Of a stretch of 64,000 nt of DNA, positions 1 to 64,000 are shown piece by piece; positions within the stretch are counted from its first letter, which is position 1, and each line of letters opens with the position of its first letter. The DNA is from Lachnospiraceae bacterium. Its GTDB lineage: Bacteria; Bacillota; Clostridia; Lachnospirales; Lachnospiraceae. Made by a program: the position numbers and the translations under genes. Below the pieces are notes generated by a model. That model ran no database searches, was not told where the DNA came from, and saw only the letters and a list, made by a program, of their open reading frames with translations. The stretch covers positions 1-64,000 of the forward strand of contig JAGATV010000041.1 of the NCBI GenBank assembly GCA_017621075.1, read 5' to 3'.

Positions 1-32
1 ACCTGATTGTTTTCAATTACCTTATCTGTCAT
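1..32 (-). CDS. N-terminus of an unknown protein leaving the window
   Basis: The complement of the first 32 bases starts with ATG and reads MTDKVIENNQ before the window ends. A GGGAG ribosome binding site lies 8 bases upstream of this start, at 41-45. Only ten residues are visible, so no family can be named. The gene is transcribed away from typA, and the two genes share the 33-360 intergenic region. Confidence 0.6.
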   Translation of the reverse strand, partial: MTDKVIENNQ

Positions 33-239
33 TTTTGTTCTCCCTTCTTACACCTTAAGACTTTTTCCGGTAATATATTGGTAATGCACTATTATTTATA
101 CTATATCGCACTGCAAATTAGTATCAAATTCCACCGCATAAATCGTCAATTTACGGGGTATGCAGATTATTTTGCGACAAATCTTGTCTTAAATAACAAT
201 TATTTTCCGGAAAATTCTTGTCGGAACGCCTATTTTTGC

Positions 240-268
240 TTGCGTCTCATAAAAAATGGTGCTATACT
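240..268 (+). promoter_or_regulatory. sigma-A-type promoter of typA
   Basis: TTGCGT at 240-245 and TATACT at 263-268 are separated by 17 bases, a near-consensus vegetative promoter. Transcription would start near 275 and give a leader of about 85 bases before the typA ATG at 361. The rest of the 33-360 gap is AT-rich and must also hold the promoter of the gene that leaves the window. I saw no other structured element there. Confidence 0.65.
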
Positions 269-360
269 GTAACAGTTTGAAAAAAGGAACGCTGTTTCCG
301 ACAGCCATCGACATTTGTCTATATCGTTTATCCACGTTTATGATTCAGAAAGGCTTATTT

Positions 361-2196
361 ATGAGACAGAAAAGAGAAGACGTAAGAAATGTTGCCATCA
401 TTGCCCATGTAGACCACGGCAAGACCACCCTGGTGGACGAGCTGCTCAAACAGAGCGGAGTCTTCCGCGCAGGCCAGGAAGTGGCGGAGCGTGTCATGGA
501 CTCCAATGATATCGAACGTGAGCGCGGCATCACCATTCTTTCCAAGAACACAGCCGTTATGTATAAGAACACCAAGATCAACATCATTGATACTCCCGGA
601 CATGCCGATTTCGGTGGAGAAGTGGAGCGTGTGCTCAAAATGGTGAACGGTGTCATCCTGGTGGTAGATGCCTTTGAAGGCGCCATGCCCCAGACCAAAT
701 TCGTATTGCGCAAGGCGTTGGAACTGAAGCTTCCCGTTATTGTATGCATCAACAAGATCGACCGTCCCGAGGCAAGACCCGACGAGGTAGTGGATGAAGT
801 GCTGGAGCTGTTTTTGGAGCTGGATGCAGACGATGCCCAGTTAGACTGCCCCTTTGTATTTGCTTCCGCCAAGGCGGGAACCGCTTCCATGGATGCAGAT
901 GCGCCCGGCACCGACATGGAGCCTCTATTTGAGACCATCGTGAATTATATCCCCGCTCCCGAGGGAGATCCCGATGCGGGCACCCAGGTGCTGATCAGCA
1001 CCATCGACTATAACGAATATGTAGGGCGTATCGGTGTGGGCAAGGTAGATAACGGCACCATCCGTGTAAACCAGGAAGTGGTGATCTGCAACCACCATGA
1101 ACCCGACAAGCAGACCAAGGTAAAGGTAAGCAAGCTGTATGAATTTGACGGGCTGAACAAGGTGGAAGTGAAGGAAGCTTCCATCGGCTCCATCGTTGCC
1201 ATCTCCGGCATCACCGACATCCATATCGGTGATACCCTGTGTTCCCCGGAGAGCGTAGAGCCCATTCCGTTCCAGAAGATCAGCGAGCCTACTATTTCCA
1301 TGGAATTCATGGTCAATGACTCTCCCCTGGCCGGACTGGAAGGAAAATATGTGACCAGCCGCCATCTCAGGGACAGACTTTTCAGAGAGCTCAATACCGA
1401 TGTCTCGCTTCGTGTGGAGGAAACCGACTCCCCGGACCGCTTCAAGGTATCCGGACGCGGTGAGCTCCATTTGTCCGTCCTGATCGAAAACATGCGCCGC
1501 GAAGGCTTTGAATTTGCCGTAAGCAAGGCAGAAGTTCTCTATCACACCGACGAAAACGGCAAAACGTTAGAGCCTATGGAACTGGCTTACATTGATGTCC
1601 CCAACGAATTTTCCGGCGCTGTCATCGAAAAGCTGGGACAGCGCAAGGGCGAACTCCGCAATATGGGCACCATCTCCGGCGGCACTTACACCCGTCTGGA
1701 GTTCTCCATTCCCGCCAGAGGACTGATCGGCTACCGGGGAGAGTTTTTGACCGATACCAAAGGAAATGGCATCCTGAATACCGTGTTTGACGGCTACGCT
1801 CCCTACAAGGGAGACATCCAGTACAGAAAGCAGGGCTCTTTGATCGCTTTCGAAGCAGGAGAATCCATCACCTACGGTCTCTTCAACGCCCAGGAGCGCG
1901 GCACCCTCTTCATCGGCCCCGGTGAAAAGGTATACGCCGGCATGGTGGTAGGTCAGACCGGAAAGACTGAGGACATCGAGATCAATGTCTGCAAGAAAAA
2001 ACAGCTTACTAACACCCGTTCTTCCAGTGCGGACGAGGCCCTGCGCCTGACTCCCCCCAAGATCCTTTCCTTAGAGCAGGCACTGGATTTCATCGACACC
2101 GATGAGCTTTTGGAGGTTACCCCCGAAAAGCTCCGCATCCGCAAGAAGATCCTGGACCCCACCCTGCGAAAAAGGGCTGCTATCAATAAGAAATAA
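361..2196 (+). CDS. typA: GTP-binding protein TypA/BipA
   Basis: A translational GTPase of the elongation-factor family that binds the ribosome and is linked in other bacteria to stress, cold growth and ribosome assembly. The 611-residue product has the usual length. The GTPase motifs are all present: AHVDHGKT (residues 15-22), RGITI, DTPGHADF and NKID. EF-G-like domains and the TypA-specific C-terminal domain follow. The frame is open further upstream, but the ATG at 361 has an AGAAAGG ribosome binding site and starts MRQKREDVRN, as homologues do. It is a single-gene unit with its own promoter and a strong terminator. Confidence 0.95.
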   Translation: MRQKREDVRNVAIIAHVDHGKTTLVDELLKQSGVFRAGQEVAERVMDSNDIERERGITILSKNTAVMYKNTKINIIDTPGHADFGGEVERVLKMVNGVILVVDAFEGAMPQTKFVLRKALELKLPVIVCINKIDRPEARPDEVVDEVLELFLELDADDAQLDCPFVFASAKAGTASMDADAPGTDMEPLFETIVNYIPAPEGDPDAGTQVLISTIDYNEYVGRIGVGKVDNGTIRVNQEVVICNHHEPDKQTKVKVSKLYEFDGLNKVEVKEASIGSIVAISGITDIHIGDTLCSPESVEPIPFQKISEPTISMEFMVNDSPLAGLEGKYVTSRHLRDRLFRELNTDVSLRVEETDSPDRFKVSGRGELHLSVLIENMRREGFEFAVSKAEVLYHTDENGKTLEPMELAYIDVPNEFSGAVIEKLGQRKGELRNMGTISGGTYTRLEFSIPARGLIGYRGEFLTDTKGNGILNTVFDGYAPYKGDIQYRKQGSLIAFEAGESITYGLFNAQERGTLFIGPGEKVYAGMVVGQTGKTEDIEINVCKKKQLTNTRSSSADEALRLTPPKILSLEQALDFIDTDELLEVTPEKLRIRKKILDPTLRKRAAINKK

Positions 2197-2232
2197 GGCT
2201 TTTCCCGCGATGTGATTTCGGCAAGATATTGT

Positions 2233-2271
2233 AAAAAGCCCCGTCCATTTATGGAATGGACGGGGCTTTTT
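2233..2271 (+). terminator. rho-independent terminator of typA
   Basis: A perfect 16-bp stem (2233-2248 with 2256-2271) encloses a 7-base loop. The A-run on one side and T-run on the other make it bidirectional. It ends typA transcription and also overlaps the 3' end of the decayed reading frame on the minus strand. Confidence 0.9.
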
Positions 2272-2476
2272 GTCTGTTTCTTTCAATGATATCCGTAGGG
2301 ATAAATTTTATAGTCAATGCTACCAACATCGGTAATAGAATCACATCGTCCAAATATCCTAAACTTTCCAAATCACTTCTATCACATTCAGCACAAGCCA
2401 TATCAAAATCACCTGAAGAGCACTTCTTGGGCCACTTCATACTCACTTTTCCATGGCGAATTATCTTTATTCTCAA
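2249..2476 (-). pseudogene. remnant of a DUF1232 (YkvA-like) small membrane protein
   Basis: The C-terminal half of this 75-residue frame contains GYLDDVILLPMLVALTIKFI, followed by PTDIIERNRQKA. This matches the conserved core of DUF1232 proteins, where a Gly-Tyr-Leu-Asp-Asp motif precedes a membrane helix and an Ile-Pro turn. The conserved membrane segment expected before it is absent, and the N-terminal residues (Cys-rich, polar) look unrelated to the family. There is no good ribosome binding site, and the 3' end lies in the typA terminator. I read it as a decayed gene. A diverged short intact gene is less likely. Confidence 0.5.
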
Positions 2477-2538
2477 TTATAAAACTCCACAGCTTCTGAG
2501 TTTTTTACCTTTCGCCCAGAAAGGCACCTCTTTTGTTT

Positions 2539-2570
2539 CATACCCCGCCATAAGGAGCAGGCGGGGTATG
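2539..2570. other. GC-rich hairpin downstream of the merR gene
   Basis: A perfect 11-bp inverted repeat (CATACCCCGCC at 2539-2549, GGCGGGGTATG at 2560-2570) with a 10-base loop lies 12 bases past the stop of the MerR gene. No T-run follows it in either direction, so it is not a canonical terminator. It may protect the 3' end of the merR transcript. The surrounding 2477-2581 stretch has no supported gene. Confidence 0.5.
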
Positions 2571-2581
2571 GCGCTTATCTT

Positions 2582-3325
2582 CTACTGCTTTTCTGTCTCA
2601 TTGCAGGTTTCCACGCAAAAACCCTTATACCCACAGGCAGTACAGGTAAGCTTTCTCATAGTAAGCGTATGCCTTGAGAAAAAGAACTCCCGAAATCCGG
2701 GTTTGAATACCTGGTGACACTTAGGGCAGATATACACTGTCTGTTCATAATAGGATGTTACTATCCATACAACCATCGGTATAATGATCATAAGCCCGAT
2801 CACAAAAGGCAGCCAGATCCCTTTCCAGATTCCCAGCACCAGGGTTCCTATCTCGATCAGATCCATCATGATCCCGGCAATCATCATCTTCGTGTGCACT
2901 TTACGCAATTTTTGCCTGTTCTTCATCGTAAATGCTATGTCGTTTATGGTCTCTATTGAAAAATCCGCCTCACCAGAATGTCCGCTGCTCTGAATGCTCC
3001 GGGCCATTGCTTCTACCAGACCAAGCTTATCCCTCCTGTCTTCGATTTCCTGCTTTAACAGCTTTCCCTGCTCTTCCAACAACAGGGAAATTACCTCTTT
3101 TGCATTTTCCTCCGACAGGACACGGGCGATCTGATCGATGGACAGATCCATGCTCCGAAGGAAACAGATCAGTTGCAGCTTCTTTAAGTTCTCTTCGGAA
3201 TAAAGCCTGCGTCCGCCTTCGCTTAGGCTGTCCGGCCTAAGGATCTGTCTGGAATCATAATACTGGACCGTCCGCACCGATACCTTACAGAGCTTTGCCA
3301 TCTCTCCGGTCGTGTATTGTGACAT
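2582..3325 (-). CDS. MerR-family regulator with membrane segments and zinc-ribbon-like tail
   Basis: A DNA-binding regulator of 247 residues. Residues 1-70 form a typical MerR winged helix-turn-helix (YTTGEMAKLCKVSVRTVQYY, then RRLYSEE). A coiled region follows, then two hydrophobic helices around residues 145-190 and a C-terminal region with paired cysteines (CPKCH and, later, CTACG) that could bind zinc. The start is set by AAAGGAGG 8 bases before the ATG at 3325; an in-frame GTG upstream overlaps that site. A membrane-anchored MerR could sense the envelope or lipid state. It is transcribed alone, next to the lipid-type operon. The ligand is unknown. Confidence 0.8.
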   Translation of the reverse strand: MSQYTTGEMAKLCKVSVRTVQYYDSRQILRPDSLSEGGRRLYSEENLKKLQLICFLRSMDLSIDQIARVLSEENAKEVISLLLEEQGKLLKQEIEDRRDKLGLVEAMARSIQSSGHSGEADFSIETINDIAFTMKNRQKLRKVHTKMMIAGIMMDLIEIGTLVLGIWKGIWLPFVIGLMIIIPMVVWIVTSYYEQTVYICPKCHQVFKPGFREFFFSRHTLTMRKLTCTACGYKGFCVETCNETEKQ

Positions 3326-3349
3326 AGCTTTCACCTCCTTTCACGTTAC

Positions 3350-3380
3350 GTTATACTACATAACGCAGCGTCACAAGCAA
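3350..3380 (-). promoter_or_regulatory. MerR-type promoter with 19-bp spacer and dyad operator
   Basis: On the minus strand TTGCTT (3375-3380) and TATAAC (3350-3355) are 19 bases apart, the long spacing typical of MerR-controlled promoters. A perfect dyad CGTTAT-N5-ATAACG (3349-3365) covers the spacer and -10. The 9-mer GTTACGTTA is repeated at 3345-3353 and 3384-3392. Autoregulation by the downstream MerR protein is the simplest inference. Confidence 0.55.
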
Positions 3381-3409
3381 TAGGTTACGTTAGGGGATTT
3401 TTTTATTCT

Positions 3410-4843
3410 TCACTGTTTTAGTCTCTTTTCCACACTGTCCACCGCTATATCATACTGCCCGATTCTCTCATAACCCGGAAGCTCTGCGTTCAATCCTGCA
3501 AAAAACGCCTCCCAATCCCTGTTTTCCGGCTCCTTTAAGTAAATATGACAGCCCAGTTTACTGTTCTCCATGTACACCAGCGCCTTACTAATGTTGGCAT
3601 TCCGCTCACATATGATATGCTCGATATGGGTGGGCTCCACATTTTCGCCGTTCTCCCCCAGGAGCACCTTCTTGATCCGTCCTGTGAGATAAAGTTTCTT
3701 TCCCCCGTTTCTCTCATCAGCCTCCAGATAACCAAGGTCTCCTGTCCTGAAATAACCGTCCCCGGTAAATACGCTGTCCGTCAGTTCCTCATCTTCGGCA
3801 TAGCCTAAGAACACATTGTCTCCCTTCACGGCAATCTCCCCGATGCCGCAAGCATCCGGGGAAAGCACCTTCACCTTGATGTCTTCCGCAATGGTTCCCA
3901 CCGACCGGGTATCCGGGTCTTGCGGATACTGGATGGCAAAGGTGGAAGCGGTCTCAGACAGCCCGTAAGCCTCCATCATATTCAGTCCGCTTTCCTTGTA
4001 AGCTTTTCGGATGTCCTCGTCAAAATAGGCTCCGCCACAGAACAGATAGGCAATCCTGCTGCCGAAGGCTGTACCGATCCGCTGTCCGTAATGTTCATAA
4101 AACCTTCTGTAGATGGCCGGCACCCCACAGAAAAGGGTGGGGTTCACCTCCAGGATCTCCTGTTCCATCCCCCGGATGCCGGAACACAGATAAATCCGGA
4201 AGCCAAACACCAGAGAATACAGAAAATTATAGATTCCCCCGTAAGTGTGGCTTAGCGGCAAAAACAGGTAGTCCACATCCCTCTCATCAAAAGGGCACCT
4301 TCGGTACAGGCTGTCAAGACCCGCAAAGATATTCTTCTCAGAGAGCATCACCGCCTTGGGGCTGGCTGTGGTGCCACTGGAAAACACGATCTTACAGCAC
4401 TCTTCTTCCTTCCTTGGCTCCCATTGTCCGGGAACCTTCTGCACAGAAGACAGACAGATACAGGTAAGGGAGGGCAGTTTCTCTTTGACCCTGTCGATCA
4501 CCGCCTGCTTTTCCTCCCCATAAAGGATATAGGAGATCTCTAACTGCTTTACTGCCCGAAGCAGATTCTTCTCCTTCCACTCCTTAGAGACACACACGCT
4601 GATCCCCACATAATGAAGGAGCGCCAGATCCGCTGTCATCAAAAGCCTGCTGTTTTCCCCGTAGAGCAGCACAGGCTTCCCCAAAAGCCCCAGGGATACA
4701 AGCCAGCCCGCAAGCCCCCTCACATCCTCAAGAAAATCTCCGTAGGTCTTTCCTTTCCATTCTCCGGCAACCTTTTCAAAAAGATAGGGGTGTTCCTGCC
4801 ACTTTCGCTCATTGCATTCCAGTATCTGTTCCAACCTGTTCAT
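3410..4843 (-). CDS. AMP-dependent acyl ligase (long-chain acyl-CoA synthetase-like)
   Basis: An adenylate-forming enzyme of 477 residues that would activate a carboxylic acid with ATP and load it onto CoA or a carrier. The phosphate-binding motif FSSGTTASPKAV lies near residue 155, the YGLSETA motif near 290, and the hinge region YFRTGDLGY with the later LTGRIKK near 365-395. It is shorter than most acyl-CoA synthetases at the N-terminus and C-terminus. Its ATG overlaps the stop of the upstream GNAT gene by four bases, so the two are translationally coupled. It is the last gene of the lipid-type operon. The substrate is unknown; a fatty acid is inferred. Confidence 0.8.
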   Translation of the reverse strand: MNRLEQILECNERKWQEHPYLFEKVAGEWKGKTYGDFLEDVRGLAGWLVSLGLLGKPVLLYGENSRLLMTADLALLHYVGISVCVSKEWKEKNLLRAVKQLEISYILYGEEKQAVIDRVKEKLPSLTCICLSSVQKVPGQWEPRKEEECCKIVFSSGTTASPKAVMLSEKNIFAGLDSLYRRCPFDERDVDYLFLPLSHTYGGIYNFLYSLVFGFRIYLCSGIRGMEQEILEVNPTLFCGVPAIYRRFYEHYGQRIGTAFGSRIAYLFCGGAYFDEDIRKAYKESGLNMMEAYGLSETASTFAIQYPQDPDTRSVGTIAEDIKVKVLSPDACGIGEIAVKGDNVFLGYAEDEELTDSVFTGDGYFRTGDLGYLEADERNGGKKLYLTGRIKKVLLGENGENVEPTHIEHIICERNANISKALVYMENSKLGCHIYLKEPENRDWEAFFAGLNAELPGYERIGQYDIAVDSVEKRLKQ

Positions 4844-5904
4844 TCGTCCAAATCCTTTTTTAACAGCACATATTCATAGCGCTGCTCTATATGCTCTTCC
4901 CCATATTTCTGAGTGATCTTGCCGTCTCTCGCCAAAGCTCCGATACTTGGAAGACCGCTTGTCCTCAGCTCCTCCATGATGCTGCCCACCAGTGCCTTGC
5001 CCAGCCCCCGGTGGTCCTTGTGGACTCCCATATACAGCATGACATACCGCCCGGGCCTCTTCTTTACGGCAAATACCTTCAAAAGATTGCCCACCTTGCC
5101 CAAGTGGTATACCCGATTGCCATAATCGGGCACACTGACAAAAAAGCCCACTGCCTTCCCTTCATAATAAGCCATCTTGACCATGCTCATATTGAGGATA
5201 TAGCGGTAATCTGAGAACACCGCAGCAAAATCTTCATAAGACACCGCCTTGTAGACAGGAAAGTCGCTGTAAAGCTCTGTGATCAGCCCATATAACTCGC
5301 CCATCACTTTGTCAAAATCCCGGATATCAGGGCTTAGGATCTCATAGCCTTTTTCCACAAAAGCACTGTACCTGTCATCATAGAGAGGTTCTGCTGCCTC
5401 CACTCTGTTATAGTCATTGGAGGTATAGTGGTGGCTCACCCAAAATCCATTGTCCAAAAACAGCTTTAAATAGTAATCCTTGTTGTAGGGCTCGCCGGTA
5501 TAGGGCTTTTTGTCGAACAGATTACTCTTCAGCCGGTATTTGATCCAGAAGGAGGCATCCACCGGGCCTGTCAGGCTGTGATAGCCCAAAGCCTTGGCAT
5601 ATCTTCCGGCTTCCCGGAACAGAAATTCGGCTGTCCTATTGTCGTTGATGCACTCAAAAAAGCCGATATAGGCGGTGTCGTCCTCCGGATAGGTGGTGAG
5701 GGCAAACCTGCCCACCGCCTTTTTCCCCTCATAAATCAGGAATTTGTGCAATGTAAAATATTTGCTCAGGGGATGTTCCTCCCTCAAAAGCCGCTCTGTC
5801 TCCTTCGGATTTTCCATATTGGTCTCTTTGGCATACAGAGTTTTGGGGAGTCCGATAAAGTCCTTGATATACTCTTTTTCCTGTCCGAACCGGATGCATT
5901 TCAA
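4840..5904 (-). CDS. GNAT-like acyltransferase domain protein
   Basis: A 354-residue soluble protein of the large GNAT-related type. The C-terminal part (YVMLYMGVHKDHRGLGKAL, about residues 285-305) carries the Arg/Gly-X-Gly acetyl-CoA binding motif. The middle part (SLTGPVDASFWIKYRL) resembles uncharacterised bacterial proteins annotated as N-acetyltransferases. AAGGAGG lies 8 bases before a TTG at 5904; the GTG at 5913 overlaps that site, so TTG is chosen. It sits between the second PEP-synthase-like gene and the acyl ligase, suggesting that it transfers an acyl group in the same pathway. The acceptor is unknown. Confidence 0.65.
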   Translation of the reverse strand: MKCIRFGQEKEYIKDFIGLPKTLYAKETNMENPKETERLLREEHPLSKYFTLHKFLIYEGKKAVGRFALTTYPEDDTAYIGFFECINDNRTAEFLFREAGRYAKALGYHSLTGPVDASFWIKYRLKSNLFDKKPYTGEPYNKDYYLKLFLDNGFWVSHHYTSNDYNRVEAAEPLYDDRYSAFVEKGYEILSPDIRDFDKVMGELYGLITELYSDFPVYKAVSYEDFAAVFSDYRYILNMSMVKMAYYEGKAVGFFVSVPDYGNRVYHLGKVGNLLKVFAVKKRPGRYVMLYMGVHKDHRGLGKALVGSIMEELRTSGLPSIGALARDGKITQKYGEEHIEQRYEYVLLKKDLDE

Positions 5905-5909
5905 AGCGC

Positions 5910-8165
5910 TCACCTCCTTATGATCTCAATCTCTCCGGTGTTTCCGTTCATCCGCACAAGGTCTCCTGTGCGCACGGTATCCAAAAGCCCCTCTACCCCC
6001 ACGACAGAAGGGATCTTAAGCTCTCTGGAGATAATGGCGGTATGGGACAGCAGAGACCCCTTTTCGGAGATGACGCCCTTGGCGCATACCAGCAAAAATA
6101 CCCAGCCGGGGTCGGTCATCTTCGTCACCAGGATCTTATCCTGGTGATCCTTCACTCCGGTAACATCCGTGACCACCAGCGCTTCCCCTTCCACAATGCC
6201 GTCGGAACAAGGGGTGCCCAACAGTTTCTTTTGGTTTCTAAAAAACTTATGGGCATTGACGCTTTTGTGCTTTTTGTCAAATTCCTTTCCATCAAAGATC
6301 AGCCGCTGATAAGCCGGGAGAGCGGCATAAAGCTCATACGCTTCCTTTCTGTGTGCGATCACGTCCCGCAGATCCCCTCTATCCCCAGAAGGTGTCTTGG
6401 CTGCAGGATGATTTTCCGCCAGTGCAAAAGCTTCCTCCATCGCAAGCCAGAAGATATCCCTGGGTTCCTCTATAAGCCCTTCCTCCGCAAAGATCTCCCC
6501 CAGTCTGGTGAAGATCAGCCGGACCATACCAAATATCCTGCTCCGGTTCAGTCTGGAGATCTCTCTGTTGGCAATTCCTCTCGCCGCCTCTTTTGCCAGG
6601 AAACGATTCATGCCTTTTAATTTGGGAGCGGCAGGCGCTTCCTTCTGCAGCTGTTCGCATATCTGTGCCAGTTTTTCCGGGTCCTCCTGATACTGGGCGA
6701 TCCGCTCCTCCAAAAGTCCGGGATTACTGCGAAAAGTCTCACTTTCTAACTTTAATTCCTCCAGATTGCGGTCCCCGTATTCCCTGATATAGGAAAGGAA
6801 CCGCTCCTCATACTGCTCTTTTGTGAGGCTCTGCTTATCATGAGCCAGCCGGACCATTGCCTTAATAGGCTTTAAACTCTCAATGTTGGAGATGCCGGAG
6901 ATCACCTGATTGCTCCCCTCCCCCAGGCGCTTTTTGAACAGTCCTGTAAAGAGAAAGGCATAGATGTCATTTAGCAGGGTCACATCCCAGACAGACAACA
7001 AAGTATCCTCAAGCTCACGAAACAGAGCGACCAGCTCTTTTGCTGTGATCTTTTTGTGATACCTCCCATAAAAGCTGTCGCTCACCCGGACAAAATCCTC
7101 ATTCAGCTTTTTCATATTCCCCGGCACACGAAGCATCTCGGAGATCACATTAAAGTAGGTCTTTGCCCGCACCAGCTTAGGCAGACGGACCGCATCCTTG
7201 TCATAGCTTCGTATCTTCACGCCCAACATATCCTGCCAGACCGGAATGATCTTGTGGTTCATTGGCAGGAATTTGATGACGGTATACCAGTTACTGATCT
7301 TGTAATAAAGCCTTCCGTTGACCGCTCCCACCATGTTGGAAAATACGCTGTCATACTTTGCAAGCTCCTTTTCATTCTTGAGCACCCGTCTGCTGATGCT
7401 TCGAAAGATACCGCTGTATACCCTGTCCACAAAGGAGCAGGTCAGAGGCAGGCTGATGCCCGGGTAGCTCTCTACAATATTGCTGTTGTCAAGGATCAGA
7501 GGATCTTTCCCCGAAAGAGTGGTGATATCCCTTGCCTGCAAAAGAAAGATTTCTTCCCCCACAATGGCAAATTCCACATCCAGGAATGTACCCAGAACAG
7601 GCTGTATATCGGAAACCAGCCTCACCAGCTTTTCCACCATGGCAGCGGACAGATAATCTTCCTTTCCCTCATAGTAGTACACACGGTCCGTCACATTGTA
7701 ATAATAGCTTGTGGTATCTGTCTTATCCTCCACCACATTGTCCCCTGTGCCCCGTCCCGCCACGATGACCATTTCATTTAAGAGCCCCTGGGGATTGGCT
7801 GTAAAGCACACGCCGGAATACTCTGCCTGCACCATCTGCTGTACGATCACATGCATTTCCATATCGGCTACAGAAATCCCCTGATGGGCAGCATATTCCC
7901 GGATACCCCGGTTTTTTAGGGAAGCAAAACACTGCTGTATCCTGGCAGGCACTTCTTCTGCCGGCACATTCAGATAAGTGTCAAACTGCCCTGCAAAACT
8001 GTGGTCCCCTCCATCCTCCACACTGGCGGAGGAGCGCACCGCACAAAGCTCCCAGGGAATCTGAAGGGTATGTAAGTCCGTGTCCCTGTCCACTACCAAA
8101 AACGCCGGCACCGGGAAGCCCTTCTGTCTCAAACATTCCAGATTTTCTATCTTCTTTCCAAGCAT
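5910..8165 (-). CDS. PEP-synthase-like phosphotransferase (ATP-grasp plus His domain), copy 2
   Basis: A 751-residue protein with an N-terminal PEP/pyruvate-binding ATP-grasp domain (LCAVRSSASVEDG near residue 45; YSGVCFTANPQG near 140; LLQARDI near 215), a long helical middle region, and a C-terminal swivelling phosphohistidine domain with GSLLSHTAIISREL and His708. The PEP-binding TIM barrel of true PEP synthase is absent. The layout matches rifampin phosphotransferase, which moves a phosphate from ATP to a hydroxyl. It probably phosphorylates an alcohol intermediate of this operon. The ATG at 8165 follows AGGTGGGG; an in-frame GTG at 8174 is possible. Confidence 0.8.
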   Translation of the reverse strand: MLGKKIENLECLRQKGFPVPAFLVVDRDTDLHTLQIPWELCAVRSSASVEDGGDHSFAGQFDTYLNVPAEEVPARIQQCFASLKNRGIREYAAHQGISVADMEMHVIVQQMVQAEYSGVCFTANPQGLLNEMVIVAGRGTGDNVVEDKTDTTSYYYNVTDRVYYYEGKEDYLSAAMVEKLVRLVSDIQPVLGTFLDVEFAIVGEEIFLLQARDITTLSGKDPLILDNSNIVESYPGISLPLTCSFVDRVYSGIFRSISRRVLKNEKELAKYDSVFSNMVGAVNGRLYYKISNWYTVIKFLPMNHKIIPVWQDMLGVKIRSYDKDAVRLPKLVRAKTYFNVISEMLRVPGNMKKLNEDFVRVSDSFYGRYHKKITAKELVALFRELEDTLLSVWDVTLLNDIYAFLFTGLFKKRLGEGSNQVISGISNIESLKPIKAMVRLAHDKQSLTKEQYEERFLSYIREYGDRNLEELKLESETFRSNPGLLEERIAQYQEDPEKLAQICEQLQKEAPAAPKLKGMNRFLAKEAARGIANREISRLNRSRIFGMVRLIFTRLGEIFAEEGLIEEPRDIFWLAMEEAFALAENHPAAKTPSGDRGDLRDVIAHRKEAYELYAALPAYQRLIFDGKEFDKKHKSVNAHKFFRNQKKLLGTPCSDGIVEGEALVVTDVTGVKDHQDKILVTKMTDPGWVFLLVCAKGVISEKGSLLSHTAIISRELKIPSVVGVEGLLDTVRTGDLVRMNGNTGEIEIIRR

Positions 8166-8177
8166 TTTCCCCACCTG

Positions 8178-9077
8178 TTATATCTTTCCTGCCAGCAAGA
8201 ACAGCACTATGGTCACAAGCATCAGGCTCTCCTGCAGATAGGTATACAGCTCCACCTTCTCCACCAGTACGAAGCGCTCCGGGTCTTTCATGAAGCTTAG
8301 GAATTTCCATACCATCCAGGACACCAAAAGCACAAAAAGCAAAATCGTGATCTTATTGAGATTGTATACCAGGATCATGTTGGTGACGATGTCCACCAAT
8401 GTCAGAATCATCACGAACATAGTACTCTTTTTGTAACCAAAGAGTTTGGAATAAGTGGTATAATCGGTTTCGTCCCTGGGTGCCCGGATCTTTCTGGACA
8501 CCTCCCAGATCAGCGCCGGGAAATACAGCGTCCACAGGGTCATGATCGTGATCAGGGAAACCGGCTTGAGATCATACTTGATGACCGTAAAAGAAATCAC
8601 ATAGAGATTGACGAACATCTGCACGGGATTGTGGGTCACCAGTGCCAGCGGAAGGCTTGGCTGTATCTGTTTTTTGTGAAAAAACCACTTGCTCATCAGA
8701 TAACCGTAGCCATAGAGAATGCCAAAGAACAACAGATTGTTCATAAAGAGCAGATTGAGAAGAACTGCCAGGGCCTCCGCCAGGGCGCAGACCACAATGA
8801 CATCTTTTTTTAAGACTCTGCCGCTTGGCAGGGGTCTGTCAGGAAACAGTCTCTGATCCGTCTCGTAATCTTTCAGATCGTCAGCGATCCGAAGCCACAG
8901 CAAAAAGGCAAAGACGGTGTAAGCCCCCACAAATTCCTGGATACCGATCCGAAACTCCGTCACCCCATAATTTAACAGAATGATAAAGTGGATCTCCAGA
9001 AACACGATACAGCCCAGCAGAAATCTGGGCACGATGGGATATCTCTCTTTAAAATAAACCGCCAGCCTCTTTAACAT
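8178..9077 (-). CDS. UbiA-family membrane prenyltransferase
   Basis: A 299-residue polytopic membrane enzyme with about eight hydrophobic helices. Both aspartate-rich motifs of the family are visible: ADDLKDYETD near residue 65, and RDETDYTTYSKLFG near 200. These bind prenyl diphosphate through magnesium. The family attaches isoprenoid chains to quinone rings, haem or glycerol phosphate ethers. The ATG at 9077 overlaps the stop of the decarboxylase gene by seven bases and has a GGAGCAAGGG ribosome binding site. Its place among phospholipid headgroup genes argues for a lipid acceptor rather than a quinone, but that is inference. Confidence 0.85.
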   Translation of the reverse strand: MLKRLAVYFKERYPIVPRFLLGCIVFLEIHFIILLNYGVTEFRIGIQEFVGAYTVFAFLLWLRIADDLKDYETDQRLFPDRPLPSGRVLKKDVIVVCALAEALAVLLNLLFMNNLLFFGILYGYGYLMSKWFFHKKQIQPSLPLALVTHNPVQMFVNLYVISFTVIKYDLKPVSLITIMTLWTLYFPALIWEVSRKIRAPRDETDYTTYSKLFGYKKSTMFVMILTLVDIVTNMILVYNLNKITILLFVLLVSWMVWKFLSFMKDPERFVLVEKVELYTYLQESLMLVTIVLFLLAGKI

Positions 9078-9937
9078 GATCCCTTGCTCCCTATCTTCTC
9101 TCCCAATAAGACTTTCACTTCCGTACCTTCCCCGCATATCTGCAGGATATCTTCACAAAGCTCCACCCTGCCCTTTTGCACAAGCAGTACAATGGTGGAC
9201 CCGCCCAGTTCAAAATACCCCTTTTCCATACCCTTTGTGAACTGCCGGACCGGGTGGTTCACAATCTTTCCCACTAACAGGGCCCCCACCTCTATCTGTA
9301 CCATGGGGCCGAAATTTTTCGTCTGAAGCACATTGACCACACGGGAATTTTTCCGGTAGATCTTGTGGTCTTTGGAAACAGAGCTCACGGTGTGAAGCTT
9401 TCCTTTTATAGCATAACGCTTCACTACCCTTCCCTCGTCCACAAAGATATAGCGGTGGTAATCGTCCATGGTAAGACGGAATACCATACAGATACCGCCC
9501 TCATGATCCGCAAGGTGCACCCTGCCGCCTGTAAGCTCCTGCAGGGTATATTCCACGCCTTTTATCCGGACTCGGTTATCTTTCCCGATAGGATAGAGGG
9601 ACAGTTTGCTGTCCGCCGGAGCCACAAAGCTTTCATCCGCCATATCCACGACTCTTCTGTCCGGCTTGATCTTCCTGGTAAAAAAATCATTAAAACTTGT
9701 AAATTCCTGTTTTTCGTAATCCTCCAAAGGAATCCTGTACTGTTCCACAAAGGGTGCTATTTTCTTCCGGCTATAGGAACTGGCGTAATACCAGCCGCTC
9801 ATCCGGGAAAACACCGGGTGGATCACTGCCTTTAACAGCAGTCTCCCCGGCCAGTGATCGTATAAAATCTCCAAAAGCCCGCCTCCATACTGGGAAATGG
9901 GCTCATACTTCTGCAGTTTTCTGTTATATACCTCCAA
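9071..9937 (-). CDS. psd: phosphatidylserine decarboxylase proenzyme
   Basis: A pyruvoyl enzyme that turns phosphatidylserine into phosphatidylethanolamine at the membrane. The 288-residue product has the family length. DDYHRYIF, the conserved HTVSS region and the self-cleavage site LGGST (about residue 240), whose serine becomes the pyruvoyl group, are all present. AAGGAGAGG sits just before a TTG at 9937 that starts LEVYNRKLQKYEP, as clostridial homologues do; an ATG at 9955 lacks a site. It follows the PssA-like gene, its normal biosynthetic partner. In this operon the substrate may be an unusual serine lipid. Confidence 0.88.
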   Translation of the reverse strand: MEVYNRKLQKYEPISQYGGGLLEILYDHWPGRLLLKAVIHPVFSRMSGWYYASSYSRKKIAPFVEQYRIPLEDYEKQEFTSFNDFFTRKIKPDRRVVDMADESFVAPADSKLSLYPIGKDNRVRIKGVEYTLQELTGGRVHLADHEGGICMVFRLTMDDYHRYIFVDEGRVVKRYAIKGKLHTVSSVSKDHKIYRKNSRVVNVLQTKNFGPMVQIEVGALLVGKIVNHPVRQFTKGMEKGYFELGGSTIVLLVQKGRVELCEDILQICGEGTEVKVLLGEKIGSKGSC

Positions 9938-9954
9938 GGGCCCTCTCCTTTCCA

Positions 9955-10566
9955 TCAGGCTAACACCAAAAGGAACAGGGAAAGCATCCCTGCAGCCAAC
10001 AGGGCAAAGAACAGGCAGGCAGCTCCCTTGGGTTTGGGAACCCTGATATCCAGGATGTTTAACCCTGCCACTGCTGCCACCACCACGGAATACACCGTCA
10101 GAAAGACTCCTTTGGGCAGTGCCAGACTGAGCAGATAGACAACAGGCAGGATCAGCGCCGTATAGGTCACCGGAAGGCCTCTGTAATATTTCACCGGTTC
10201 CTCGCCGCCCTCACTGGTCACATTGAAAAATGCCAGCCTTGCAATGCCACAGATACAGAACACTGCCAGGATCAGGATATGATACCATCTGTTCATGCCG
10301 ATGCGGAGGCAGAGGCACACCGGAAGGGCCAGAAAGCTCATCACATCCACCAGGGAGTCCAGCTGAACTCCGAACAGCTTCTGGGCCTCATTTCTTTTGC
10401 ACTTCCTTGCCACGGCGCCGTCAAAGAGATCGCACACCCCTGCAGCCATCAGACAGGAAAACCCATAGACCACATTTCCCAAGACAGCCTGACAGATCCC
10501 CAATACCGAAAAAGCCATTCCTATGTACGTCAAAATCACTGATCTGTTCCATTCACCGATCCACAT
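9955..10566 (-). CDS. pssA: CDP-alcohol phosphatidyltransferase (PssA-like serine transferase)
   Basis: A 203-residue integral membrane enzyme that would transfer a CDP-activated lipid to serine. The CDP-alcohol motif is seen as DLFDGAVAR at about residues 46-54, then GVQLDSLVD at about 66-74. The gap between the arginine and the glycine is 11 residues, longer than the usual 8 or 9. The following MSFLALPVCL helix is typical of PssA. It precedes psd and lies downstream of a CarS-like cytidylyltransferase, giving a CDP-lipid to serine to ethanolamine order. Serine as acceptor is inferred from the neighbour. Confidence 0.85.
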   Translation of the reverse strand: MWIGEWNRSVILTYIGMAFSVLGICQAVLGNVVYGFSCLMAAGVCDLFDGAVARKCKRNEAQKLFGVQLDSLVDVMSFLALPVCLCLRIGMNRWYHILILAVFCICGIARLAFFNVTSEGGEEPVKYYRGLPVTYTALILPVVYLLSLALPKGVFLTVYSVVVAAVAGLNILDIRVPKPKGAACLFFALLAAGMLSLFLLVLA

Positions 10567-10570
10567 ATAC

Positions 10571-13096
10571 TCACTCTTTCTCTATCGTGATACAACCGGT
10601 CTCCCCATCAATGGTGATGGTCTGACCGTCCCGTATCTTCTTCATCACATCATGGCAGCTGACAATGGCAGGGATACCGTACTCCCTGGACACGATGGCC
10701 GCATGGCAGAGGATACCGCCGTATTCCGTAACAATGCCGGAAAGGATGGCAAACTTGGAGGTCCATCCCGTATCCGTGAACCTGGTTACCAGGATATCGT
10801 GTTCCTTTAGTCTCGCTATCTGACCAAAATCCTCGATCACTCTCGCAGTGCCTGTCACCCGGCCGCTGTTGGCTCCCAGTCCTTTGATCTGCCCTTCAGC
10901 CGGTGCCGGATCTTTCTTTTCTGCTTCTGCCGCCTCTGAAAAGACGCCGCCGATCTCATTTTCGCTCATATAGTTGGCATAAGCGTTGTAATACTCCCTG
11001 TTGCGCACCACCATGGTCCTAAGTTCCTCCACGGGCAGCTTCCCATCCAGATAATCCCACAGGGAGGACACTCTGGTAAACCAGATATCTTCCGGCTCAT
11101 CCAGCACTCCCTTTTGTACCATAAGCTCTGCCAGTTCCATGGTATACACCCGGATAAGATAATAGAACCTGGTGGAGATATCACGGTACTCCTCCCGCCA
11201 CCACAGCATCTTCCGCATATTCTCTATCTTAGCTTCGATCTTTCGGTATTTCCTCTTTCCCACCTTATCCTTGATCTGTTCCAGTATCTTCCGGTAACTC
11301 AACCGGCCCTTTTCCTTATCCGCCAGGGGACTGTATTCATCTCCCAGGGAAACCATATCACGGATGCCGGAAAGAAGGGGTGTCACATCCTCATAATAAC
11401 AGGGATAGGTCACATCCAGCTCCTTGTCGGAATGATAGCCGTAATCTGCTATGAGCTTTTTCACAAGGGGCATGGAATGCTCTTTGGTTTCCATGGCACC
11501 TTTCAGCTCCTCCACGCTCTTTTCCTGCCAGAAAGCAAGGCTTTCCTCATCCCCCCGTATCCTCCGGGAGATCTCCCACATATCATAGAAGGGGAGCAGA
11601 TGGGAAATATTGTCTATGGCGCCAAGCAGGGTCAGGTACTCGCTCTCCGATACATATTTCAACAGACTGTCCTTGTACAGGGACTGGTGGATGGTGTTGA
11701 TGAAGATCTGCCAGAAATAGGTAGCCTCGCTTTGCAGGTAGGTCCTGCGGGTCAGCTGATACCACTCCTTTTCAATATCCTCTATGGCATTGTCATCGTA
11801 TTTTTCTTTGTAACAATAATACTTCTTAAGCAGATCCTCTTTGTATTCCTGACAATGTTCCTTTCGCTCTTTCAGGATCTTCTTCTGGGCAAAAAACATC
11901 CGGGTGATGGCTGCCAGGGTGCCCGGGGTCAGCTTTGTTGTATGGCCGTCGCCCTCATAAGTGATCCTGACCCCATACTCGCTGTCAAATTCCCGCTCCT
12001 TGTAGCCGATGACCTTGCTTAGGGCCAGCTTCACCACCGACACATTCCAGTAGCACCTTCCGTAGAACATATCTCCCAGTTTCCTGTCCACTTCCTTTTC
12101 TGTGAGGATCTTGGAATCCAGCAGGAACTTCCGCAGCGTAAATTCCCAAATATATTCGTAAAGGCTCCACATATAGGGCGTGCAGACACCGGCAGACACT
12201 CCGCCGTCCTTAAAATCTGCCGTGGACCATATATCGTTGAGTCCTCCATAGCCTATCTTCGTGATCCTTCTTGCCTGTAAGAGGTACAGGGTCTCCTCCT
12301 CCACGGCGAACTCAATATCACAGGGATAACCGAACAAAAGCTGCACTTTCAGGAAGATCTCCCCAAACTGCGCAAGCTGCTCTTTCCTTAAGATGCTGTT
12401 GTCCTGATCAAAATGCCCCTTCTTTTCGTACCAATTATAGTAATACTGCTCCGGCGCGACTCTGCCGCTCACGATGTCCTCACCCAGTCCTCCGGCAACC
12501 TCTATGGACATCTCCTTGTCATTGCCGGTAACGGGATTTACTGTAAAACAGATTCCGCTGTACTTTGCCTGCACCATCTTTTGAACCACCACCGACATGG
12601 CCAGATCCTTAAAATCAATCCCGTTGTTGATCAGGTAATTCAGGCTGACTTCCGAGAACATGGACCTGTAACAGTCTATGACGGCGGTCTCGACGGCATC
12701 AAAGCCCTTTACATTTAAGTAAGTCTCATACTGCCCCGCAAAGGAATACTCATCCAGATCCTCCTTGGTGCCGCTGCTCCTGACCGCATAAGCTTCCCCT
12801 TCCTCCAAGGCTTCCCGCAGATGGTCCCTGGTGCTGTGACACAGGCGCTTTCCCTCAAAAAGAGCGGATATCCTTTTGCTGATAACACCCACATTTTCCC
12901 TGTCAAGGGAATCCAACAGAAGTTCCAGATCCTGACGGATTTTGTTTTCTTCCAAAAAACTTCCGTACTCTTCCACATCCAGGACCACACCGTCCGGCAC
13001 GGCAAAACCTGCCTGCTTCATAACACACAAAAACTTTCCCTTATTTCCAAGACTTTTCCCCTCACCTTTAAGGGGCTCTCCGATCCTCTGAAACAT
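10571..13096 (-). CDS. PEP-synthase-like phosphotransferase (ATP-grasp plus His domain), copy 1
   Basis: An 841-residue relative of PEP synthase and rifampin phosphotransferase. The ATP-grasp half shows YAVRSSGTKEDLDEYSFAGQ near residue 100 and YSGICFTVNPVTG near 180, ending with YLLQARRI. The C-terminal phosphohistidine domain has GGILCHAAIVSREYGIPAI with His798. The PEP-binding barrel is missing. It is about 90 residues longer than the second copy in the same operon and the two are clearly diverged, so they probably phosphorylate different substrates. AGAGGTAGGG precedes the ATG. An alcohol kinase role is inferred from architecture and context. Confidence 0.8.
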   Translation of the reverse strand: MFQRIGEPLKGEGKSLGNKGKFLCVMKQAGFAVPDGVVLDVEEYGSFLEENKIRQDLELLLDSLDRENVGVISKRISALFEGKRLCHSTRDHLREALEEGEAYAVRSSGTKEDLDEYSFAGQYETYLNVKGFDAVETAVIDCYRSMFSEVSLNYLINNGIDFKDLAMSVVVQKMVQAKYSGICFTVNPVTGNDKEMSIEVAGGLGEDIVSGRVAPEQYYYNWYEKKGHFDQDNSILRKEQLAQFGEIFLKVQLLFGYPCDIEFAVEEETLYLLQARRITKIGYGGLNDIWSTADFKDGGVSAGVCTPYMWSLYEYIWEFTLRKFLLDSKILTEKEVDRKLGDMFYGRCYWNVSVVKLALSKVIGYKEREFDSEYGVRITYEGDGHTTKLTPGTLAAITRMFFAQKKILKERKEHCQEYKEDLLKKYYCYKEKYDDNAIEDIEKEWYQLTRRTYLQSEATYFWQIFINTIHQSLYKDSLLKYVSESEYLTLLGAIDNISHLLPFYDMWEISRRIRGDEESLAFWQEKSVEELKGAMETKEHSMPLVKKLIADYGYHSDKELDVTYPCYYEDVTPLLSGIRDMVSLGDEYSPLADKEKGRLSYRKILEQIKDKVGKRKYRKIEAKIENMRKMLWWREEYRDISTRFYYLIRVYTMELAELMVQKGVLDEPEDIWFTRVSSLWDYLDGKLPVEELRTMVVRNREYYNAYANYMSENEIGGVFSEAAEAEKKDPAPAEGQIKGLGANSGRVTGTARVIEDFGQIARLKEHDILVTRFTDTGWTSKFAILSGIVTEYGGILCHAAIVSREYGIPAIVSCHDVMKKIRDGQTITIDGETGCITIEKE

Positions 13097-13108
13097 ACCC
13101 TACCTCTT

Positions 13109-13705
13109 CTAAAACATATTTTTTCGAAGCCTCATCACATACAACAGCATATTGATCACGATATGGGTCACTGCACCCACAACCACATAGAGGAAATAAA
13201 ATCCCACAGTGATGGGCGCATACAGGCAGACCACAAGGACACAGCCGAACACGGAATCCGCCTGGTCAAAGAACACAAAAAAAGCTTTCAGGCATCCGTT
13301 AATACTCTTGCCCGGCACAATCCCAAGCCGTCTTTTCACAAAGCTGTTTGGCAGTTCAAACAGTCCGTAGGCAAGTCCCAACAACAGTCCGATCACCAGA
13401 TTGTTCCCAAATGTATTCTCTGCCCCCTGATAAAACAGATTGTAAGCCTCGATCCCGGTGCCTCTGCACACCGCCCCCCAGAGCACCATACAGATCATAT
13501 TGAGCACAATATACCCAAGAAATCCCTTCCAGGTCTTATTGTCACCAAAGATCCTTCTGCCGTCCGCAAAATTTTTCCCTCCGTCCATGGGGATCTGCAG
13601 GCACTTCATTGCCTTCGACCTGCACCAGACAGAATTCAGGATACCTGCCAGGATAGGGCCAAGCAGAGTGATATACATGCCTGCCAATATCTTCCATACC
13701 TTCAT
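13109..13705 (-). CDS. CarS-like CDP-lipid synthase (CTP:lipid phosphate cytidylyltransferase)
   Basis: A 198-residue membrane protein resembling CDP-archaeol synthase (CarS, formerly DUF46). The hallmark segments are present: DGRRIFGDNKTWKGF near residue 50, ELPNSFVKRRLGI near 110, and FFDQADSVFG near 145. Related enzymes activate a lipid phosphate with CTP. It is the first gene of the eight-gene operon. The ATG at 13705 has GAGAAGGTGAAGG upstream; the ATG at 13735 has no site. This is likely an additional cytidylyltransferase besides CdsA, which is not in the window. The actual lipid is unknown. Confidence 0.75.
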   Translation of the reverse strand: MKVWKILAGMYITLLGPILAGILNSVWCRSKAMKCLQIPMDGGKNFADGRRIFGDNKTWKGFLGYIVLNMICMVLWGAVCRGTGIEAYNLFYQGAENTFGNNLVIGLLLGLAYGLFELPNSFVKRRLGIVPGKSINGCLKAFFVFFDQADSVFGCVLVVCLYAPITVGFYFLYVVVGAVTHIVINMLLYVMRLRKNMF

Positions 13706-13826
13706 GTCCTTCACCTTCTCAACATCTTTCTGCATAATTCACTATATTGTAGCATCATTTTAACATACCTTTCTGCTTTTGTGACATTTTTTTATACTTT
13801 CTTTACGCCTTTTTCAAGAACATCTA

Positions 13827-13835
13827 TGTTATACT
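13827..13835 (+). promoter_or_regulatory. extended -10 promoter of the DUF1538-PII pair
   Basis: TG-T-TATACT at 13827-13835 is a perfect extended -10 element; no good -35 is visible. Transcription would begin near 13842, only a few bases before the ATG at 13846. An AGGAGG site lies inside that first frame at 13858-13863, six bases before an in-frame TTG at 13870. The promoter position therefore supports TTG as the real start. Confidence 0.5.
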
Positions 13836-13869
13836 AAATAAAAGTATGCTTAGAAAGAGGAGGCGCCGA

Positions 13870-15411
13870 TTGCTGTCCATTCGTTCCAAGTTCAAAGAAA
13901 AATTCATAGAAACCCTGAAAGCAGTCATCCCCATATTGATGATCGTATTACTGTTGTGCTTTTCCATCGCACCCATCCCGCCCAGTATCCTGATGACCTT
14001 CCTCATGGGGGCTGTCCTGCTGATCGTGGGAATGCTGTTCTTCAATGTGGGTGTGGAACTGTCCATGACGCCCATCGGAGAACGCGTGGGTTCCATCATG
14101 ACCAGGTCCAAAAAGCTTCCCGTGATGATACTCATCAGCTTTATTATGGGATTTATCATCACCATATCGGAACCCGATCTGCAGGTGCTGGCCCAGCAGG
14201 TTCCCTCCATTCCCAATCTGACTCTGATCGTTGCAGTGGCTTTGGGGGTGGCATGTTTCTTGGTCATCGCCATCCTGCGTATGCTGTTTATGATCCCTCT
14301 TTCCTATCTGCTGGTGGCTTTTTATGCGGTCATTTTTGCACTGGCATTTTGGGTCCCCCGGGATTTCCTTGCCATTGCATTTGATTCCGGCGGCGTCACT
14401 ACCGGACCCATGACCGTTCCCTTCATCATGGCCTTCGGCGTAGGTATTGCCGCTATCCGAAGCGACAGACATGCGGCCGATGACAGTTTCGGTCTTGTCT
14501 CCCTCTGTTCCATCGGTCCGATCCTTGCCGTCCTGATCCTGGGCATGATCTATCATCCCGGTGCTGTGGAACAGGTGTCGGAATCCATTCCCATCGTAGA
14601 TAACACTATCGATCTTTGGAAGCTGTTTGCAGTAGAATTTCCTGTTTACATAAAAGAAATGGCGCTCTCCATCCTGCCCATCGTGGTTTTCTTCGGACTT
14701 TTCCAACTGGCCGTGCGGGATATCAGCAAAAGGGCTCTGATCAAGATCCTGATCGGTCTGCTCTATACTTATGTGGGCCTTGTGCTCTTCCTGACCGGTG
14801 TCAATGTGGGATTCATGCCGGCCGGCAATTACCTTGGCCAGACCATTGCAGGCCTTTCCTTTTCCTGGATCATCATTCCCATCGGCATGATCATCGGCTA
14901 TTTTATCGTATTGGCAGAACCGGCAGTATTCGTGCTCACCAAACAGGTGGAAGAAATGACCTCCGGCGCCATCTCCGCCAAAGCCATGGGAACCAGCTTA
15001 TCCATCGGTGTCTCCGTCTCCGTAGGGCTTGCCATGATCCGGGTACTTTCAGGGATATCCATTCTCTGGTTTCTGGTCCCGGGATACCTGATCGCTTTAT
15101 TGCTGACTTTCTTCGTCCCCAAAATATTTACGGCAATCGCATTTGACTCGGGCGGCGTGGCCTCCGGTCCTATGACCGCCACCTTCCTGTTACCCTTCGC
15201 CATGGGCGCCTGCGAGGCATTGGGCGGAAATATCATTACAGATGCTTTCGGGATCGTGGCCATGGTAGCCATGACCCCCCTGATCACCATCCAGGTGATG
15301 GGGCTGGTCTTCAAGCTGAAAGAACAAAGGCTCCACAAGGCCGTTGCAACAGAAAACGGTATCGCTCATACTCCGGATCTATATGACGATGCGGAAATCA
15401 TTGAACTGTAA
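13870..15411 (+). CDS. DUF1538 membrane protein with two repeat halves
   Basis: A roughly 513-residue polytopic membrane protein made of two related halves. Each has a glutamate-proline motif (SEPDLQVLAQQV; AEPAVFVLTKQV), a glycine-rich re-entrant-looking motif (FDSGGVTTGPMT near residue 180; FDSGGVASGPMT near 435) and an aspartate-phenylalanine-glycine motif (DDSFGLVSL; TDAFGIVAM). The inverted or tandem halves suggest a transporter or channel. The family has no assigned function that I know of. The PII-like gene 45 bases downstream suggests control by nucleotide or bicarbonate-type signalling. The TTG start is chosen because AGGAGG precedes it by six bases. Confidence 0.8.
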   Translation: MLSIRSKFKEKFIETLKAVIPILMIVLLLCFSIAPIPPSILMTFLMGAVLLIVGMLFFNVGVELSMTPIGERVGSIMTRSKKLPVMILISFIMGFIITISEPDLQVLAQQVPSIPNLTLIVAVALGVACFLVIAILRMLFMIPLSYLLVAFYAVIFALAFWVPRDFLAIAFDSGGVTTGPMTVPFIMAFGVGIAAIRSDRHAADDSFGLVSLCSIGPILAVLILGMIYHPGAVEQVSESIPIVDNTIDLWKLFAVEFPVYIKEMALSILPIVVFFGLFQLAVRDISKRALIKILIGLLYTYVGLVLFLTGVNVGFMPAGNYLGQTIAGLSFSWIIIPIGMIIGYFIVLAEPAVFVLTKQVEEMTSGAISAKAMGTSLSIGVSVSVGLAMIRVLSGISILWFLVPGYLIALLLTFFVPKIFTAIAFDSGGVASGPMTATFLLPFAMGACEALGGNIITDAFGIVAMVAMTPLITIQVMGLVFKLKEQRLHKAVATENGIAHTPDLYDDAEIIEL

Positions 15412-15456
15412 CAACCAAGATACGCAAAACCACTTTTGCAAGAAAATGAGGACATT

Positions 15457-16134
15457 ATGGGAACTCTATATTTGATGACAACCATCGTTGACAGAAAGAT
15501 AATCAATAAATACTTAGATCTGTTCCGGGACAACAACCTTCATGTAATGTTTCTGTCCCTGGGATACGGCACGGCGGCAAATGAGATTCTGGATTACCTG
15601 GGGTTAGAATCCCGGGAAAAGGCGGTAGTTCTCTCCGTCCTGGAAGAAACCGCCTGGACCGGCATCAAAAAGCAGTTGGAAAAGAAACTGAAGATTGATG
15701 CTCCCGGAGGCGGGATTTCCTTTATCATTCCGCTAAGCAGTATCGGCGGCAAAAAGACCCTGCAGTTTCTTCTGGAAAGTAAGGATTATAAAAAAGAGGA
15801 GGAATCAACTTTGAAAAATACAACGCATGAGCTGATCGTGGTGATCGCGGAACAGGGATATACAGAATTGATCATGAATGCCGCCAGAGAAGCCGGCGCT
15901 TATGGCGGAACCGTGATCCATGCCAAGGGAACCGGCATGGAAGCCGCAGAAAAATTCATGGGGGTATCCCTGGCTGCTGAAAAGGAGATTTTGATGATCG
16001 TCACAAAGACGGAGCAAAAGAACCATATCATGCAGGCGATCATGAAGAAAGCCGGTCTGGACAGCAAGGCAAAATCCATCGCCTTTTCCCTTCCGGTAAC
16101 TGCCACAGCCGGCCTTCGCCTGATCGAAGATTAA
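15457..16134 (+). CDS. tandem PII-like signalling protein
   Basis: A 225-residue soluble protein made of two PII-like ferredoxin folds. The second half is closest to PII: ELIVVIAEQGYTELIMNAAR at about residue 125, then GGTVIHAKGTG in the place of the T-loop. The first half (LYLMTTIVDRKIINKYLDLF, then LGYGTA) is a diverged copy. PII proteins bind ATP, ADP or 2-oxoglutarate and regulate membrane transporters by contact. GAGGAC precedes the ATG at 15457. The DUF1538 membrane protein just upstream is the obvious target. No uridylylation site can be asserted. Confidence 0.75.
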   Translation: MGTLYLMTTIVDRKIINKYLDLFRDNNLHVMFLSLGYGTAANEILDYLGLESREKAVVLSVLEETAWTGIKKQLEKKLKIDAPGGGISFIIPLSSIGGKKTLQFLLESKDYKKEEESTLKNTTHELIVVIAEQGYTELIMNAAREAGAYGGTVIHAKGTGMEAAEKFMGVSLAAEKEILMIVTKTEQKNHIMQAIMKKAGLDSKAKSIAFSLPVTATAGLRLIED

Positions 16135-16139
16135 AAACG

Positions 16140-16925
16140 CTACCCTTCCGTGTATCTGGTCAAAAACTGCCTGGTGCGTTCCTCCCTGGGATTGTCGATC
16201 ACATCCCTGGCCGCACCCTGCTCCACGATCACGCCACCGTCCATGAAGATGATCCGGTCTGCCACATCTCTGGCAAAAGCCATCTCATGGGTCACGATGA
16301 TCATGGTGGTCTTCTGTTCTGCCAGACCACGGATGACCTTTAAGACCTCACCGGTAAGCTCCGGGTCCAAAGCCGAGGTGGGTTCATCAAAACACAGGAT
16401 ATCCGGTTTCAGCGCCAAGGCCCTGGCAATGGCCACCCGCTGCTGCTGACCGCCGGATAACTGATGGGGATAATGCCCCGTCCGCTCGGACAATCCCATC
16501 TGTGAGAGCAAGTCTCTTCCGTGCTTCTCTATTTCTTCAAAGATCTCTTTCTTGCGCTGCTTGTAGTCCGGTCTCTCCTGGGCCAAAAGCTTCTCCGCCA
16601 AAGTTACATTTTCCAATGCGGTATACTGGGGAAACAGGTTGAAAGACTGAAACACCATGCCAAAATGAAGCCGTTTCTTCCTAAGGTCCTTCTCCCACTC
16701 TGATACAGATGCAGAGGCATCAAAAAGCTTCTCCCCCCGCACACTGATGGTGCCGCCATCCGGCATCTCCAGAAAGTTGAGGCACCGAAGCAAGGTGGTC
16801 TTGCCGGAACCGGAGGAACCGATAATGGCTAACGCACTGCCTTCTTCCAGGGAAAAGCTGACATCTTCCAGCACCTTGGTGCTGCCGAAATGCTTTTCAA
16901 TATTGTTTACTTCCAAAATTGCCAT
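16140..16925 (-). CDS. amino-acid ABC transporter ATP-binding protein
   Basis: The 261-residue ATPase of a polar amino-acid importer. The Walker A motif GSSGSGKT lies near residue 36, the signature LSGGQQQR near 160, the Walker B FDEPTSALDPE near 180, and the H-loop VTHEMAFA near 215. GGAG precedes the ATG. It ends five bases from the convergent PII-like gene, with no terminator visible between them. It is the last gene of a binding protein-permease-ATPase operon. The amino acid carried cannot be read from sequence. Confidence 0.93.
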   Translation of the reverse strand: MAILEVNNIEKHFGSTKVLEDVSFSLEEGSALAIIGSSGSGKTTLLRCLNFLEMPDGGTISVRGEKLFDASASVSEWEKDLRKKRLHFGMVFQSFNLFPQYTALENVTLAEKLLAQERPDYKQRKKEIFEEIEKHGRDLLSQMGLSERTGHYPHQLSGGQQQRVAIARALALKPDILCFDEPTSALDPELTGEVLKVIRGLAEQKTTMIIVTHEMAFARDVADRIIFMDGGVIVEQGAARDVIDNPREERTRQFLTRYTEG

Positions 16926-16937
16926 GTCAGCCTCTCC

Positions 16938-17594
16938 TTATTTGAAATAATCCAGCTTACGCTCAATGTAATTGAACAGCAAAGTCAGAATGCCCACAAA
17001 CAACAAATAGAACACACCCGTGTAGAACAAGGGCCAGGTAAGCCCGTCTGACTTCATAAAGGAATAGCCCGCAAAGGTCAGCTCATAAGCCGCAATGATA
17101 CGCGCCAGGGAGGTATCCTTTACCAGCGTGATGATCTCGTTTGACATGGGCGGCACCACCCTCTTTATCATCTGCAGCAAAGTGACCTTGAAAAAGATCT
17201 GGCTGCGGGTCATGCCAAGCACCTGTCCCGCTTCCCTTTGTCCCGCCGGTACGCTTTCGATACCGCCCCGGAAGATCACTGAAAAATAGCAGGCATAGTT
17301 AAAGGAAAACGCCACCACTGTGGCAGACAATCTTCCTGCCTCGCCGCCACTCCAGATATTCTGCCCAAGCCACAGGCCGGGTCCGTAAAAAATAATGATC
17401 AACTGCAGCATCAGCGGCGTACCGCGCACCACCCACACGATGATCTGCATCAAAAAGCGCAGCGGCTTCCACTTGCTCATAGATGCAAAGGCAAACAATA
17501 ACCCCAGCGGAAGTGCGAACACTAACGTCAGTATGAATATCTGGAATGTGGTTGCCAGACCGCTTAACAACGATTGTGTCACAGTCCAAAACAT
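16938..17594 (-). CDS. amino-acid ABC transporter permease
   Basis: A 218-residue HisM/GlnP-type inner-membrane permease with about five helices. The cytoplasmic EAA-type loop contacting the ATPase is seen as REAGQVLGMTRSQIFFKVTL near residue 130, and the family motif VVRGTPLMLQLIIIF near 60. The ATG at 17594 follows AAGGAG with the right spacing; the frame is open further upstream into the binding-protein gene, but that part has no site. It is transcribed between the binding protein and the ATPase. Confidence 0.92.
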   Translation of the reverse strand: MFWTVTQSLLSGLATTFQIFILTLVFALPLGLLFAFASMSKWKPLRFLMQIIVWVVRGTPLMLQLIIIFYGPGLWLGQNIWSGGEAGRLSATVVAFSFNYACYFSVIFRGGIESVPAGQREAGQVLGMTRSQIFFKVTLLQMIKRVVPPMSNEIITLVKDTSLARIIAAYELTFAGYSFMKSDGLTWPLFYTGVFYLLFVGILTLLFNYIERKLDYFK

Positions 17595-17605
17595 AAACTT
17601 TCTCC

Positions 17606-18394
17606 TTATTTTGCAGGCACTACTACCACCTGGGCATTGTTGCAGTATGCATTGGTGCATTCCATGGCAGCCTTCACCTCATCGGTGAGGGTCATGCCGT
17701 TCCATACCACATCGATATTCTTGGAATCCAGCTCCATGATCTTGTTGTCCCAGTCGATCTCCACGAACTGTACTTCCACACCGAGCTTTTCTGCCACCTT
17801 GCGTGCCATATCAGCATCAAATCCGATCCACTCACCGGAAGTATCCTTGTAATCCATGGGAGCAAAATCAGTGATGCCTACGATCAAAGTGCCCTTATCC
17901 TGAATATAAGCCACATCGCTTTCCGCAGCGGCAGTATACTCACAGGCTGACTGCTCCACCAGGGATTCCTGTACGCCATATTTCGTAGCGGTCTCCTTCA
18001 GGGAGCCGTCTGCGTAGGTTTCTGCAAACACCACGTTTATGTAGGAGGCAAGGTCGGAACCCTTTCTGCAGCCCACGCCATATTCCTCGGTGGTCAGCTT
18101 ATCCGTGTAGGTCAGGTTGGGATAGCTGGTGCCCTCACCGATCATGGCACCTGCCATCAAAAGATCGATGATCGCTGCATCCGAAGTGCCGGAAGCAGCC
18201 TCCATCAGAGCATCTGCCTGGGATGCCACGGAATTGTACTGAAATCCCTTTTCCTGTGCCACCGCCTCACCTGCGGAGCCGGCCTCAACAGCATACACCA
18301 CAGCCTTTCCGGCAGTCTTCTCGCTTCCACAGCCTGTCAGCGCCAGGCCCATCATCATGGTTACGCTCAAAAGCATTGCAATTTTCTTTTTCAT
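17606..18394 (-). CDS. ABC substrate-binding lipoprotein, apparently circularly permuted
   Basis: A 262-residue lipoprotein with a signal peptide and lipobox LTGC (Cys22), so it is anchored outside the membrane. The order of its lobes is unusual. Residues 30-150 look like the second half of an amino-acid binding protein (AVEAGSAGEAVAQ, then YGVGCRKGSDLASYINVVF). Residues 160-262 look like the usual beginning (KGTLIVGITDFAPMDYKD, WIGFDADMARKVAEKLGVEV). The ends are intact and the gene lies in a normal operon, so it is probably functional. AGGAG precedes the ATG. Confidence 0.85.
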   Translation of the reverse strand: MKKKIAMLLSVTMMMGLALTGCGSEKTAGKAVVYAVEAGSAGEAVAQEKGFQYNSVASQADALMEAASGTSDAAIIDLLMAGAMIGEGTSYPNLTYTDKLTTEEYGVGCRKGSDLASYINVVFAETYADGSLKETATKYGVQESLVEQSACEYTAAAESDVAYIQDKGTLIVGITDFAPMDYKDTSGEWIGFDADMARKVAEKLGVEVQFVEIDWDNKIMELDSKNIDVVWNGMTLTDEVKAAMECTNAYCNNAQVVVVPAK

Positions 18395-18436
18395 AATCTC
18401 CTCCGTGTCATTGAAAATTTTATAATACCTTTTCGC

Positions 18437-18465
18437 ATTCTACCACATTAGCGCAGTAAAGTAAA
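18437..18465 (-). promoter_or_regulatory. promoter of the ABC importer operon
   Basis: On the minus strand TTTACT (18460-18465) and TAGAAT (18437-18442) are 17 bases apart, and a TG extends the -10 by one base. Transcription would start about 30 bases before the binding-protein ATG. No operator-like dyad was seen around it. Confidence 0.55.
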
Positions 18466-18551
18466 GAGGCCCGGGACAATTCGTCCGATTCCTTAAGCTC
18501 ATGTCAAGCAGGGAACAACAAAAAGGGGATCTGCTGGTAAAGAGTAGCATA

Positions 18552-19019
18552 CTATTGTTCCACCACCTTCCCGATCACCACATACCTTGCATCCTCGTAG
18601 TCATACGAACAGGTAGATAATGTAACAAGCTTATCGTCCTCGTCCACGGTTACTCCCGAATCAAACAAAGTCATTCTACCGGCATACTCTAATATCTTGT
18701 CTCTATCATCTTCTGTGACTGGTATTTCGTAAATCATGTCATCCACTCCGGCTGTATATCCTGCAACCAGTTCCAGCTTATAGCGATGCCCCGGTGTGTA
18801 TAAGTACATAACCGGATGTTTGTTATAATAATCTTGATCCTGATACTCAATAAGAGATGCAAACATAGAACCATTCTTCATGTGGTGTCCGTAAATTATA
18901 GTATTCCAGTCTGATAAATCAGCACTGTTTCTGTAATCCATGAATAATGTTCCGCCATTTGCATTTGTTCCATCCAATAATCGTCGAAGGTAATAGCATC
19001 TGCTGTATCCGCTTTCCAA
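18552..19019 (-). pseudogene. C-terminal part of a class B sortase (decayed)
   Basis: The frame contains the catalytic core of a SrtB-type sortase: NTIIYGHHMKNGSMFASL with the active-site histidine, TLSTCSY with the catalytic cysteine, and DARYVVIG with the arginine. It starts abruptly at CYYLRRLLDGTNANGGTLFM, so the N-terminal membrane anchor and the first strands are missing. Another piece of a similar gene lies upstream at 19311-19439. The stretch is more AT-rich than its surroundings. It is unlikely to be functional, though a soluble catalytic fragment cannot be excluded. Confidence 0.7.
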
Positions 19020-19024
19020 TCTTC

Positions 19025-19336
19025 CTATGCGTTTCTTCTTTCCTCATAGTCCATTATATCTTCATCTTCTCTTTGTTTTATAATAAACTCTTCTATTTCA
19101 CTTTTGATATTATCAACACAGCTATTGTCATATGAATCCATAACCACAGACATATAACACGCCTGTTCAGAATTATATTCTGCTTCACCATTCACATATT
19201 CAACAGTCTTATTCAAGATATTATCATCTGACTCATATACTCTGATTTCCAATACACTTGTTGCTCCTTCTGAATCATCAATATCGAGAATACCATATAC
19301 CTCTAACTTGTTATTCCTCTTTCCTGTTATCGACAT
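19025..19336 (-). CDS. unrecognised fragment between two sortase pieces
   Basis: An acidic, AT-rich reading frame of about 103 residues running from MSITGKRNNKLEVYGILDID to MDYEERRNA. I do not recognise a family. It has a possible beta-rich first half and a helical, charged end, and no signal peptide. It lies exactly between the two sortase B fragments and overlaps the upstream one in another frame. It may be inserted foreign DNA or the tail of a lost gene. No convincing ribosome binding site is seen. Confidence 0.25.
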   Translation of the reverse strand: MSITGKRNNKLEVYGILDIDDSEGATSVLEIRVYESDDNILNKTVEYVNGEAEYNSEQACYMSVVMDSYDNSCVDNIKSEIEEFIIKQREDEDIMDYEERRNA

Positions 19337-19439
19337 TCTGATTGGGTTCTCCGTAAAAATCAAGCCGTAGATAATAGCATTCATCTTCCATCGTCTGCAT
19401 AACAGGGTAATCAATGACCGTACCATCAATCGAAAGCAT
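19311..19439 (-). pseudogene. central fragment of a class B sortase
   Basis: This 42-residue frame contains LSIDGTVIDYPVMQTMEDE followed by YYLRLDFYGEPN, the strand just before the active site in SrtB enzymes, and then stops. It begins only six bases after the spoIVB stop, with no anchor sequence or ribosome binding site. The segment TGCTATTA-C-CT repeats, diverged, at the start of the downstream sortase fragment. This suggests two sortase copies or a recombination scar. Confidence 0.6.
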
Positions 19440-19444
19440 AATTT

Positions 19445-20899
19445 TTAGCCCATTGCGTCCAGCATGTTTTCAATAAAAATTCCATATCCCTTAGTACAGT
19501 CCTGGATAAGAACGTGGGTTACCGCCCCTATCAGCTTGCCATCCTGAATAATGGGACTGCCGCTCATACCCTGGATGATGCCCCCCGTAAGGTCCAGAAG
19601 TTCAGGGTCCGTAACGGTAAGTTCGATCCCCCGGTTCACATTGTCATTGTCCAGATGAACGGCTGTGATCTCCACATCATAGTAAGCAGTTTCCCCGTCT
19701 ACCGTACAGAGGATCTGTGCGGGCCCTTTGACGATCTCCTGCCGGAAACCGATGGGCAAAGGTTCCATCTTCGTCAGGGTCTGTACTTTCTGATTGCAGA
19801 CTCCAAAGATCCCCCTTTCGCTGTTGCTGGTAATATCACCCAGGATCCTGTCATCCGAATAGACGATCATCCCCGTCATCTCCCCGGGGGTTCCCACAGT
19901 CCCCTTTTTTATGGAAATGATCTCCGTCTCATACAGTGTCCCGTCATCAATATCCATAAGGGTACTGGTGTCCAGGTCATTGATGCCATGTCCCAGTGCG
20001 CCGAATCTCCCCTGACTGTCCACATAAGTCAGCGTTCCCACTCCCTGGGCATTGTCCCTGACCCACAGCCCCAGCTTGTAGACCCCGTTCTGATCCTTTT
20101 TAGCCCTGACCTTCTGGTCGAACACCTCCCCGTCACGCTCTATGGTAAGAATCAGTTCCCTGCCTCCGCTCTCCTCAATCCTTGCAATAAAATCTTCTTT
20201 TTCCGTAACACTTTCCCCGTCGATCTTGTGGATATAGTCACCGGACTTCAGGATATATTTTACGGGGGAGCACTCTGTCCCGTCCTGCCCCTTAAATTCT
20301 CCGGTTCCCACTACCAGGATACCTTCCGTCTTCATGTAGATACCCACGGGAACTCCCATGGGTATCAGTTCGGTGTCCTCCACCACCCGGATCTCCACCT
20401 GCTTAAAGGGCAAAAGACCGAATAGATTCACCTGCATCTGATATTCTTCCAGCCCACCCATACGCATGGTAACCGGCTTGTTCAGATCGATGGTGACTGC
20501 GCCCTTGGGAATATTGCTGTCTCCCTGCCCGCTGACTCCTATGATCTCTGCCCTGGCGGGGACACCAAGATCCAGGGACTGCTCCTGTCCCGCCCGCAGA
20601 TAGATCATGGAAGGAATGCTGCTGTCAATGGAATAGTAGCACATTCCTGCCAGTGCCGTGCAGGCAAGTACCAGCACTACACAGAGGCAGCGCCTGTAAA
20701 TGCGGTATCTTCGGCTTCTCTTTTTCCAGTTTGCCAAAATCACTGCGGCCTCCTGACCGGACTGCTCCTTCAGCACACAGTCCGGTTTCCTCTCCATCCG
20801 CTCCCCGCCGCTCTCTGACACGGTATCCTCCGCCTCTTCGTCTGTCATTGCTCTGCCTGCCACCTCTGCATCTGTTACTTTTCTGTTGACTGTCTTCAT
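19445..20899 (-). CDS. spoIVB: SpoIVB peptidase (stage IV sporulation)
   Basis: A serine protease secreted by the forespore that triggers pro-sigma-K processing by cleaving SpoIVFA. The 484-residue product has a long cytoplasmic N-terminus (about 80 residues, acidic), one membrane segment (CLCVVLVLACTALAGMCYY), a PDZ domain (SGDYIHKIDGESV) and an S55 peptidase domain with the catalytic histidine in GALGHGI and serine in GMSGSPI. The ATG at 20899 is preferred because the frame upstream of it enters a terminator hairpin. It lies downstream of recN, as is usual in Clostridia. The extra N-terminal region is longer than in Bacillus. Confidence 0.92.
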   Translation of the reverse strand: MKTVNRKVTDAEVAGRAMTDEEAEDTVSESGGERMERKPDCVLKEQSGQEAAVILANWKKRSRRYRIYRRCLCVVLVLACTALAGMCYYSIDSSIPSMIYLRAGQEQSLDLGVPARAEIIGVSGQGDSNIPKGAVTIDLNKPVTMRMGGLEEYQMQVNLFGLLPFKQVEIRVVEDTELIPMGVPVGIYMKTEGILVVGTGEFKGQDGTECSPVKYILKSGDYIHKIDGESVTEKEDFIARIEESGGRELILTIERDGEVFDQKVRAKKDQNGVYKLGLWVRDNAQGVGTLTYVDSQGRFGALGHGINDLDTSTLMDIDDGTLYETEIISIKKGTVGTPGEMTGMIVYSDDRILGDITSNSERGIFGVCNQKVQTLTKMEPLPIGFRQEIVKGPAQILCTVDGETAYYDVEITAVHLDNDNVNRGIELTVTDPELLDLTGGIIQGMSGSPIIQDGKLIGAVTHVLIQDCTKGYGIFIENMLDAMG

Positions 20900-20945
20900 A
20901 TCGGCATCCCCACACTTCAAATGATCACGCAATAAAACTGCACAC

Positions 20946-21003
20946 AAAAAACACCACACACTAAAATCCATTGGTTCTGATGAATCTTAGTATGCGGTGT
21001 TTT
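20946..21003 (-). terminator. terminator between the lipoprotein gene and spoIVB
   Basis: A 17-bp stem with two mismatches (20948-20964 with 20987-21003) has A-runs and T-runs at its ends, so it can act in both directions. On the minus strand it stops transcription from the recN-lipoprotein genes, implying that spoIVB has its own, probably forespore-specific, promoter in the short space after it. Confidence 0.7.
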
Positions 21004-21017
21004 CCCGTTTTCATTCC

Positions 21018-21872
21018 CTATCCGATATATTCTGTCATTTCCAGTTTTTCCAGATCGATTTCAAATTCTTTTTCTGCAAAATCCTCCAATTCATCTTTCC
21101 AGTACCAGATCCTGACCTTATCCTGCTGTGGCAGATATTCCGCTCCGATAGCCCCGATGCCGTGATTGTCAAATTCTTCCTCTAACAGATCCGTCCCGGC
21201 ACCCCGAAGCACTTTTTCCCCGTCAAAATGGTAAATGTACACATCCATGGCCCCGTCTGCCATCCATTGCACATTGCAAATCATCTCATCAATACCGTCT
21301 CCGTCCACATCCTTTATCCAGAATCCGTCGTCCCTCGCACCCCAGCGATAAGCTACGGGCACCAGCTCTGCCTCTTTCCTTTGCGCATCTGTGTTGCGGT
21401 ACTCTATGGCATAGTAACCGACTGTGTAGTAATAGGATTCCGTCCCCAGCGGGCACCGCTGATAAATACAGAATCCGTCATGTCCCAGGATATCTTCAAA
21501 GGCCTCTGCCGTGATATCCCGGAAAGTCTGGTACTCCCAGCTTTCAAAGGTACGCAGGACTTTGCTCTCCCCGTCCTTCTGAAACAAAAGCTCCAGGGTC
21601 TCTTCCGTGGCACCTGCCTGTAAGGAAATCTCATAATCCTCTATGGGCATGGTCCAGTAAATCTCCCTGTCCGTCCCTGATCCGGTCTCTGATGTCTCCC
21701 GGCTGGCTTCAGACTCTGCCTCTGTCAGAACTTCCGCAGATGTATCTGACACCTCTGCGGAATCGTTGGCCGGATCTTCTGCCACATTTCCCACCGGCTG
21801 CCTCTCCCCACAGGCAGTCAGAAGCAGGATCACAAATATAACAAAAGTCCAATGGCACATTCTCTTTTTCAA
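21018..21872 (-). CDS. putative lipoprotein with a calcium-loop-like motif
   Basis: A 284-residue secreted lipoprotein of unknown role. It has a signal peptide ending in the lipobox LTAC, then an acidic, Ser/Thr/Glu-rich linker (about residues 25-70) that probably spans the cell wall, then a folded domain. WIKDVDGDGIDEMIC near residue 190 resembles the calcium loops of FG-GAP/VCBS or dockerin-like proteins. GGGAGG lies 7 bases before a TTG at 21872, giving MKKRMCHWTF; an upstream ATG at 21887 overlaps that site. It follows recN by 18 bases and ends at a terminator. Confidence 0.6.
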   Translation of the reverse strand: MKKRMCHWTFVIFVILLLTACGERQPVGNVAEDPANDSAEVSDTSAEVLTEAESEASRETSETGSGTDREIYWTMPIEDYEISLQAGATEETLELLFQKDGESKVLRTFESWEYQTFRDITAEAFEDILGHDGFCIYQRCPLGTESYYYTVGYYAIEYRNTDAQRKEAELVPVAYRWGARDDGFWIKDVDGDGIDEMICNVQWMADGAMDVYIYHFDGEKVLRGAGTDLLEEEFDNHGIGAIGAEYLPQQDKVRIWYWKDELEDFAEKEFEIDLEKLEMTEYIG

Positions 21873-21890
21873 GGCAAATCCTCCCATCCT

Positions 21891-23576
21891 TTATCCTCGC
21901 TGCTTATATTCCATGGCCTGACTGCGCATCTGTCTGGCATTTTCAAGGGCCGCCTCTGTCAGAGTATCACTTCCCAGGAGCCTTGCCAATTCTGCCAGAC
22001 TCTCTTCTCCCTCCACCTGACGGATGTCCGTGATGGTACTTGCGTCGGTACTGCTCTTTTCAATCACAAAATGGGTATCTGCCATGGCTGCGATCTGGGG
22101 AAGGTGCGTGATACAGATCACCTGGTGGGCATGTCCCACCTCATTTAACTGCTCCGATACCTTCCATGCCGTGCGTCCGCTGATACCTGCATCGATCTCG
22201 TCAAATATCAGAGTGTCGATCTGGTCCTTTTCGGACAGAACGGTCTTGATGGCCAGCATGATCCGGGAAAGCTCGCCTCCGCTTGCCACCTGGCTTAAGG
22301 ATTTGGGGCTTTCTCCCGGATTGGTGGAGATCAAAAATTCCACATCATCATACCCATTTGCACTGATCTGTCCCCCCGGTGTCACTGCGATCTCAAATTT
22401 CACTGTCAGGAAGTTTAAGTTTACCAGTGCCTTTGTCAAAAGCTCCGTAAGCACTGCCGCATTCTGCTGCCTGATGGCGGAAAGTGCAGCACAGGCTCCC
22501 CTAAGATCCGCCTCCGCTCTTTCCAGTTCTGCCCTGCTCTTTTCCATATAGGCATCATAATTTGACAGTTTTTGCAAAAGCGCCTGTCTGGATTCCTGAT
22601 AAGCCAGGATCTCTTCTATGGTGCTTCCATATTTTTCCTTCAGGCGGTTTATGGTATTGAGCCGTTCCTCTACCCGGGTGAAATCTTCCCCGTCAAATTC
22701 ACAGTCCGCAATGTATTCCGCCACATCACGGTTGTAATCAGCCAAGAGGCTGTCCACCTGTGCAAGCTGCTGCTCCAGATCCATAAGCCGCTCATCGTAC
22801 ATGGTGATACTGCCCAAGGCACGGAGGGCACGGCTCAGATAATTGCCTGCTCCTTCCTGGCTGTCGCTTCCCGTATATCCATAGCTCTCGGTGAGATTTT
22901 GGACGATCTTTTGGCTATTCAGCATAATGCGGTACCGCTGTTCCAATTCCTCATCCTCTCCTACAGTGAGAGCCGCCCCTTCGATTTCCTGATATTCAAA
23001 TTCAGCCAACGCCTGCTCTCTGGCCTTGGCTGCTTCATCCATACTTTCTTCTTCCAAAGTCTTTCTTAACGTGCGGCATCTTTCAAACAGCGCTGCCACC
23101 TTTTCCAGTGCCTCTCCGGCTGCTTTCCCCGAGTAAGCGTCCAGGATCTCAAGGTGCTTCCTCTTGTGCAGCAGGGACTGGTGCTCATGCTGACCGTGAA
23201 TGTCGATCAGCACCTCCGCCAGTTCCTTGACCTGCCTCGCAGTAACAGTCTCTCCGTTGATCCGGCACAAGCTCCGGCCCGGCTGCAGCTTCCGGCTGAT
23301 GATGATCATACCGTCCTCTGCATCCAGATCCATGCTCCTTAACTTCTCCAGTACTTTGTCTCCCTCGGCCGAAAACACCAGCTCTATATAGGCGCTGTCC
23401 GCCCCCTTGCGCAGCATCTCTTTCTCGAATTTGCCGCCAAGGGCCAGGTTCACGGAACCGATCAGTAGGGATTTGCCCGCTCCGGTCTCTCCTGTCAGGA
23501 TATTGAAGCCCGGACCGAATTCCACCTCTGTCTCCTCCATCAGGGCAAGATTCTTCACGCGTAAACTCTGTAACAT
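21891..23576 (-). CDS. recN: DNA repair protein RecN
   Basis: An SMC-like ATPase that gathers broken DNA ends for recombination repair. The 561-residue product has the expected length. The Walker A motif GETGAGKS lies near residue 30, a long coiled coil spans about 160-370, and the C-terminal ATPase half has the signature ASGGELSRIMLA and Walker B LIFDEIDAGISG. The ATG has AAGGAG upstream. It follows argR in the conserved clostridial order. Confidence 0.95.
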   Translation of the reverse strand: MLQSLRVKNLALMEETEVEFGPGFNILTGETGAGKSLLIGSVNLALGGKFEKEMLRKGADSAYIELVFSAEGDKVLEKLRSMDLDAEDGMIIISRKLQPGRSLCRINGETVTARQVKELAEVLIDIHGQHEHQSLLHKRKHLEILDAYSGKAAGEALEKVAALFERCRTLRKTLEEESMDEAAKAREQALAEFEYQEIEGAALTVGEDEELEQRYRIMLNSQKIVQNLTESYGYTGSDSQEGAGNYLSRALRALGSITMYDERLMDLEQQLAQVDSLLADYNRDVAEYIADCEFDGEDFTRVEERLNTINRLKEKYGSTIEEILAYQESRQALLQKLSNYDAYMEKSRAELERAEADLRGACAALSAIRQQNAAVLTELLTKALVNLNFLTVKFEIAVTPGGQISANGYDDVEFLISTNPGESPKSLSQVASGGELSRIMLAIKTVLSEKDQIDTLIFDEIDAGISGRTAWKVSEQLNEVGHAHQVICITHLPQIAAMADTHFVIEKSSTDASTITDIRQVEGEESLAELARLLGSDTLTEAALENARQMRSQAMEYKQRG

Positions 23577-23616
23577 ATCTGTCTCCTTTTTGACCTTCCT
23601 CGAAAGGAGCCTCCCC

Positions 23617-24069
23617 TTATCGCTCGATCATGGTGTGTATGCGGTCCATCAGAGCCCTGGTGGCCTCCACGTCAGGAACTGCGATCATAATGGTATCATC
23701 CCCTGCGATACATCCCACTACTTCCGGCAGTTTCAGCGCATCGATGGCCGCCGCCACCGCCATGGCCATTCCGGAAACCGTCTTCACCACCAAAATATTC
23801 TGCGCCATATCCATGGAAACAAAGCCATCCCGCAGTACGCGGATATATTTGTCCCCCAGGTGGCCGTCATCCTGTTTCAGCACCACATATTTCTGTCTGC
23901 CGTCCCCCGTGGGGATCTTGGACAGCTTCAGTTCCCTGATATCCCGGGAAATGGTAGCCTGAGTCACATTATACCCTGCTTCCTTCAGATGGCCGGCCAA
24001 CTCCTCCTGGGTCTCCACATGGTATTTTTCTATAATATCGATGATTTTTTGATGTCTGCTTCTTTTCAT
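23617..24069 (-). CDS. argR: arginine repressor ArgR
   Basis: A 150-residue hexameric repressor that binds arginine and controls arginine synthesis and breakdown. The N-terminal winged helix is visible (TQEELAGHLKEAGYNVTQAT, then SRDIRELKL), as is the C-terminal arginine-binding domain with GCIAGDDTIMIAVPD near residue 115. It sits between nadK and recN, the usual order in this class, and shares their operon. Confidence 0.95.
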   Translation of the reverse strand: MKRSRHQKIIDIIEKYHVETQEELAGHLKEAGYNVTQATISRDIRELKLSKIPTGDGRQKYVVLKQDDGHLGDKYIRVLRDGFVSMDMAQNILVVKTVSGMAMAVAAAIDALKLPEVVGCIAGDDTIMIAVPDVEATRALMDRIHTMIER

Positions 24070-24082
24070 AGCTTACCCTTTA

Positions 24083-24949
24083 CTAAATCTCTCTCATCTT
24101 CTTATTCAGCACCTCTAAGAAGCTCACCTGGTTTAACTGTAAGAATTCCGTAGTCTTCTCAGACTTCACGATCCGGATGCGATCTCCCGTTCTCAGTGCG
24201 ATCTTGTGGGTTCCGTCAAAATTGGCCTCCACATCCTGGGACATACCATCCCGGATAGGCGGGATCTCGATCTCTACCACATCATCGGGAGAGAGGATGA
24301 TACTTCTCTGGTTCAGGGTGTGAGGACATATAGGAGTCAGAGTGATCAGGCTTGCTCCCGGCTCCACCAAAGGCCCTCCTGCGGAAAGGTTGTAGCCTGT
24401 AGATCCCGTGGGCGTGGTCACGATCATCCCGTCCGCCTTATAATCATGTAAAAACTGACCATTGACATAAATATTGAAGTGGATGATCTGCAGGGAACCG
24501 CTTCTGGAAATAACGATATCATTTAACGCCCAGCCCTCATCCTCTGTCTTGTCCGCAAAGAACACCTTGCCGTTCAACATCATCCTGCTTTCCTGGTGAT
24601 ATCGGCCTGCGATGAGCCTATCCAGAGATTCCTCCAGATTGGTGGGCTCTATCTCTGTCATGTATCCCAGGGTCCCCAGATTCACACCGATAATGGGAAT
24701 ATGCAGCTTCTTGGTCTCCCTGGCTGCCTGTAGCACAGTGCCGTCACCCCCCAGCACGATCATACAGTCCACATCGGAAGGGATATTCTTTGCCTCCTCG
24801 CTTTCTTCTCCCGCTACCGATTTCCAGTCCGCCTCCTTCAGTTTCACAGTTACCTTCTGTCCCTTAGTCTGAAGATGGCTGACGATGCGGTTGGTGATAA
24901 AGAGGTTCTTGTCCTTGTACGTGCTGGAATAAATCAGAAAATGCTTCAT
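24083..24949 (-). CDS. nadK: NAD kinase
   Basis: Phosphorylates NAD to NADP in the cytoplasm. The 288-residue product shows the catalytic GGDGTVLQAAR motif near residue 67, the ALNDIVISR motif near 155, and the glycine-rich TTPTGSTGYNLSAGG segment near 185 that binds the nucleotide. The ATG is preceded by AGAAGGGAG. It lies 13 bases upstream of argR, and 33 bases after the tlyA stop. Confidence 0.95.
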   Translation of the reverse strand: MKHFLIYSSTYKDKNLFITNRIVSHLQTKGQKVTVKLKEADWKSVAGEESEEAKNIPSDVDCMIVLGGDGTVLQAARETKKLHIPIIGVNLGTLGYMTEIEPTNLEESLDRLIAGRYHQESRMMLNGKVFFADKTEDEGWALNDIVISRSGSLQIIHFNIYVNGQFLHDYKADGMIVTTPTGSTGYNLSAGGPLVEPGASLITLTPICPHTLNQRSIILSPDDVVEIEIPPIRDGMSQDVEANFDGTHKIALRTGDRIRIVKSEKTTEFLQLNQVSFLEVLNKKMREI

Positions 24950-24982
24950 AATGGATTCTCCCTTCTGTACCTTCTGTCTCTT

Positions 24983-25864
24983 TTACATAGTATGCGAGTC
25001 TGCTACAATATCTGTTATGATCTGTTCCCAGTCCTCCCCGTGGGAGAGTCCGGTCTTTTCTTCTATGATCTGCTTCAGTCTTTCTTCTGCTTCATGTTCT
25101 GTGAGATTTTCTACTTCTTCCGGTATTCCGGCCCTTTTTTCAAGATGCACCAGATATTCGATATTGCCCTCCGGTCCCTTGATGGGGGAATAGTCCAGGG
25201 CCAGCACTGCAAACCCTACGCTGTCCGCAAAATCGATGACCTTGCGGATGACCTCCCTGTGAACCTGCGGTTCCCTCACCACCCCGTTCTTGCCTACCTT
25301 GTCACGGCCGGCCTCAAACTGGGGTTTGATCAAGCAGACCATATGTCCCCCCTCTTTTAACAGCTTCCTTGCGGGGATCAGTATCTTGGTCAGAGAAATA
25401 AAGGACACATCCACACTGGCAAAATCCAGATCATCCCGGATATCCTCCCTGGTAAGGTAACGGAAATTGGTCTGCTCCATGCACACCACACGCTCATCAT
25501 TGCGAAGCTTCCAGGCCAGCTGCCCATGGCCCACATCTACGGAATAGACCTTTGCCGCACCGTTTTGAAGCATACAGTCCGTAAATCCCCCTGTGGAGGC
25601 ACCGATATCCATGCATACACAGTCCTTTAAGTCAAACTGCCACACCTCCATGGCTTTCTCCAACTTGAGCCCGCCTCTGCTCACATATTTTTGGCTGCTC
25701 CCACGCACTTCCAGCTTGATCTTGGTCACATCGAATCCGGTGCCGGCCTTATCCTCTTTCTGTCCGTTCACATAGACATTGCCGGACATGATGATTGCTT
25801 TGGCTTTTTCCCTGGAGGGGGCATATCCCTGCTCCACCAGGATCACATCCAATCGTTCCTTCAT
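24983..25864 (-). CDS. tlyA: TlyA-family rRNA 2'-O-methyltransferase
   Basis: A 293-residue RNA methyltransferase once called hemolysin A. The N-terminal S4 RNA-binding domain (MKERLDVILVEQGYAPSREK) is followed by an FtsJ-like S-adenosylmethionine domain with DIGASTGGFTDCMLQNGA near residue 85 and VDVSFISLTKILIP near 150. In other bacteria it methylates cytidines of 16S and 23S rRNA. Its start lies three bases after the dxs stop, with a modest GGAAGG site. The order dxs-tlyA-nadK is conserved in Clostridia. Confidence 0.93.
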   Translation of the reverse strand: MKERLDVILVEQGYAPSREKAKAIIMSGNVYVNGQKEDKAGTGFDVTKIKLEVRGSSQKYVSRGGLKLEKAMEVWQFDLKDCVCMDIGASTGGFTDCMLQNGAAKVYSVDVGHGQLAWKLRNDERVVCMEQTNFRYLTREDIRDDLDFASVDVSFISLTKILIPARKLLKEGGHMVCLIKPQFEAGRDKVGKNGVVREPQVHREVIRKVIDFADSVGFAVLALDYSPIKGPEGNIEYLVHLEKRAGIPEEVENLTEHEAEERLKQIIEEKTGLSHGEDWEQIITDIVADSHTM

Positions 25865-25867
25865 GTG

Positions 25868-27739
25868 TCATTGCGCCTTCCCGTTCTGTTCCATTTTCAG
25901 GATACGGTCTGTGATGCTGGCTGCATCAATGCCGATCTCCTGTTTCAACAATTCCACGTTTCCGTGTTCCACATAAGCATCCGGAATACTGATATTCAGA
26001 TATCGGTTGTCACAGCCGTTACGGCTCATGCAGTCCAGCACCTTTTCACCGAATCCGCCGGTGGCCACATTCTCTTCCAGGCTCACGATCAGGTGATGGG
26101 TCTTGCAGGCCTCCAGCACTGCCTCCTCGTCAATGGGTTTTACGAAACGGGCATTGATAAGGCTTACAAAAAGGCCCTTTTCTTTCAGCAGGTCCCTGAC
26201 TGCTTCCCCGGTCTTCACCATGCTGCCCACGGCAAACAGGGCAATATCTTTTTCTCTGTAGATCCACTCAGCCCTGCCAAGTGCAATGGGCGCCCTGTAC
26301 TCCTTCAGCCCAGCATAAGCATTCCCCCTGGGATAACGGATGGCAATGGGGGCATCCAGTGCCACTGCAAACTTCAGCATATCGGAGAGCTCCCATTTGT
26401 TTTTGGGCGCACAGATATGCATATTGGGGATGCCGGAAAGGTATGTAAAATCAAAGATACCCTGATGAGTCTCACCGTCGCTGCCCACCAGTCCTGCCCT
26501 GTCGATGGCAAAGACCACGGGAAGATTCTGGATGCACACATCATGAAGGATCTGGTCATATGCCCTTTGCAGGAAGGAAGAATACACTGCCACAATGGGC
26601 TTCATGCCTCCTGCTGCCAGACCTGCCGCAAAGGTGACCGCATGTTCCTCTGCGATCCCCACATCAAAGAACCGATCCGGGTACATATTCCGAAACCGTT
26701 TCAGTCCCGTGCCGTCCGGCATGGCTGCGGTAATGGCCACAATGCGCTCATCCCGCTGTCCCAGTTTGCACATGACTGTGGAGAAGATATCTGTATAATT
26801 GGCCACCGTCCTGGGATGGGAAGGGATACCCGTCTCAATGTCAAAAGGCTCTGCCCCGTGGAACCTTGCAGGATGACGCTCCGCCGGCCCATAGCCTTTT
26901 CCTTTCTGGGTCAGGGCATGGATCATCACAGGTCCCTTCACACGCTTGGCCTCCTGGATCAGCCTGGTCAGGTTCTCCACATCATGTCCGTCCACAGGCC
27001 CTAAATAGGTGATGCCCATGTCCTCATAGAACATTCCCGGGATCACCAGCTGCTTAAAGCTGCTCTTTGCCCTGCGGATACGGTTGATCAGCGTATCTCC
27101 TCTCTTAGTGCCAAGAAGGGCATTGTAGACCCCTTCCTTCAGATCCAGGTAACCGTTGGCGGTACGGATATTGTTCAGATATTTTGACATGCCGCCCACA
27201 TTCTCGGAAATAGACATATTGTTATCATTCAGGATAATAATGAAATTGGTTTCCAGTTCTGCAGCATTGTTCAAGGCCTCATAGGCCATGCCCCCGGTGA
27301 GGGAACCGTCGCCGATCACGGATACAATGGTATTCTTCTCCCCTTTTAAATCCCTTGCTTTCACCAGTCCCAGGCCCGCCGAGATGGAGGTGGAACTGTG
27401 TCCGGTATCAAAAGCATCATAATTGCTTTCCTTGCGCTTGGGGAATCCGCTCATGCCGTGAAACTGTCGCAGGCAGTCAAACCCATCCTTGCGCCCGGTC
27501 AAAAGCTTGTGGGTATAGGACTGATGTCCCACGTCCCAGACAATCTTATCCTCCGGCAGGTTCAGTGCCAGGTGCAGCGCCATGGTAAGCTCCACAGCTC
27601 CCAGATTGGATCCAAGGTGTCCACCTGTGACACTGATCTTTTCAATGAGGAACTGCCGGATCTCCTCCGCCAGAGCCCCGTAATCTGCCCTGTCTATTTT
27701 CTTGATATCGTTTGGATTTTCGATCTGTTCCAAAAACAT
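25868..27739 (-). CDS. dxs: 1-deoxy-D-xylulose-5-phosphate synthase
   Basis: The first enzyme of the MEP isoprenoid pathway, condensing pyruvate and glyceraldehyde 3-phosphate with thiamine diphosphate. The 623-residue product carries the thiamine motif GDGSLTGGMAYEALNNA with the later NDNNMSI, the HQSYTHKLLTGR histidine region, and the transketolase pyrimidine domain (GIAEEHAVTFAAGLA). AGAGGAAAAGG precedes the ATG. It is co-transcribed with ispA, and could feed the UbiA enzyme of the lipid-type operon. Confidence 0.96.
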   Translation of the reverse strand: MFLEQIENPNDIKKIDRADYGALAEEIRQFLIEKISVTGGHLGSNLGAVELTMALHLALNLPEDKIVWDVGHQSYTHKLLTGRKDGFDCLRQFHGMSGFPKRKESNYDAFDTGHSSTSISAGLGLVKARDLKGEKNTIVSVIGDGSLTGGMAYEALNNAAELETNFIIILNDNNMSISENVGGMSKYLNNIRTANGYLDLKEGVYNALLGTKRGDTLINRIRRAKSSFKQLVIPGMFYEDMGITYLGPVDGHDVENLTRLIQEAKRVKGPVMIHALTQKGKGYGPAERHPARFHGAEPFDIETGIPSHPRTVANYTDIFSTVMCKLGQRDERIVAITAAMPDGTGLKRFRNMYPDRFFDVGIAEEHAVTFAAGLAAGGMKPIVAVYSSFLQRAYDQILHDVCIQNLPVVFAIDRAGLVGSDGETHQGIFDFTYLSGIPNMHICAPKNKWELSDMLKFAVALDAPIAIRYPRGNAYAGLKEYRAPIALGRAEWIYREKDIALFAVGSMVKTGEAVRDLLKEKGLFVSLINARFVKPIDEEAVLEACKTHHLIVSLEENVATGGFGEKVLDCMSRNGCDNRYLNISIPDAYVEHGNVELLKQEIGIDAASITDRILKMEQNGKAQ

Positions 27740-27762
27740 ATCCTTTTCCTCTCATCCGGCCG

Positions 27763-28701
27763 TTACTTTGTGCGGTGAATCAATGTCAGTATCAGTTGCT
27801 CCAAAAATTCATGATCACCGGGAAGTTCCCTTAAGAGCCTTACCGCCTCCCTGGAAAGGGCCTCCACATCCTCGCGGGACTTTTCCAGCCCGTTTAAGGT
27901 CACATACGTCTGTTTCTGATTCTGAGCATCACTTCCTGCCATCTTGCCCAGTTCTTTACTGTCGCCCACCACATCCAGGATATCGTCCTGGATCTGAAAT
28001 GCGATGCCCACATTGTATGCACATTTCTCCAAGGCTTCCACCCGGCTTTCCCCTGCGCCTGCAAGAATAGCTCCGATCATCATGGATGCCTGGATCAATG
28101 CCGCCGTCTTGTTCTCGTGGATAAAGAGGAGCTGTTCCATCGTCAAAGGCTCCGTCTGCCCCTCCGCCTTAATATCCGCAGTCTGCCCGCCGATCATACC
28201 ATAGACGCCTGCTTTCCCCGAAAGCACCTTAAGAGCCCACACCACTGCCCGATATTGCTCCAGCCTGATGCTCTCCCGGGAAGCACCCTTACCCTCCAAC
28301 ACTTCGAAAGCAGATAATGCCGTCTCAAAGGCATAGTTCAAAAGTCCGTCCCCCGCCAGGATGCCCATGCCGTCTCCATAGACCTTCCAGGTAGTTTCCC
28401 TGCCCCTGCGGTAGGAATCATTGTCCATGGCCGGCAGGTCGTCATGGACCAGGGAGTAGGTATGGATCATCTCCATGGCCGCCATAAAGGGCTTGACCAA
28501 ATCCTCGTCCCCGCCAAACATCCGGCAGGTTTCCTGCATAAGCAGGGGGCGCAGACGTTTGCCGCCGGCCAACAGGCTGTAATTCATAGCTTCCAGAACG
28601 GTCTTCTGGTATCCGGCCTCCTTCGGCATATATTCCCTGAGGATTCCCTCGATCCCGGCTGTCTTTTCTTTCAAAACTGCCAAAAACTGCTGTTCTTCCA
28701 T
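27763..28701 (-). CDS. ispA: polyprenyl (farnesyl/geranyl) diphosphate synthase
   Basis: A 312-residue trans-prenyltransferase that builds C15 or C20 isoprenyl diphosphate. Both aspartate-rich motifs are present: LVHDDLPAMDND near residue 85 and FQIQDDILDVVGD near 230. The ATG at 28701 has GGGAG upstream; an in-frame ATG at 28722 has none. Chain length cannot be read safely. It lies between xseB and dxs in the standard order. Confidence 0.93.
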   Translation of the reverse strand: MEEQQFLAVLKEKTAGIEGILREYMPKEAGYQKTVLEAMNYSLLAGGKRLRPLLMQETCRMFGGDEDLVKPFMAAMEMIHTYSLVHDDLPAMDNDSYRRGRETTWKVYGDGMGILAGDGLLNYAFETALSAFEVLEGKGASRESIRLEQYRAVVWALKVLSGKAGVYGMIGGQTADIKAEGQTEPLTMEQLLFIHENKTAALIQASMMIGAILAGAGESRVEALEKCAYNVGIAFQIQDDILDVVGDSKELGKMAGSDAQNQKQTYVTLNGLEKSREDVEALSREAVRLLRELPGDHEFLEQLILTLIHRTK

Positions 28702-28745
28702 AGCCTGTACTCCCTTGCGCAAAAAGTATCCCTGTGTCGAAAGCC

Positions 28746-28964
28746 TTACAGAGCTTCCAATGTCCCCTGTTCCGTCAGCTTCAGGACCTGTTTCTCCACC
28801 CGGTCGATCTGTCCGTTGCAGGTCTTTAAGATCATCATTCCTTCACTATATGCCGCAAAAGCATCCTCCAGAGATATGTCCTCTGTCTCCAGACGTTCTA
28901 TGGTCGCTTCCAGCTTTGCAAAATTTTCTTCCAATCCCGGTTCTTTTCCTGCAGCCCTGCTCAT
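28746..28964 (-). CDS. xseB: exodeoxyribonuclease VII small subunit
   Basis: A 72-residue, mostly helical subunit that binds several copies per large subunit of exonuclease VII. The family core is recognisable in FAKLEATIERLETEDISLED followed by AFAAYSEGM. Its ATG overlaps the xseA stop by four bases, so the two subunits are translationally coupled. Confidence 0.92.
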   Translation of the reverse strand: MSRAAGKEPGLEENFAKLEATIERLETEDISLEDAFAAYSEGMMILKTCNGQIDRVEKQVLKLTEQGTLEAL

Positions 28965-30178
28965 ATATCTTCTTCCTTTCCGATTGCCGTTACCTGTGCA
29001 TTGATGCTCCCGTCCCGCACTCTGATCCGCAGGCGTTGTCCCTCGGATACCTGTGTGACGGAACGGACATTGCGTCCCGTTTCATCCTCCACATAAGAAT
29101 AGCCGCTGTTTAGCTTCTCTATGGGTGAGAGTCCTTTCATCCGCTCCATGTAAAGAGCAAGCTGCTGGTGCTTTTTTACGAGCACCGCCTGCATCCGTTC
29201 CTGTAAGCGTTCCTCCAGCTTCAGGCTGAGCGTCTTTTTCTCCCGGATGCGGCTGACCGGGCTTAAATACTTAAGCTGCATCTCATATCTGCCTGCCCGC
29301 TCCCTCTCCTGTCTGAGCCTGCGGGTCATGAGCTGATCCAGTCTTTCCTTAAAATCCTGCGCTTCTCCCAGGATCTCCCGGATATCCGTCACCGCCAGCT
29401 CTGCCGCTGCAGAAGGGGTGGGTGCCCTGAGATCCGACACATAATCTATAATGGTGGTATCTGTCTCATGTCCCACTGCAGAAATGATGGGAACGGAGCA
29501 GTCAAACACAGCCTGTGCCACTTCTCTGCTGTTAAAGGCCCACAGATCTTCTATGGAGCCGCCTCCCCGGCCTACGATCATCACATCTACAGGAAACTGC
29601 TCTAAGGCCCGTATCCCCTTGACAATACTTTCTACAGCAGCCTCCCCCTGCACGATGGCAGGATACAGGAGGATCTGCACATAAGGATTCCTGCGCGAGG
29701 CGATCTGTATGATATCCCGCACCGCAGCACCCGTGTCCGCAGTCACTACGCCCAAAGTCTTTATGTATCTGGGTATGGGCTGCTTATACTCCTCTGCAAA
29801 CATGCCGGTCTCTTCCAGTTCCCGCTTTAACTGCTCATACTTTTCATAAAGGAGCCCCGCTCCGTCCAACACGATCTGTCTGGCATAGAGCTGATATTTC
29901 CCGTCTCTCTCATAGACATCCACGGTGCCGCCCACTACCACCTGCTGGCCTTCTGCCAGGCGAAAGGACAGCCCTGTGCGGTTCCCGGAAAACATGACAC
30001 AGCTTATGCAGCCATTGGAATCCTTTAACGTAAAATAAATATGTCCAGAGGAATGGTATTTACAGTTGCTGACCTCCCCTTTGACAAAGAGCGCCTGTAA
30101 CAGATAATCCTGCGTGAACATATTTTTGATGTAGGAATTCAGTTGTCCCACGGTATAAACGTTGCGAATCTCAATCAC
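28961..30178 (-). CDS. xseA: exodeoxyribonuclease VII large subunit
   Basis: The catalytic subunit of the single-strand-specific nuclease ExoVII. The 405-residue product has an N-terminal OB-fold (VKGEVSNCKYHSSGHIYFTL), a catalytic domain with GHETDTTIIDYVSDLRAPTP near residue 245, and a C-terminal coiled coil ending in GYSYVEDE. The GTG at 30178 overlaps the nusB stop by eight bases and has AAGG upstream; a TTG at 30190 is the alternative. Confidence 0.93.
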   Translation of the reverse strand: MIEIRNVYTVGQLNSYIKNMFTQDYLLQALFVKGEVSNCKYHSSGHIYFTLKDSNGCISCVMFSGNRTGLSFRLAEGQQVVVGGTVDVYERDGKYQLYARQIVLDGAGLLYEKYEQLKRELEETGMFAEEYKQPIPRYIKTLGVVTADTGAAVRDIIQIASRRNPYVQILLYPAIVQGEAAVESIVKGIRALEQFPVDVMIVGRGGGSIEDLWAFNSREVAQAVFDCSVPIISAVGHETDTTIIDYVSDLRAPTPSAAAELAVTDIREILGEAQDFKERLDQLMTRRLRQERERAGRYEMQLKYLSPVSRIREKKTLSLKLEERLQERMQAVLVKKHQQLALYMERMKGLSPIEKLNSGYSYVEDETGRNVRSVTQVSEGQRLRIRVRDGSINAQVTAIGKEEDI

Positions 30179-30581
30179 CCAGCCTTGCAATTTTACCTAA
30201 GACCGCATTTACGAAACTTCCGGAATTTTCCTGTCCATACAGTTTTGCGATCTCAACAGCCTCGTTGATAGCCACACTGGCAGGGATATCCTCATCATAG
30301 CGGATCTCATATACTGCCAGTCTTAAGACTGCCAGCTCCACCTTCCCCATGCGGGTCGTATCCCAGCCCTCGGTATTCTCGTTGAGCAGCCTGTCAATAT
30401 CCTTAAGCTTCTCAAGAACCTTCTCATATTTTGCTTCAATATACGCACCGTCCTTCTCGGATGCGATATTCTCACTGTCCTCTAAAAACAGTCTCACCTG
30501 CTCCGGCATATCCTCTGCCTTGTTGAATTCCACGCGGAAAAGGAGCTTGAAGACCTGTTCCCTCAACTCATGTCGTCCCAT
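30171..30581 (-). CDS. nusB: transcription antitermination factor NusB
   Basis: A 136-residue all-helical protein that, with NusE, binds boxA RNA in rRNA operons. The family start (RHELREQVFKLLFRVEFNKA) and the end (YDEDIPASVAINEAVEIAKL, then FVNAVLGKIAR) are both clear. It starts three bases after the asp23 stop. Confidence 0.95.
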   Translation of the reverse strand: MGRHELREQVFKLLFRVEFNKAEDMPEQVRLFLEDSENIASEKDGAYIEAKYEKVLEKLKDIDRLLNENTEGWDTTRMGKVELAVLRLAVYEIRYDEDIPASVAINEAVEIAKLYGQENSGSFVNAVLGKIARLGD

Positions 30582-30584
30582 GTT

Positions 30585-30971
30585 CTATTTATCCTTTTTC
30601 ATAGTAACGCCTGCAATGCGGATATTCACATCGCTGCAGGTCAGTCCTGTCATATTCTCGATGGCAGCTTTCACCTTGCCCTGTACCAGTTGGCAGGTGG
30701 CGGGAATATTGTAACCGTACTCCATGGTAAGGCTCAGATCCACAGTCACGGTATCCTCCAGCACATCTACCTTCACGCCCTTGGTCAGGTTCTTCACCCC
30801 TACCTTGCTCATCAGCTCATTGGTGATATTCCCTGTCATTGCACTGACGCCTTCCACCTCGGTTGCTGCCAGGGAAGCGATCATTGCCACCACATCATCA
30901 GCGATCTGTACGGCGCCCACATTCTCATCCTCTTTCAGAATGACCGTGTTCTTATCTATCTCTCTCTCCAT
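30585..30971 (-). CDS. Asp23/Gls24-family envelope stress protein
   Basis: A 128-residue cytoplasmic protein of the alkaline-shock family, thought to sit at the membrane in Firmicutes. The conserved IADDVVAMIASLAATEVEGV is near residue 20, with MEYGYNIPATCQLVQ near 85. The ATG at 30971 has AGGAGG at good spacing; an upstream in-frame ATG at 30995 overlaps less well. It is the first gene of the nusB-xseA-ispA-dxs transcript. Confidence 0.9.
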   Translation of the reverse strand: MEREIDKNTVILKEDENVGAVQIADDVVAMIASLAATEVEGVSAMTGNITNELMSKVGVKNLTKGVKVDVLEDTVTVDLSLTMEYGYNIPATCQLVQGKVKAAIENMTGLTCSDVNIRIAGVTMKKDK

Positions 30972-31011
30972 CTTACATCCTCCTTCAGAAATCACTGGGT
31001 TATGATTGCAT

Positions 31012-31041
31012 ATTATACCATATCCTTCCCCTTTTTGTCAC
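31012..31041 (-). promoter_or_regulatory. promoter of the asp23-nusB-xse operon
   Basis: On the minus strand GTGACA (31036-31041) and TATAAT (31012-31017) are 18 bases apart, with a TG one base before the -10. Transcription would begin about 35 bases before the Asp23 ATG. It separates the housekeeping operon from the transglutaminase-like lipoprotein upstream. Confidence 0.65.
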
Positions 31042-31057
31042 CCTAAAATCTCATGGA

Positions 31058-32299
31058 TCAACGAAGCCAGAAAGTCATGGATAACTGCTTGTCGTTGCAT
31101 GCGTAGGAAATCTGTTTTTCCGTATCGGGCAAATATTGAAAGATCTCCCTGTCATCCAGAAGTTTCTTCTTTACCGTTGCCAGACAGGCTTCATCCACGC
31201 ATTTAAAAGTCACATCCGCCTTCTGCTGTTCCTGTGCCTGCCGGAATATCCTTTGCAGCTTATCAACATCATAGCCATCGAGCACAAGATCCTCCTTCAC
31301 ATAATAATTGGCCGCAGAATCCGTACACTCCGGCATGGACACCTCGCCCCCCAGGGTGTGAGTGCGAAGCAACTGCTCTGTTGTCACGCACAGATAATCA
31401 TAGTTGACCGAAAGCTGAGGGCCCGCACCTGTACCCGTCCTGTAAGAGGCATCGCCCCAGGTGGTATCCACATAATAGTACGCCCCATCCACCTTCACCA
31501 GATTCCACGCATGGGATTCCCCGGTATCCACGGTTCCCTGAACCAGAGTGCACTCCATGCCCATCTTTTGCAGCAGATACTGGGTGGCCTTGGCATACCC
31601 CTGACAGACAGACTTGTGGTTCACGAACACAGAATAGATATTCTGATTGTCGGAAGCCTCCAGGTCATACTCGGTATTTTTCACCAATGTCTCGTAAACA
31701 TATTTTACCTTCTCGTAGTCAGAACCATAAAGCGGCGCCTGTTCCAGGATCTTTGCCGCCTCTTCCTCGATCTTTGTCCTGCGGGATTCCACCTCTATAT
31801 TGTTGGCGCTATAGTTTCCCGTAAAAACAATGCCCACCGTCTGATTCCCACGGGTGTACTTGGTATACTGATACCCTTCCACATAAAAGAATTCCGGGTG
31901 ATCGTTCATCAGGCACTGAAAGATCCCTGCTATGTCCGTCTCATCCATCCCTGCGTTGAGCCCGGCCTTGGAAAGATGCTGCTCCTCCATGGAAACAAGC
32001 GCCTTTTCCATATCCTGATACCAAAGCCGCTCCGATTCCGAGAGGGTCCCATAAGCATAATAGGAAATTTCTCCGCTCTGTTCCGGATCCTCCTGTCCGC
32101 CGGAAGGCTCCTCCCCGGACGCTTCCTGCATATCCGAAGGTTCTGTTTTTGCAGCCTCTGTCTCTTCAAACTTCCATGTATGGGAAAAAGCTTCCTCCTG
32201 TGTTTGCTCCATGCCCGGGTATTCCCCGTACCTGCAGCCGCCAAGCAAAACACAGATTCCCAGTAAGATCCCAAAGATCACGCTTCGTTTTCTAATCAT
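31058..32299 (-). CDS. transglutaminase-like lipoprotein
   Basis: A 413-residue secreted lipoprotein: signal peptide with lipobox LGGC, an acidic Glu/Ser/Pro-rich linker (about residues 30-75), then a transglutaminase-fold domain. The likely catalytic triad is Cys in VCQGYAKATQYLL, His in SHAWNLV and Asp in YVDTTWGD. Such domains can be peptidases or cross-linking enzymes at the cell surface. It is followed at once by the asp23 promoter. A second protein of this type lies at 44477-46078. The substrate is unknown. Confidence 0.8.
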   Translation of the reverse strand: MIRKRSVIFGILLGICVLLGGCRYGEYPGMEQTQEEAFSHTWKFEETEAAKTEPSDMQEASGEEPSGGQEDPEQSGEISYYAYGTLSESERLWYQDMEKALVSMEEQHLSKAGLNAGMDETDIAGIFQCLMNDHPEFFYVEGYQYTKYTRGNQTVGIVFTGNYSANNIEVESRRTKIEEEAAKILEQAPLYGSDYEKVKYVYETLVKNTEYDLEASDNQNIYSVFVNHKSVCQGYAKATQYLLQKMGMECTLVQGTVDTGESHAWNLVKVDGAYYYVDTTWGDASYRTGTGAGPQLSVNYDYLCVTTEQLLRTHTLGGEVSMPECTDSAANYYVKEDLVLDGYDVDKLQRIFRQAQEQQKADVTFKCVDEACLATVKKKLLDDREIFQYLPDTEKQISYACNDKQLSMTFWLR

Positions 32300-32333
32300 A
32301 TATCCATCCTTTGGAGCTGTGGCTTTTGATAAC

Positions 32334-33929
32334 CTAATTCCGTCCGAACTCGGTGAGCACCAGCCCTTTGTTTCTATCCAGGGTCATGCCGATGCTCCAG
32401 GAATTGACGAACAGCAGCAGAGGATTCCCCTTCATATCCTTTACTTTCTTCATGTCTGAGGTTCCGGTCAGCTTACTCAGATCGATCTCATCCTTATTTT
32501 CAATCCAGCGGATATGCTCGTAAGGAAGATTCTCCAGTCTGATCTCCACATTATATTCATTTTCCAGTCGATATTTCAGCACATCAAACTGAAGCACGCC
32601 CACCACGCCCACGATAATCTCCTCCAGGCCGGTGTTGAACTCCTGAAAGATCTGGATGGCGCCTTCCTGGGCAATCTGCTCAATCCCTTTTACAAACTGC
32701 TTTCGCTTCATGGTGTCCACCTGGCGCACCCTTGCAAAATGCTCCGGTGCGAAGGTGGGGATGCCTTCATACTGAAATTTTTCCTTGGGCATGCACAGGG
32801 TATCACCGATGGAAAAGATACCGGGATCAAACACCCCGATAATATCGCCTGCATACGCCTCGCTTAAGATCTTGCGCTCATCCGCCATGATCTGCTGGGG
32901 CTGGGACAGGCGCATGACCCTGCCGCCCTGCACATGGCGCACCTCCATGCTGGCATCAAATTTGCCGGAACAGATCCGCATGAATGCGATCCTGTCCCTG
33001 TGGGCCTTGTTCATATTTGCCTGAATCTTGAACACAAAGGCGCTGAATTCATTTGCCACAGGGTCCACCAGGCCGATATCCGCCTTTCTGGGCAGGGGTG
33101 TGGTAGTCATATTGAGGAAATGTTTTAAAAAGATCTCAACACCAAAGTTGGTAAGGGCGGAGCCAAAGCACACCGGAGTGAGATTGCCGGCCTGGACCTC
33201 CCCCAGGTCAAATTCCGCACTGGCCCCGTCCAGAAGTTCTACTTCCTCCAACAGCTTGTCCGCTGCGCTCTCCCCGATGACCTCTCTTAAATGAGCCTCA
33301 TCCTGAATGGGGATCTCGGTGGCGATTCCCTCCTTGGTGCCCTTTTCCGTGTCCGAATAGGAAATGACGCACTTTTTTTCCCGGTCATATACGCCCTTAA
33401 ATTCCTTGCCGGAACCGATGGGCCAGTTCAAAGGACAGGTGGCGATGCCCAGTTCTTTCTCAATGTCATCCAGAAGTTCAAAGGTGTCATTGGCATCCCG
33501 GTCCATCTTGTTGATAAATGTAAAAATAGGGATCTTTCTCATGACACAGACCTTGAACAGCTTTCTGGTCTGTGCCTCCACACCCTTGCTGGCATCAATG
33601 ACCATGACGGCAGAATCCGCCGCCATCAGGGTACGATAGGTGTCCTCAGAGAAATCCTGATGTCCGGGGGTGTCCAGGATATTGATGCAATATCCGTCAT
33701 ATTCAAACTGGAGTACGGAAGATGTCACCGAGATACCTCTCTCCTTCTCGATCTCCATCCAGTCAGATACCGCATGCCTCGCAGTGGCCTTTCCCTTGAC
33801 GCTTCCTGCCAGGTTGATGGCTCCTCCGTAAAGAAGGAATTTCTCTGTCAGGGTAGTCTTACCTGCGTCAGGGTGGGAAATAATCGCAAAGGTACGACGG
33901 CGGTTGATTTCTTCTGTATAATTGCTCAC
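32334..33929 (-). CDS. prfC: peptide chain release factor 3
   Basis: A translational GTPase that removes RF1 and RF2 from the ribosome after termination. The 531-residue product has the family length. GTPase motifs SHPDAGKTT, RGISV, DTPGHQDF and NKMD are intact. The frame is open for 58 codons upstream, but the GTG at 33929 has GGAGG 8 bases before it and starts VSNYTEEINRRRTF, as homologues do. It lies between deoB and the lipoprotein gene. Confidence 0.95.
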   Translation of the reverse strand: MSNYTEEINRRRTFAIISHPDAGKTTLTEKFLLYGGAINLAGSVKGKATARHAVSDWMEIEKERGISVTSSVLQFEYDGYCINILDTPGHQDFSEDTYRTLMAADSAVMVIDASKGVEAQTRKLFKVCVMRKIPIFTFINKMDRDANDTFELLDDIEKELGIATCPLNWPIGSGKEFKGVYDREKKCVISYSDTEKGTKEGIATEIPIQDEAHLREVIGESAADKLLEEVELLDGASAEFDLGEVQAGNLTPVCFGSALTNFGVEIFLKHFLNMTTTPLPRKADIGLVDPVANEFSAFVFKIQANMNKAHRDRIAFMRICSGKFDASMEVRHVQGGRVMRLSQPQQIMADERKILSEAYAGDIIGVFDPGIFSIGDTLCMPKEKFQYEGIPTFAPEHFARVRQVDTMKRKQFVKGIEQIAQEGAIQIFQEFNTGLEEIIVGVVGVLQFDVLKYRLENEYNVEIRLENLPYEHIRWIENKDEIDLSKLTGTSDMKKVKDMKGNPLLLFVNSWSIGMTLDRNKGLVLTEFGRN

Positions 33930-33972
33930 TTGTATGTCCTCCGTATTTATCGCTGATTGATAGATCTGCCCC

Positions 33973-35169
33973 TTAAAAGAGCATGCTCTCACCTGTAAGC
34001 ATGCTCTCACCCGCAAATTGGGGAGTGATGCCAAAATATTGTAGCACAGTGGCCCCGATATCCGCAAAGGTTTTCCGCGTGCCCAGGTTGGCAGGCTCCA
34101 CATTGGCCCCGTACATAAGAAAAGGGGTGTATTCCCTGGTATGATCGGTGGTGGCCGTATAAGCGGGATCGCAGCCGTGATCCGCAGTCAGCATCAGAAT
34201 GTCATCCTGACGCAGCTTTCCCAGGATTTCCGGCAGTTTTTCGTCAAAAGCGGTCAGAGCCCCGGCATAGCCGTCCACATCCCGCCTGTGTCCGTAAAGC
34301 ATATCATAATCCACCAGATTGACAAAGCACAGGCCCTCAAAATCCTTGTCCAGATATTCCAGGGTGCGGGCGATCCCCTCCTCGTTTCCGCCGGTGTAGA
34401 CGGATTCTGTGATACCCTTTCCCGCGAAGATATCCTTGATCTTGCCCACGCCGATCACCGTCTTTCCCGCTACTATGAGCTGGTCCAACATAGTCACGGA
34501 CGGGGGCAGGATGGAGAAGTCATGTCTCCTGGAAGTACGGGTGTAATTGCCCTTCTCCCCTATAAAAGGACGGGCAATGACTCTGCCCACACCGTGTTCG
34601 CCCTGTAAGATCTCCCTGGCAATACGGCAGTATTCATAAAGCTGTTCCACAGGCACCACATCCTCGTGGGCAGCTATCTGAAATACGCTGTCTGCGGAAG
34701 TGTACACGATCAGGCTGCCGGTGCGGATATGCTCCTCCCCGTAATCTGCAATGACTTTGGTGCCGGAATAGGGCAGATTACAGAGGACGCCTCTTTTCGT
34801 CCTACGGCTGAATTCATAAAGCACCTCTTTGGGAAATCCCTTGGGATATGTGGGCAGAGGCTTGGGAGAACAGATCCCTGCGATCTCCCAATGTCCGATG
34901 GTAGTATCCTTCCCCTTGGAAGCCTCTGCCATTCTGGCAACGACAGACTGCAGCACTCCCGGCTCCTTTGGCTGATCCCCCGGTCCTTCTGTGGGCCGGT
35001 CCACTCCTTCTATCTGAAACAGGCCCAGCCTTTCCAGATTTGGCACCCGGAAAAAGGGACTTTTGGAAACACTCCGCAAGGTATTCACATTTACATCACC
35101 GTATTGGGCGGCATCCGGCATCTGTCCGATGCCGAAACTGTCAAGTACGATCAGAAATACTCTTTTCAT
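33973..35169 (-). CDS. deoB: phosphopentomutase
   Basis: Interconverts ribose or deoxyribose 1- and 5-phosphates in nucleoside salvage, with two manganese ions. The 398-residue product begins MKRVFLIVLDSFGIG, has KGKDTTIGHWEIAG near residue 85 and metal-binding VDYDMLYGHRRD and TADHGCDP. Two ATGs (35175 and 35169) could serve; AAAGGG lies just before them. The last residues repeat GESMLTGESMLF, an odd short duplication at the C-terminus. No other nucleoside gene is adjacent. Confidence 0.93.
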   Translation of the reverse strand: MKRVFLIVLDSFGIGQMPDAAQYGDVNVNTLRSVSKSPFFRVPNLERLGLFQIEGVDRPTEGPGDQPKEPGVLQSVVARMAEASKGKDTTIGHWEIAGICSPKPLPTYPKGFPKEVLYEFSRRTKRGVLCNLPYSGTKVIADYGEEHIRTGSLIVYTSADSVFQIAAHEDVVPVEQLYEYCRIAREILQGEHGVGRVIARPFIGEKGNYTRTSRRHDFSILPPSVTMLDQLIVAGKTVIGVGKIKDIFAGKGITESVYTGGNEEGIARTLEYLDKDFEGLCFVNLVDYDMLYGHRRDVDGYAGALTAFDEKLPEILGKLRQDDILMLTADHGCDPAYTATTDHTREYTPFLMYGANVEPANLGTRKTFADIGATVLQYFGITPQFAGESMLTGESMLF

Positions 35170-35218
35170 CTGCATAAAACCCTTTCTGTTTCGTCCGGAC
35201 CGTTTTCCGGACAGCACC

Positions 35219-35250
35219 AAAGTTCCAGGGAGTTCTGCGCCCTGGAACTT
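35219..35250. other. leader hairpin of deoB
   Basis: A perfect 11-bp stem (35220-35230 with 35240-35250, AGTTCCAGGG arms) lies in the deoB leader, about 10 bases after the predicted transcription start and 50 before the ATG. On the plus strand it is followed by TTTT, but no plus-strand gene uses it. An attenuation or mRNA-stability role is possible. Confidence 0.5.
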
Positions 35251-35267
35251 TTGACTATTATCATGTA

Positions 35268-35296
35268 ATTATACTCTATTTTTTATGTATTGTATA
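35268..35296 (-). promoter_or_regulatory. promoter of deoB
   Basis: On the minus strand TATACA (35291-35296) and TATAAT (35268-35273) are 17 bases apart. The -35 is weak (four of six bases), the -10 perfect. It starts a new transcript after the spoIIIA operon. Confidence 0.5.
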
Positions 35297-35332
35297 TATT
35301 TTAGGTAAAATAATTCCCCGCAAAATCCGCCG

Positions 35333-36049
35333 CTATTCCTCCACCACTGTACTGATGATGATATTTTCCGGAGCAATCTGTGTTTTTCTGGTAACGATAT
35401 CCTCGATCTGTGCTCTCTGGGCGTCGGTCAGTTCCAGCGCATTCACCACCACGTCCACTGCATCACCATTGATACTGACCACCACATCGGAAAAGCCCTT
35501 GGCCTCCAGCAGGATCTCTGCGGCTGCCTCCTTCTCGGCGATCTCCGTCATTTGCACCATGCTGTCCACCGCATCCTGTTTCTGTGCATCCGTGATCCCT
35601 GCACTTTCAATGATCTCCATCAGGGTCTCCTTATTTTTCGCCCTTGTCTGCTCCTTCAAGAGCTTTGCATCCGACAGGACTGCCACTCCGTTTCCCGATG
35701 TGAACACAGCCTCTCCCGGGATCTCTCCCTCCTTAGGAGTCGCTTCTGCCACGGTCATATCCTCCTCCAGATAATCTTCCATGACCACTTCCACATCGGA
35801 ATCAAGGCTTTCGATCTCTGTGAGTCCCGCCGAGAGCAGATCTTCCTCCGACAGATCCAAAAGCCCCTCCGCAGTGTAATTTTCCGTGATCACCCCTCCG
35901 GCATCCGCCACACTGGTGGTATTTCCATCCTCCACGGTCAGAATCTCATCTTCCAGATTGGTTCCCGCAAACTGTAAATATCCTGCAATTGCTATCATGA
36001 TCGCAAGTGCGGTAATCATAAGCTGATTTTTCTTCACTAAATTCTTCAC
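35333..36049 (-). CDS. spoIIIAH: stage III sporulation protein AH
   Basis: A mother-cell membrane protein that meets forespore SpoIIQ across the intermembrane space to form the feeding-tube channel. The 238-residue product has one N-terminal membrane helix (QLMITALAIMIAIAGYLQF) and a C-terminal YscJ/FliF-like ring domain (about residues 150-238) ending in APENIIIST. It is the last gene of the spoIIIA operon, as usual. Confidence 0.92.
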   Translation of the reverse strand: MKNLVKKNQLMITALAIMIAIAGYLQFAGTNLEDEILTVEDGNTTSVADAGGVITENYTAEGLLDLSEEDLLSAGLTEIESLDSDVEVVMEDYLEEDMTVAEATPKEGEIPGEAVFTSGNGVAVLSDAKLLKEQTRAKNKETLMEIIESAGITDAQKQDAVDSMVQMTEIAEKEAAAEILLEAKGFSDVVVSINGDAVDVVVNALELTDAQRAQIEDIVTRKTQIAPENIIISTVVEE

Positions 36050-36108
36050 GGTACTTCTCCCTTTTCCATTTTACTAGTTCATTGTATGAGCCTGAAAATA
36101 GATATATG

Positions 36109-36768
36109 CTAGTTTGTTCCCTCCATTTTTACTACCTTGATTTTATGGGCTTCCAGATCAAACAGCGCCTGCACCACTTCGGTGATATTCTTATTGGTGG
36201 CGCCGGTTCCTGCCCCCTGGGCCACCACTACCACCCCCTCCACCCGGGGCACCAGTGTTTTGACCACATAAGGTTCGCTGTCACCCTCCTTTGTCCGGTA
36301 GACTGTGGCCGGCTGCGTCTCTGTCTGAGTGATGACTCTGCTTCCCCCTTGGGAATCGGTCTCATTGGTCTGGGAACGGCTGTAAGGCTCCTCTTTCTCC
36401 ACCACCAGCTCCCGGGACGAGGACAGGGTGATCATCACCTGCACCTTGCCCACACCGGACATGCCGGACAACAGAGATTCCAGTTTTTGTTCCAGTCCCA
36501 TAAGATAGTCTTCCTCAGAGAAGGCCGATTCCGTGATGCCCATGCCCCCGGCCACACTTCCCTCCGACCCACTTTCTGTGGTGTCCGCACTTTTTTTCTC
36601 CCCGGATGCCTTGTTATCGTCCCTTACGTCAGTCTGAGTGGGCAGGGCAATGATGAACAGAAGGATCCCTCCCAGCACCAACAGAATCAGATTATCCTTC
36701 CGGAACCATTTCTCCGCACCCTTTTCATCGATCCACTGCTTCCACTTTTCCTTCACTCCCTCTGTCAC
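36109..36768 (-). CDS. spoIIIAG: stage III sporulation protein AG
   Basis: The 219-residue ring-forming channel protein of the spoIIIA complex. One membrane helix (NLILLVLGGILLFIIALP, residues 28-45) is followed by a variable linker and a ring-building domain with VQVMITLSSSRELVVEKEE. Near the end PYVVKTLVPRVEGVVVVAQG is strongly conserved in the family. The GTG start at 36768 lies inside the end of spoIIIAF, a 44-base overlap in another frame. Confidence 0.9.
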   Translation of the reverse strand: MTEGVKEKWKQWIDEKGAEKWFRKDNLILLVLGGILLFIIALPTQTDVRDDNKASGEKKSADTTESGSEGSVAGGMGITESAFSEEDYLMGLEQKLESLLSGMSGVGKVQVMITLSSSRELVVEKEEPYSRSQTNETDSQGGSRVITQTETQPATVYRTKEGDSEPYVVKTLVPRVEGVVVVAQGAGTGATNKNITEVVQALFDLEAHKIKVVKMEGTN

Positions 36769-37219
36769 CTTCCTTCTGTCCTATGGTTACCCGTTCCACG
36801 CTTTCTATCTTTTCTATGGTTGCTCTTTCGCTTCCAACCACCTCCTCTCCCGTCCCTCCTTCTTTGTCCTGCTCATCCCCTGTCTGCTGCGTTGCCCCGC
36901 TCTGGGATAGCAGCCGCTCCACCTCAGACAGGGTCATCCGCTCCAGAATCTGTTCTGACCTGGCGGCGCTCTCTTCCGATATCTTTGCCTGCTCCCCGAT
37001 CGTTTCAAAAATCTGCCAGGCACGGCTTTCCGGGTCCGATGCCCCTTTTTTTCCGAACAAGGTATTAAACGGCTGTAAGAACTGTATCAAAACCATGATG
37101 CTCACCAACAGTTTCAGATATTTTTCATAAGCCCCCTTAGGCCTGAAATGCATAATGGTCTGGGCGCATATCATAAAAATCCCGATCCGGCATACTGCCT
37201 CCAAAAAAGCTGACTGCAT
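36725..37219 (-). CDS. spoIIIAF: stage III sporulation protein AF
   Basis: A 164-residue membrane protein of the spoIIIA complex with two N-terminal helices (LEAVCRIGIFMICAQTIMHF and YLKLLVSIMVLIQFLQPFN) and a charged soluble domain. AGGAGG sits 8 bases before the ATG at 37219, which is 12 bases past the spoIIIAE stop. The Glu/Gly/Ser-rich C-terminus overlaps the start of spoIIIAG. Confidence 0.88.
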   Translation of the reverse strand: MQSAFLEAVCRIGIFMICAQTIMHFRPKGAYEKYLKLLVSIMVLIQFLQPFNTLFGKKGASDPESRAWQIFETIGEQAKISEESAARSEQILERMTLSEVERLLSQSGATQQTGDEQDKEGGTGEEVVGSERATIEKIESVERVTIGQKEGDRGSEGKVEAVDR

Positions 37220-37230
37220 GGCGTTCCCTC

Positions 37231-38292
37231 CTATATGCCACGGTTGGTGGCTGCGGCCACCAATGAAAGACAGATCAAAAACAGCAGCATTGCCGTCCCT
37301 ACCGTCCGAAACAGCATCATCACCGCATCTCCGGCATGATCGGCACAGGCAGTGATCCGCTTGTCGCTCACGATTCCCATAAGAGCCGCCGCCCCTTTCA
37401 AAAGAATCCCCATCAAAAGGATCTTTAACAGGGGAGCCATGCACAAGCCAAGCAAAAGGATCAGCAAAAACACGCCTATACTGTTCTTGATGATCACTGC
37501 GGAACCCACTGCCAGCTCAAAGATCCCCTCCGCCGCATTTCCCACGCCGGGAATGGCGGAAACCGCCTTTTGCAGTGCGGTGGATTTCACAGAATCAATG
37601 GCCGGAGTGATCACCGCCTGAAACAGACTGATGCCTGTTACCGCTCCCAGCGCTGCCTTCAGTATCCAGCCGATCCCTTTTTCCAAAAACTCCATGAGCA
37701 GGGTCAGCTTTTCTTCGCTGAAGATCCCGTTTAGGATCGCCAGCATCATATAAGTGTATATCATGGGAAGCAAAAACCCTGTCAGAATGCTTTCCACTAT
37801 ATAGATCAGGATCAACACAAGCTGGTAATTTGCCGACACCGTAGCACTTCCCGAAGCCACTCCCACCGCCACAAGATAGGTGGGCACAAGAAGCTTCACA
37901 AAGAGAACTATCTCTTCCATACTGCCAACCGCCGTCTGCATCACCTGGGAAAAACACTTTAGCAGGATGGCCGCCTGCAGCAGATACATAAAATAAAATC
38001 CAAGTTCTGCCACCTGATGCCTGTCAAATATCTCCACAAAATGAGTGACCAGTGCGGATACCACCCCCAGTACCACCAGCCATACCAGGATATTCTTCAT
38101 ACCTTGAAAAGAATCCGCCATACCGCTTATGGTTCCCTGAAAAAAATAGCCGAGAGCTCCTGCCACGTCTCCCGACATCAGCTTCTCCAGCATATCTTCA
38201 GCCGAGATGCCGGTATCCGGGAAAAGCGTCCTAAGCCCCTCCTTTAGTTTCTCCAGACCATATTCCTGCCATAGCCCGTCCCAATTTTCCAT
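37231..38292 (-). CDS. spoIIIAE: stage III sporulation protein AE
   Basis: The large polytopic protein of the spoIIIA complex, 353 residues with about seven to eight membrane helices (for example MKNILVWLVVLGVVSALVTH and FLLILLLGLCMAPLLKILLM). It is shorter than the Bacillus protein because no signal peptide precedes MENWDGLWQEYGL: an in-frame TGA lies three codons upstream. The rest is collinear with the family. Confidence 0.9.
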   Translation of the reverse strand: MENWDGLWQEYGLEKLKEGLRTLFPDTGISAEDMLEKLMSGDVAGALGYFFQGTISGMADSFQGMKNILVWLVVLGVVSALVTHFVEIFDRHQVAELGFYFMYLLQAAILLKCFSQVMQTAVGSMEEIVLFVKLLVPTYLVAVGVASGSATVSANYQLVLILIYIVESILTGFLLPMIYTYMMLAILNGIFSEEKLTLLMEFLEKGIGWILKAALGAVTGISLFQAVITPAIDSVKSTALQKAVSAIPGVGNAAEGIFELAVGSAVIIKNSIGVFLLILLLGLCMAPLLKILLMGILLKGAAALMGIVSDKRITACADHAGDAVMMLFRTVGTAMLLFLICLSLVAAATNRGI

Positions 38293-38327
38293 CTTCCGTC
38301 ACCGCCTCTTTTACTCGTTTCAAAAGT

Positions 38328-38717
38328 TCACATCGTGAACATTTTTATCTGTTCGATCACCGCAAAGAGAATGGGCAGTCCGGCAAACATGACAGAAAGT
38401 TTTCCCAGGATCTCAATCTGGTCGGCAACAGCGCCAAAGCCTCCATCCTTGCAGATCCCGGCACAAAATTCACAGATATAAGTAATCCCCACCACTTTGA
38501 GCAGAACAGACAGATATTTCTCCCCGCCTCCCAGATATTGTTTTACCAGAGTCAGTTGTGCCATGACCGCCTCCACCTGCCTTAAGACATAGCAAAAGAT
38601 CAGGATGCTGAGTGCAAAAGATATGTAAATCCCATATTCCGGTTTCTGCGCCTTGAATTGTACCGCCAACAGCACCCCAAGGATGCCAAGGGCTCCCACC
38701 TTCACGATTTCTGCCAT
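38328..38717 (-). CDS. spoIIIAD: stage III sporulation protein AD
   Basis: A 129-residue membrane protein of the spoIIIA complex with four helices, beginning MAEIVKVGALGILGVLLAVQ. The frame is open far upstream through spoIIIAC, but AAAGGAG lies just before the ATG at 38717. It is followed by spoIIIAE. Confidence 0.9.
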   Translation of the reverse strand: MAEIVKVGALGILGVLLAVQFKAQKPEYGIYISFALSILIFCYVLRQVEAVMAQLTLVKQYLGGGEKYLSVLLKVVGITYICEFCAGICKDGGFGAVADQIEILGKLSVMFAGLPILFAVIEQIKMFTM

Positions 38718-38752
38718 TCTCACAGTCTCCTTTCCCTGCTGCACTGCAGGAA

Positions 38753-38947
38753 TCACAGGGCAAACAGTGCCTGTATGGTGCGGAACAGGTCGTAGATATA
38801 GGGCACGATCCAGGTCAATACCAGTATGAGTCCTGCCAGGCTGATCAAAAAAGCATGTTCTTCCCTTCCGCTGTGCTTTAAGATCTGGCTCAAGATCGTT
38901 ACGAGAATCCCTACTGCCGCAATTTTGAAGATCAGACTTACTCCCAT
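38753..38947 (-). CDS. spoIIIAC: stage III sporulation protein AC
   Basis: A 64-residue two-helix membrane protein, the usual length. The family pattern is seen in IFKIAAVGILVTILSQILKH followed by ISLAGLILVLTWIVPYI. It lies between spoIIIAB and spoIIIAD in the standard order. Confidence 0.92.
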   Translation of the reverse strand: MGVSLIFKIAAVGILVTILSQILKHSGREEHAFLISLAGLILVLTWIVPYIYDLFRTIQALFAL

Positions 38948-38971
38948 ATTTCCTCACCTTTCGTCCGCTTT

Positions 38972-39490
38972 TCATAATAGTATGATGATCAGCAGCAGAC
39001 CACTCATGGCTCCTAACCCTACTGCGATCCGGCACTTGTCCTCCATCTTTTCCTCCAAAAGCAGAATGGTCCTGTCAAGCATGTCCCTGCTCTGCTCCAT
39101 CCACTTTACCTGCATGGCCTCTTCCGCAAAACTGTTCTTTGCCGCAAACCGAAGAAATATCTCCCGGTCCTGTTTTGTGAGAGGCATTGTCTCCATGGCT
39201 TCTTTCATACAGCTGCAGAATACATCGCCAAACGCATCCCCCGTATTTTCCTGCATTTTTTCATAAATTTTCTGAAGGGGCACCGAGAAGGGCGGCCCCG
39301 CCTGTCTGCCTGCGCTCCTACAGCCTTCCGGCAGGGTGGCTTTGCCATACCTCACCTCACTGATGAGCATCTCCAGGATGCCGGACAATTTCCGAAGCAG
39401 CTTTAGTCTGTCCTGAAACTGTTCCCGATACCAGAGTCCCAGCCCCAGACTTCCCAACAGGATCATGATCCCTCCCAGCCATCTGAGCAT
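38972..39490 (-). CDS. spoIIIAB: stage III sporulation protein AB
   Basis: A 172-residue membrane-associated protein of the spoIIIA complex, related in fold to type II secretion GspF. It has helices at both ends (WLGGIMILLGSLGLGLWYRE; AVGLGAMSGLLLIIILL) and the conserved EMLISEVRYGKATLPE near residue 40. AAAGGAGGAGG precedes its ATG. The first 134 bases overlap the end of spoIIIAA. Confidence 0.9.
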   Translation of the reverse strand: MLRWLGGIMILLGSLGLGLWYREQFQDRLKLLRKLSGILEMLISEVRYGKATLPEGCRSAGRQAGPPFSVPLQKIYEKMQENTGDAFGDVFCSCMKEAMETMPLTKQDREIFLRFAAKNSFAEEAMQVKWMEQSRDMLDRTILLLEEKMEDKCRIAVGLGAMSGLLLIIILL

Positions 39491-40421
39491 ACGCCTCCTC
39501 CTTTCCGTAGATCTGCTTTACCACAGGCTTTCCGCCCTCCCTGGACAACACCAGGAACAGTTCAAACAACCCTTCCCGCAAAAGATTTCCACTCTGTAAC
39601 TTCTCTGACACATCCCGGATGTCTTCCCCATGGATGGTGGCCAGGATACGGCATCCGCAGGAAGCTGCCATTCTCAATGCCTTCATATCGTCTTCTCCTC
39701 CCAGTTCATCCACAGCGACCACCTCCGGCGCCATGGAGCGCAGAAGCATCATCATTCCCAACGCCTTTGGGCAGGCATCCAGCACATCCGTCCTGCTTCC
39801 CACATCATTCTGAGGCTGTCCCAGGTAAGAACCGGCAATCTCCGACCTCTCATCCACCAGCCCAACGCATTTTCCGGCATGTCCCCCGGATCCTTCCGAA
39901 ATCTGACGCACCAGGTCCCTAAGCAGTGTAGTCTTGCCACATCCGGGGGGTGAGATGATCAGCGTATTCTTCAGATCCTCCCCCTTGTACAGATAGGGAA
40001 GTATCCTGTCTGCAGCCCCCTTCACCTGATGGGCGACTCTAATGTTCATATAGTGAACATTTTTGATGGTCCTCACGCTTCCGTCTCCATCCAGCACAAC
40101 TTGTCCTGCGATCCCCACCCTGTGGCCTCCTGCCACCGTCAGAAATCCCTGCCGGACTTCGTCTGCAAAGGCATATAAGGAATAGTGGCAGATATGCTGC
40201 AGCAGTTCCTCCAGTTCCCCGGCTTTCACACGATATGCTCTCTCCGGCCTGTCCGTAAATGTACCATTGTCATCCAGATACCACTCCTGCCCCTGCCTTT
40301 TGACCAGTACAGGCTGTCCCGTCCGCAGACGTATTTCTTCCACCTTCTCCTGTACCCGTGCAGTCTGCTTCCAAAAAGAACGTCTTTCCACGGGAAACAA
40401 CTGTAACAGCCTCTGTTCCAT
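39357..40421 (-). CDS. spoIIIAA: stage III sporulation protein AA (ATPase) with extended tail
   Basis: A 354-residue AAA-type secretion ATPase that powers the spoIIIA channel. Walker A SPPGCGKTT lies near residue 155, with VDERSEIAG and VAVDELGGEDD further on. The GGGGAGG site fixes the ATG at 40421. The last 45 or so residues, starting after KQIYGKEEAYAQM, are read in a second frame through the first 134 bases of spoIIIAB. Homologues normally stop about where spoIIIAB begins, so the natural stop seems to be lost. The core is intact. Confidence 0.9.
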   Translation of the reverse strand: MEQRLLQLFPVERRSFWKQTARVQEKVEEIRLRTGQPVLVKRQGQEWYLDDNGTFTDRPERAYRVKAGELEELLQHICHYSLYAFADEVRQGFLTVAGGHRVGIAGQVVLDGDGSVRTIKNVHYMNIRVAHQVKGAADRILPYLYKGEDLKNTLIISPPGCGKTTLLRDLVRQISEGSGGHAGKCVGLVDERSEIAGSYLGQPQNDVGSRTDVLDACPKALGMMMLLRSMAPEVVAVDELGGEDDMKALRMAASCGCRILATIHGEDIRDVSEKLQSGNLLREGLFELFLVLSREGGKPVVKQIYGKEEAYAQMAGRDHDPVGKSGAGTLVSGTVSGQTKAASEIVRHPGDAHQ

Positions 40422-40452
40422 ACTTACCTCCCCAACAAGCCCTGATACCCTA

Positions 40453-40480
40453 TATATATGATGTCTTGTCCGGGATATGC
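40453..40480 (-). promoter_or_regulatory. possible sigma-E promoter of the spoIIIA operon
   Basis: On the minus strand GCATATCC (40473-40480) and CATATATA (40453-40460) loosely match the sigma-E -35 and -10 elements, 12 bases apart, about 30 bases before the spoIIIAA ATG. Known spoIIIA operons are transcribed by sigma-E. Both elements are imperfect and the spacing is short. Confidence 0.3.
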
Positions 40481-40554
40481 CTGTCTTTTGTATAAAAAAA
40501 AGAACAAGAAAATACAATATAGCTGTAGACAAAAGCATAAGAACATGATAAATT

Positions 40555-40582
40555 TATAATATAAATAGTAATCGTTACTATT
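40555..40582 (+). promoter_or_regulatory. -10 element and operator dyad upstream of grcA
   Basis: TATAAT at 40555-40560 is followed by the perfect dyad AATAGTAA-TCG-TTACTATT at 40564-40582. The dyad would lie at the start of the transcript, a classic repressor position. No consensus -35 is visible. It does not match the Rex or Fnr consensus that I know, so the regulator is unknown. Confidence 0.45.
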
Positions 40583-40627
40583 ATTAAATTTTAATCCACC
40601 AAACACACCCATCAAGGAGGTATCATT

Positions 40628-40870
40628 ATGGCTGCTAATTCTGCACAGGTAAACAATCTCGTAAATCTTTTGGACGGATATGCAAGTAAGGGCGGGCATC
40701 ATCTGAACGTAAACGTACTCAACAGGGACACTCTCTTAGATGCCCAGAAGCTTCCCGAGAATTATCCACAGCTTACCATCCGTGTCAGCGGTTACGCAGT
40801 GAACTTTATCAAGCTCACTCCTGAACAGCAGGCCGATGTCATCAGCCGTACGTTCCATGAATCTGTATGA
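40628..40870 (+). CDS. grcA: autonomous glycyl radical cofactor (GrcA-like)
   Basis: An 80-residue protein equal to the C-terminal end of pyruvate formate-lyase. [20 protein letters not shown] is followed by [20 protein letters not shown]; the glycine of RVSGYAV carries the radical. In E. coli such a protein (YfiD) replaces the damaged tail of oxygen-cleaved pyruvate formate-lyase. AAGGAGG lies 7 bases before the ATG. It is a single-gene unit with its own operator and terminator, so it is probably induced by a redox or oxygen signal. Confidence 0.92.
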
Positions 40871-40880
40871 TCTTTCTTTT

Positions 40881-40918
40881 AAAAAAGAGAAGCATGGGTA
40901 TCCATGCTTCTCTTTTTT
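40881..40918 (+). terminator. terminator of grcA
   Basis: A perfect 17-bp stem (40881-40897 with 40902-40918) has a 4-base loop, an A-run before it and TTTTTT at its end. It can work in both directions. Confidence 0.92.
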
Positions 40919-40985
40919 GACATTTTGTGATATACTGATGCTAATTATTCCCTGCCACGGTCCAAGTGGCTGATTGTGAGGATAT

Positions 40986-42344
40986 ATGCATATTATTATC
41001 GTAGGCTGCGGCAAGGTAGGCTACACCCTTGTGGAACAGTTAAACGGCGAAAATCATAATATTGTAGTCATCGACCAAAAAGAAGAAAAGGTAAAATCCA
41101 TCACCGATGATCTGGATGCTATGGGCATCGTGGGAAACGGTGTCAGCTTCCAGACCCTTAAAGAAGCCGGCATTTCCCGTGCCGACCTGCTCATTGCCGT
41201 GACGGGGTCCGACGAGCAGAATCTTCTCTGCTGCGTCATTGCCAAAAAATCCGGCAACTGCAAGACCATTGCCAGAGTCCGCAACCCCATCTACAATACC
41301 GAGATCGATTTCCTGCGGGAAGAATTGGGACTTGCCATGATCATCAATCCGGAGCTTGCCTCCGCATCTGAGATTGCAAGGATCTTCCAATTTCCTTCTG
41401 CGGTAAAGATCGACACTTTCTCCAAGGGACGCATAGAGCTTCTGCACTTCCGGGTCACCGCAGACTGCCTCTTGAACAATTATAAGCTGATCCACATCCG
41501 CATCACCTTAAAGTGCGATGTGCTGGTGTGCATGGTCACCCGCGGAGATGAAGTCCTGATTCCCAGAGGCGACTTCATCTTCCGGGAAGGCGACGTGGTG
41601 GCTATCGTATCCACTCCTCCAAAAGCCAGTGATTTTTTCAAAAAGATCGGCATCAGCACCGGAAAGATCCACACCGCAATGATTGCAGGCGGTGGAACCA
41701 TCGCTTACTATCTGGCCAAAAGACTTCTGGCCGTCGGCATCGACACCAAGATCATCGATCTGGACCCGGCCCGCTGCGAGCAATTAAGTGAACTGCTGCC
41801 CAAAGCTACCATTATCTGCGGAGACAGTACCGACGAAAAACTTCTTGCCCAGGAAGGGCTTGCATCCGTGGACGGCTTTGCGGCGCTGACCGGTCTGGAC
41901 GAGGAAAACATCCTGCTCTCCCTTTTTGCCAAGAAGATGTCCCATGCAAAAGTAGTGACCAAGATCAACCGTGTCAATTTCAGCACAGTGTTGGCCGATA
42001 TCCAGTTAGACAGCATCACCTTCCCAAGGCTTTTGACTGCGGATGTGATCATCAAATATGCCCGTTCCATGAACGAGTCCTTAAACAGCAACGTGGAGAA
42101 TCTCTATAAACTGGAAGACGGACGGGCGGAAGCACTGGAATTCTACATCAAGGAAAATTCCGATGTCACAGGCATCCCCTTGGGAAAGATGCGTCTGAAG
42201 AAAGACCTGCTGATCTGCTCTATCATGCGCAACAGCAAGGCCATCATTCCGGGTGGCCAGGATGAGATCATGGTAGGAGATTTTGTGGTAGTGGTGACCA
42301 CCCACTCCAGATTGAACGATATCAAGGATATCCTGGAGGATTAA
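40986..42344 (+). CDS. trkA: Trk potassium uptake regulator TrkA
   Basis: The cytoplasmic gating subunit of the Trk/Ktr potassium channel. The 452-residue product has two RCK units, each a Rossmann NAD-binding domain (IIIVGCGKVGYTLVEQL at residues 3-19; GGGTIAYYLAKRLL near 235) plus a TrkA-C domain. GTGAGGAT precedes the ATG. An extended -10 (TG-A-TATACT, ending at 40936) lies 50 bases upstream. trkH starts three bases after its stop. Confidence 0.94.
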   Translation: MHIIIVGCGKVGYTLVEQLNGENHNIVVIDQKEEKVKSITDDLDAMGIVGNGVSFQTLKEAGISRADLLIAVTGSDEQNLLCCVIAKKSGNCKTIARVRNPIYNTEIDFLREELGLAMIINPELASASEIARIFQFPSAVKIDTFSKGRIELLHFRVTADCLLNNYKLIHIRITLKCDVLVCMVTRGDEVLIPRGDFIFREGDVVAIVSTPPKASDFFKKIGISTGKIHTAMIAGGGTIAYYLAKRLLAVGIDTKIIDLDPARCEQLSELLPKATIICGDSTDEKLLAQEGLASVDGFAALTGLDEENILLSLFAKKMSHAKVVTKINRVNFSTVLADIQLDSITFPRLLTADVIIKYARSMNESLNSNVENLYKLEDGRAEALEFYIKENSDVTGIPLGKMRLKKDLLICSIMRNSKAIIPGGQDEIMVGDFVVVVTTHSRLNDIKDILED

Positions 42345-42347
42345 CAC

Positions 42348-43790
42348 ATGAATTTTTCAATTGTCCGATATATCATGGGATGGATCCTGGAATTTGAATC
42401 GGCATTCCTGCTCTTGCCCACACTGGTAGGCATCCTTTATGGCGAGACCAATCCTGCCCTGGCATTCATTGCCTCCGCACTGATCACTTTTTTGACCGGG
42501 CATCTGCTGCGGAGAAAGCAGCCGAAACGCCGGGACCTCTATGCCAGGGAAGGCTTTGCCACTGTTGCTTTGGGGTGGCTTGCCTTAAGTATCTTCGGTG
42601 CCCTGCCCTTTCTCATCACAGGGGAGATCCCCAATGTCATTGACGCCCTCTTTGAGACCACCTCCGGTTTTACCACCACCGGCGCCAGTATTCTGACTGA
42701 TGTGGAAACATTGAGCCATGCCAGTCTGTTCTGGCGAAGCTTTACCCACTGGATCGGCGGTATGGGCGTATTTGTGTTCATTATGGCCATCCTGCCTCTG
42801 ATGGGGGGTTCCACCATGAACCTGATGCGTGCGGAGAGCCCCGGGCCTTCCGTAGGGAAGCTCCTGCCCCGGGTACAGGACACCGCCAAGATCCTCTATG
42901 CGCTCTACATTGCGCTCACCGTTGTCGGCACCGTTGTGCTGCTCCTTTGCGGCCTGAATCTCTTTGAATCCCTTACCACCATCTTCGGCACGGTGGGAAC
43001 CGGAGGATTCGGCATCTATAACAGCAGTGTGGCAGGTTTCTCCCCCATTGCCCAGAATATGATCACTCTGTTCATGATCTTAAGCGGCATCAATTACACC
43101 GCTTATTTCCTGATCCTGCAGAAGCAGTTCAAAGAAGCTGCCGCCAACGAGGAAGTCCGCCTGTATCTGCTCATCATACTGGGCAGCGCCGCTATCGTCA
43201 CCTGGGATATCCACAAGATGTATCCTACCATCTCCGAATCCCTGCGGCATGCCTTTTTCCAGGTAGGCTCCATCATTACCACCACCGGATTTTCCACGGT
43301 AGATTTTGACACCTGGCCCCAGCTTTCCAAGACCATCCTGATCATCCTGATGTTTATCGGGGCCTGTTCCGGCAGTACGGGCGGCGGTATCAAGGTGTCC
43401 CGTATCCTGATCCTGCTCAAATCCATCCGCGTTGAATTGTCTATGATGATCCATCCCAGGATGGTCAAAAAAATGAAAATGGATGGGCATCCCCTGTCCG
43501 GAGAGACCATCCGTTCTACCAACGCATATATTGCCATTTACTTTATTATCTTGTTTGCTTCCGTACTTTTGGTGGGAATTGACGAATTTGACTTCACAAC
43601 CAATTTTACGGCAGTGGCCGCCACTTTAAACAATATCGGGCCGGGGTTGGAAATGGTTGGCCCTACCCAGAATTTCTCCTTCTTCAGTCCGTTTTCCAAA
43701 TGCATCCTGATCTTCGATATGCTGGCAGGACGCCTGGAGCTCTTCCCCATGCTCATCATCCTGGTGCCTTCCTGCTGGAAGAAATACTAA
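42348..43790 (+). CDS. trkH: Trk potassium channel subunit TrkH
   Basis: The 480-residue membrane channel partner of TrkA. All four pore loops of the superfamily are visible: ETTSGFTTTGAS near residue 103, GTVGTGGFGIYN near 215, TTTGFSTVDFD near 310 and LNNIGPGLEMVG near 425. The product ends normally with PSCWKKY. It forms a two-gene operon with trkA and is followed by a hairpin terminator. Confidence 0.94.
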   Translation: MNFSIVRYIMGWILEFESAFLLLPTLVGILYGETNPALAFIASALITFLTGHLLRRKQPKRRDLYAREGFATVALGWLALSIFGALPFLITGEIPNVIDALFETTSGFTTTGASILTDVETLSHASLFWRSFTHWIGGMGVFVFIMAILPLMGGSTMNLMRAESPGPSVGKLLPRVQDTAKILYALYIALTVVGTVVLLLCGLNLFESLTTIFGTVGTGGFGIYNSSVAGFSPIAQNMITLFMILSGINYTAYFLILQKQFKEAAANEEVRLYLLIILGSAAIVTWDIHKMYPTISESLRHAFFQVGSIITTTGFSTVDFDTWPQLSKTILIILMFIGACSGSTGGGIKVSRILILLKSIRVELSMMIHPRMVKKMKMDGHPLSGETIRSTNAYIAIYFIILFASVLLVGIDEFDFTTNFTAVAATLNNIGPGLEMVGPTQNFSFFSPFSKCILIFDMLAGRLELFPMLIILVPSCWKKY

Positions 43791-43801
43791 ACAGCAAAAA
43801 G

Positions 43802-43853
43802 AACTGCGGCAGGCAGCTCCTTATGAATAAGGACAGCGCCCGCCGCAGTTTTT
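43802..43853 (+). terminator. terminator of trkAH
   Basis: AACTGCGGC (43802-43810) pairs with GCCGCAGTT (43842-43850) and TTTTT follows, leaving a long loop. It lies inside the 3' coding end of the small gene on the other strand, so it also marks convergent transcription. Confidence 0.5.
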
Positions 43854-43964
43854 AGGATCACCGCCGCAATGGCAGGATTTTCCGTTCTTTTTGTCTTTTA
43901 TCATGCTCCGAAGGATCAGTGCCACCACGCCGATCAGAATGGCCAGTACGATCAATGTTCCCAT
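43821..43964 (-). CDS. FeoB-associated Cys-rich membrane protein
   Basis: A 47-residue protein with one membrane helix (MGTLIVLAILIGVVALILRS) and a basic stretch followed by a cysteine motif CHCGG-N5-CGGRC. Small proteins of this form are usually encoded beside feoB, the ferrous iron transporter, and may help it. AGGAGG is 8 bases before the ATG. No feoA or feoB is near here, so this is an orphan copy. Its promoter overlaps an iron-box-like dyad. Confidence 0.85.
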   Translation of the reverse strand: MGTLIVLAILIGVVALILRSMIKDKKNGKSCHCGGDPKNCGGRCPYS

Positions 43965-44004
43965 ATCATTTCCTCCTCTAACGTTTAGACATCTTCTTTT
44001 GATA

Positions 44005-44036
44005 GTTAGTATAAACTAACCACCGCTTGTTGTCAA
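44005..44036 (-). promoter_or_regulatory. promoter with DtxR-type operator
   Basis: On the minus strand TTGACA (44031-44036) and TATACT (44008-44013) are 17 bases apart, a near-consensus promoter for the small cysteine-rich membrane protein. The perfect dyad GTTAGT-ATAA-ACTAAC (44005-44020) covers the -10 and resembles DtxR/IdeR-type metal boxes. The DtxR-family gene 100 bases away is a candidate regulator. Metal repression is inferred. Confidence 0.65.
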
Positions 44037-44048
44037 GCAAATTATGAT

Positions 44049-44077
44049 TTGCCCGGACATGGCAGATATGGTATAAT
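44049..44077 (+). promoter_or_regulatory. promoter of the DtxR-family gene
   Basis: TTGCCC (44049-44054) and TATAAT (44072-44077) are 17 bases apart, with TG one base before the -10. It faces away from the metal-box promoter, making the two genes divergent. Confidence 0.6.
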
Positions 44078-44117
44078 AAAGCCATATTCCAAGCCGGAAG
44101 GAAAGGATATTTTCATT

Positions 44118-44480
44118 ATGAAAGTAAATGAATCCGCAGAAAATTATCTGGAGACCATATTGATACTCAGCAAAAAGCACCCCGTGGTGCGCTCTGTGGA
44201 TATCGCCACAGAGCTTGGCTTTAAAAAATCCAGCGTCAGTGTTGCCATGAAAAATCTTCGTGAAAACGGACATATCACCGTGACCGGGGAAGGATACATC
44301 TATCTGACCGAATCGGGACGGGCCATTGCAGAAATGATCTACGAGCGCCATGAACTACTCACCACCTGGCTGAAAAAGCTGGGAGTAAACGAGCAGACTG
44401 CCGCCGAGGATGCCTGCCGTATGGAACACGTCATCAGCAAGGAAAGCTTCGAGGCGATCAAGAAACACGCAACGCCCTAA
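44118..44480 (+). CDS. DtxR/MntR-family metal-dependent regulator
   Basis: A 120-residue DNA-binding protein. The winged helix (NYLETILILSKKHPVVRSVD, then KKSSVSVAMKNLRENG) and the dimerisation/metal domain (ERHELLTTWLKKLGVNEQTA, AEDACRMEHVIS) are present, with metal ligands likely in Glu, His and Cys of this region. The third SH3-like domain of DtxR is absent, as in MntR and TroR types. The ATG at 44118 is chosen from homology; the ribosome binding site is weak. It ends four bases inside the convergent transglutaminase gene. Confidence 0.88.
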   Translation: MKVNESAENYLETILILSKKHPVVRSVDIATELGFKKSSVSVAMKNLRENGHITVTGEGYIYLTESGRAIAEMIYERHELLTTWLKKLGVNEQTAAEDACRMEHVISKESFEAIKKHATP

Positions 44481-46078
44481 TTCCAGGTGGCGATATTATG
44501 GTACAGTCTGTAATATCCGCCACCCAGTTTTTGTGCCTGTAACTGTATGGCAAAATTGTCCATATCCAATTCTTCCAGTCCCTTTTCCACATATCCCTTC
44601 TGGTAACGGCCTTCCGTATATTCCCTTTCAATCACGATCCACAGATACTCAGGAACCACATTGGTAAACTGCTGCTGCCCGCTTCCTGCCTGGGTCATCC
44701 GGGTCAGGCAGTCCGCATAGTACGCCTCTATGCTGTCGATGACTTCTTCTTTCTTCACACCGGCCTGTTTTAAGGCTTCTGCCTCTTTGTCCGCCTCTGT
44801 GACCTTTTCCTCATAAGTCAGAGGCTCCATGGGCTTCGTGGACGCAACAGGCTCTATGTCCTCAGACATCTCTACCTCAAAGGGAGTCCCTGTGGCACGT
44901 CCCCCGTAATTTCCGCCTTTACATGCCGGAAGATAGACGGACAGGCCCTTCCTCACATGGGTTTTGCCAAATTCCTTGTCAGATCTGTTAAAATAATCAT
45001 AAGTGGCGGGAACCGTGTCATCCCAGGTCACGTCCACATTGTAATAGCCGTCGGAAAGTCTTACGATATTCCATGCGTGTTCCTCACCGGAATATCCGGT
45101 ACAGTAATAGCAGGGGATCCCCAGCTGCTGCATAAGATACTGAAAGGCTCTGGCATAGCCTGCACAGACGCTCCTGCCATTCACCAGTGCGCTGTAGGCG
45201 CTTTGATTCATATCCGCATTCTTATCATACTCTGCAAGGGAAAGAAGGGCATTGTGGACATAGCGTTCCTTCTCAAAATCACTTTCCAATTCTGAGGCAC
45301 CCTTCACGATCGTATACGCACGTCCCTCAAACTCAGCCTTCGCCGTCTTAAGATCATTGGTGATGGTATAATAGCGCATGGTAATCTCCACACACTGCCC
45401 GTCCTTTAAGTGCTTACAGGAATATCCTGTCTCCAGCCAGAACAGTTCGGGATGATCATTGTAGACGGCTTCAAAGACATTTTTCAACTGACTGACATTT
45501 ACCTTGACCACCGGTGCAAAGGAATATGTACCCGCCAGTGCATTTGCATAAATCTGTTTGTAGAGTTTCTGCATGGCCGGCTCCAGCATGGCATAATAAG
45601 GATAAATTTCCGGGTCAAAGGCAAGCTCCTCGCCCGTTTCCCCGGTTCCCAGACTGTTCTTGATACTGTTGGCCTCATCCGCCGCCACCTGTTCCTGTTC
45701 TTCCCATACAGGCTGATATCCGGTTCTGCCGTCCAGTCCCTCCGGAAGTGTCACCACACCGTCGGCAGGGATCTCATAGAGGACATTCCCCTCCAAAAGA
45801 CCACTCTCTGCATCCTCATCCAAACCCGGTTCCTCCGGTTGTACCGGTTCTTTTGATTCTGCCGGTTCTGTCGGTTCTGCTCCCTCCGCACGCCCCGGTT
45901 CTCTGCTTCCCGCATACAGAGCCTCAGCCAAAGAATCCGTCACAGACGGGTTCAGGGCACAGAACAGCACAGCGCCGCACCCCACCATGATCAATATACA
46001 GATACCATAAAATAGACGTTTTAAAAATTTCAAGTAGTTACCATGCCTTTCATTATCAATCCTGACTCCATCAGCCAC
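44477..46078 (-). CDS. membrane-anchored transglutaminase-like protein
   Basis: A 533-residue protein with an N-terminal membrane helix (FYGICILIMVGCGAVLFCAL), a Pro/Glu-rich linker (about residues 55-90) and an extracellular transglutaminase fold. The likely triad is Cys in SVCAGYARAFQYLM, His in EEHAWNIV and Asp in YNVDVTWDD. It resembles the lipoprotein at 31058-32299 in its catalytic core but is anchored differently. The GTG at 46078 overlaps the end of fliB by 49 bases; a TTG about 45 bases downstream of it is possible. The role is unknown, perhaps cell-wall protein processing. Confidence 0.78.
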   Translation of the reverse strand: MADGVRIDNERHGNYLKFLKRLFYGICILIMVGCGAVLFCALNPSVTDSLAEALYAGSREPGRAEGAEPTEPAESKEPVQPEEPGLDEDAESGLLEGNVLYEIPADGVVTLPEGLDGRTGYQPVWEEQEQVAADEANSIKNSLGTGETGEELAFDPEIYPYYAMLEPAMQKLYKQIYANALAGTYSFAPVVKVNVSQLKNVFEAVYNDHPELFWLETGYSCKHLKDGQCVEITMRYYTITNDLKTAKAEFEGRAYTIVKGASELESDFEKERYVHNALLSLAEYDKNADMNQSAYSALVNGRSVCAGYARAFQYLMQQLGIPCYYCTGYSGEEHAWNIVRLSDGYYNVDVTWDDTVPATYDYFNRSDKEFGKTHVRKGLSVYLPACKGGNYGGRATGTPFEVEMSEDIEPVASTKPMEPLTYEEKVTEADKEAEALKQAGVKKEEVIDSIEAYYADCLTRMTQAGSGQQQFTNVVPEYLWIVIEREYTEGRYQKGYVEKGLEELDMDNFAIQLQAQKLGGGYYRLYHNIATWN

Positions 46079-47205
46079 TCCTCCAGGAAGTTCAGATTAT
46101 CATCTGAATGTTCCACCTCCCTGGCATAACGGCAAGCAAGCTCCACCCACTCTGAGGGCTCACAGGTTTTATCGGCCAGATAGCGCCTGCACATTACAAA
46201 CTCCTGCAAAAAGCTCACAGAAAACACTGCCAATGCCGCCTTGCTGTAGATCCATTCATCATATACCCCGCCACAGAAATAAGTATACAGAAAGAACAAA
46301 AACAGGTTTTCCTGAAAGATCTCCCATGCCTCATATTCCGGGCCTCCTGGACCATACTGCTCCAAAAAATCCTGCCGTATCCTGTGGTACTCCTTTGGGG
46401 TATCAAAATACAGACACTCCTCTGTCTGCTGCAACACCTGACTCCAGTCTTCCCGCAAAAGTTCCAACCGGGAAAACACCCCAAAGGCTTCCTTCATGGA
46501 CGCATAATGTCCTTTTTCAAAGGCCTCGCTGTCCGGCTTATCCTCTCCATAAAAAACAGCATCCTCACAAGTGGGCTCCCTGTATCCCCGGCCTATCACC
46601 TCATCCATTTCCCACAACCGGCCTTCATCCACACACTTCTGGAGTTCTTCCGCCAGTTCCAGCACACGTCCCATTCGCCTGACCATGGGAATACTCCTGT
46701 CCTGTGCCACAGCAAACATCCATTCTCTGGCATCCTCCAGCTTGGTGAACAAAAGCAGGTCAAACTCTTCAAATTCCTCCTCCAAAGGGTCCGGCAGATC
46801 ATCCTCCTCCACCAGGAAACGCACCGGTTCTTCCCGGGTCAGGATGAGCCCTGCTGCCACAGGACAGGACAAGGACAGGGACCACTCCCGCAGATCTTCA
46901 AATTCTTCCACATGCCTGGGATACCGACGGCAGGTCTCGCACAGATATGTCTCTCCCTTCCTGCGCACCAGCTCACAGAGATTCTTTTCGTCTAAAAACG
47001 CACACCTGCCCGCATACTGCTTAAAACAGCCCTCCTGCCAGTCAATGGCGCCTGCGATCCATTGTCCCCAATCCCCCTGCTCCCGGCTGTACCGTTCCAG
47101 CGCCTCCTCGTCAATAACAATCTGCCAGCCTGCGCAGCAGGTATCCGGACAGCGGTCTGCCATGCAGCAAAACTCATCAAAATAGTGAGGCTTCACATAT
47201 CTCAT
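46030..47205 (-). CDS. fliB: flagellin lysine-N-methylase
   Basis: A 391-residue cysteine-rich enzyme of the FliB family, which methylates lysines on flagellin. The N-terminal cysteine pattern CPDTCCAGW (about residue 19), NLCELVRRKGETYLCETCRR and YPRH with LSLSCPVAA near 115 are the family signature, suggesting an iron-sulphur cluster. Its start overlaps the preceding small gene by four bases. No flagellar structural gene is in the window, so the target must be encoded elsewhere. Confidence 0.88.
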   Translation of the reverse strand: MRYVKPHYFDEFCCMADRCPDTCCAGWQIVIDEEALERYSREQGDWGQWIAGAIDWQEGCFKQYAGRCAFLDEKNLCELVRRKGETYLCETCRRYPRHVEEFEDLREWSLSLSCPVAAGLILTREEPVRFLVEEDDLPDPLEEEFEEFDLLLFTKLEDAREWMFAVAQDRSIPMVRRMGRVLELAEELQKCVDEGRLWEMDEVIGRGYREPTCEDAVFYGEDKPDSEAFEKGHYASMKEAFGVFSRLELLREDWSQVLQQTEECLYFDTPKEYHRIRQDFLEQYGPGGPEYEAWEIFQENLFLFFLYTYFCGGVYDEWIYSKAALAVFSVSFLQEFVMCRRYLADKTCEPSEWVELACRYAREVEHSDDNLNFLEEWLMESGLIMKGMVTT

Positions 47206-47588
47206 ACATCATATACCTTTCCCAGAAGACTGCGGAGTGCCACCCGCTTGGCAGTGATCCCGGTAAGGATCTGCAGTGCTTCCGCCCGATTTTTTCGAAC
47301 AGCCGCTCCCCGGATTTTCATAAAACCACTGTCAAAACAGGTGATTCCCAACTCCTTAACCCTGGATTTCATCTTGTTGATCCTAAGCAGGGCAAGATCC
47401 CACTGCCCACCGTTTAAGGCATATCCCAACTTCAAAAAATCCTGTCCCTCCAAGAAAGCCCGGATCTTTTCCAGATACATTTCCCCCTCCGGTATCCTTT
47501 CTGCATCGGCTCCCCCTTTTACTGCAAGCTCTTTCAAAAGGGCCGTCACCCTGTCTGTCTCCTCTCCCCGATATCTCTCCTCACTCAT
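47202..47588 (-). CDS. unrecognised small helical protein coupled to fliB
   Basis: A 128-residue protein I do not recognise. It is predicted mostly helical; the C-terminal half has the repeated pattern FLKLGYALNGGQWDLALLRI followed by NKMKSRVKEL, vaguely like a four-helix HPt module but without a clear phosphorylatable histidine. Its stop overlaps the fliB start by four bases (ATGA), which implies joint expression. GAGG lies before the ATG at 47588. It may assist the methylase or bind its substrate; this is a guess from position. Confidence 0.5.
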   Translation of the reverse strand: MSEERYRGEETDRVTALLKELAVKGGADAERIPEGEMYLEKIRAFLEGQDFLKLGYALNGGQWDLALLRINKMKSRVKELGITCFDSGFMKIRGAAVRKNRAEALQILTGITAKRVALRSLLGKVYDV

Positions 47589-47681
47589 GCCTGTCAACCT
47601 CATCTTTCTTTCAATCAGTTGCCATACACAAACAGAGACCTGCTCCGGCGGCCGCCGGAACAGATCCCTGAAAAATTCCTG

Positions 47682-48467
47682 TTATGCACGTTCCTCATTT
47701 GCAGCCATACTATGTACCACATGGGAAATACTGTCAATGGTCTTGGAAATCTGCTCGTTCAATTGTCTGCTCTCTACTGACAGGTTGCCGACCTCCTTGG
47801 CCACAACCGCAAAACCTCTTCCTGCATCCCCCGCCCGGGCAGCCTCAATACTGGCATTTAACGCCAGGATATTCTGTCTCTGCTGGATACGGTTCAGATC
47901 GGAAGTATTCTGCTGGATATCCCGCACCAGTTTCTCACAGTCAGACACGCCCTTGGTAAGCCTTTCGATCAGATCCCCGCTGTACTTTGCAGAATATTCC
48001 GCATTGATGAAATTGTTCAGGACTTCTCCCAGCAATTCTGCAGAAGCATGGATGGCCTCCTCCGTCCTGACATTTACCTTGTGAAGGGCTTTGATATACT
48101 GGTCTTCATCCACACCGATCTCCCTTGCCACCTTGCGGAACCTGTCCTCATCGGGATGCTCCGGGAGTACCTGTCCACCGATCACAGAACCTACCTTCTC
48201 ACCGTTTACTACCAGGTCGATACCAAAATCGATCAGACCGGCATGACAGTGGTAGACACCTACTCCATCCCTGTCGCACTGTTCACAGCGGCGTCTTCCT
48301 TCTGCGCTTCCTCTGGTCAGCTTGATACAGAAATCCGTGAAATTATAGCACTTTGATATGTACTTGCCGTCCATACCTACCGCTACGATAGCAAGTCCCG
48401 TGGCAGTAGCCCAGTTTGACATGATCTGCTCAAATTTCTCCATGTTGGTAAAATCCTGAATTTTCAT
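47682..48467 (-). CDS. soluble PocR-sensor chemoreceptor-like protein
   Basis: A 261-residue cytoplasmic signalling protein. Residues 1-150 match the PocR sensory domain, with a cysteine cluster [17 protein letters not shown] near 75 that may bind a metal or ligand. The rest is a shortened methyl-accepting signalling domain containing the hairpin tip [20 protein letters not shown] followed by [12 protein letters not shown], which contacts CheA and CheW. There are no membrane helices. AAGGGG precedes the ATG at 48467. With fliB upstream in the same direction, it suggests a motile organism. Confidence 0.85.
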
Positions 48468-48563
48468 AAGCACACCCCTTCGCATAATGGTATTGATACT
48501 TTTGTTCATTATATCATTTTTTATTTATAAAGTAAAATATATTTTGGACATTTTGCCACAAAA

Positions 48564-49010
48564 TCATGATTTTCTTTTGATGGTCCTTTTCCACCGTGCC
48601 ACCGCACCGGAAAGAAACGGCCTTAACGGCCTAAGCATCAGCCATACCCACGACAAAAATCTGTATACGGGGTTTTTGACGGAAAAGTATCTGCCTCTGC
48701 GGACCACCCCCACAAGGATGCCCTTGATCTGCTCCCGGTACAAAGGACCTTCCACTGCCCGCTGATTGTCACCCACCATATAGAATCTGTTTCCCCCACA
48801 CCTCCAGATACGGTGCAACACCAGTATGCCTTCCTTACGTCTGTAAAGCACCACATCCCCTCTCCGAAGCCGCCCTGCGTCCAAAGGTGCGATCACCGCC
48901 TGGTCCCTGCCCGGCACGAACAGAGGATACATGCTGTACCCCCTGGGGCTTAATTGTATGCTGTTTCCCGCAGCCAGAAGCTGTTCGATATCCCGTTTCT
49001 CTTCCTGCAT
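48564..49010 (-). CDS. S26 signal-peptidase-like protease
   Basis: A 148-residue peptidase of the S24/S26 class. The catalytic serine is Ser26 in PRGYSMYP; the likely partner is His66 in VLHRIW, the Ser-His arrangement of ER-type (SipW-like) enzymes rather than Ser-Lys. RRGDVVLY and MVGDNQ are family motifs. A hydrophobic segment near the C-terminus may anchor it. It faces a PqqD-kinase fusion gene across a shared operator. It probably trims the leader of the exported protein encoded at 52186-52614. Confidence 0.8.
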   Translation of the reverse strand: MQEEKRDIEQLLAAGNSIQLSPRGYSMYPLFVPGRDQAVIAPLDAGRLRRGDVVLYRRKEGILVLHRIWRCGGNRFYMVGDNQRAVEGPLYREQIKGILVGVVRRGRYFSVKNPVYRFLSWVWLMLRPLRPFLSGAVARWKRTIKRKS

Positions 49011-49040
49011 GACATACCTCTTTTTCCACTGTCATTATTG

Positions 49041-49065
49041 TAGCATTTCCCCGCCGGAAATGCTA
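49041..49065. promoter_or_regulatory. inverted repeat in the divergent S26/PqqD-kinase promoter region
   Basis: TAGCATTTCC and GGAAATGCTA are perfect 10-bp arms around CCGCC. On the plus strand TATAAT (49064-49069) overlaps the right arm; on the minus strand TACAAT overlaps the left arm. A protein binding here could control both genes at once. No regulator gene is adjacent. Confidence 0.55.
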
Positions 49066-49101
49066 TAATAAATTGATATCACACAAAGACGGAGGTCCGA
49101 T

Positions 49102-50265
49102 ATGAAGCGCAACCCAAGCTATACCTTACGAATCCTTGCGGGAGTCCCCTATCTGCTCCCATTTGGGCAGATGATCGCGGACAGGAAGCGGGGCATCCGG
49201 ATCAATGAGACCGGCATCTATCTGTGGGAACTTCTGGAGACAGAGCGCTCCATGGAGGAACTTCTCACCCTGTGCGCCGCTCATTACGGCACCGATACCG
49301 CCGTTATCCGCAAAGATCTGGAAACCTTCGTAAGAACACTTTCCGTTTACGGCATCCTGGAATCTGCAGAGGATGTCTCCCTGCCCTCCTCCGCCCCGGC
49401 CCTGTCTCTTGAGATCGGCGGACTTTCTGTGAAATTATGGGGGCCGAAGGAAGCCTTCTCCCCTCTTTTTGCTCCTTTTGCGGCAGATCCTTTGGGCAGG
49501 ACAGATCTGAAGATCTTCGTGCGGGAAGGCATGCCTGACCTTCTTTCCAACGGAACCGTTCTGCTGCGCAACAGACAGCTGACCGTCATGGAACAGGCAA
49601 AGCAGTATATCCTGCTGTTTCCCGCCACAAAACAAATTCTGGAAGCCCATCTATCCAAAGACGGCTCCCAGGCTGTATTTTACTGCATTTCTCCTTATAC
49701 GGACAGTTTCCGCGAAGAACTGTTCCATGCCATCCGCCTGGTATGGCTGTATCTGGCACAAAGACATCATATCGTGGCACTGCATTCAGCCTCTGTTCTG
49801 TACCGTGGCCGGGCATGGCTCTTTTCCGGTCCTTCCGGCACCGGCAAGTCCACACACACCAACCTGTGGCACCGTCTGCTCAAGGTTCCGATACTAAACG
49901 GCGACCTGAACCTTCCGGCCTTTCAGGAAGATAACCCCATGATCTACGGGCTGCCCTGGTGCGGCACCTCCGGCATATCCGACCCGGGCACCTACCCCTT
50001 GGGCGGCATCATTCTTTTAAAGCAGGGGGAAACAGACCGGGTAGAAGAACTTTCTTCCGACTTAAAGCAGCTTCTTTTGCTGCAGCGCCTGATCTCCCCT
50101 TCCTGGAGCGACAAACTGTTCGAGGAAAATCTTCGCTGTGTAAACAGGCTGACCGCACACGTCCCGGTGTGCCGCCTCCACTGCACGATGAAGGAATCTG
50201 CCGTTGCCGTCATGAGATCTTACATCGATGATTATCTGGATTTGGGACAGCCCCTTGATTCCTGA
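49102..50265 (+). CDS. PqqD-like leader-binding domain fused to an HPr-kinase-like domain
   Basis: A 387-residue fusion. Residues 1-90 resemble PqqD/RRE domains that hold precursor leader peptides (RIPFGQ-type start, then INETGIYLWELLETERSMEE). Residues 210-380 form an HPr-kinase-like ATPase: LHSASVLYRGRAWLFSGPSG, the P-loop GPSGTGKSTHTNLW and TYPLGGIILLKQ. Similar kinases in lasso-peptide clusters phosphorylate the product. GGAGG is 6 bases before the ATG. It is alone on the plus strand, flanked by the protease and the exporter. Precursor phosphorylation is inferred, not proven. Confidence 0.75.
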   Translation: MKRNPSYTLRILAGVPYLLPFGQMIADRKRGIRINETGIYLWELLETERSMEELLTLCAAHYGTDTAVIRKDLETFVRTLSVYGILESAEDVSLPSSAPALSLEIGGLSVKLWGPKEAFSPLFAPFAADPLGRTDLKIFVREGMPDLLSNGTVLLRNRQLTVMEQAKQYILLFPATKQILEAHLSKDGSQAVFYCISPYTDSFREELFHAIRLVWLYLAQRHHIVALHSASVLYRGRAWLFSGPSGTGKSTHTNLWHRLLKVPILNGDLNLPAFQEDNPMIYGLPWCGTSGISDPGTYPLGGIILLKQGETDRVEELSSDLKQLLLLQRLISPSWSDKLFEENLRCVNRLTAHVPVCRLHCTMKESAVAVMRSYIDDYLDLGQPLDS

Positions 50266-50279
50266 CAGGTCATTCCTTC

Positions 50280-52064
50280 CTAAAATCCTTTTACCATATC
50301 ATCGATCTCCTTCTCGTCCAACACCACACATTTTTTATCCCTGATAGCATACACGCGATTGCAGGCGCCAAGCACCGTAGGTCTGTGGGTGGTCACAATA
50401 CAGGTCCGGGGGTAATCATCCCGGATGATATTTTTCAATACTTTACGTTCCGTTGCCACGTCCAGCGCCGAGGTGGCCTCATCCAGAAGCAGGATGGGGG
50501 TCTTCCGCAGGATGGCCCTGGCGATGGAAAGCCTCTGGGACTGTCCCTCCGAAAATCCTCCCCCTCTTTCCTTCACCATGCTGTTGATGCCGTCCGGCAG
50601 TTTTTCCACGAACTCCCATGCGCAGGCACATTTCAGAGCCTCGATGATCTCCTCATCAGTGGCATCCTGCTTGACATTTCTCATATTTTCCGCAATGGTT
50701 CCCGAAAACATGGTGTTCCCCTGAGGCACATAGGAAAACAGCCTTCTGGTGGATGCACTCAAAGGGATAGCAACCGTATCCCCATCCCGGGGCATCCCCT
50801 GACCGCCGCACAGCACTGCCTCTCCATCCTGTATCTGCATCAGGGACAAAAGCAGCCGCAGCATAGTGGTCTTTCCCTCACCGGAAGGCCCCACCAGCGC
50901 AATGATCTCGTGGGGATGGGCCTCCAGGGAAGCCGCCTCAAATACCCGGTTGCCGTTCTGATAGGCATACCTGATATCCTTGACACACAGGCTTACGCCT
51001 TCCTTTCGGAATCTTTCATAAAAGGCATCCACTTCCGCTCCGTTGCTGTAATCCTCCCGGGGCATCTCCACAATGTCCATAAGACGCCCTGCTGAGGTGG
51101 TCAGTGCAATGGCTGTAGGCACCAGAGACGTCAGATTATTCAAAGTTCCCGTGAGAGTGGAGGACAGGCTTAGGAACATGGTCATAGTACCATATGTAAT
51201 GGCTCCGCTCCATACCCTGTAGATCCCCCAGCCATAGGCTCCATAAGAAACGATCATGGCAACTGTGGTCAAAAGCAAGGAAGTCCCTATCGTCATCCTT
51301 TGAAAATCCAGTTTCATGGAGATATATTCCTGCTGGATCTGTTTCAGCCGCCTGATATATAAAGAGATCAGGTCAAAAGCCTTAATGGTCTGTATATTGG
51401 AAAAAGCCTCCTGATTGAAGCCTGTCATCTTAGCTCCCATGGCTGCACTTTGCTGATTATTGTCCACCATGCGCTTCATGAGCTTTTTAGAAAGGATCAG
51501 GCTCACAGGCATACTCAAGAAAGCAAATACCGCAAAGGATGCATCATGGTAAAGCACCATGGCAAACGCGGAGAGGAAACGGAACAGATAAATGGCCAGA
51601 TTGGGCAGAAAATTCAATACTCCCGTGGAAATACTGGAGGCATCTGCGCTCCACCTGGTCAGAAGATCTCCTGTGTGGTAATTGGTGAGGGATTCCCAGT
51701 CCGTCACCAGGATCTTTCCAAAAATATCCGATTTGATCTCCGCATCCACATTCATGCTGATCTTGCTGGATATATATCCTGAAACCTGATTTAAGAATGC
51801 ACTTCCCAGATTCATGCCGATCATCATACAGAAAGTCAGCATCAGCCGGCCGGTCTCCCTGCCCGTGATGATATCCACCAGATCCTTGGATACGAGGCTG
51901 CCCACTAAAGAAATCACGGTTCCCACCATCCCCAACAGGGTATAAAAGATCATGGCTGCCCAATGTCTTTTGGCATACTGATAGATCCATTTTGTCTGCC
52001 CCCACATCTCCCGGAGCCTGCCTGCCCTGATGCGGTCTATCATGAACTGCAGCTTCTTTTTCAC
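50280..52064 (-). CDS. ABC exporter (fused membrane and ATPase domains)
   Basis: A 594-residue half-transporter with six helices in the first 330 residues and an ATPase domain: Walker A GPSGEGKTT near 385, signature FSEGQSQRL near 490, Walker B LLLDEATSALD near 515 and the switch histidine in TTHRPTV. There is no C39 peptidase domain, so leader cleavage must be done by another enzyme, plausibly the S26 peptidase. AAAGGAA is 8 bases before the GTG at 52064. It follows the candidate precursor gene after a terminator hairpin. Confidence 0.85.
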   Translation of the reverse strand: MKKKLQFMIDRIRAGRLREMWGQTKWIYQYAKRHWAAMIFYTLLGMVGTVISLVGSLVSKDLVDIITGRETGRLMLTFCMMIGMNLGSAFLNQVSGYISSKISMNVDAEIKSDIFGKILVTDWESLTNYHTGDLLTRWSADASSISTGVLNFLPNLAIYLFRFLSAFAMVLYHDASFAVFAFLSMPVSLILSKKLMKRMVDNNQQSAAMGAKMTGFNQEAFSNIQTIKAFDLISLYIRRLKQIQQEYISMKLDFQRMTIGTSLLLTTVAMIVSYGAYGWGIYRVWSGAITYGTMTMFLSLSSTLTGTLNNLTSLVPTAIALTTSAGRLMDIVEMPREDYSNGAEVDAFYERFRKEGVSLCVKDIRYAYQNGNRVFEAASLEAHPHEIIALVGPSGEGKTTMLRLLLSLMQIQDGEAVLCGGQGMPRDGDTVAIPLSASTRRLFSYVPQGNTMFSGTIAENMRNVKQDATDEEIIEALKCACAWEFVEKLPDGINSMVKERGGGFSEGQSQRLSIARAILRKTPILLLDEATSALDVATERKVLKNIIRDDYPRTCIVTTHRPTVLGACNRVYAIRDKKCVVLDEKEIDDMVKGF

Positions 52065-52112
52065 AGGTATATTTCCTTTCATCATACAGAGTCCCCTAAA
52101 GACCCTCAATTT

Positions 52113-52147
52113 GAAAACAGCACCACCCGTCAGACAGGTGATGCTGT
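52113..52147 (-). terminator. terminator between precursor-like gene and exporter
   Basis: On the minus strand an 11-bp stem (52137-52147 with 52117-52127, one G-T pair) is followed by TTTT. It lies 38 bases after the precursor-like stop. Partial termination here would give far more precursor mRNA than exporter mRNA, as in many peptide-export operons. Confidence 0.65.
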
Positions 52148-52185
52148 CATAATCTCCTTACCGGCAAACTGCCCGCCGGACTTCC

Positions 52186-52614
52186 TTAATCAAATCCGCC
52201 CTGTACATTTGTGCCATGTGTGCAGGAAATATCAGCACTCACAACGCTCAGGGTATCCAGATTGTTCGCATATACGCTTAACAGGCTGTTGAAATTATCA
52301 CCGTCGCCGTAAGCATTGGCATGGGATTCCCTGGTGACAACCACCACATTGCCGCTTACAGATGCGTCACCGGAATCAAAATAAGCATCGGTAACATCCT
52401 GATTGAACACGATAGTTGTCACAGACTTGGTGGAAATATGCGCAAGCCCGGTAGGATGCACTGCTTTCACACGATAGTTGTTATAAGTGTTGGGACCGCC
52501 TGCATTCTTCTGTGCAAGGGTTACCTCAACCGTCCAGCACTCACCGCTTGCTGCATACACGCCCTCCGCCAGATCTTCATTTGCAAGTACCAAAGGCTTT
52601 ACATACTCTCTCAT
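52186..52614 (-). CDS. candidate exported precursor protein with a peptide-like leader
   Basis: A 142-residue protein I do not recognise as a named family. It begins MREYVKPLVLANEDLAEGVY and continues AASG, resembling leader sequences of modified or ABC-exported peptides with a small-residue cleavage site near residue 24. The remainder (ECWTVEVTLAQKN to CTHGTNVQGGFD) is Thr/Val/Asn/Asp-rich, beta-like, with only two cysteines and few lysines. No signal peptide is present. The ATG at 52614 has AAAGGAG about 12 bases upstream. A consensus promoter and a terminator flank it, and an ABC exporter follows. It is probably the substrate of this locus. Confidence 0.6.
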   Translation of the reverse strand: MREYVKPLVLANEDLAEGVYAASGECWTVEVTLAQKNAGGPNTYNNYRVKAVHPTGLAHISTKSVTTIVFNQDVTDAYFDSGDASVSGNVVVVTRESHANAYGDGDNFNSLLSVYANNLDTLSVVSADISCTHGTNVQGGFD

Positions 52615-52658
52615 CTTTACACTCACTCTCCTTTGCTCTGTCCGCCTTCCGGCTGACA

Positions 52659-52834
52659 TTACTGTTTTACAGGCTTTCCGTCAACACAGCCGTTAAAATC
52701 TGACCGGAATAAGGACTCGCCGTCCAACTCCACGCCCCTTAGGCCGCCGGAAAAAGAACATGCCTGACAGGTATCTGAACCGGGATTGGCTTCCGTCCTG
52801 CCGAAACGGCATCTTTCCTTCTGTACTCTTTCAT
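52659..52834 (-). pseudogene. cryptic cysteine-containing reading frame, probably frameshifted
   Basis: On the minus strand an ATG at 52834 has GAGGA upstream, but its frame (MKEYRRKDAV) ends after 31 codons with no sense. A frame shifted by one base reads CRFGRTEANPGSDTCQACSF, then SGGLRGVELDGESLFRSDFN and GCVDGKPVKQ, 50 codons with protein-like composition and four cysteines. That frame has no start codon. A -1 shift around 52813 would join MKEYRRK to it. It may be a damaged small gene or one with programmed slippage. It lies between the promoter at 52891-52919 and the precursor-like gene. Confidence 0.35.
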
Positions 52835-52890
52835 AATAGTATCCTCATGCACAGAGATAATCCATCATGTATCATCTCTATACAAAAATA

Positions 52891-52919
52891 ATTGTATTCC
52901 CTTGCATACCGTTTGTCAA
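52891..52919 (-). promoter_or_regulatory. promoter of the precursor-like gene
   Basis: On the minus strand TTGACA (52914-52919) and TACAAT (52891-52896) are 17 bases apart. The transcript would begin near 52884 and form an AGAGATGAT/ATTATCTCT hairpin at its start before reaching the small cysteine frame and the 142-residue gene. Confidence 0.7.
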
Positions 52920-52926
52920 TAATGTT

Positions 52927-53718
52927 TTACTGTTTTTTCCATAATCTGAGCTGTTTTATGAGCCGCCCGCGCTGTCCCGCTTTCCGAAAGACCTCCCATG
53001 CGGATACCTTGCGGATCTTGCGGTTGTTATCCAGGAAGCGAAAAAGCGTGATGACCCACAGTACAGGCCACCACAGGAAACACTTTCCAGCCCTGGGAAA
53101 GTTCAGATGCATCTGATAGTGAAAGCCTCTGACATAATCCTGTATGCTGCTGCTCCTGAGGGCTACCATGCGCTCCTTCCCGGATTTACCGAATTCCTCC
53201 GCCTCAAGGATCTCCCGCATGAACTCCTCCTCTTCACAAATCTCCTCTGCCACAAGCAGGTCCATGGCGTCCTTTGAAAGCCCCAGGTAACGAAAGCAGG
53301 TCCGGGTCACCATATCCGAGAAGCCCCTTAGGCCGCTCTCCTCCACCATGGACAGATAAAGCTCCCTCTGCTGCCCATCCACATCGCGGTTCCAGAACAC
53401 CACCCAGTCGCACAAAAGTTTCAACCCAAAGCCGGACCTTAAGAAATGCTGCAGCATGTGAAGCAGAAGCTCATATGCGTGATAGCCGTCCTGCAATACG
53501 GGAAGTGTGACTCCCATCCGTTGTGCCCGGCAGATCTGCTTCCCGCACTCAGGGATCTTCTCCTCCAGATAACGGTTCATCTTCTGATTGTCAAAAGGCT
53601 CCGCCAGCATGGTATGCAGTTCCACCTCGATCCCCTCGGGGGAACAGAATACTACATGATGAAGCGAGGGCTGTCGTTCCTTTACCCGGCACCCTGAAGC
53701 CTTCAGGATGTCACAGCA
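52927..53718 (-). pseudogene. C-terminal part of a nucleotidyltransferase, cut off by an in-frame TAG
   Basis: This stretch continues the frame of the gene at 53719-55725 past a TAG, with no further stop until 52927. It encodes CCDILKASGCRVKERQPSLH, then the MLAEPFD, QDGYHAYELLLHMLQHFL and KLLCDWVVF segments of the uncharacterised nucleotidyltransferase family PF14907 (NTP_transf_5). A GTG at 53625 has GAGGGG upstream and could reinitiate a 232-residue piece. The clean continuation implies a recent nonsense change, a sequencing error, or readthrough. Confidence 0.7.
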
Positions 53719-55725
53719 CTATTCAAGCCTTTCCGGGGCAAGGAGCAGCAGATCCACGTCCCCGGACTTGCGGTATTCCGGAACAGGATAAAAACCGGCT
53801 GTGGCCGCCCCCTTCAACAGGACTACCGGAATCTGTGCCTCCTTCAGCCTGTCGGTCAAAAACTTGCTCAAGAATAACAGACGATAGCTTTGTTTTGCAG
53901 CTTTTACCGCAGCATTCCGCACAGTCTCTCTGACTGCCCCGGGAACGGCATCCTCTGCCCGCTCTCCGGCCAGGGGCTCATACAGCAGTGCCAGCACATT
54001 GTGACGCTTTGCCATGTCCGCAAGCAAAAACCAGTCAGGGGATGTCTCCTCCCCCAAAGCCGGCGCCTCACCCTGTCGGCAGCCCGTAAGCGATTCCTTT
54101 AAAAGGGCCAGCAGCTTTTTCTCTTCCGGGGCAAACCCCTCCGAAGCAGATCCTGAACTGCTCTTTTCCCATGCTTTACAGCCCTTCCTGTTGGCATACC
54201 ACTTTTGAAGGAGCATGACTGCTTTTCTGTACAACAGTCGAAATTCCCGGGTCCTCAAATAGAGTACCAGATAGACCGCATTGGTGATGGCAAAGCAGAG
54301 AAGGAACCTGAGGACACACACCACCAAAGGGTTGCCCACCACTCTCCTGCAGAGCAGATCCTCCCCCCACCAAAGCAGGAAGGTCACTGATGCGTACAGA
54401 AAATATTTCAGGAAATAAGAAACGGAAGATACCTTTAATCTATGCTTATACAGCATGTAAGGTTCCACCCAAAGGGAGGTGGTCACCGTACTGACCAGGG
54501 TTCCCAGGAATACGCCCACAGTTCCCAGATACCTGCCCAGGATCAGGGATACCACCAGATTTACCATCGCCTCTGCCAGGGACTTGTAGCGGTCGTACCA
54601 GAACAGGCCCATGGAGTCTCTGAATACCAGGGTCGCCTGGCGCATTCCCGTGAGATAAAAATTCAGGCACAGCACTAACGTCACGCTCTTTGGAAAGACA
54701 TACTGCTCCCCGAAGCTCATGCCCACAAACGTATCCAGGACCTGGTACAGGCAGATCGCAGCCAGACCGTACACCCACTGTCCTATAAAGAAAGAGGCCT
54801 CGAATATCCTGCGTATCCTCTCCTTGCTCTCTCCCACACCCATATTGCCCACACTGGCCGTGATGCCTTGGAACATCTGGTTCAGCACCTGCCTGACAGA
54901 GCCGATGATCAGGAAATAGTTGGAATATTTTCCTACGCTCAGCGTGCCCACCAGAGCCGACAGCAAAAGATTGTCGGTATTGTTCACCATCACATTGCCG
55001 ACCTTGTGCATCATCATGGCACGCATATTCTGAAAGATACTCTTTTTCTCCTCCCCGGAGAGGGGCTTGACCTCTTTGTCTTTCAGGTAGGGATACATCC
55101 TGTCCGCCTTCCCGGAGATCCCTAAGTTGCACAGAAGCGTACAACCGATCAGCAAAGACAGGTACAGCATGTAATTTCCCGTGGTCAGCAACACGATGAT
55201 CTGCAGCGTGTTCTGGATCACCAGAAAGACGGTATTGTAAAGGACACTGATATAACTGAGCTGATGGGCTTCGATCAGAGTCTTTTTGTAGATCATCAGA
55301 TAAGACACTGCCGAATTGGCCAGGTACATGATATAGATCAGGGTAAGATGCTCTACATCCGGCTGGTCCTTGATCAGCACATCCAGGAAGGGAATGACCA
55401 GTGCGCCCGCCGTAAGTACCAGGCCTGCCACAATATGATAGAATCTCTTATACAAAAGCATCAGCGACTTCTGTTTCTCGATATCCTTTTCGGCAATGGG
55501 CTTATACAGGGCATAATTGATGGCTGTCCCTATGCCCAGCTCCGACAGCGCCAGCACATTCAGGATATCCGTGAACAATCCGTTGATGCCCACATAATCC
55601 TCGCTCAGGGTATGTGTAAATACGACTCGGGATACAAATCCCAGCAATATGGCAATGATCCTGCCGGTTATCGCCACCGTGGTATTGCGCGCCGAGTACT
55701 CCGTTCTGCTCTTTTCGGCCACCAT
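53719..55725 (-). CDS. polysaccharide flippase fused to the N-terminal part of a nucleotidyltransferase
   Basis: Residues 1-490 form a Wzx-like flippase with about twelve to fourteen helices (ITGRIIAILLGFVSRVVFTH, GINGLFTDILNVLALSELGI), which would move lipid-linked sugars across the membrane. From about residue 510 the sequence changes to a nucleotidyltransferase (PEEKKLLALLKESL, IPVVLLKGAATAGFY, KSGDVDLLLLAPERLE) and is then cut by a TAG. The metal-binding GDVDLL aspartates are retained. GGAGGAAGT precedes the ATG at 55725. The flippase half looks complete. Fusion of these two families is unusual. Confidence 0.8.
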   Translation of the reverse strand: MVAEKSRTEYSARNTTVAITGRIIAILLGFVSRVVFTHTLSEDYVGINGLFTDILNVLALSELGIGTAINYALYKPIAEKDIEKQKSLMLLYKRFYHIVAGLVLTAGALVIPFLDVLIKDQPDVEHLTLIYIMYLANSAVSYLMIYKKTLIEAHQLSYISVLYNTVFLVIQNTLQIIVLLTTGNYMLYLSLLIGCTLLCNLGISGKADRMYPYLKDKEVKPLSGEEKKSIFQNMRAMMMHKVGNVMVNNTDNLLLSALVGTLSVGKYSNYFLIIGSVRQVLNQMFQGITASVGNMGVGESKERIRRIFEASFFIGQWVYGLAAICLYQVLDTFVGMSFGEQYVFPKSVTLVLCLNFYLTGMRQATLVFRDSMGLFWYDRYKSLAEAMVNLVVSLILGRYLGTVGVFLGTLVSTVTTSLWVEPYMLYKHRLKVSSVSYFLKYFLYASVTFLLWWGEDLLCRRVVGNPLVVCVLRFLLCFAITNAVYLVLYLRTREFRLLYRKAVMLLQKWYANRKGCKAWEKSSSGSASEGFAPEEKKLLALLKESLTGCRQGEAPALGEETSPDWFLLADMAKRHNVLALLYEPLAGERAEDAVPGAVRETVRNAAVKAAKQSYRLLFLSKFLTDRLKEAQIPVVLLKGAATAGFYPVPEYRKSGDVDLLLLAPERLE

Positions 55726-55738
55726 ACTTCCTCCAAAA

Positions 55739-56743
55739 TTATATGCGTTCAAAAGAGGACTTTTCCGGCATGATCTGCCGGAATGCATCCAGGAGTTTCT
55801 CCTTTATGTCCTCTGCCCCCAAAGATGCCGGCCCGTCATTCAGGCAGACTACATTGCACTTACCCTTCCGTATGGTCCGGTACATTTCAGGACGGTCCTC
55901 CATGATGTTAAAATAGCGGAAATCCCGCTGGATATTCTTTGCCTTGAAATTGCCGGAAAGCTTCTGCCATTCCCGGAACAGATAGGGCGTCACATCCGTA
56001 TTGCTGCGAAAACGGTTTCCCGACACCTCCGTAAGCAGCGTCTCCTCCTTCTCCCAGATTTCCCGGAAGGTGCTCTTCAAAAAGGCAGAAGGCCCATGTA
56101 CAGTGTAAAATCCCGTGTACAGCGGAAATGCCAGCTCCAGCATATTGTAGAAGAAATACAGGGGCGGATAGCCGATCTTAAAATAATTGCCCGGCTGTCT
56201 CTTTACATTTTCCCTCTTATCAAAATACTTGCACAGCACCAGGGAATTGTTGAGATACAGATGGGACATCACCGGATTGGCAGGATTGGCTACCACCGGC
56301 TGGAATGCCAGCATATCGTTGGGCCTGTCCCCGGTGAAGAAATCCTCCGGCTTCACATTCCGGATCAGGTACATGTCATCATTGAAGTACACAAAACGCT
56401 CCGACAGCCCCTCGATCCTGTGCAGATACAGTTCCAGCACGTTGCTGTTGAAAGTGGGCAAAAACTGTTCCGGAATATAATCCTCATGTCTTACGATATG
56501 AAGCTTGGGATGATCCGTATCCAGCCACTTGGGAAGGTGTCCCCATGTGATCAGGTGCACCTTTCTCACCCACGGTGCATACTGCTCCACTCCTCTGAAC
56601 CAATATTTCAAAAGCCCCCAGTCCCTGTAGCGTTCCTCGCTGTCATCCGTCTCTTTTGTCCGGCTGTATTCTGCTTTCTGTCTGCGCCAGTTCTCATCGG
56701 AACCATCCACCCAGGTCACCACAAAATCGATTCCTTCCGTCAC
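55739..56743 (-). CDS. Stealth-family sugar-phosphate transferase
   Basis: A 334-residue cytoplasmic enzyme of the Stealth/capsule phosphotransferase family, which joins hexose-1-phosphate units in capsules and teichoic-acid-like polymers. Conserved regions CR1 (IDFVVTWVDGSDENWRRQ), CR2 (NSNVLELYLHRIEGLSERFV, then YFNDDMYLI), CR3 (HGPSAFLKSTFREIW) and CR4 (CNVVCLNDGP) are all present. Its GTG start overlaps the preceding stop by four bases. It lies in a polysaccharide cluster with a flippase, so cell-surface phosphoglycan synthesis is likely. Confidence 0.9.
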   Translation of the reverse strand: MTEGIDFVVTWVDGSDENWRRQKAEYSRTKETDDSEERYRDWGLLKYWFRGVEQYAPWVRKVHLITWGHLPKWLDTDHPKLHIVRHEDYIPEQFLPTFNSNVLELYLHRIEGLSERFVYFNDDMYLIRNVKPEDFFTGDRPNDMLAFQPVVANPANPVMSHLYLNNSLVLCKYFDKRENVKRQPGNYFKIGYPPLYFFYNMLELAFPLYTGFYTVHGPSAFLKSTFREIWEKEETLLTEVSGNRFRSNTDVTPYLFREWQKLSGNFKAKNIQRDFRYFNIMEDRPEMYRTIRKGKCNVVCLNDGPASLGAEDIKEKLLDAFRQIMPEKSSFERI

Positions 56744-58257
56744 CGCTCATGCTCCTCTCCTGTCACTTTGTCCCAAAATGTTCCTCTCAGAGTCTTTGTG
56801 GATGCCAGCTCCACAGTCCCCAACAGATACCCGTACCTGTCTGCTTCCTGCTCATTTGCAAGCAGGATCTGTTCGCCGGTATCCGGGTCTCGGATCGTAA
56901 AGTATATCCTTGCCGTTCCCGGAAGCTGTCCCTTTAAGGAAATATCGGCATGCAGGCTTTGGGTCTGCTCTGCCTCTGTTCCACCGGCCAGATCCCGGAT
57001 ATCCCCCTCCACAGGGTAACAGAAAACCTGTCCCGTATCCTCCCTGTACAGGACTGCCCACACATCCTTTTCATAATATACCGGGGCAAATCCCACATTT
57101 TGCAGTTCAACGTCCACGGAAAGACTGTCTTTCTCCAAATCATATGTGAGGACGGTATCACGGATCAGCAGTCGATAGCCCAGATGCCGCTCTACATAAG
57201 TCAGCCCGTCCATTTTGTCAAAACAGCCCTCCTCCGACACAGTGGAGGCCGCCCATTTATCCAAAACCTTAGTGTCAAAATCCCTGTTGATATAGGTCAC
57301 ATGCATCCTGGACATATCCTGAATGGCATTTTCCAGATCATTGTAGGGATTATCCGTCATGACTTCCCCGCCTATGGGCACCAGCTTACACAATTCTTCC
57401 TGAAATGCCAGTTCTTCCTCCCTGTTCCAATAGGTGAAAAGGCCATGTTCGGCAGCGGTACGGTCCCCGTAAGTCCCATAATCGCTCCAGCTCCCAAGCA
57501 TCCCGTCATTATAAAGCCCCAGCCTGGAAGCAAGATTTTCGTCCCCCCGGGCTACAGCTTTGGGGTCCCCGCATCCTGTGATGATGCGCCACTGCATGGG
57601 CATGCGGACAGAGAAAAACATCCCGTCCCCCGAAGCGTCCTCCAGTGCCTCTGCCAAAGCCTGCAATTCCTCCGGCGAAAGATACCTGGTGCCGTTCATC
57701 TCTCCCCAGTTGCCGACAAACAGCCCCTGAAGGGCATAGATCCGGCTGCTGTGTTCTTTCAGCACGGGTCCCACCTGTCTGATATGCTCCAAAATAATAT
57801 CCAGGCTCTCCGGTTCATACTGCTCATTCTCACCGTTCCAGTCGTAGAGAAAACGCACGATGAGTTTCTTGTCCACAGCCTCATAAGCATCAAACAGCGC
57901 CTCCAGATTGGCAAGCCCCCTGTCCGAAATGGGGCCCTCTCTAAAATACTGGAGATTGATCTCCACCAGGGTCAGGGTGGTCTCATGATCCCTGCAATAC
58001 CGCTTTGCCACATTCTCCCTAAAATCGGTCTCCTCATCCGTGATGCGAAAGCCATGCATATGATAAAACCCGCGCTCCGGATTGCGAAGTTCCCTGGCAG
58101 ATTCCGTAAATTGCTCACTCTGGATACGGACATCTCCGTGGCCTCTTTCCTCCAGCCAAAGCTTTTCGCCCCACACAAAGGCGGCTGCCCCCGCAACCAG
58201 AAGGACCAATATCAAAAGCCCCAGGACCGTTCCCGGCCTTATTCCTTTTCGTTTCAT
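56740..58257 (-). CDS. secreted DUF4874/DUF4832 protein, copy 1
   Basis: A 505-residue protein with one N-terminal membrane helix (VLGLLILVLLVAGAAAFVWG). DUF4874 follows with NPERGFYHMHGFRITDEE and LVEINLQYF, then a TIM-barrel-like region with GNWGEMNGTRY and the C-terminal DUF4832 (VTYINRDFDTKVLDKW, HLGYRLLIRD). The folds suggest a glycoside hydrolase or carbohydrate-binding protein, but no activity is established that I know of. GCAGGAGGA precedes the ATG. A paralogue lies at 60827-62140, separated by one membrane protein gene. Confidence 0.85.
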   Translation of the reverse strand: MKRKGIRPGTVLGLLILVLLVAGAAAFVWGEKLWLEERGHGDVRIQSEQFTESARELRNPERGFYHMHGFRITDEETDFRENVAKRYCRDHETTLTLVEINLQYFREGPISDRGLANLEALFDAYEAVDKKLIVRFLYDWNGENEQYEPESLDIILEHIRQVGPVLKEHSSRIYALQGLFVGNWGEMNGTRYLSPEELQALAEALEDASGDGMFFSVRMPMQWRIITGCGDPKAVARGDENLASRLGLYNDGMLGSWSDYGTYGDRTAAEHGLFTYWNREEELAFQEELCKLVPIGGEVMTDNPYNDLENAIQDMSRMHVTYINRDFDTKVLDKWAASTVSEEGCFDKMDGLTYVERHLGYRLLIRDTVLTYDLEKDSLSVDVELQNVGFAPVYYEKDVWAVLYREDTGQVFCYPVEGDIRDLAGGTEAEQTQSLHADISLKGQLPGTARIYFTIRDPDTGEQILLANEQEADRYGYLLGTVELASTKTLRGTFWDKVTGEEHER

Positions 58258-58282
58258 CGTTGTCCTCCTGCGACAGGGTTTG

Positions 58283-60814
58283 CTACCAGATACTCAGCTC
58301 ATAGAGCTTTGACGGATTCTGGCAGAAATAGTAACATACAAAATCATCATCTTCATAATATATGTGCAGTTCATTGGGATAGAGCCTGTCAAATTCCTTT
58401 ACCCACTCATTTACCCTGGATTCCACATAAGTGCGCATGGTCAGATTGGAGTAGGACTTGGAGGAATTGCTGAACCACTTGGGCCCTTCCTCTGAAAGCC
58501 GGCTGGAAATCTTGGAAGCTGTAATGTCCGGGCACTGACTCACATAAGAGCTGTAATACTTGGTGTATTTTTCCCGGGCAAGCCAGTCAGGTCCCTCAAA
58601 GAAATGGCTCTGGGCATACTGAATGGGCTTTTTTTCAATATAGATGAACACATACTCCGTGGGGAGAGTGTAACTCTTCCTCTGACTTTCATTTGCAAAA
58701 TTGGCCAGTTCCTCATGCCGTCCGTCCTCGATGACCTGATAGATCTCATCCGTGGTGGAGACAATGGTGTAACTGTACCGGGGCAGCGTATCGATAATGG
58801 ACTGTGTGGTCATCACAGCTGCGTTATAACGGGTAAGCTCATAGTACAGGTATCCGTGAAAGGTGCCGGTCAGGATGGTTCCCAGATAGATAAAGGCAAC
58901 CCCGGCAGCCGACAAAAAGGCCATGGATCTTGAACTCATCCGAACATGCAGCAGGGAAAACACCAGATCCACCGGCACTGCCATCATGGCAAGGATCAGC
59001 ATTTGCTCTGTGGAACACAGTCTGGACCCGGCGATCAGGGAAGGCAGTCCAAGACTGCTGGCACAATACATCATCATAAAGATCACCGACGCCAGCGTAA
59101 TGGACAGATAACCGTCAAAACATCCCAAATCTATCTTGTCCGCCTGCTCCTTTTTTTGCAGCTTACACACCAGCTTTAAAAGAACCAGCACCACCTTGGA
59201 CACCGCCCACAAAAGCAGGGCCAGCGCCGTAAATCTCACGATCCATTCCGCCCGCTCCTTGCGGTACAGGGTCACATAACCTTTTTTGTAGACGGCCTCT
59301 GCCTTTTCCTCCACAAACTGCTTTATCCCGGAAAGCAGGGGCTCCTTGGGGATTTCCTGCTGTACGGTTTCCTGCGGTGTGGTATCCTGTTGTGTGACAG
59401 GCGCCGGGGATTGTGCCGTGCTGCCGGTCTCCCCGGTATCCTTTTTATCCTGTTTGACCGTCATGGTCACACCACCCACCACCTTGGTCTGAGTGTTTTC
59501 CGTGTCCACCGTATTGCCGGACTCTCCATCCGTACCGTTGATGACATTCACCGCCCATCCGATGGAACCCTGAAAGGGGATGCCGGAGGCCAACGCCCCC
59601 ATCATGGGAAGAACGGCTATCATGACTCCCAGAATCGCTGCTGCCACCAGAGGCACGAACCTTTTGCGGTCAAGCACCCGGTGCAGGATGGCAGGGACAA
59701 ACGCCAGGCACAGGAAAAATGCCATGATCGTAGGATAAAAATGGATAGTGAGGGATGCCGCCAGCGCCAGCATGAACACCAACAGGTTTTCATCCCAGTA
59801 TCCTTTTGTATACTGTACCGGAAGGGGCTCCACCTCAATATCTCTAAGGCTTTCCGGCAGTTTTTTCCTGCGGTAGCCTTCCGTGAGTTTTTGCAGGTAT
59901 GTGGACGGGCGCAGCAGATCCCGCGGAATCCTCTGACTGCTGCGGGAATACCGCACCAGAAATGCCCCACACAAAAACAGGGTGTACAGGCCGAACTCCT
60001 GGGGCAGGGACCACTGCAGCCTGGACATACTGTATATCTCGTTGATACATACCAGATCCACCGTCAAAAAGGCTGTCAGCACAAACATGGGCGTATAGCG
60101 GAAGCGGAAGATTTCCCTCATCAGGATATAAGCCGACAAAAGAAAGATCAGACTGTGGACTCCCGCCAAAAACAGCATCCCGCTGTAGATACTGATGCCA
60201 AACAACATGTGCAGGCAGTACACAAAACAGTGCATGGCCTCCGGATAGACACCGGCAGAAAAGATCTGCCCCTGGGTCAAACCGTAGATCCAGGCACTAT
60301 GGGGATACATATCACCAAATCCGTAAGAATAATCCTGGAACGCACCGTAAGTAAAATAGATCATTCCGTAAAGCAGTATGATGCCAAGCAGCCCATATTC
60401 CCACCAGTGGGACTGCATGGCCCTGTTTAAAACTTCCCACACACGGCAGACTCCTCTTTTCAGAGCCTTACAGGTATTCAGCAAAAAGAGCTTATGCCCG
60501 TAGGTCCCCGTGACGATACGCTTGAAATTTTTGCGCTCCCGCTCCCCAAACCGGATACTGCGGGCCGCAGACAGTAGGAATGTCCCGTAAAAGATCAGCC
60601 GGATCACCCACGGATTCAAAATGTGCAAAAGCCCCAAAAGCAATACTACGGTGTTGACCAACACCACCTGCACGGTTACGCAGAAGGAGAAACGGAATGT
60701 CTTGGACTTTCCGCCCAGGTATCTCCTGAAGACCACCGAAGGCCATACGAACATTATGAACAGATATCCCAGGAACACCTTACTATATTCAAGTGCCCAA
60801 TATAATGTAATCAC
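58283..60814 (-). CDS. large polytopic membrane protein (glycosyltransferase-C-like)
   Basis: An 843-residue protein with about twelve to fourteen membrane helices, an interrupting Thr/Gln-rich loop (around residues 430-490) and a 190-residue extracytoplasmic C-terminal domain rich in Tyr and Ser. Features such as FGDMYPHSAWIYGLTQGQIF near residue 165 and GVYPEAMHCFVYCLHMLFG resemble GT-C glycosyltransferases that use lipid-linked sugars. I cannot assign a family with certainty. AAGGAGG is 7 bases before the GTG. It lies between the two DUF4874/DUF4832 genes, so it probably builds or transfers the same surface glycan. Confidence 0.65.
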   Translation of the reverse strand: MITLYWALEYSKVFLGYLFIMFVWPSVVFRRYLGGKSKTFRFSFCVTVQVVLVNTVVLLLGLLHILNPWVIRLIFYGTFLLSAARSIRFGERERKNFKRIVTGTYGHKLFLLNTCKALKRGVCRVWEVLNRAMQSHWWEYGLLGIILLYGMIYFTYGAFQDYSYGFGDMYPHSAWIYGLTQGQIFSAGVYPEAMHCFVYCLHMLFGISIYSGMLFLAGVHSLIFLLSAYILMREIFRFRYTPMFVLTAFLTVDLVCINEIYSMSRLQWSLPQEFGLYTLFLCGAFLVRYSRSSQRIPRDLLRPSTYLQKLTEGYRRKKLPESLRDIEVEPLPVQYTKGYWDENLLVFMLALAASLTIHFYPTIMAFFLCLAFVPAILHRVLDRKRFVPLVAAAILGVMIAVLPMMGALASGIPFQGSIGWAVNVINGTDGESGNTVDTENTQTKVVGGVTMTVKQDKKDTGETGSTAQSPAPVTQQDTTPQETVQQEIPKEPLLSGIKQFVEEKAEAVYKKGYVTLYRKERAEWIVRFTALALLLWAVSKVVLVLLKLVCKLQKKEQADKIDLGCFDGYLSITLASVIFMMMYCASSLGLPSLIAGSRLCSTEQMLILAMMAVPVDLVFSLLHVRMSSRSMAFLSAAGVAFIYLGTILTGTFHGYLYYELTRYNAAVMTTQSIIDTLPRYSYTIVSTTDEIYQVIEDGRHEELANFANESQRKSYTLPTEYVFIYIEKKPIQYAQSHFFEGPDWLAREKYTKYYSSYVSQCPDITASKISSRLSEEGPKWFSNSSKSYSNLTMRTYVESRVNEWVKEFDRLYPNELHIYYEDDDFVCYYFCQNPSKLYELSIW

Positions 60815-60826
60815 TTCTACTCCTCC

Positions 60827-62140
60827 TTAAAGGCACAGGGAACCCAACACCGCACGACCCTGCTCATCCGATCTGTTGGCAAACCGGATACAGGCTCCAT
60901 CCCATTTTCTCCTGGCAGCCAGAAACAGCTCACAGTCCAGGACCTTCAGAAACGAACCAACCGTTTCCACCCGGCCTCTCTCCCATGTCCTGATATCACA
61001 GTCCAAAAGGATCTCTCCCATATTTCCCAGCTTATCCATCCACACCAGAAAAACTTCTGCCTCCTGGTAACAATTTGCAAATCCCGTATTTTCAATGCCG
61101 ATCTCCACAAAGCACATTCCTTCTTCTGCCCGGGTTACCGTGACTTTCCTGATCAGGAAACGATACCCAAGGTGGGCGCCCACATACTCATACAGACTCC
61201 GGCCTGCCCATGGACCTGCCCATGCCACCGTCTGTTTCTTCCATTGTTCCAGAAGGCGCCTGTCATGCGCCCTGTTCAAATAGGTCACATGCATTCTGCC
61301 CAGAGTCTCTATGACTTTTTCACAGCTTGGGAAGCCGTCCTCGCCGGATACTGCCTCCCCGCCGTTTGGCACGAAGCGGCACAGCGCCTCTTCAAAATCC
61401 AGCTCCTCACCGGGATTCCAGGCATCGTGCCAGCCCACCTTCCCACTCTGTCCTGCACCAAAGGTCCCAAGATGTGTCTTAGAGCCGAACATCCCGTCAT
61501 CGAACAATCCCATGCCGTCATAAGGCGCCTTGCGGATCTGGAAATCTCCCTCACAATCATGCAGGCACCTCCACTGTACAGGCCGTCTCACCGCCAGATA
61601 CATCCCCGGTCTTCTGTGGGAGCGCAGGATCTCTGCCATCTGCTGCAGCTTGTCATGGGCAAGGAAACGGGAGGTATGCATCTCTCCCCAGCTTCCTATC
61701 AGCATGCCCTGCCACAAAAACACTGCCTCCGAGCACCCTGCAAACCACTCTCCCAACTGTGTAAGATGCCTCTGCACCCGGGAAAAAGAAGAAGGTTCCC
61801 GCTCCAGTCCTTTGCCCTCGTGGTCATAGACCACCCTGACGATCATATCAAAGGATCTCTTTTCAAAGAAATCCAGGATCTTATGCATATGCAGGAAACA
61901 GTCTTCCTCCAGGTCTCTGTCCCGGTATGCCCCGATATCCAGGATCAGGAGCACCAGGCTGTCATCGGGGTCCAGACACCCTTCCAGCTCCTTAAATCCG
62001 GGCTCTGTGTGGACTTCAAAGGTATAGATCTGATACCAGCCTCTGGCAGGATTGGGCACGGCTTCGGTCCACTCCCGCAGATCGGCTTTGTGAAACTGAA
62101 AACCTTTCTTTCTGTCTATCCTACCAAACAGCCTCTTCAT
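60827..62140 (-). CDS. DUF4874/DUF4832 protein, copy 2, no membrane anchor
   Basis: A 437-residue paralogue of the protein at 56740-58257. The same landmarks appear: NPARGWYQIYTFEVHTEPGF, then LVLLILDIGAYRDRDL, IGSWGEMHTSRFL, GMFGSKTHLGTFG, VTYLNRAHDRRLLEQW and HLGYRFLIRK. It lacks the N-terminal helix, so it may stay in the cytoplasm or be exported otherwise. GGAGG sits 6 bases before the ATG at 62140, inside the end of the glycosyltransferase gene. Confidence 0.8.
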   Translation of the reverse strand: MKRLFGRIDRKKGFQFHKADLREWTEAVPNPARGWYQIYTFEVHTEPGFKELEGCLDPDDSLVLLILDIGAYRDRDLEEDCFLHMHKILDFFEKRSFDMIVRVVYDHEGKGLEREPSSFSRVQRHLTQLGEWFAGCSEAVFLWQGMLIGSWGEMHTSRFLAHDKLQQMAEILRSHRRPGMYLAVRRPVQWRCLHDCEGDFQIRKAPYDGMGLFDDGMFGSKTHLGTFGAGQSGKVGWHDAWNPGEELDFEEALCRFVPNGGEAVSGEDGFPSCEKVIETLGRMHVTYLNRAHDRRLLEQWKKQTVAWAGPWAGRSLYEYVGAHLGYRFLIRKVTVTRAEEGMCFVEIGIENTGFANCYQEAEVFLVWMDKLGNMGEILLDCDIRTWERGRVETVGSFLKVLDCELFLAARRKWDGACIRFANRSDEQGRAVLGSLCL

Positions 62141-62903
62141 CCACAGCCTCCACATCTACATGAAACAATTTGATCCTCAGAGCTACCGCAATGATGGAAA
62201 ACATCATGCGGAACATGTAAACAACAGGCTTTAACCCGGAATGCATACTCACTCCCTCCGTGCGGTCATGCATCACAGCCGGGATCTCCTCCACGCGATA
62301 TCCCAAAAGGAGCATCTGCATGATCATATTGGCATCCGGATACTTGTCATCGAAATGATTGTATCTGGAATAAAAAGTAAACGCCCTTCTGCTCAATCCC
62401 TGCAGCCCCGTGGTAGGGTCCATGATCTTCCTCCCCGTGCCCATACAGATCATTACCCGAAACAGACTGTAGGCGATCTTTTTTACCAAAGAGGTATGGT
62501 AGGTCACACTTCCCGGAACGAACCGGGAGCCCAGGACGATATCGGGACGCCTGCCCTTCTCATCCGCTTCCTTCAGTTTTTTGTAGATGTTCTCCACATT
62601 GCAGGCGTCATGCTGTCCGTCGGCATCCATCTGTATCACATACCGGTAACCTTTCTGGGCCGCATATTTGTATCCGATCTGCAGACCGCTTCCGTACCCC
62701 AGATTAAAGATATGGGTCACCACCTGATGCTTTCTGGCCTTTACGATCTTACAGGTAGCATCCGTGGAAGCGTCATCCATCACCAGGATGTCCGCATCTC
62801 CGATCAGCTCCAGTGCCTCCAGCTTATCCAGAAAAGCCCCTATGTTTGCGGCTTCATTATATGCGGGTATGATAATCAGTAATTCCTTTTGTGCCCTTCC
62901 CAT
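62121..62903 (-). CDS. family 2 glycosyltransferase (polyprenyl-phosphate sugar transferase-like)
   Basis: A 260-residue cytoplasmic enzyme. It has the GT2 start LLIIIPAYNEAANIGAFLDK, the nucleotide-binding VMDDASTDAT, the metal site YVIQMDADGQHD and the acceptor region DPTTGLQGLSRRAF, all typical of dolichol/polyprenyl-phosphate mannose-type transferases. No membrane helices follow the catalytic domain. It would make the lipid-linked sugar donor for the large membrane protein downstream. Confidence 0.88.
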   Translation of the reverse strand: MGRAQKELLIIIPAYNEAANIGAFLDKLEALELIGDADILVMDDASTDATCKIVKARKHQVVTHIFNLGYGSGLQIGYKYAAQKGYRYVIQMDADGQHDACNVENIYKKLKEADEKGRRPDIVLGSRFVPGSVTYHTSLVKKIAYSLFRVMICMGTGRKIMDPTTGLQGLSRRAFTFYSRYNHFDDKYPDANMIMQMLLLGYRVEEIPAVMHDRTEGVSMHSGLKPVVYMFRMMFSIIAVALRIKLFHVDVEAVDEEAVW

Positions 62904-62918
62904 GGTTTCACCCTCATT

Positions 62919-64000
62919 CTATATCATAGATAATAATTTATTGATTTCCGATTCATTTGCAAGTGGTTTCTCTGATGCCGCCCTGCCCAGCCGCCTGCGC
63001 TTTTCTTCCTCCCGCAAAAGCTCCAGGATGCTGTCGCAGACCGCTTCCGGTTCCAGTCGGCACAAGATGCCGTCCACCCCGTTTACCACCTGTTCCCTGT
63101 TGCCGCTGCAGTCCGATACCACCATGGCACAGCCCAGTGTCTGAGCCTCCTGGATGGCGATGCTCTTCCCTTCATAGCGGCTGGCATGGACATAGATATC
63201 CGCCTGCGCCATATAGGGATAGGGATTCTCCTTTGCCCCCAGTAGCAGGAAATCCTCCTCCAGTCCAAGTGCCCTGATCTTTTCTTCCAGGAGGCCTCTC
63301 TGATTTCCTTCCCCCAGCACATACCATCTTGCCTGCACCCCTTTTTCCTTTAAAAGCTTCATAGCCTCAATAGATACCGGGTATGCCTTCTGATCCGTAA
63401 GCCTTCCCACGGAAAGCAGACGCACACCTTGATAATCGTCCGCAAATCCACCGGGTTCCTTTGCTTTTCTGCGGATCTTCTCCTGATCTAACAGATTGTG
63501 GAATACCTCCGTTTTCTGCTGACACTCCGGATAGACTTTTAAAAAAGAATCCTTCACTTCGTCAGATACGGTAAATACCTTGTCATATCCCAGGTAGCAG
63601 TCTTTGTCCAAAGCTCTGGTATAACCTGCCCTGCTGTAGTCTACATGCAAAAAAGCCGCCTTCTTATCCGCATCTACATGGTCAGCCACATAATAGGTGG
63701 ACCCGCCTTCCAGATAAGCCACCGCCAGATCATAATGCTCCTTCAGGCGCTGACCGCCGTCTGACAAGACACGCCAAAGCAGCTTATCCACCATTAGCTG
63801 CCTCTTTTTTGTCATGGCAGACAGATTTTTTACCAGATAAGGCAGCAGACGGATCACCGTACCCCGCCTTACCATGGCTTTCAGCACCTGTCCTGTCATA
63901 TGTCCCTTTCCTTCCCTGCTCAGCACGGAAGTGTCACTGTAGTGTCTGTTCAAAAGTTTCACATGTTCCGGCAGTTCATGTACCATCTCTCCCTGCCCCA
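62919..64000 (-). CDS. family 4 glycosyltransferase, truncated by the window end
   Basis: At least 360 residues of a GT-B fold glycosyltransferase. The C-terminal domain shows RLLSVGRLTDQKAYPVSIEA, the nucleotide-binding SRYEGKSIAIQEAQTLG with its conserved glutamates, and CSGNREQVVNG. The N-terminal residues lie beyond 64000; the frame is open to the edge, and the ATG at 63986 is internal. It transfers a sugar from a nucleotide donor to a growing glycan. It ends 15 bases before the GT2 gene. Confidence 0.88.
   Translation of the reverse strand, partial: GQGEMVHELPEHVKLLNRHYSDTSVLSREGKGHMTGQVLKAMVRRGTVIRLLPYLVKNLSAMTKKRQLMVDKLLWRVLSDGGQRLKEHYDLAVAYLEGGSTYYVADHVDADKKAAFLHVDYSRAGYTRALDKDCYLGYDKVFTVSDEVKDSFLKVYPECQQKTEVFHNLLDQEKIRRKAKEPGGFADDYQGVRLLSVGRLTDQKAYPVSIEAMKLLKEKGVQARWYVLGEGNQRGLLEEKIRALGLEEDFLLLGAKENPYPYMAQADIYVHASRYEGKSIAIQEAQTLGCAMVVSDCSGNREQVVNGVDGILCRLEPEAVCDSILELLREEEKRRRLGRAASEKPLANESEINKLLSMI

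Follow-up and report, generated by a model that had tools for sequence, protein, structure and literature searches.

A conserved eight-gene operon of a Lachnospiraceae bacterium, tentatively assigned to the synthesis of an aminophospholipid with a non-standard core

What might be made by a bacterial operon in which homologues of archaeal phospholipid enzymes stand beside two large phosphotransferases, an acyltransferase and an acyl ligase? To our knowledge, the genes behind the membrane lipids of gut and rumen Clostridia are poorly established. The operon considered here occupies positions 13705-3410 of the minus strand of the window, i.e. the whole stretch of 64,000 nucleotides of Lachnospiraceae DNA that was analysed. 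The eight genes were all present, in the single direction and the order claimed by an earlier note on this DNA:

13757..13785, minus strand: promoter-like site (GTCACA, 17, TAAAAT, TG-extended) upstream of the first gene, a consensus match
13109..13705, minus strand: putative CarS-like (CDP-archaeol synthase-like) CTP:lipid-phosphate cytidylyltransferase (PF01864, 2.5e-17)
10571..13096, minus strand: dikinase A (PEPSa), putative RPH-type ATP-dependent phosphotransferase (PPDK_N, 1.6e-60; PEP-utilizers, 2.4e-24)
9955..10566, minus strand: PssA, CDP-alcohol phosphatidyltransferase, serine type, operon clade (PF01066, 4.2e-14)
9071..9955, minus strand: Psd, phosphatidylserine-decarboxylase-like, with GGST cleavage motif (PF02666, 2.5e-46)
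8178..9077, minus strand: putative UbiA-superfamily membrane transferase (ATG at 9077; fold nearest archaeal DGGGP synthase)
5910..8174, minus strand: dikinase B (PEPSb), putative RPH-type ATP-dependent phosphotransferase (PPDK_N, 3.3e-37; PEP-utilizers, 1.9e-20)
4840..5913, minus strand: putative tandem-GNAT acyltransferase, YghO-like (YghO profile match)
3410..4843, minus strand: AMP-forming acyl ligase, long-chain-acyl type by best match (PF00501, 3.7e-49)

The tight spacing and stop-start overlaps described earlier were also found: the successive junctions are +12, +4, -1, -7, +3, -4 and -4 bases, and the four negative values mean that four of the seven overlap. The start of the CarS-like gene was placed at the ATG at 13705, which is preceded by a purine-rich stretch and agrees with the start of a homologue (the longest ORF begins at 13735). 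The consensus match at 13757..13785 may be a promoter, albeit a weak candidate, as 16 such sites were present in the scanned region compared to 12.7 expected in shuffles. No tRNA or Rfam matches were found in the window.

A gene-neighbourhood search, as proposed in the earlier note, showed that this organization is conserved beyond chance. The UbiA gene was confirmed by tblastn in at least 421 places of one genome collection, 80 of which were examined. Where the fetched sequence extended more than 6.5 kb to the left and 7 kb to the right of UbiA, the identical eight-gene order was present in 30 of 48 loci, whose record titles span several genera and families. Genes were called separately in the 80 named loci, many of them on contigs cut short, giving UbiA in 79 (it was not separately called in L079), PEPSb in 79, Psd in 74, GNAT in 73, CarS in 70, PEPSa in 69, PssA in 66 and the ligase in 57; PEPSb was present in all 77 loci with room for the gene. 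Called neighbours were separated by 30 bases or fewer at 453 of 487 junctions (longest-ORF starts), and no operon gene lay on the opposite strand in any of the 80 loci. The genes flanking the block are not generally common to the loci, the commonest outside cluster (ABC-transporter-like by reading) occurring in 18 of 90 at scattered positions. The distribution of the operon is nevertheless patchy, since a set of 398 genomes sampled evenly across the phylum gave a clear UbiA match only for that of the window (G000), and weak ones (20-31 bits) for six others. No published work on this operon appeared among the matches listed from open-licence literature, and an excerpt of PMC12419801 describes other UbiA and GNAT neighbourhoods.

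We tentatively propose that the operon encodes a pathway complete in itself, whose product would be an aminophospholipid built on a non-standard core; we regard this reading as plausible. Its CarS-like, PssA-like, Psd and DGGGP synthase-like UbiA genes are, as recognized previously, homologues of four consecutive steps of the archaeal phospholipid route (DGGGP synthase, CarS, archaetidylserine synthase and decarboxylase), here in one bacterial operon to which dikinases, a GNAT and a ligase are added. The CarS-like protein passes the Pfam CarS-like model (63.9 against a cut-off of 22) and remains below the equivalog score for CDP-archaeol synthase (NF003114, 74 bits, cut-off 148). PssA is slightly nearer to the archaetidylserine-synthase model (NF038087, 79 bits) than to that of bacterial PssA (TIGR00473, 72 bits), both scores being below the respective cut-offs.

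Catalytic motifs are mostly intact throughout the operon, with the second motif of UbiA as the exception. Motif statistics cover only ORFs that reach 85% or more of the length of the window's protein, and the counts of 68-87 rows include duplicates, since three places were fetched twice (L018/L040, L019/L048 and L020/L051). SFxKRR and DQxD were found in 72 of 72 CarS-like rows, the self-cleavage motif GGS[TC] in 78 of 78 operon Psd rows and DxxDGxxAR in 67 of 69 operon PssA rows. When aligned to 7pow, with the numbering matched by hand, the window's PssA keeps the serine-coordinating Asp, Ser, Asp and Phe plus Arg, residues named for MjPSS in an excerpt of PMC8633023. The FG motif that follows LDSxxD in 7pow is altered: its glycine is retained in 13 of 15 stand-alone PssA rows but in only one of 69 operon rows, that of L055, which groups with the stand-alone copies.

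The serine-binding residues, the GGST motif and the presumed chemistry of PssA and Psd are shared with bacterial phosphatidylethanolamine (PE) synthesis by CdsA, PssA and Psd, and the operon might simply be an ordinary PE operon with hitch-hikers, PssA and Psd acting on normal CDP-DAG, CarS serving as a second CdsA and the remaining genes serving a different pathway under the same promoter. We consider this unlikely. It would fit the host background: no Psd other than that of the operon was found in the window's genome (87% complete) or in G008, G021, G036 and G060 (several of these genomes are incomplete), and the window's genome has two CDP-alcohol transferases, the operon PssA and one that is PgsA-like by reading. 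Its operon would therefore have to serve any ordinary PE synthesis too, and the operon Psd may also make ordinary PE in several hosts. The excerpt of PMC8633023 also reports MjPSS to be indifferent to the lipid part. However, a CdsA-type gene (PF01148, 3.2e-55) is already present elsewhere in the genome (C16) beside the operon's own CarS-like enzyme, and the larger order is conserved across loci whose record titles name several genera and families. Moreover, the operon PssA forms a clade (100/99) and the operon Psd a group (83/87), each apart from the relatives' stand-alone copies, in trees built from every second operon row plus the named rows without L018, L040, L048 and L051 (40 operon Psd and 38 operon PssA; stand-alone rows trimmed to the last 330 or 260 residues). 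Both kinds of PssA-Psd pair occur in G460, where motif and position served to classify the second, and G010 carries an operon Psd beside a stand-alone one; a second Psd is also present in G462. On this evidence an ordinary PE operon is not favoured as the sole reading.

These separate groups, together with the genomes that carry the operon beside stand-alone copies, support the dedicated head-group branch suggested in the earlier note, against which stands the fact that the window's genome has no other Psd among its genes found. The accompanying statement that bacteria use scattered genes for these steps did not hold in this group, where 15 of 17 stand-alone Psd genes have a PssA adjoining or one gene away.

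The label "PEP-synthase-like" given previously to the two large proteins had to be abandoned. Both consist of PPDK_N and PEP-utilizers (the mobile His domain) only and end with the His domain; the domain search found no PEP/pyruvate-binding domain in either, and a PEP synthase function was rejected on this ground. Their best PDB matches, each in two stretches, are 5fbs and 5hv1-3 (5hv2 at 3.4e-68 and 5fbs at 4e-68 for dikinase A; 5fbs at 1.7e-38 for dikinase B), entries labelled PEP synthase that we take to be rifampin phosphotransferase (RPH). The arrangement of an ATP domain, a middle region and a C-terminal phospho-His domain with its catalytic His is that of RPH, from which the operon differs in having two paralogues (26% identical) tied to lipid genes. 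The His motif is present in 67 of 68 PEPSa rows and VRSS in 66 of 68; among 85 PEPSb rows, 79 fit the strict His pattern, 82 a looser one and 63 the strict VRSS pattern of the ATP site. RPH-type enzymes are known for monophosphorylation, mainly as antibiotic inactivators, and proteins of the family can also act as ligases (PigC/RedH). Dikinase A seems dispensable, as five loci (L021, L071, L086, L103 and L106) have CarS without PEPSa.

UbiA, whose fold is nearest to archaeal DGGGP synthase, retains the first Asp-rich motif, (N/D)xxxDxxxD. The second was found to be replaced by ExxRKxxAP in all 87 UbiA rows, with a Lys aligned at the Asp of 6m31, and a prenyl diphosphate donor is therefore doubtful. 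The same substitution separates the operon from the archaeal route, as do the lack of a GGGP synthase and the single polyprenyl synthase, located beside dxs, in the window's genome. The absence of GGGP synthase (PcrB) noted earlier from the operon extends to the 87%-complete genome, which gave no PF01884 match. Instead of being a prenyltransferase, UbiA might act on a diphosphate donor in the manner of the membrane-bound phosphoribosyltransferase, which has the same fold, and transfer a sugar phosphate or some other group onto a lipid; we judge this quite improbable.

Salvage of alcohols, in which the dikinases would phosphorylate exogenous or recycled phytol, farnesol, fatty alcohol or another isoprenoid or long-chain alcohol to the diphosphate for transfer by UbiA, is likewise improbable. 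Two alcohol-kinase-type enzymes adjoin UbiA, many record titles (uncounted) name the guts of plant-eating animals, and the type II cluster contains a further membrane protein, of 440 aa, with the motifs RKxxH, ADxxAA and KSxEG, presumably those of dolichol/phytol kinases. Yet these 440-aa proteins have no Pfam match above cut-off, RPH-type enzymes are known for monophosphorylation, and carriers include an alkaline-spring plasmid and [Eubacterium] yurii, which we take to be oral.

Acylation gains in likelihood from the GNAT, which is, by profile comparison, a YghO relative (hhalign probability 98.2, E 3.1e-14, 306 columns); the earlier alternative of a "prenylated or acylated" alcohol is thus strengthened in its second part and insecure in its first. 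YghO-like GNATs are presumably the acyl-CoA N-acyltransferases of bacterial sphingolipid clusters, YghO/Aca being, we assume, a bacterial ceramide synthase. Both kinds of gene adjoin an acyl-activating ligase, but the window's operon is without serine palmitoyltransferase. The best NCBIfam match of the ligase is PRK06187, long-chain-fatty-acid--CoA ligase (135 bits against a cut-off of 476), and the gene adjoins the GNAT even where split from the other operon genes (L146). As YghO-type enzymes are thought to acylate amines, and both dikinases match the PigC/RedH models (well below the cut-offs), the product could be a small molecule for secretion or signalling, either an N-acylated aminolipid or a lipopeptide-like compound, rather than a bulk membrane lipid; one of the dikinases would then serve as a ligase. 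This seems very unlikely: CarS, PssA and Psd are phospholipid-type enzymes, and next to the block most loci have no gene for a transporter, a carrier protein or a peptide in common.

Variant clusters bear on the nature of the core. In two of them (L023 and L113) UbiA, a dikinase, the GNAT and the ligase are kept and a DUF3419 gene, presumably of the BtaA family, replaces CarS, PssA and Psd. The type II cluster, with this UbiA-dikinase-GNAT-ligase core and a DUF3419 protein, is presumably akin in the latter to the BtaA betaine-lipid cluster, whereas the window's operon has CarS, PssA and Psd instead; no BtaB-like methyltransferase is listed in the Roseinatronobacter block. The replacement of the head genes suggests a core in the form of a DAG-like alcohol, able to accept different heads. 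A UbiA-PEPSb pair also occurs without head genes: the locus of [Eubacterium] yurii consists of the pair alone, and no Psd was found in its genome. G025 has such a pair without CarS or GNAT, and lone GNAT genes are present in G020 and G033.

For the preferred aminophospholipid pathway, we infer the following reactions, substrates and product. UbiA, always accompanied by dikinase B, would form an ether bond between a small phosphorylated alcohol, for instance glycerol phosphate, and a chain, which is most simply taken to be prenyl and derived from farnesyl diphosphate; dikinase B would supply the phosphate of the alcohol. The ligase would activate a fatty acid, which the YghO-like GNAT would attach either to the amino head or to a hydroxyl left free on the core, and dikinase A would phosphorylate the completed lipid alcohol where needed. 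CarS would then make the CDP-lipid, PssA would exchange CMP for serine, and decarboxylation by Psd would leave a phosphoethanolamine head. A BtaA-family enzyme would stand in for this branch in the variant clusters. Against the scheme count the loss of UbiA motif 2, the missing GGGP synthase and the single dxs-linked polyprenyl synthase, as well as the hosts in which the operon Psd is the sole one found, the PEPSa-less loci, the isolated UbiA-PEPSb pairs and lone GNATs, the strict VRSS pattern in only 63 of 85 PEPSb rows, the ligases of the RPH family and the presumed true PEP synthases among the lower PDB matches of the dikinases.

New here are the RPH-type rather than PEP synthase nature of the dikinases, the YghO-related GNAT, the Lys substitution in UbiA and the DUF3419 variants. 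Should the UbiA step make an ether, the operon would parallel the archaeal route in a bacterium and bear on the lipid divide; if the pathway is correct, RPH-type enzymes would gain a metabolic role in lipid synthesis, and head-group modules would be swapped on a common core. More speculatively, and with considerable doubt, gut Clostridia may make hybrid lipids with an archaeal-type, UbiA-made ether chain and a fatty acyl chain, a head swappable between phosphoethanolamine and a BtaA-type amino acid, and RPH-type dikinases replacing glycerol phosphate chemistry. The lipid should be directly linkable to the operon, which is compact, has its UbiA in at least 421 places of the one collection and is found in cultured-looking strains; five isolate-like hosts among the UbiA-found loci (Butyrivibrio sp. 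XPD2006 and INlla14, Lachnospiraceae P6A3 and AC2028, and Ruminococcaceae YRB3002) make lipidomics feasible.

Plasmid mobility of the window's operon was rejected, its UbiA having no match on 72,556 plasmid records. No UbiA neighbour is listed at three other plasmid places found by PEPSb (H22, H24 and H25). The type II UbiA was found on a plasmid, that from the alkaline spring, and as a query it matched 16 Streptomyces records over 39 residues only. Within the family of G051, the type II cluster was present in one of seven genomes, that of G051 itself.

All eight operon genes lie on the minus strand (window 13705-3410) and adjoin one another at junctions between -7 and +12 bases, in agreement with the earlier note, which had described eight tightly packed genes running in one direction; the CarS start it had chosen, 13705, was also borne out. 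The start of UbiA was placed at 9077 and not at the longest-ORF start, 9137 (minus strand). Pfam and NCBIfam assigned the proteins as CarS-like, PPDK_N/PEP-utilizers (twice, dikinases PEPSa and PEPSb), CDP-alcohol transferase (PssA), Psd, UbiA, GNAT and AMP-binding (the acyl ligase). A MerR-type regulator gene (window 2582-3334, minus strand) is located directly downstream of the ligase gene on the same strand, and was not among the widely shared neighbours of the operon at other loci.

The operon is well supported as a conserved, uncharacterised lipid pathway. When 84,980 species genomes were scanned with UbiA, tblastn confirmed at least 421 places, the best 80 of which were kept. Within this set, the order CarS-PEPSa-PssA-Psd-UbiA-PEPSb-GNAT-ligase was identical in 30 of the 48 loci with enough flanking DNA, which upholds the proposal that the neighbourhood is conserved; the other 18 comprised six loci without PssA, six without the ligase and six other single arrangements. 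UbiA and PEPSb co-occurred in all 77 loci with room among the best 80 of at least 421, no locus lacking PEPSb wherever its position was visible, while CarS was present without PEPSa in five loci. Outside the operon block, no gene at a fixed position was common to most loci examined. At one locus (L048, the same place as L019), extra genes with no Pfam match are inserted in the PssA/Psd and UbiA/PEPSb gaps.

The operon distribution is patchy, since the operon-type UbiA family was present in 8 of 61 relatives (one a divergent type II form, see below) and a clear match was limited to the window's own genome in a sample of 398 taken from across the phylum. The titles of the records mention Lachnospiraceae, Ruminococcaceae, Saccharofermentans and unplaced Clostridia, and many give an animal gut as the source. 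Five operon-bearing metagenome contigs (L072, L074, L075, L082, L087) are titled Bacilli, Saccharibacteria or Fibrobacter, perhaps through mislabelling or misbinning rather than transfer. Five records without a metagenome or uncultured label (two Butyrivibrio, P6A3, AC2028 and YRB3002) carry operon genes beyond UbiA-PEPSb; as some hosts thus look cultured, the operon question is directly testable.

The two dikinases, called PEP-synthase-like in the earlier note, each contain an ATP domain and a phospho-His domain and are 26% identical to each other. Their best PDB matches (5fbs/5hv1-3), each in two stretches with the C-terminal one scoring highest, are labelled PEP synthase and are presumably rifampin phosphotransferase; entries that we take as true PEP synthases scored lower. 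PEPSb also matched a gene annotated as rph, across 29% of the PEPSb length. A third PPDK_N protein (884 aa; G000:C61:81617-82621, same contig, beyond the window) is possibly an ordinary pyruvate phosphate dikinase.

Psd was found in 22 of the 61 relatives, and PssA adjoined or lay one gene from 15 of 17 fetched stand-alone Psd genes. Operon and stand-alone copies separate in both trees: a single clade (100/99) unites 37 operon PssA rows, the sole exception being L055, whose PssA, 2.7 kb past its ligase, groups with the stand-alone type, and the 40 operon Psd rows fall together (83/87; recovered in 84% of bootstrap trees, not starred). The FG motif after LDSLxD was present in 13 of 15 stand-alone PssA rows, and its glycine in 1 of 69 operon-family rows, that of L055 (L052 was read by eye). 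In MjPSS, a phosphatidylserine synthase, serine is coordinated by Asp62, Ser63, Asp66 and Phe105, and Arg101 belongs to a proton network (PMC8633023, excerpt). Window PssA aligned with identical residues at all five positions, by our matching of the numbering. The identity of the serine-coordinating residues suggests that the operon enzyme likely accepts serine and that the FG change would more likely concern the lipid side. An ethanolamine head on the product is likely.

Lachnospiraceae P6A3 (G460) combines a complete operon with a second PssA-Psd pair bearing the FG motif (placed by motif, not tree), and G010 and G462 have two Psd each. The single Psd found in each of five genomes (the window's own, G008, G021, G036 and G060) is the operon copy, which counts against a purely dedicated role of the head enzymes. 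The window's genome also encodes, elsewhere, a CdsA-type protein (PF01148, 3.2e-55) and one that we read as PgsA-like.

A variant cluster, type II, was found in relative G051 (L023), where a divergent UbiA (23% identical) and PEPSb are followed by a DUF3419 protein (a family we take to be BtaA), a 440-aa membrane protein, a relative of the window's GNAT and an AMP ligase. A Roseinatronobacter sp. S2 plasmid carries the same gene kinds in the same order, with two of the six genes annotated as hypothetical. A search for Psd in G051 found none. We read these two clusters as the same core pathway with a different head; so read, they give the strongest hint of a DAG-like alcohol as core product. 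At loci L098 and L017 the UbiA-PEPSb pair stands without any other operon gene. The pair may also yield its own product, since a search for Psd in the genome of [Eubacterium] yurii, whose locus has the pair only and whose record likewise lacks a metagenome or uncultured label, found none.

The operon GNAT matched no specific family model in Pfam or NCBIfam. An alignment of its profile to YghO of E. coli spans 306 columns (prob 98.2), and the protein is modelled as a tandem GNAT. The yghO gene is listed among the aca genes, which encode presumptive acyl-CoA N-acyltransferases in sphingolipid clusters (PMC9386255, excerpt); its neighbour in E. coli BL21 is an acyl-AMP ligase gene. GNAT and ligase probably work as a pair, because in G021 they sit together on a different contig from the remaining operon genes. 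GNAT was detected in 9 of the 61 relatives: six operon genomes, G051 (weakly, type II), G020 and G033. In the last two, the operon-type GNAT stands alone, without UbiA (L144:8706-9770 and L145:9058-10284).
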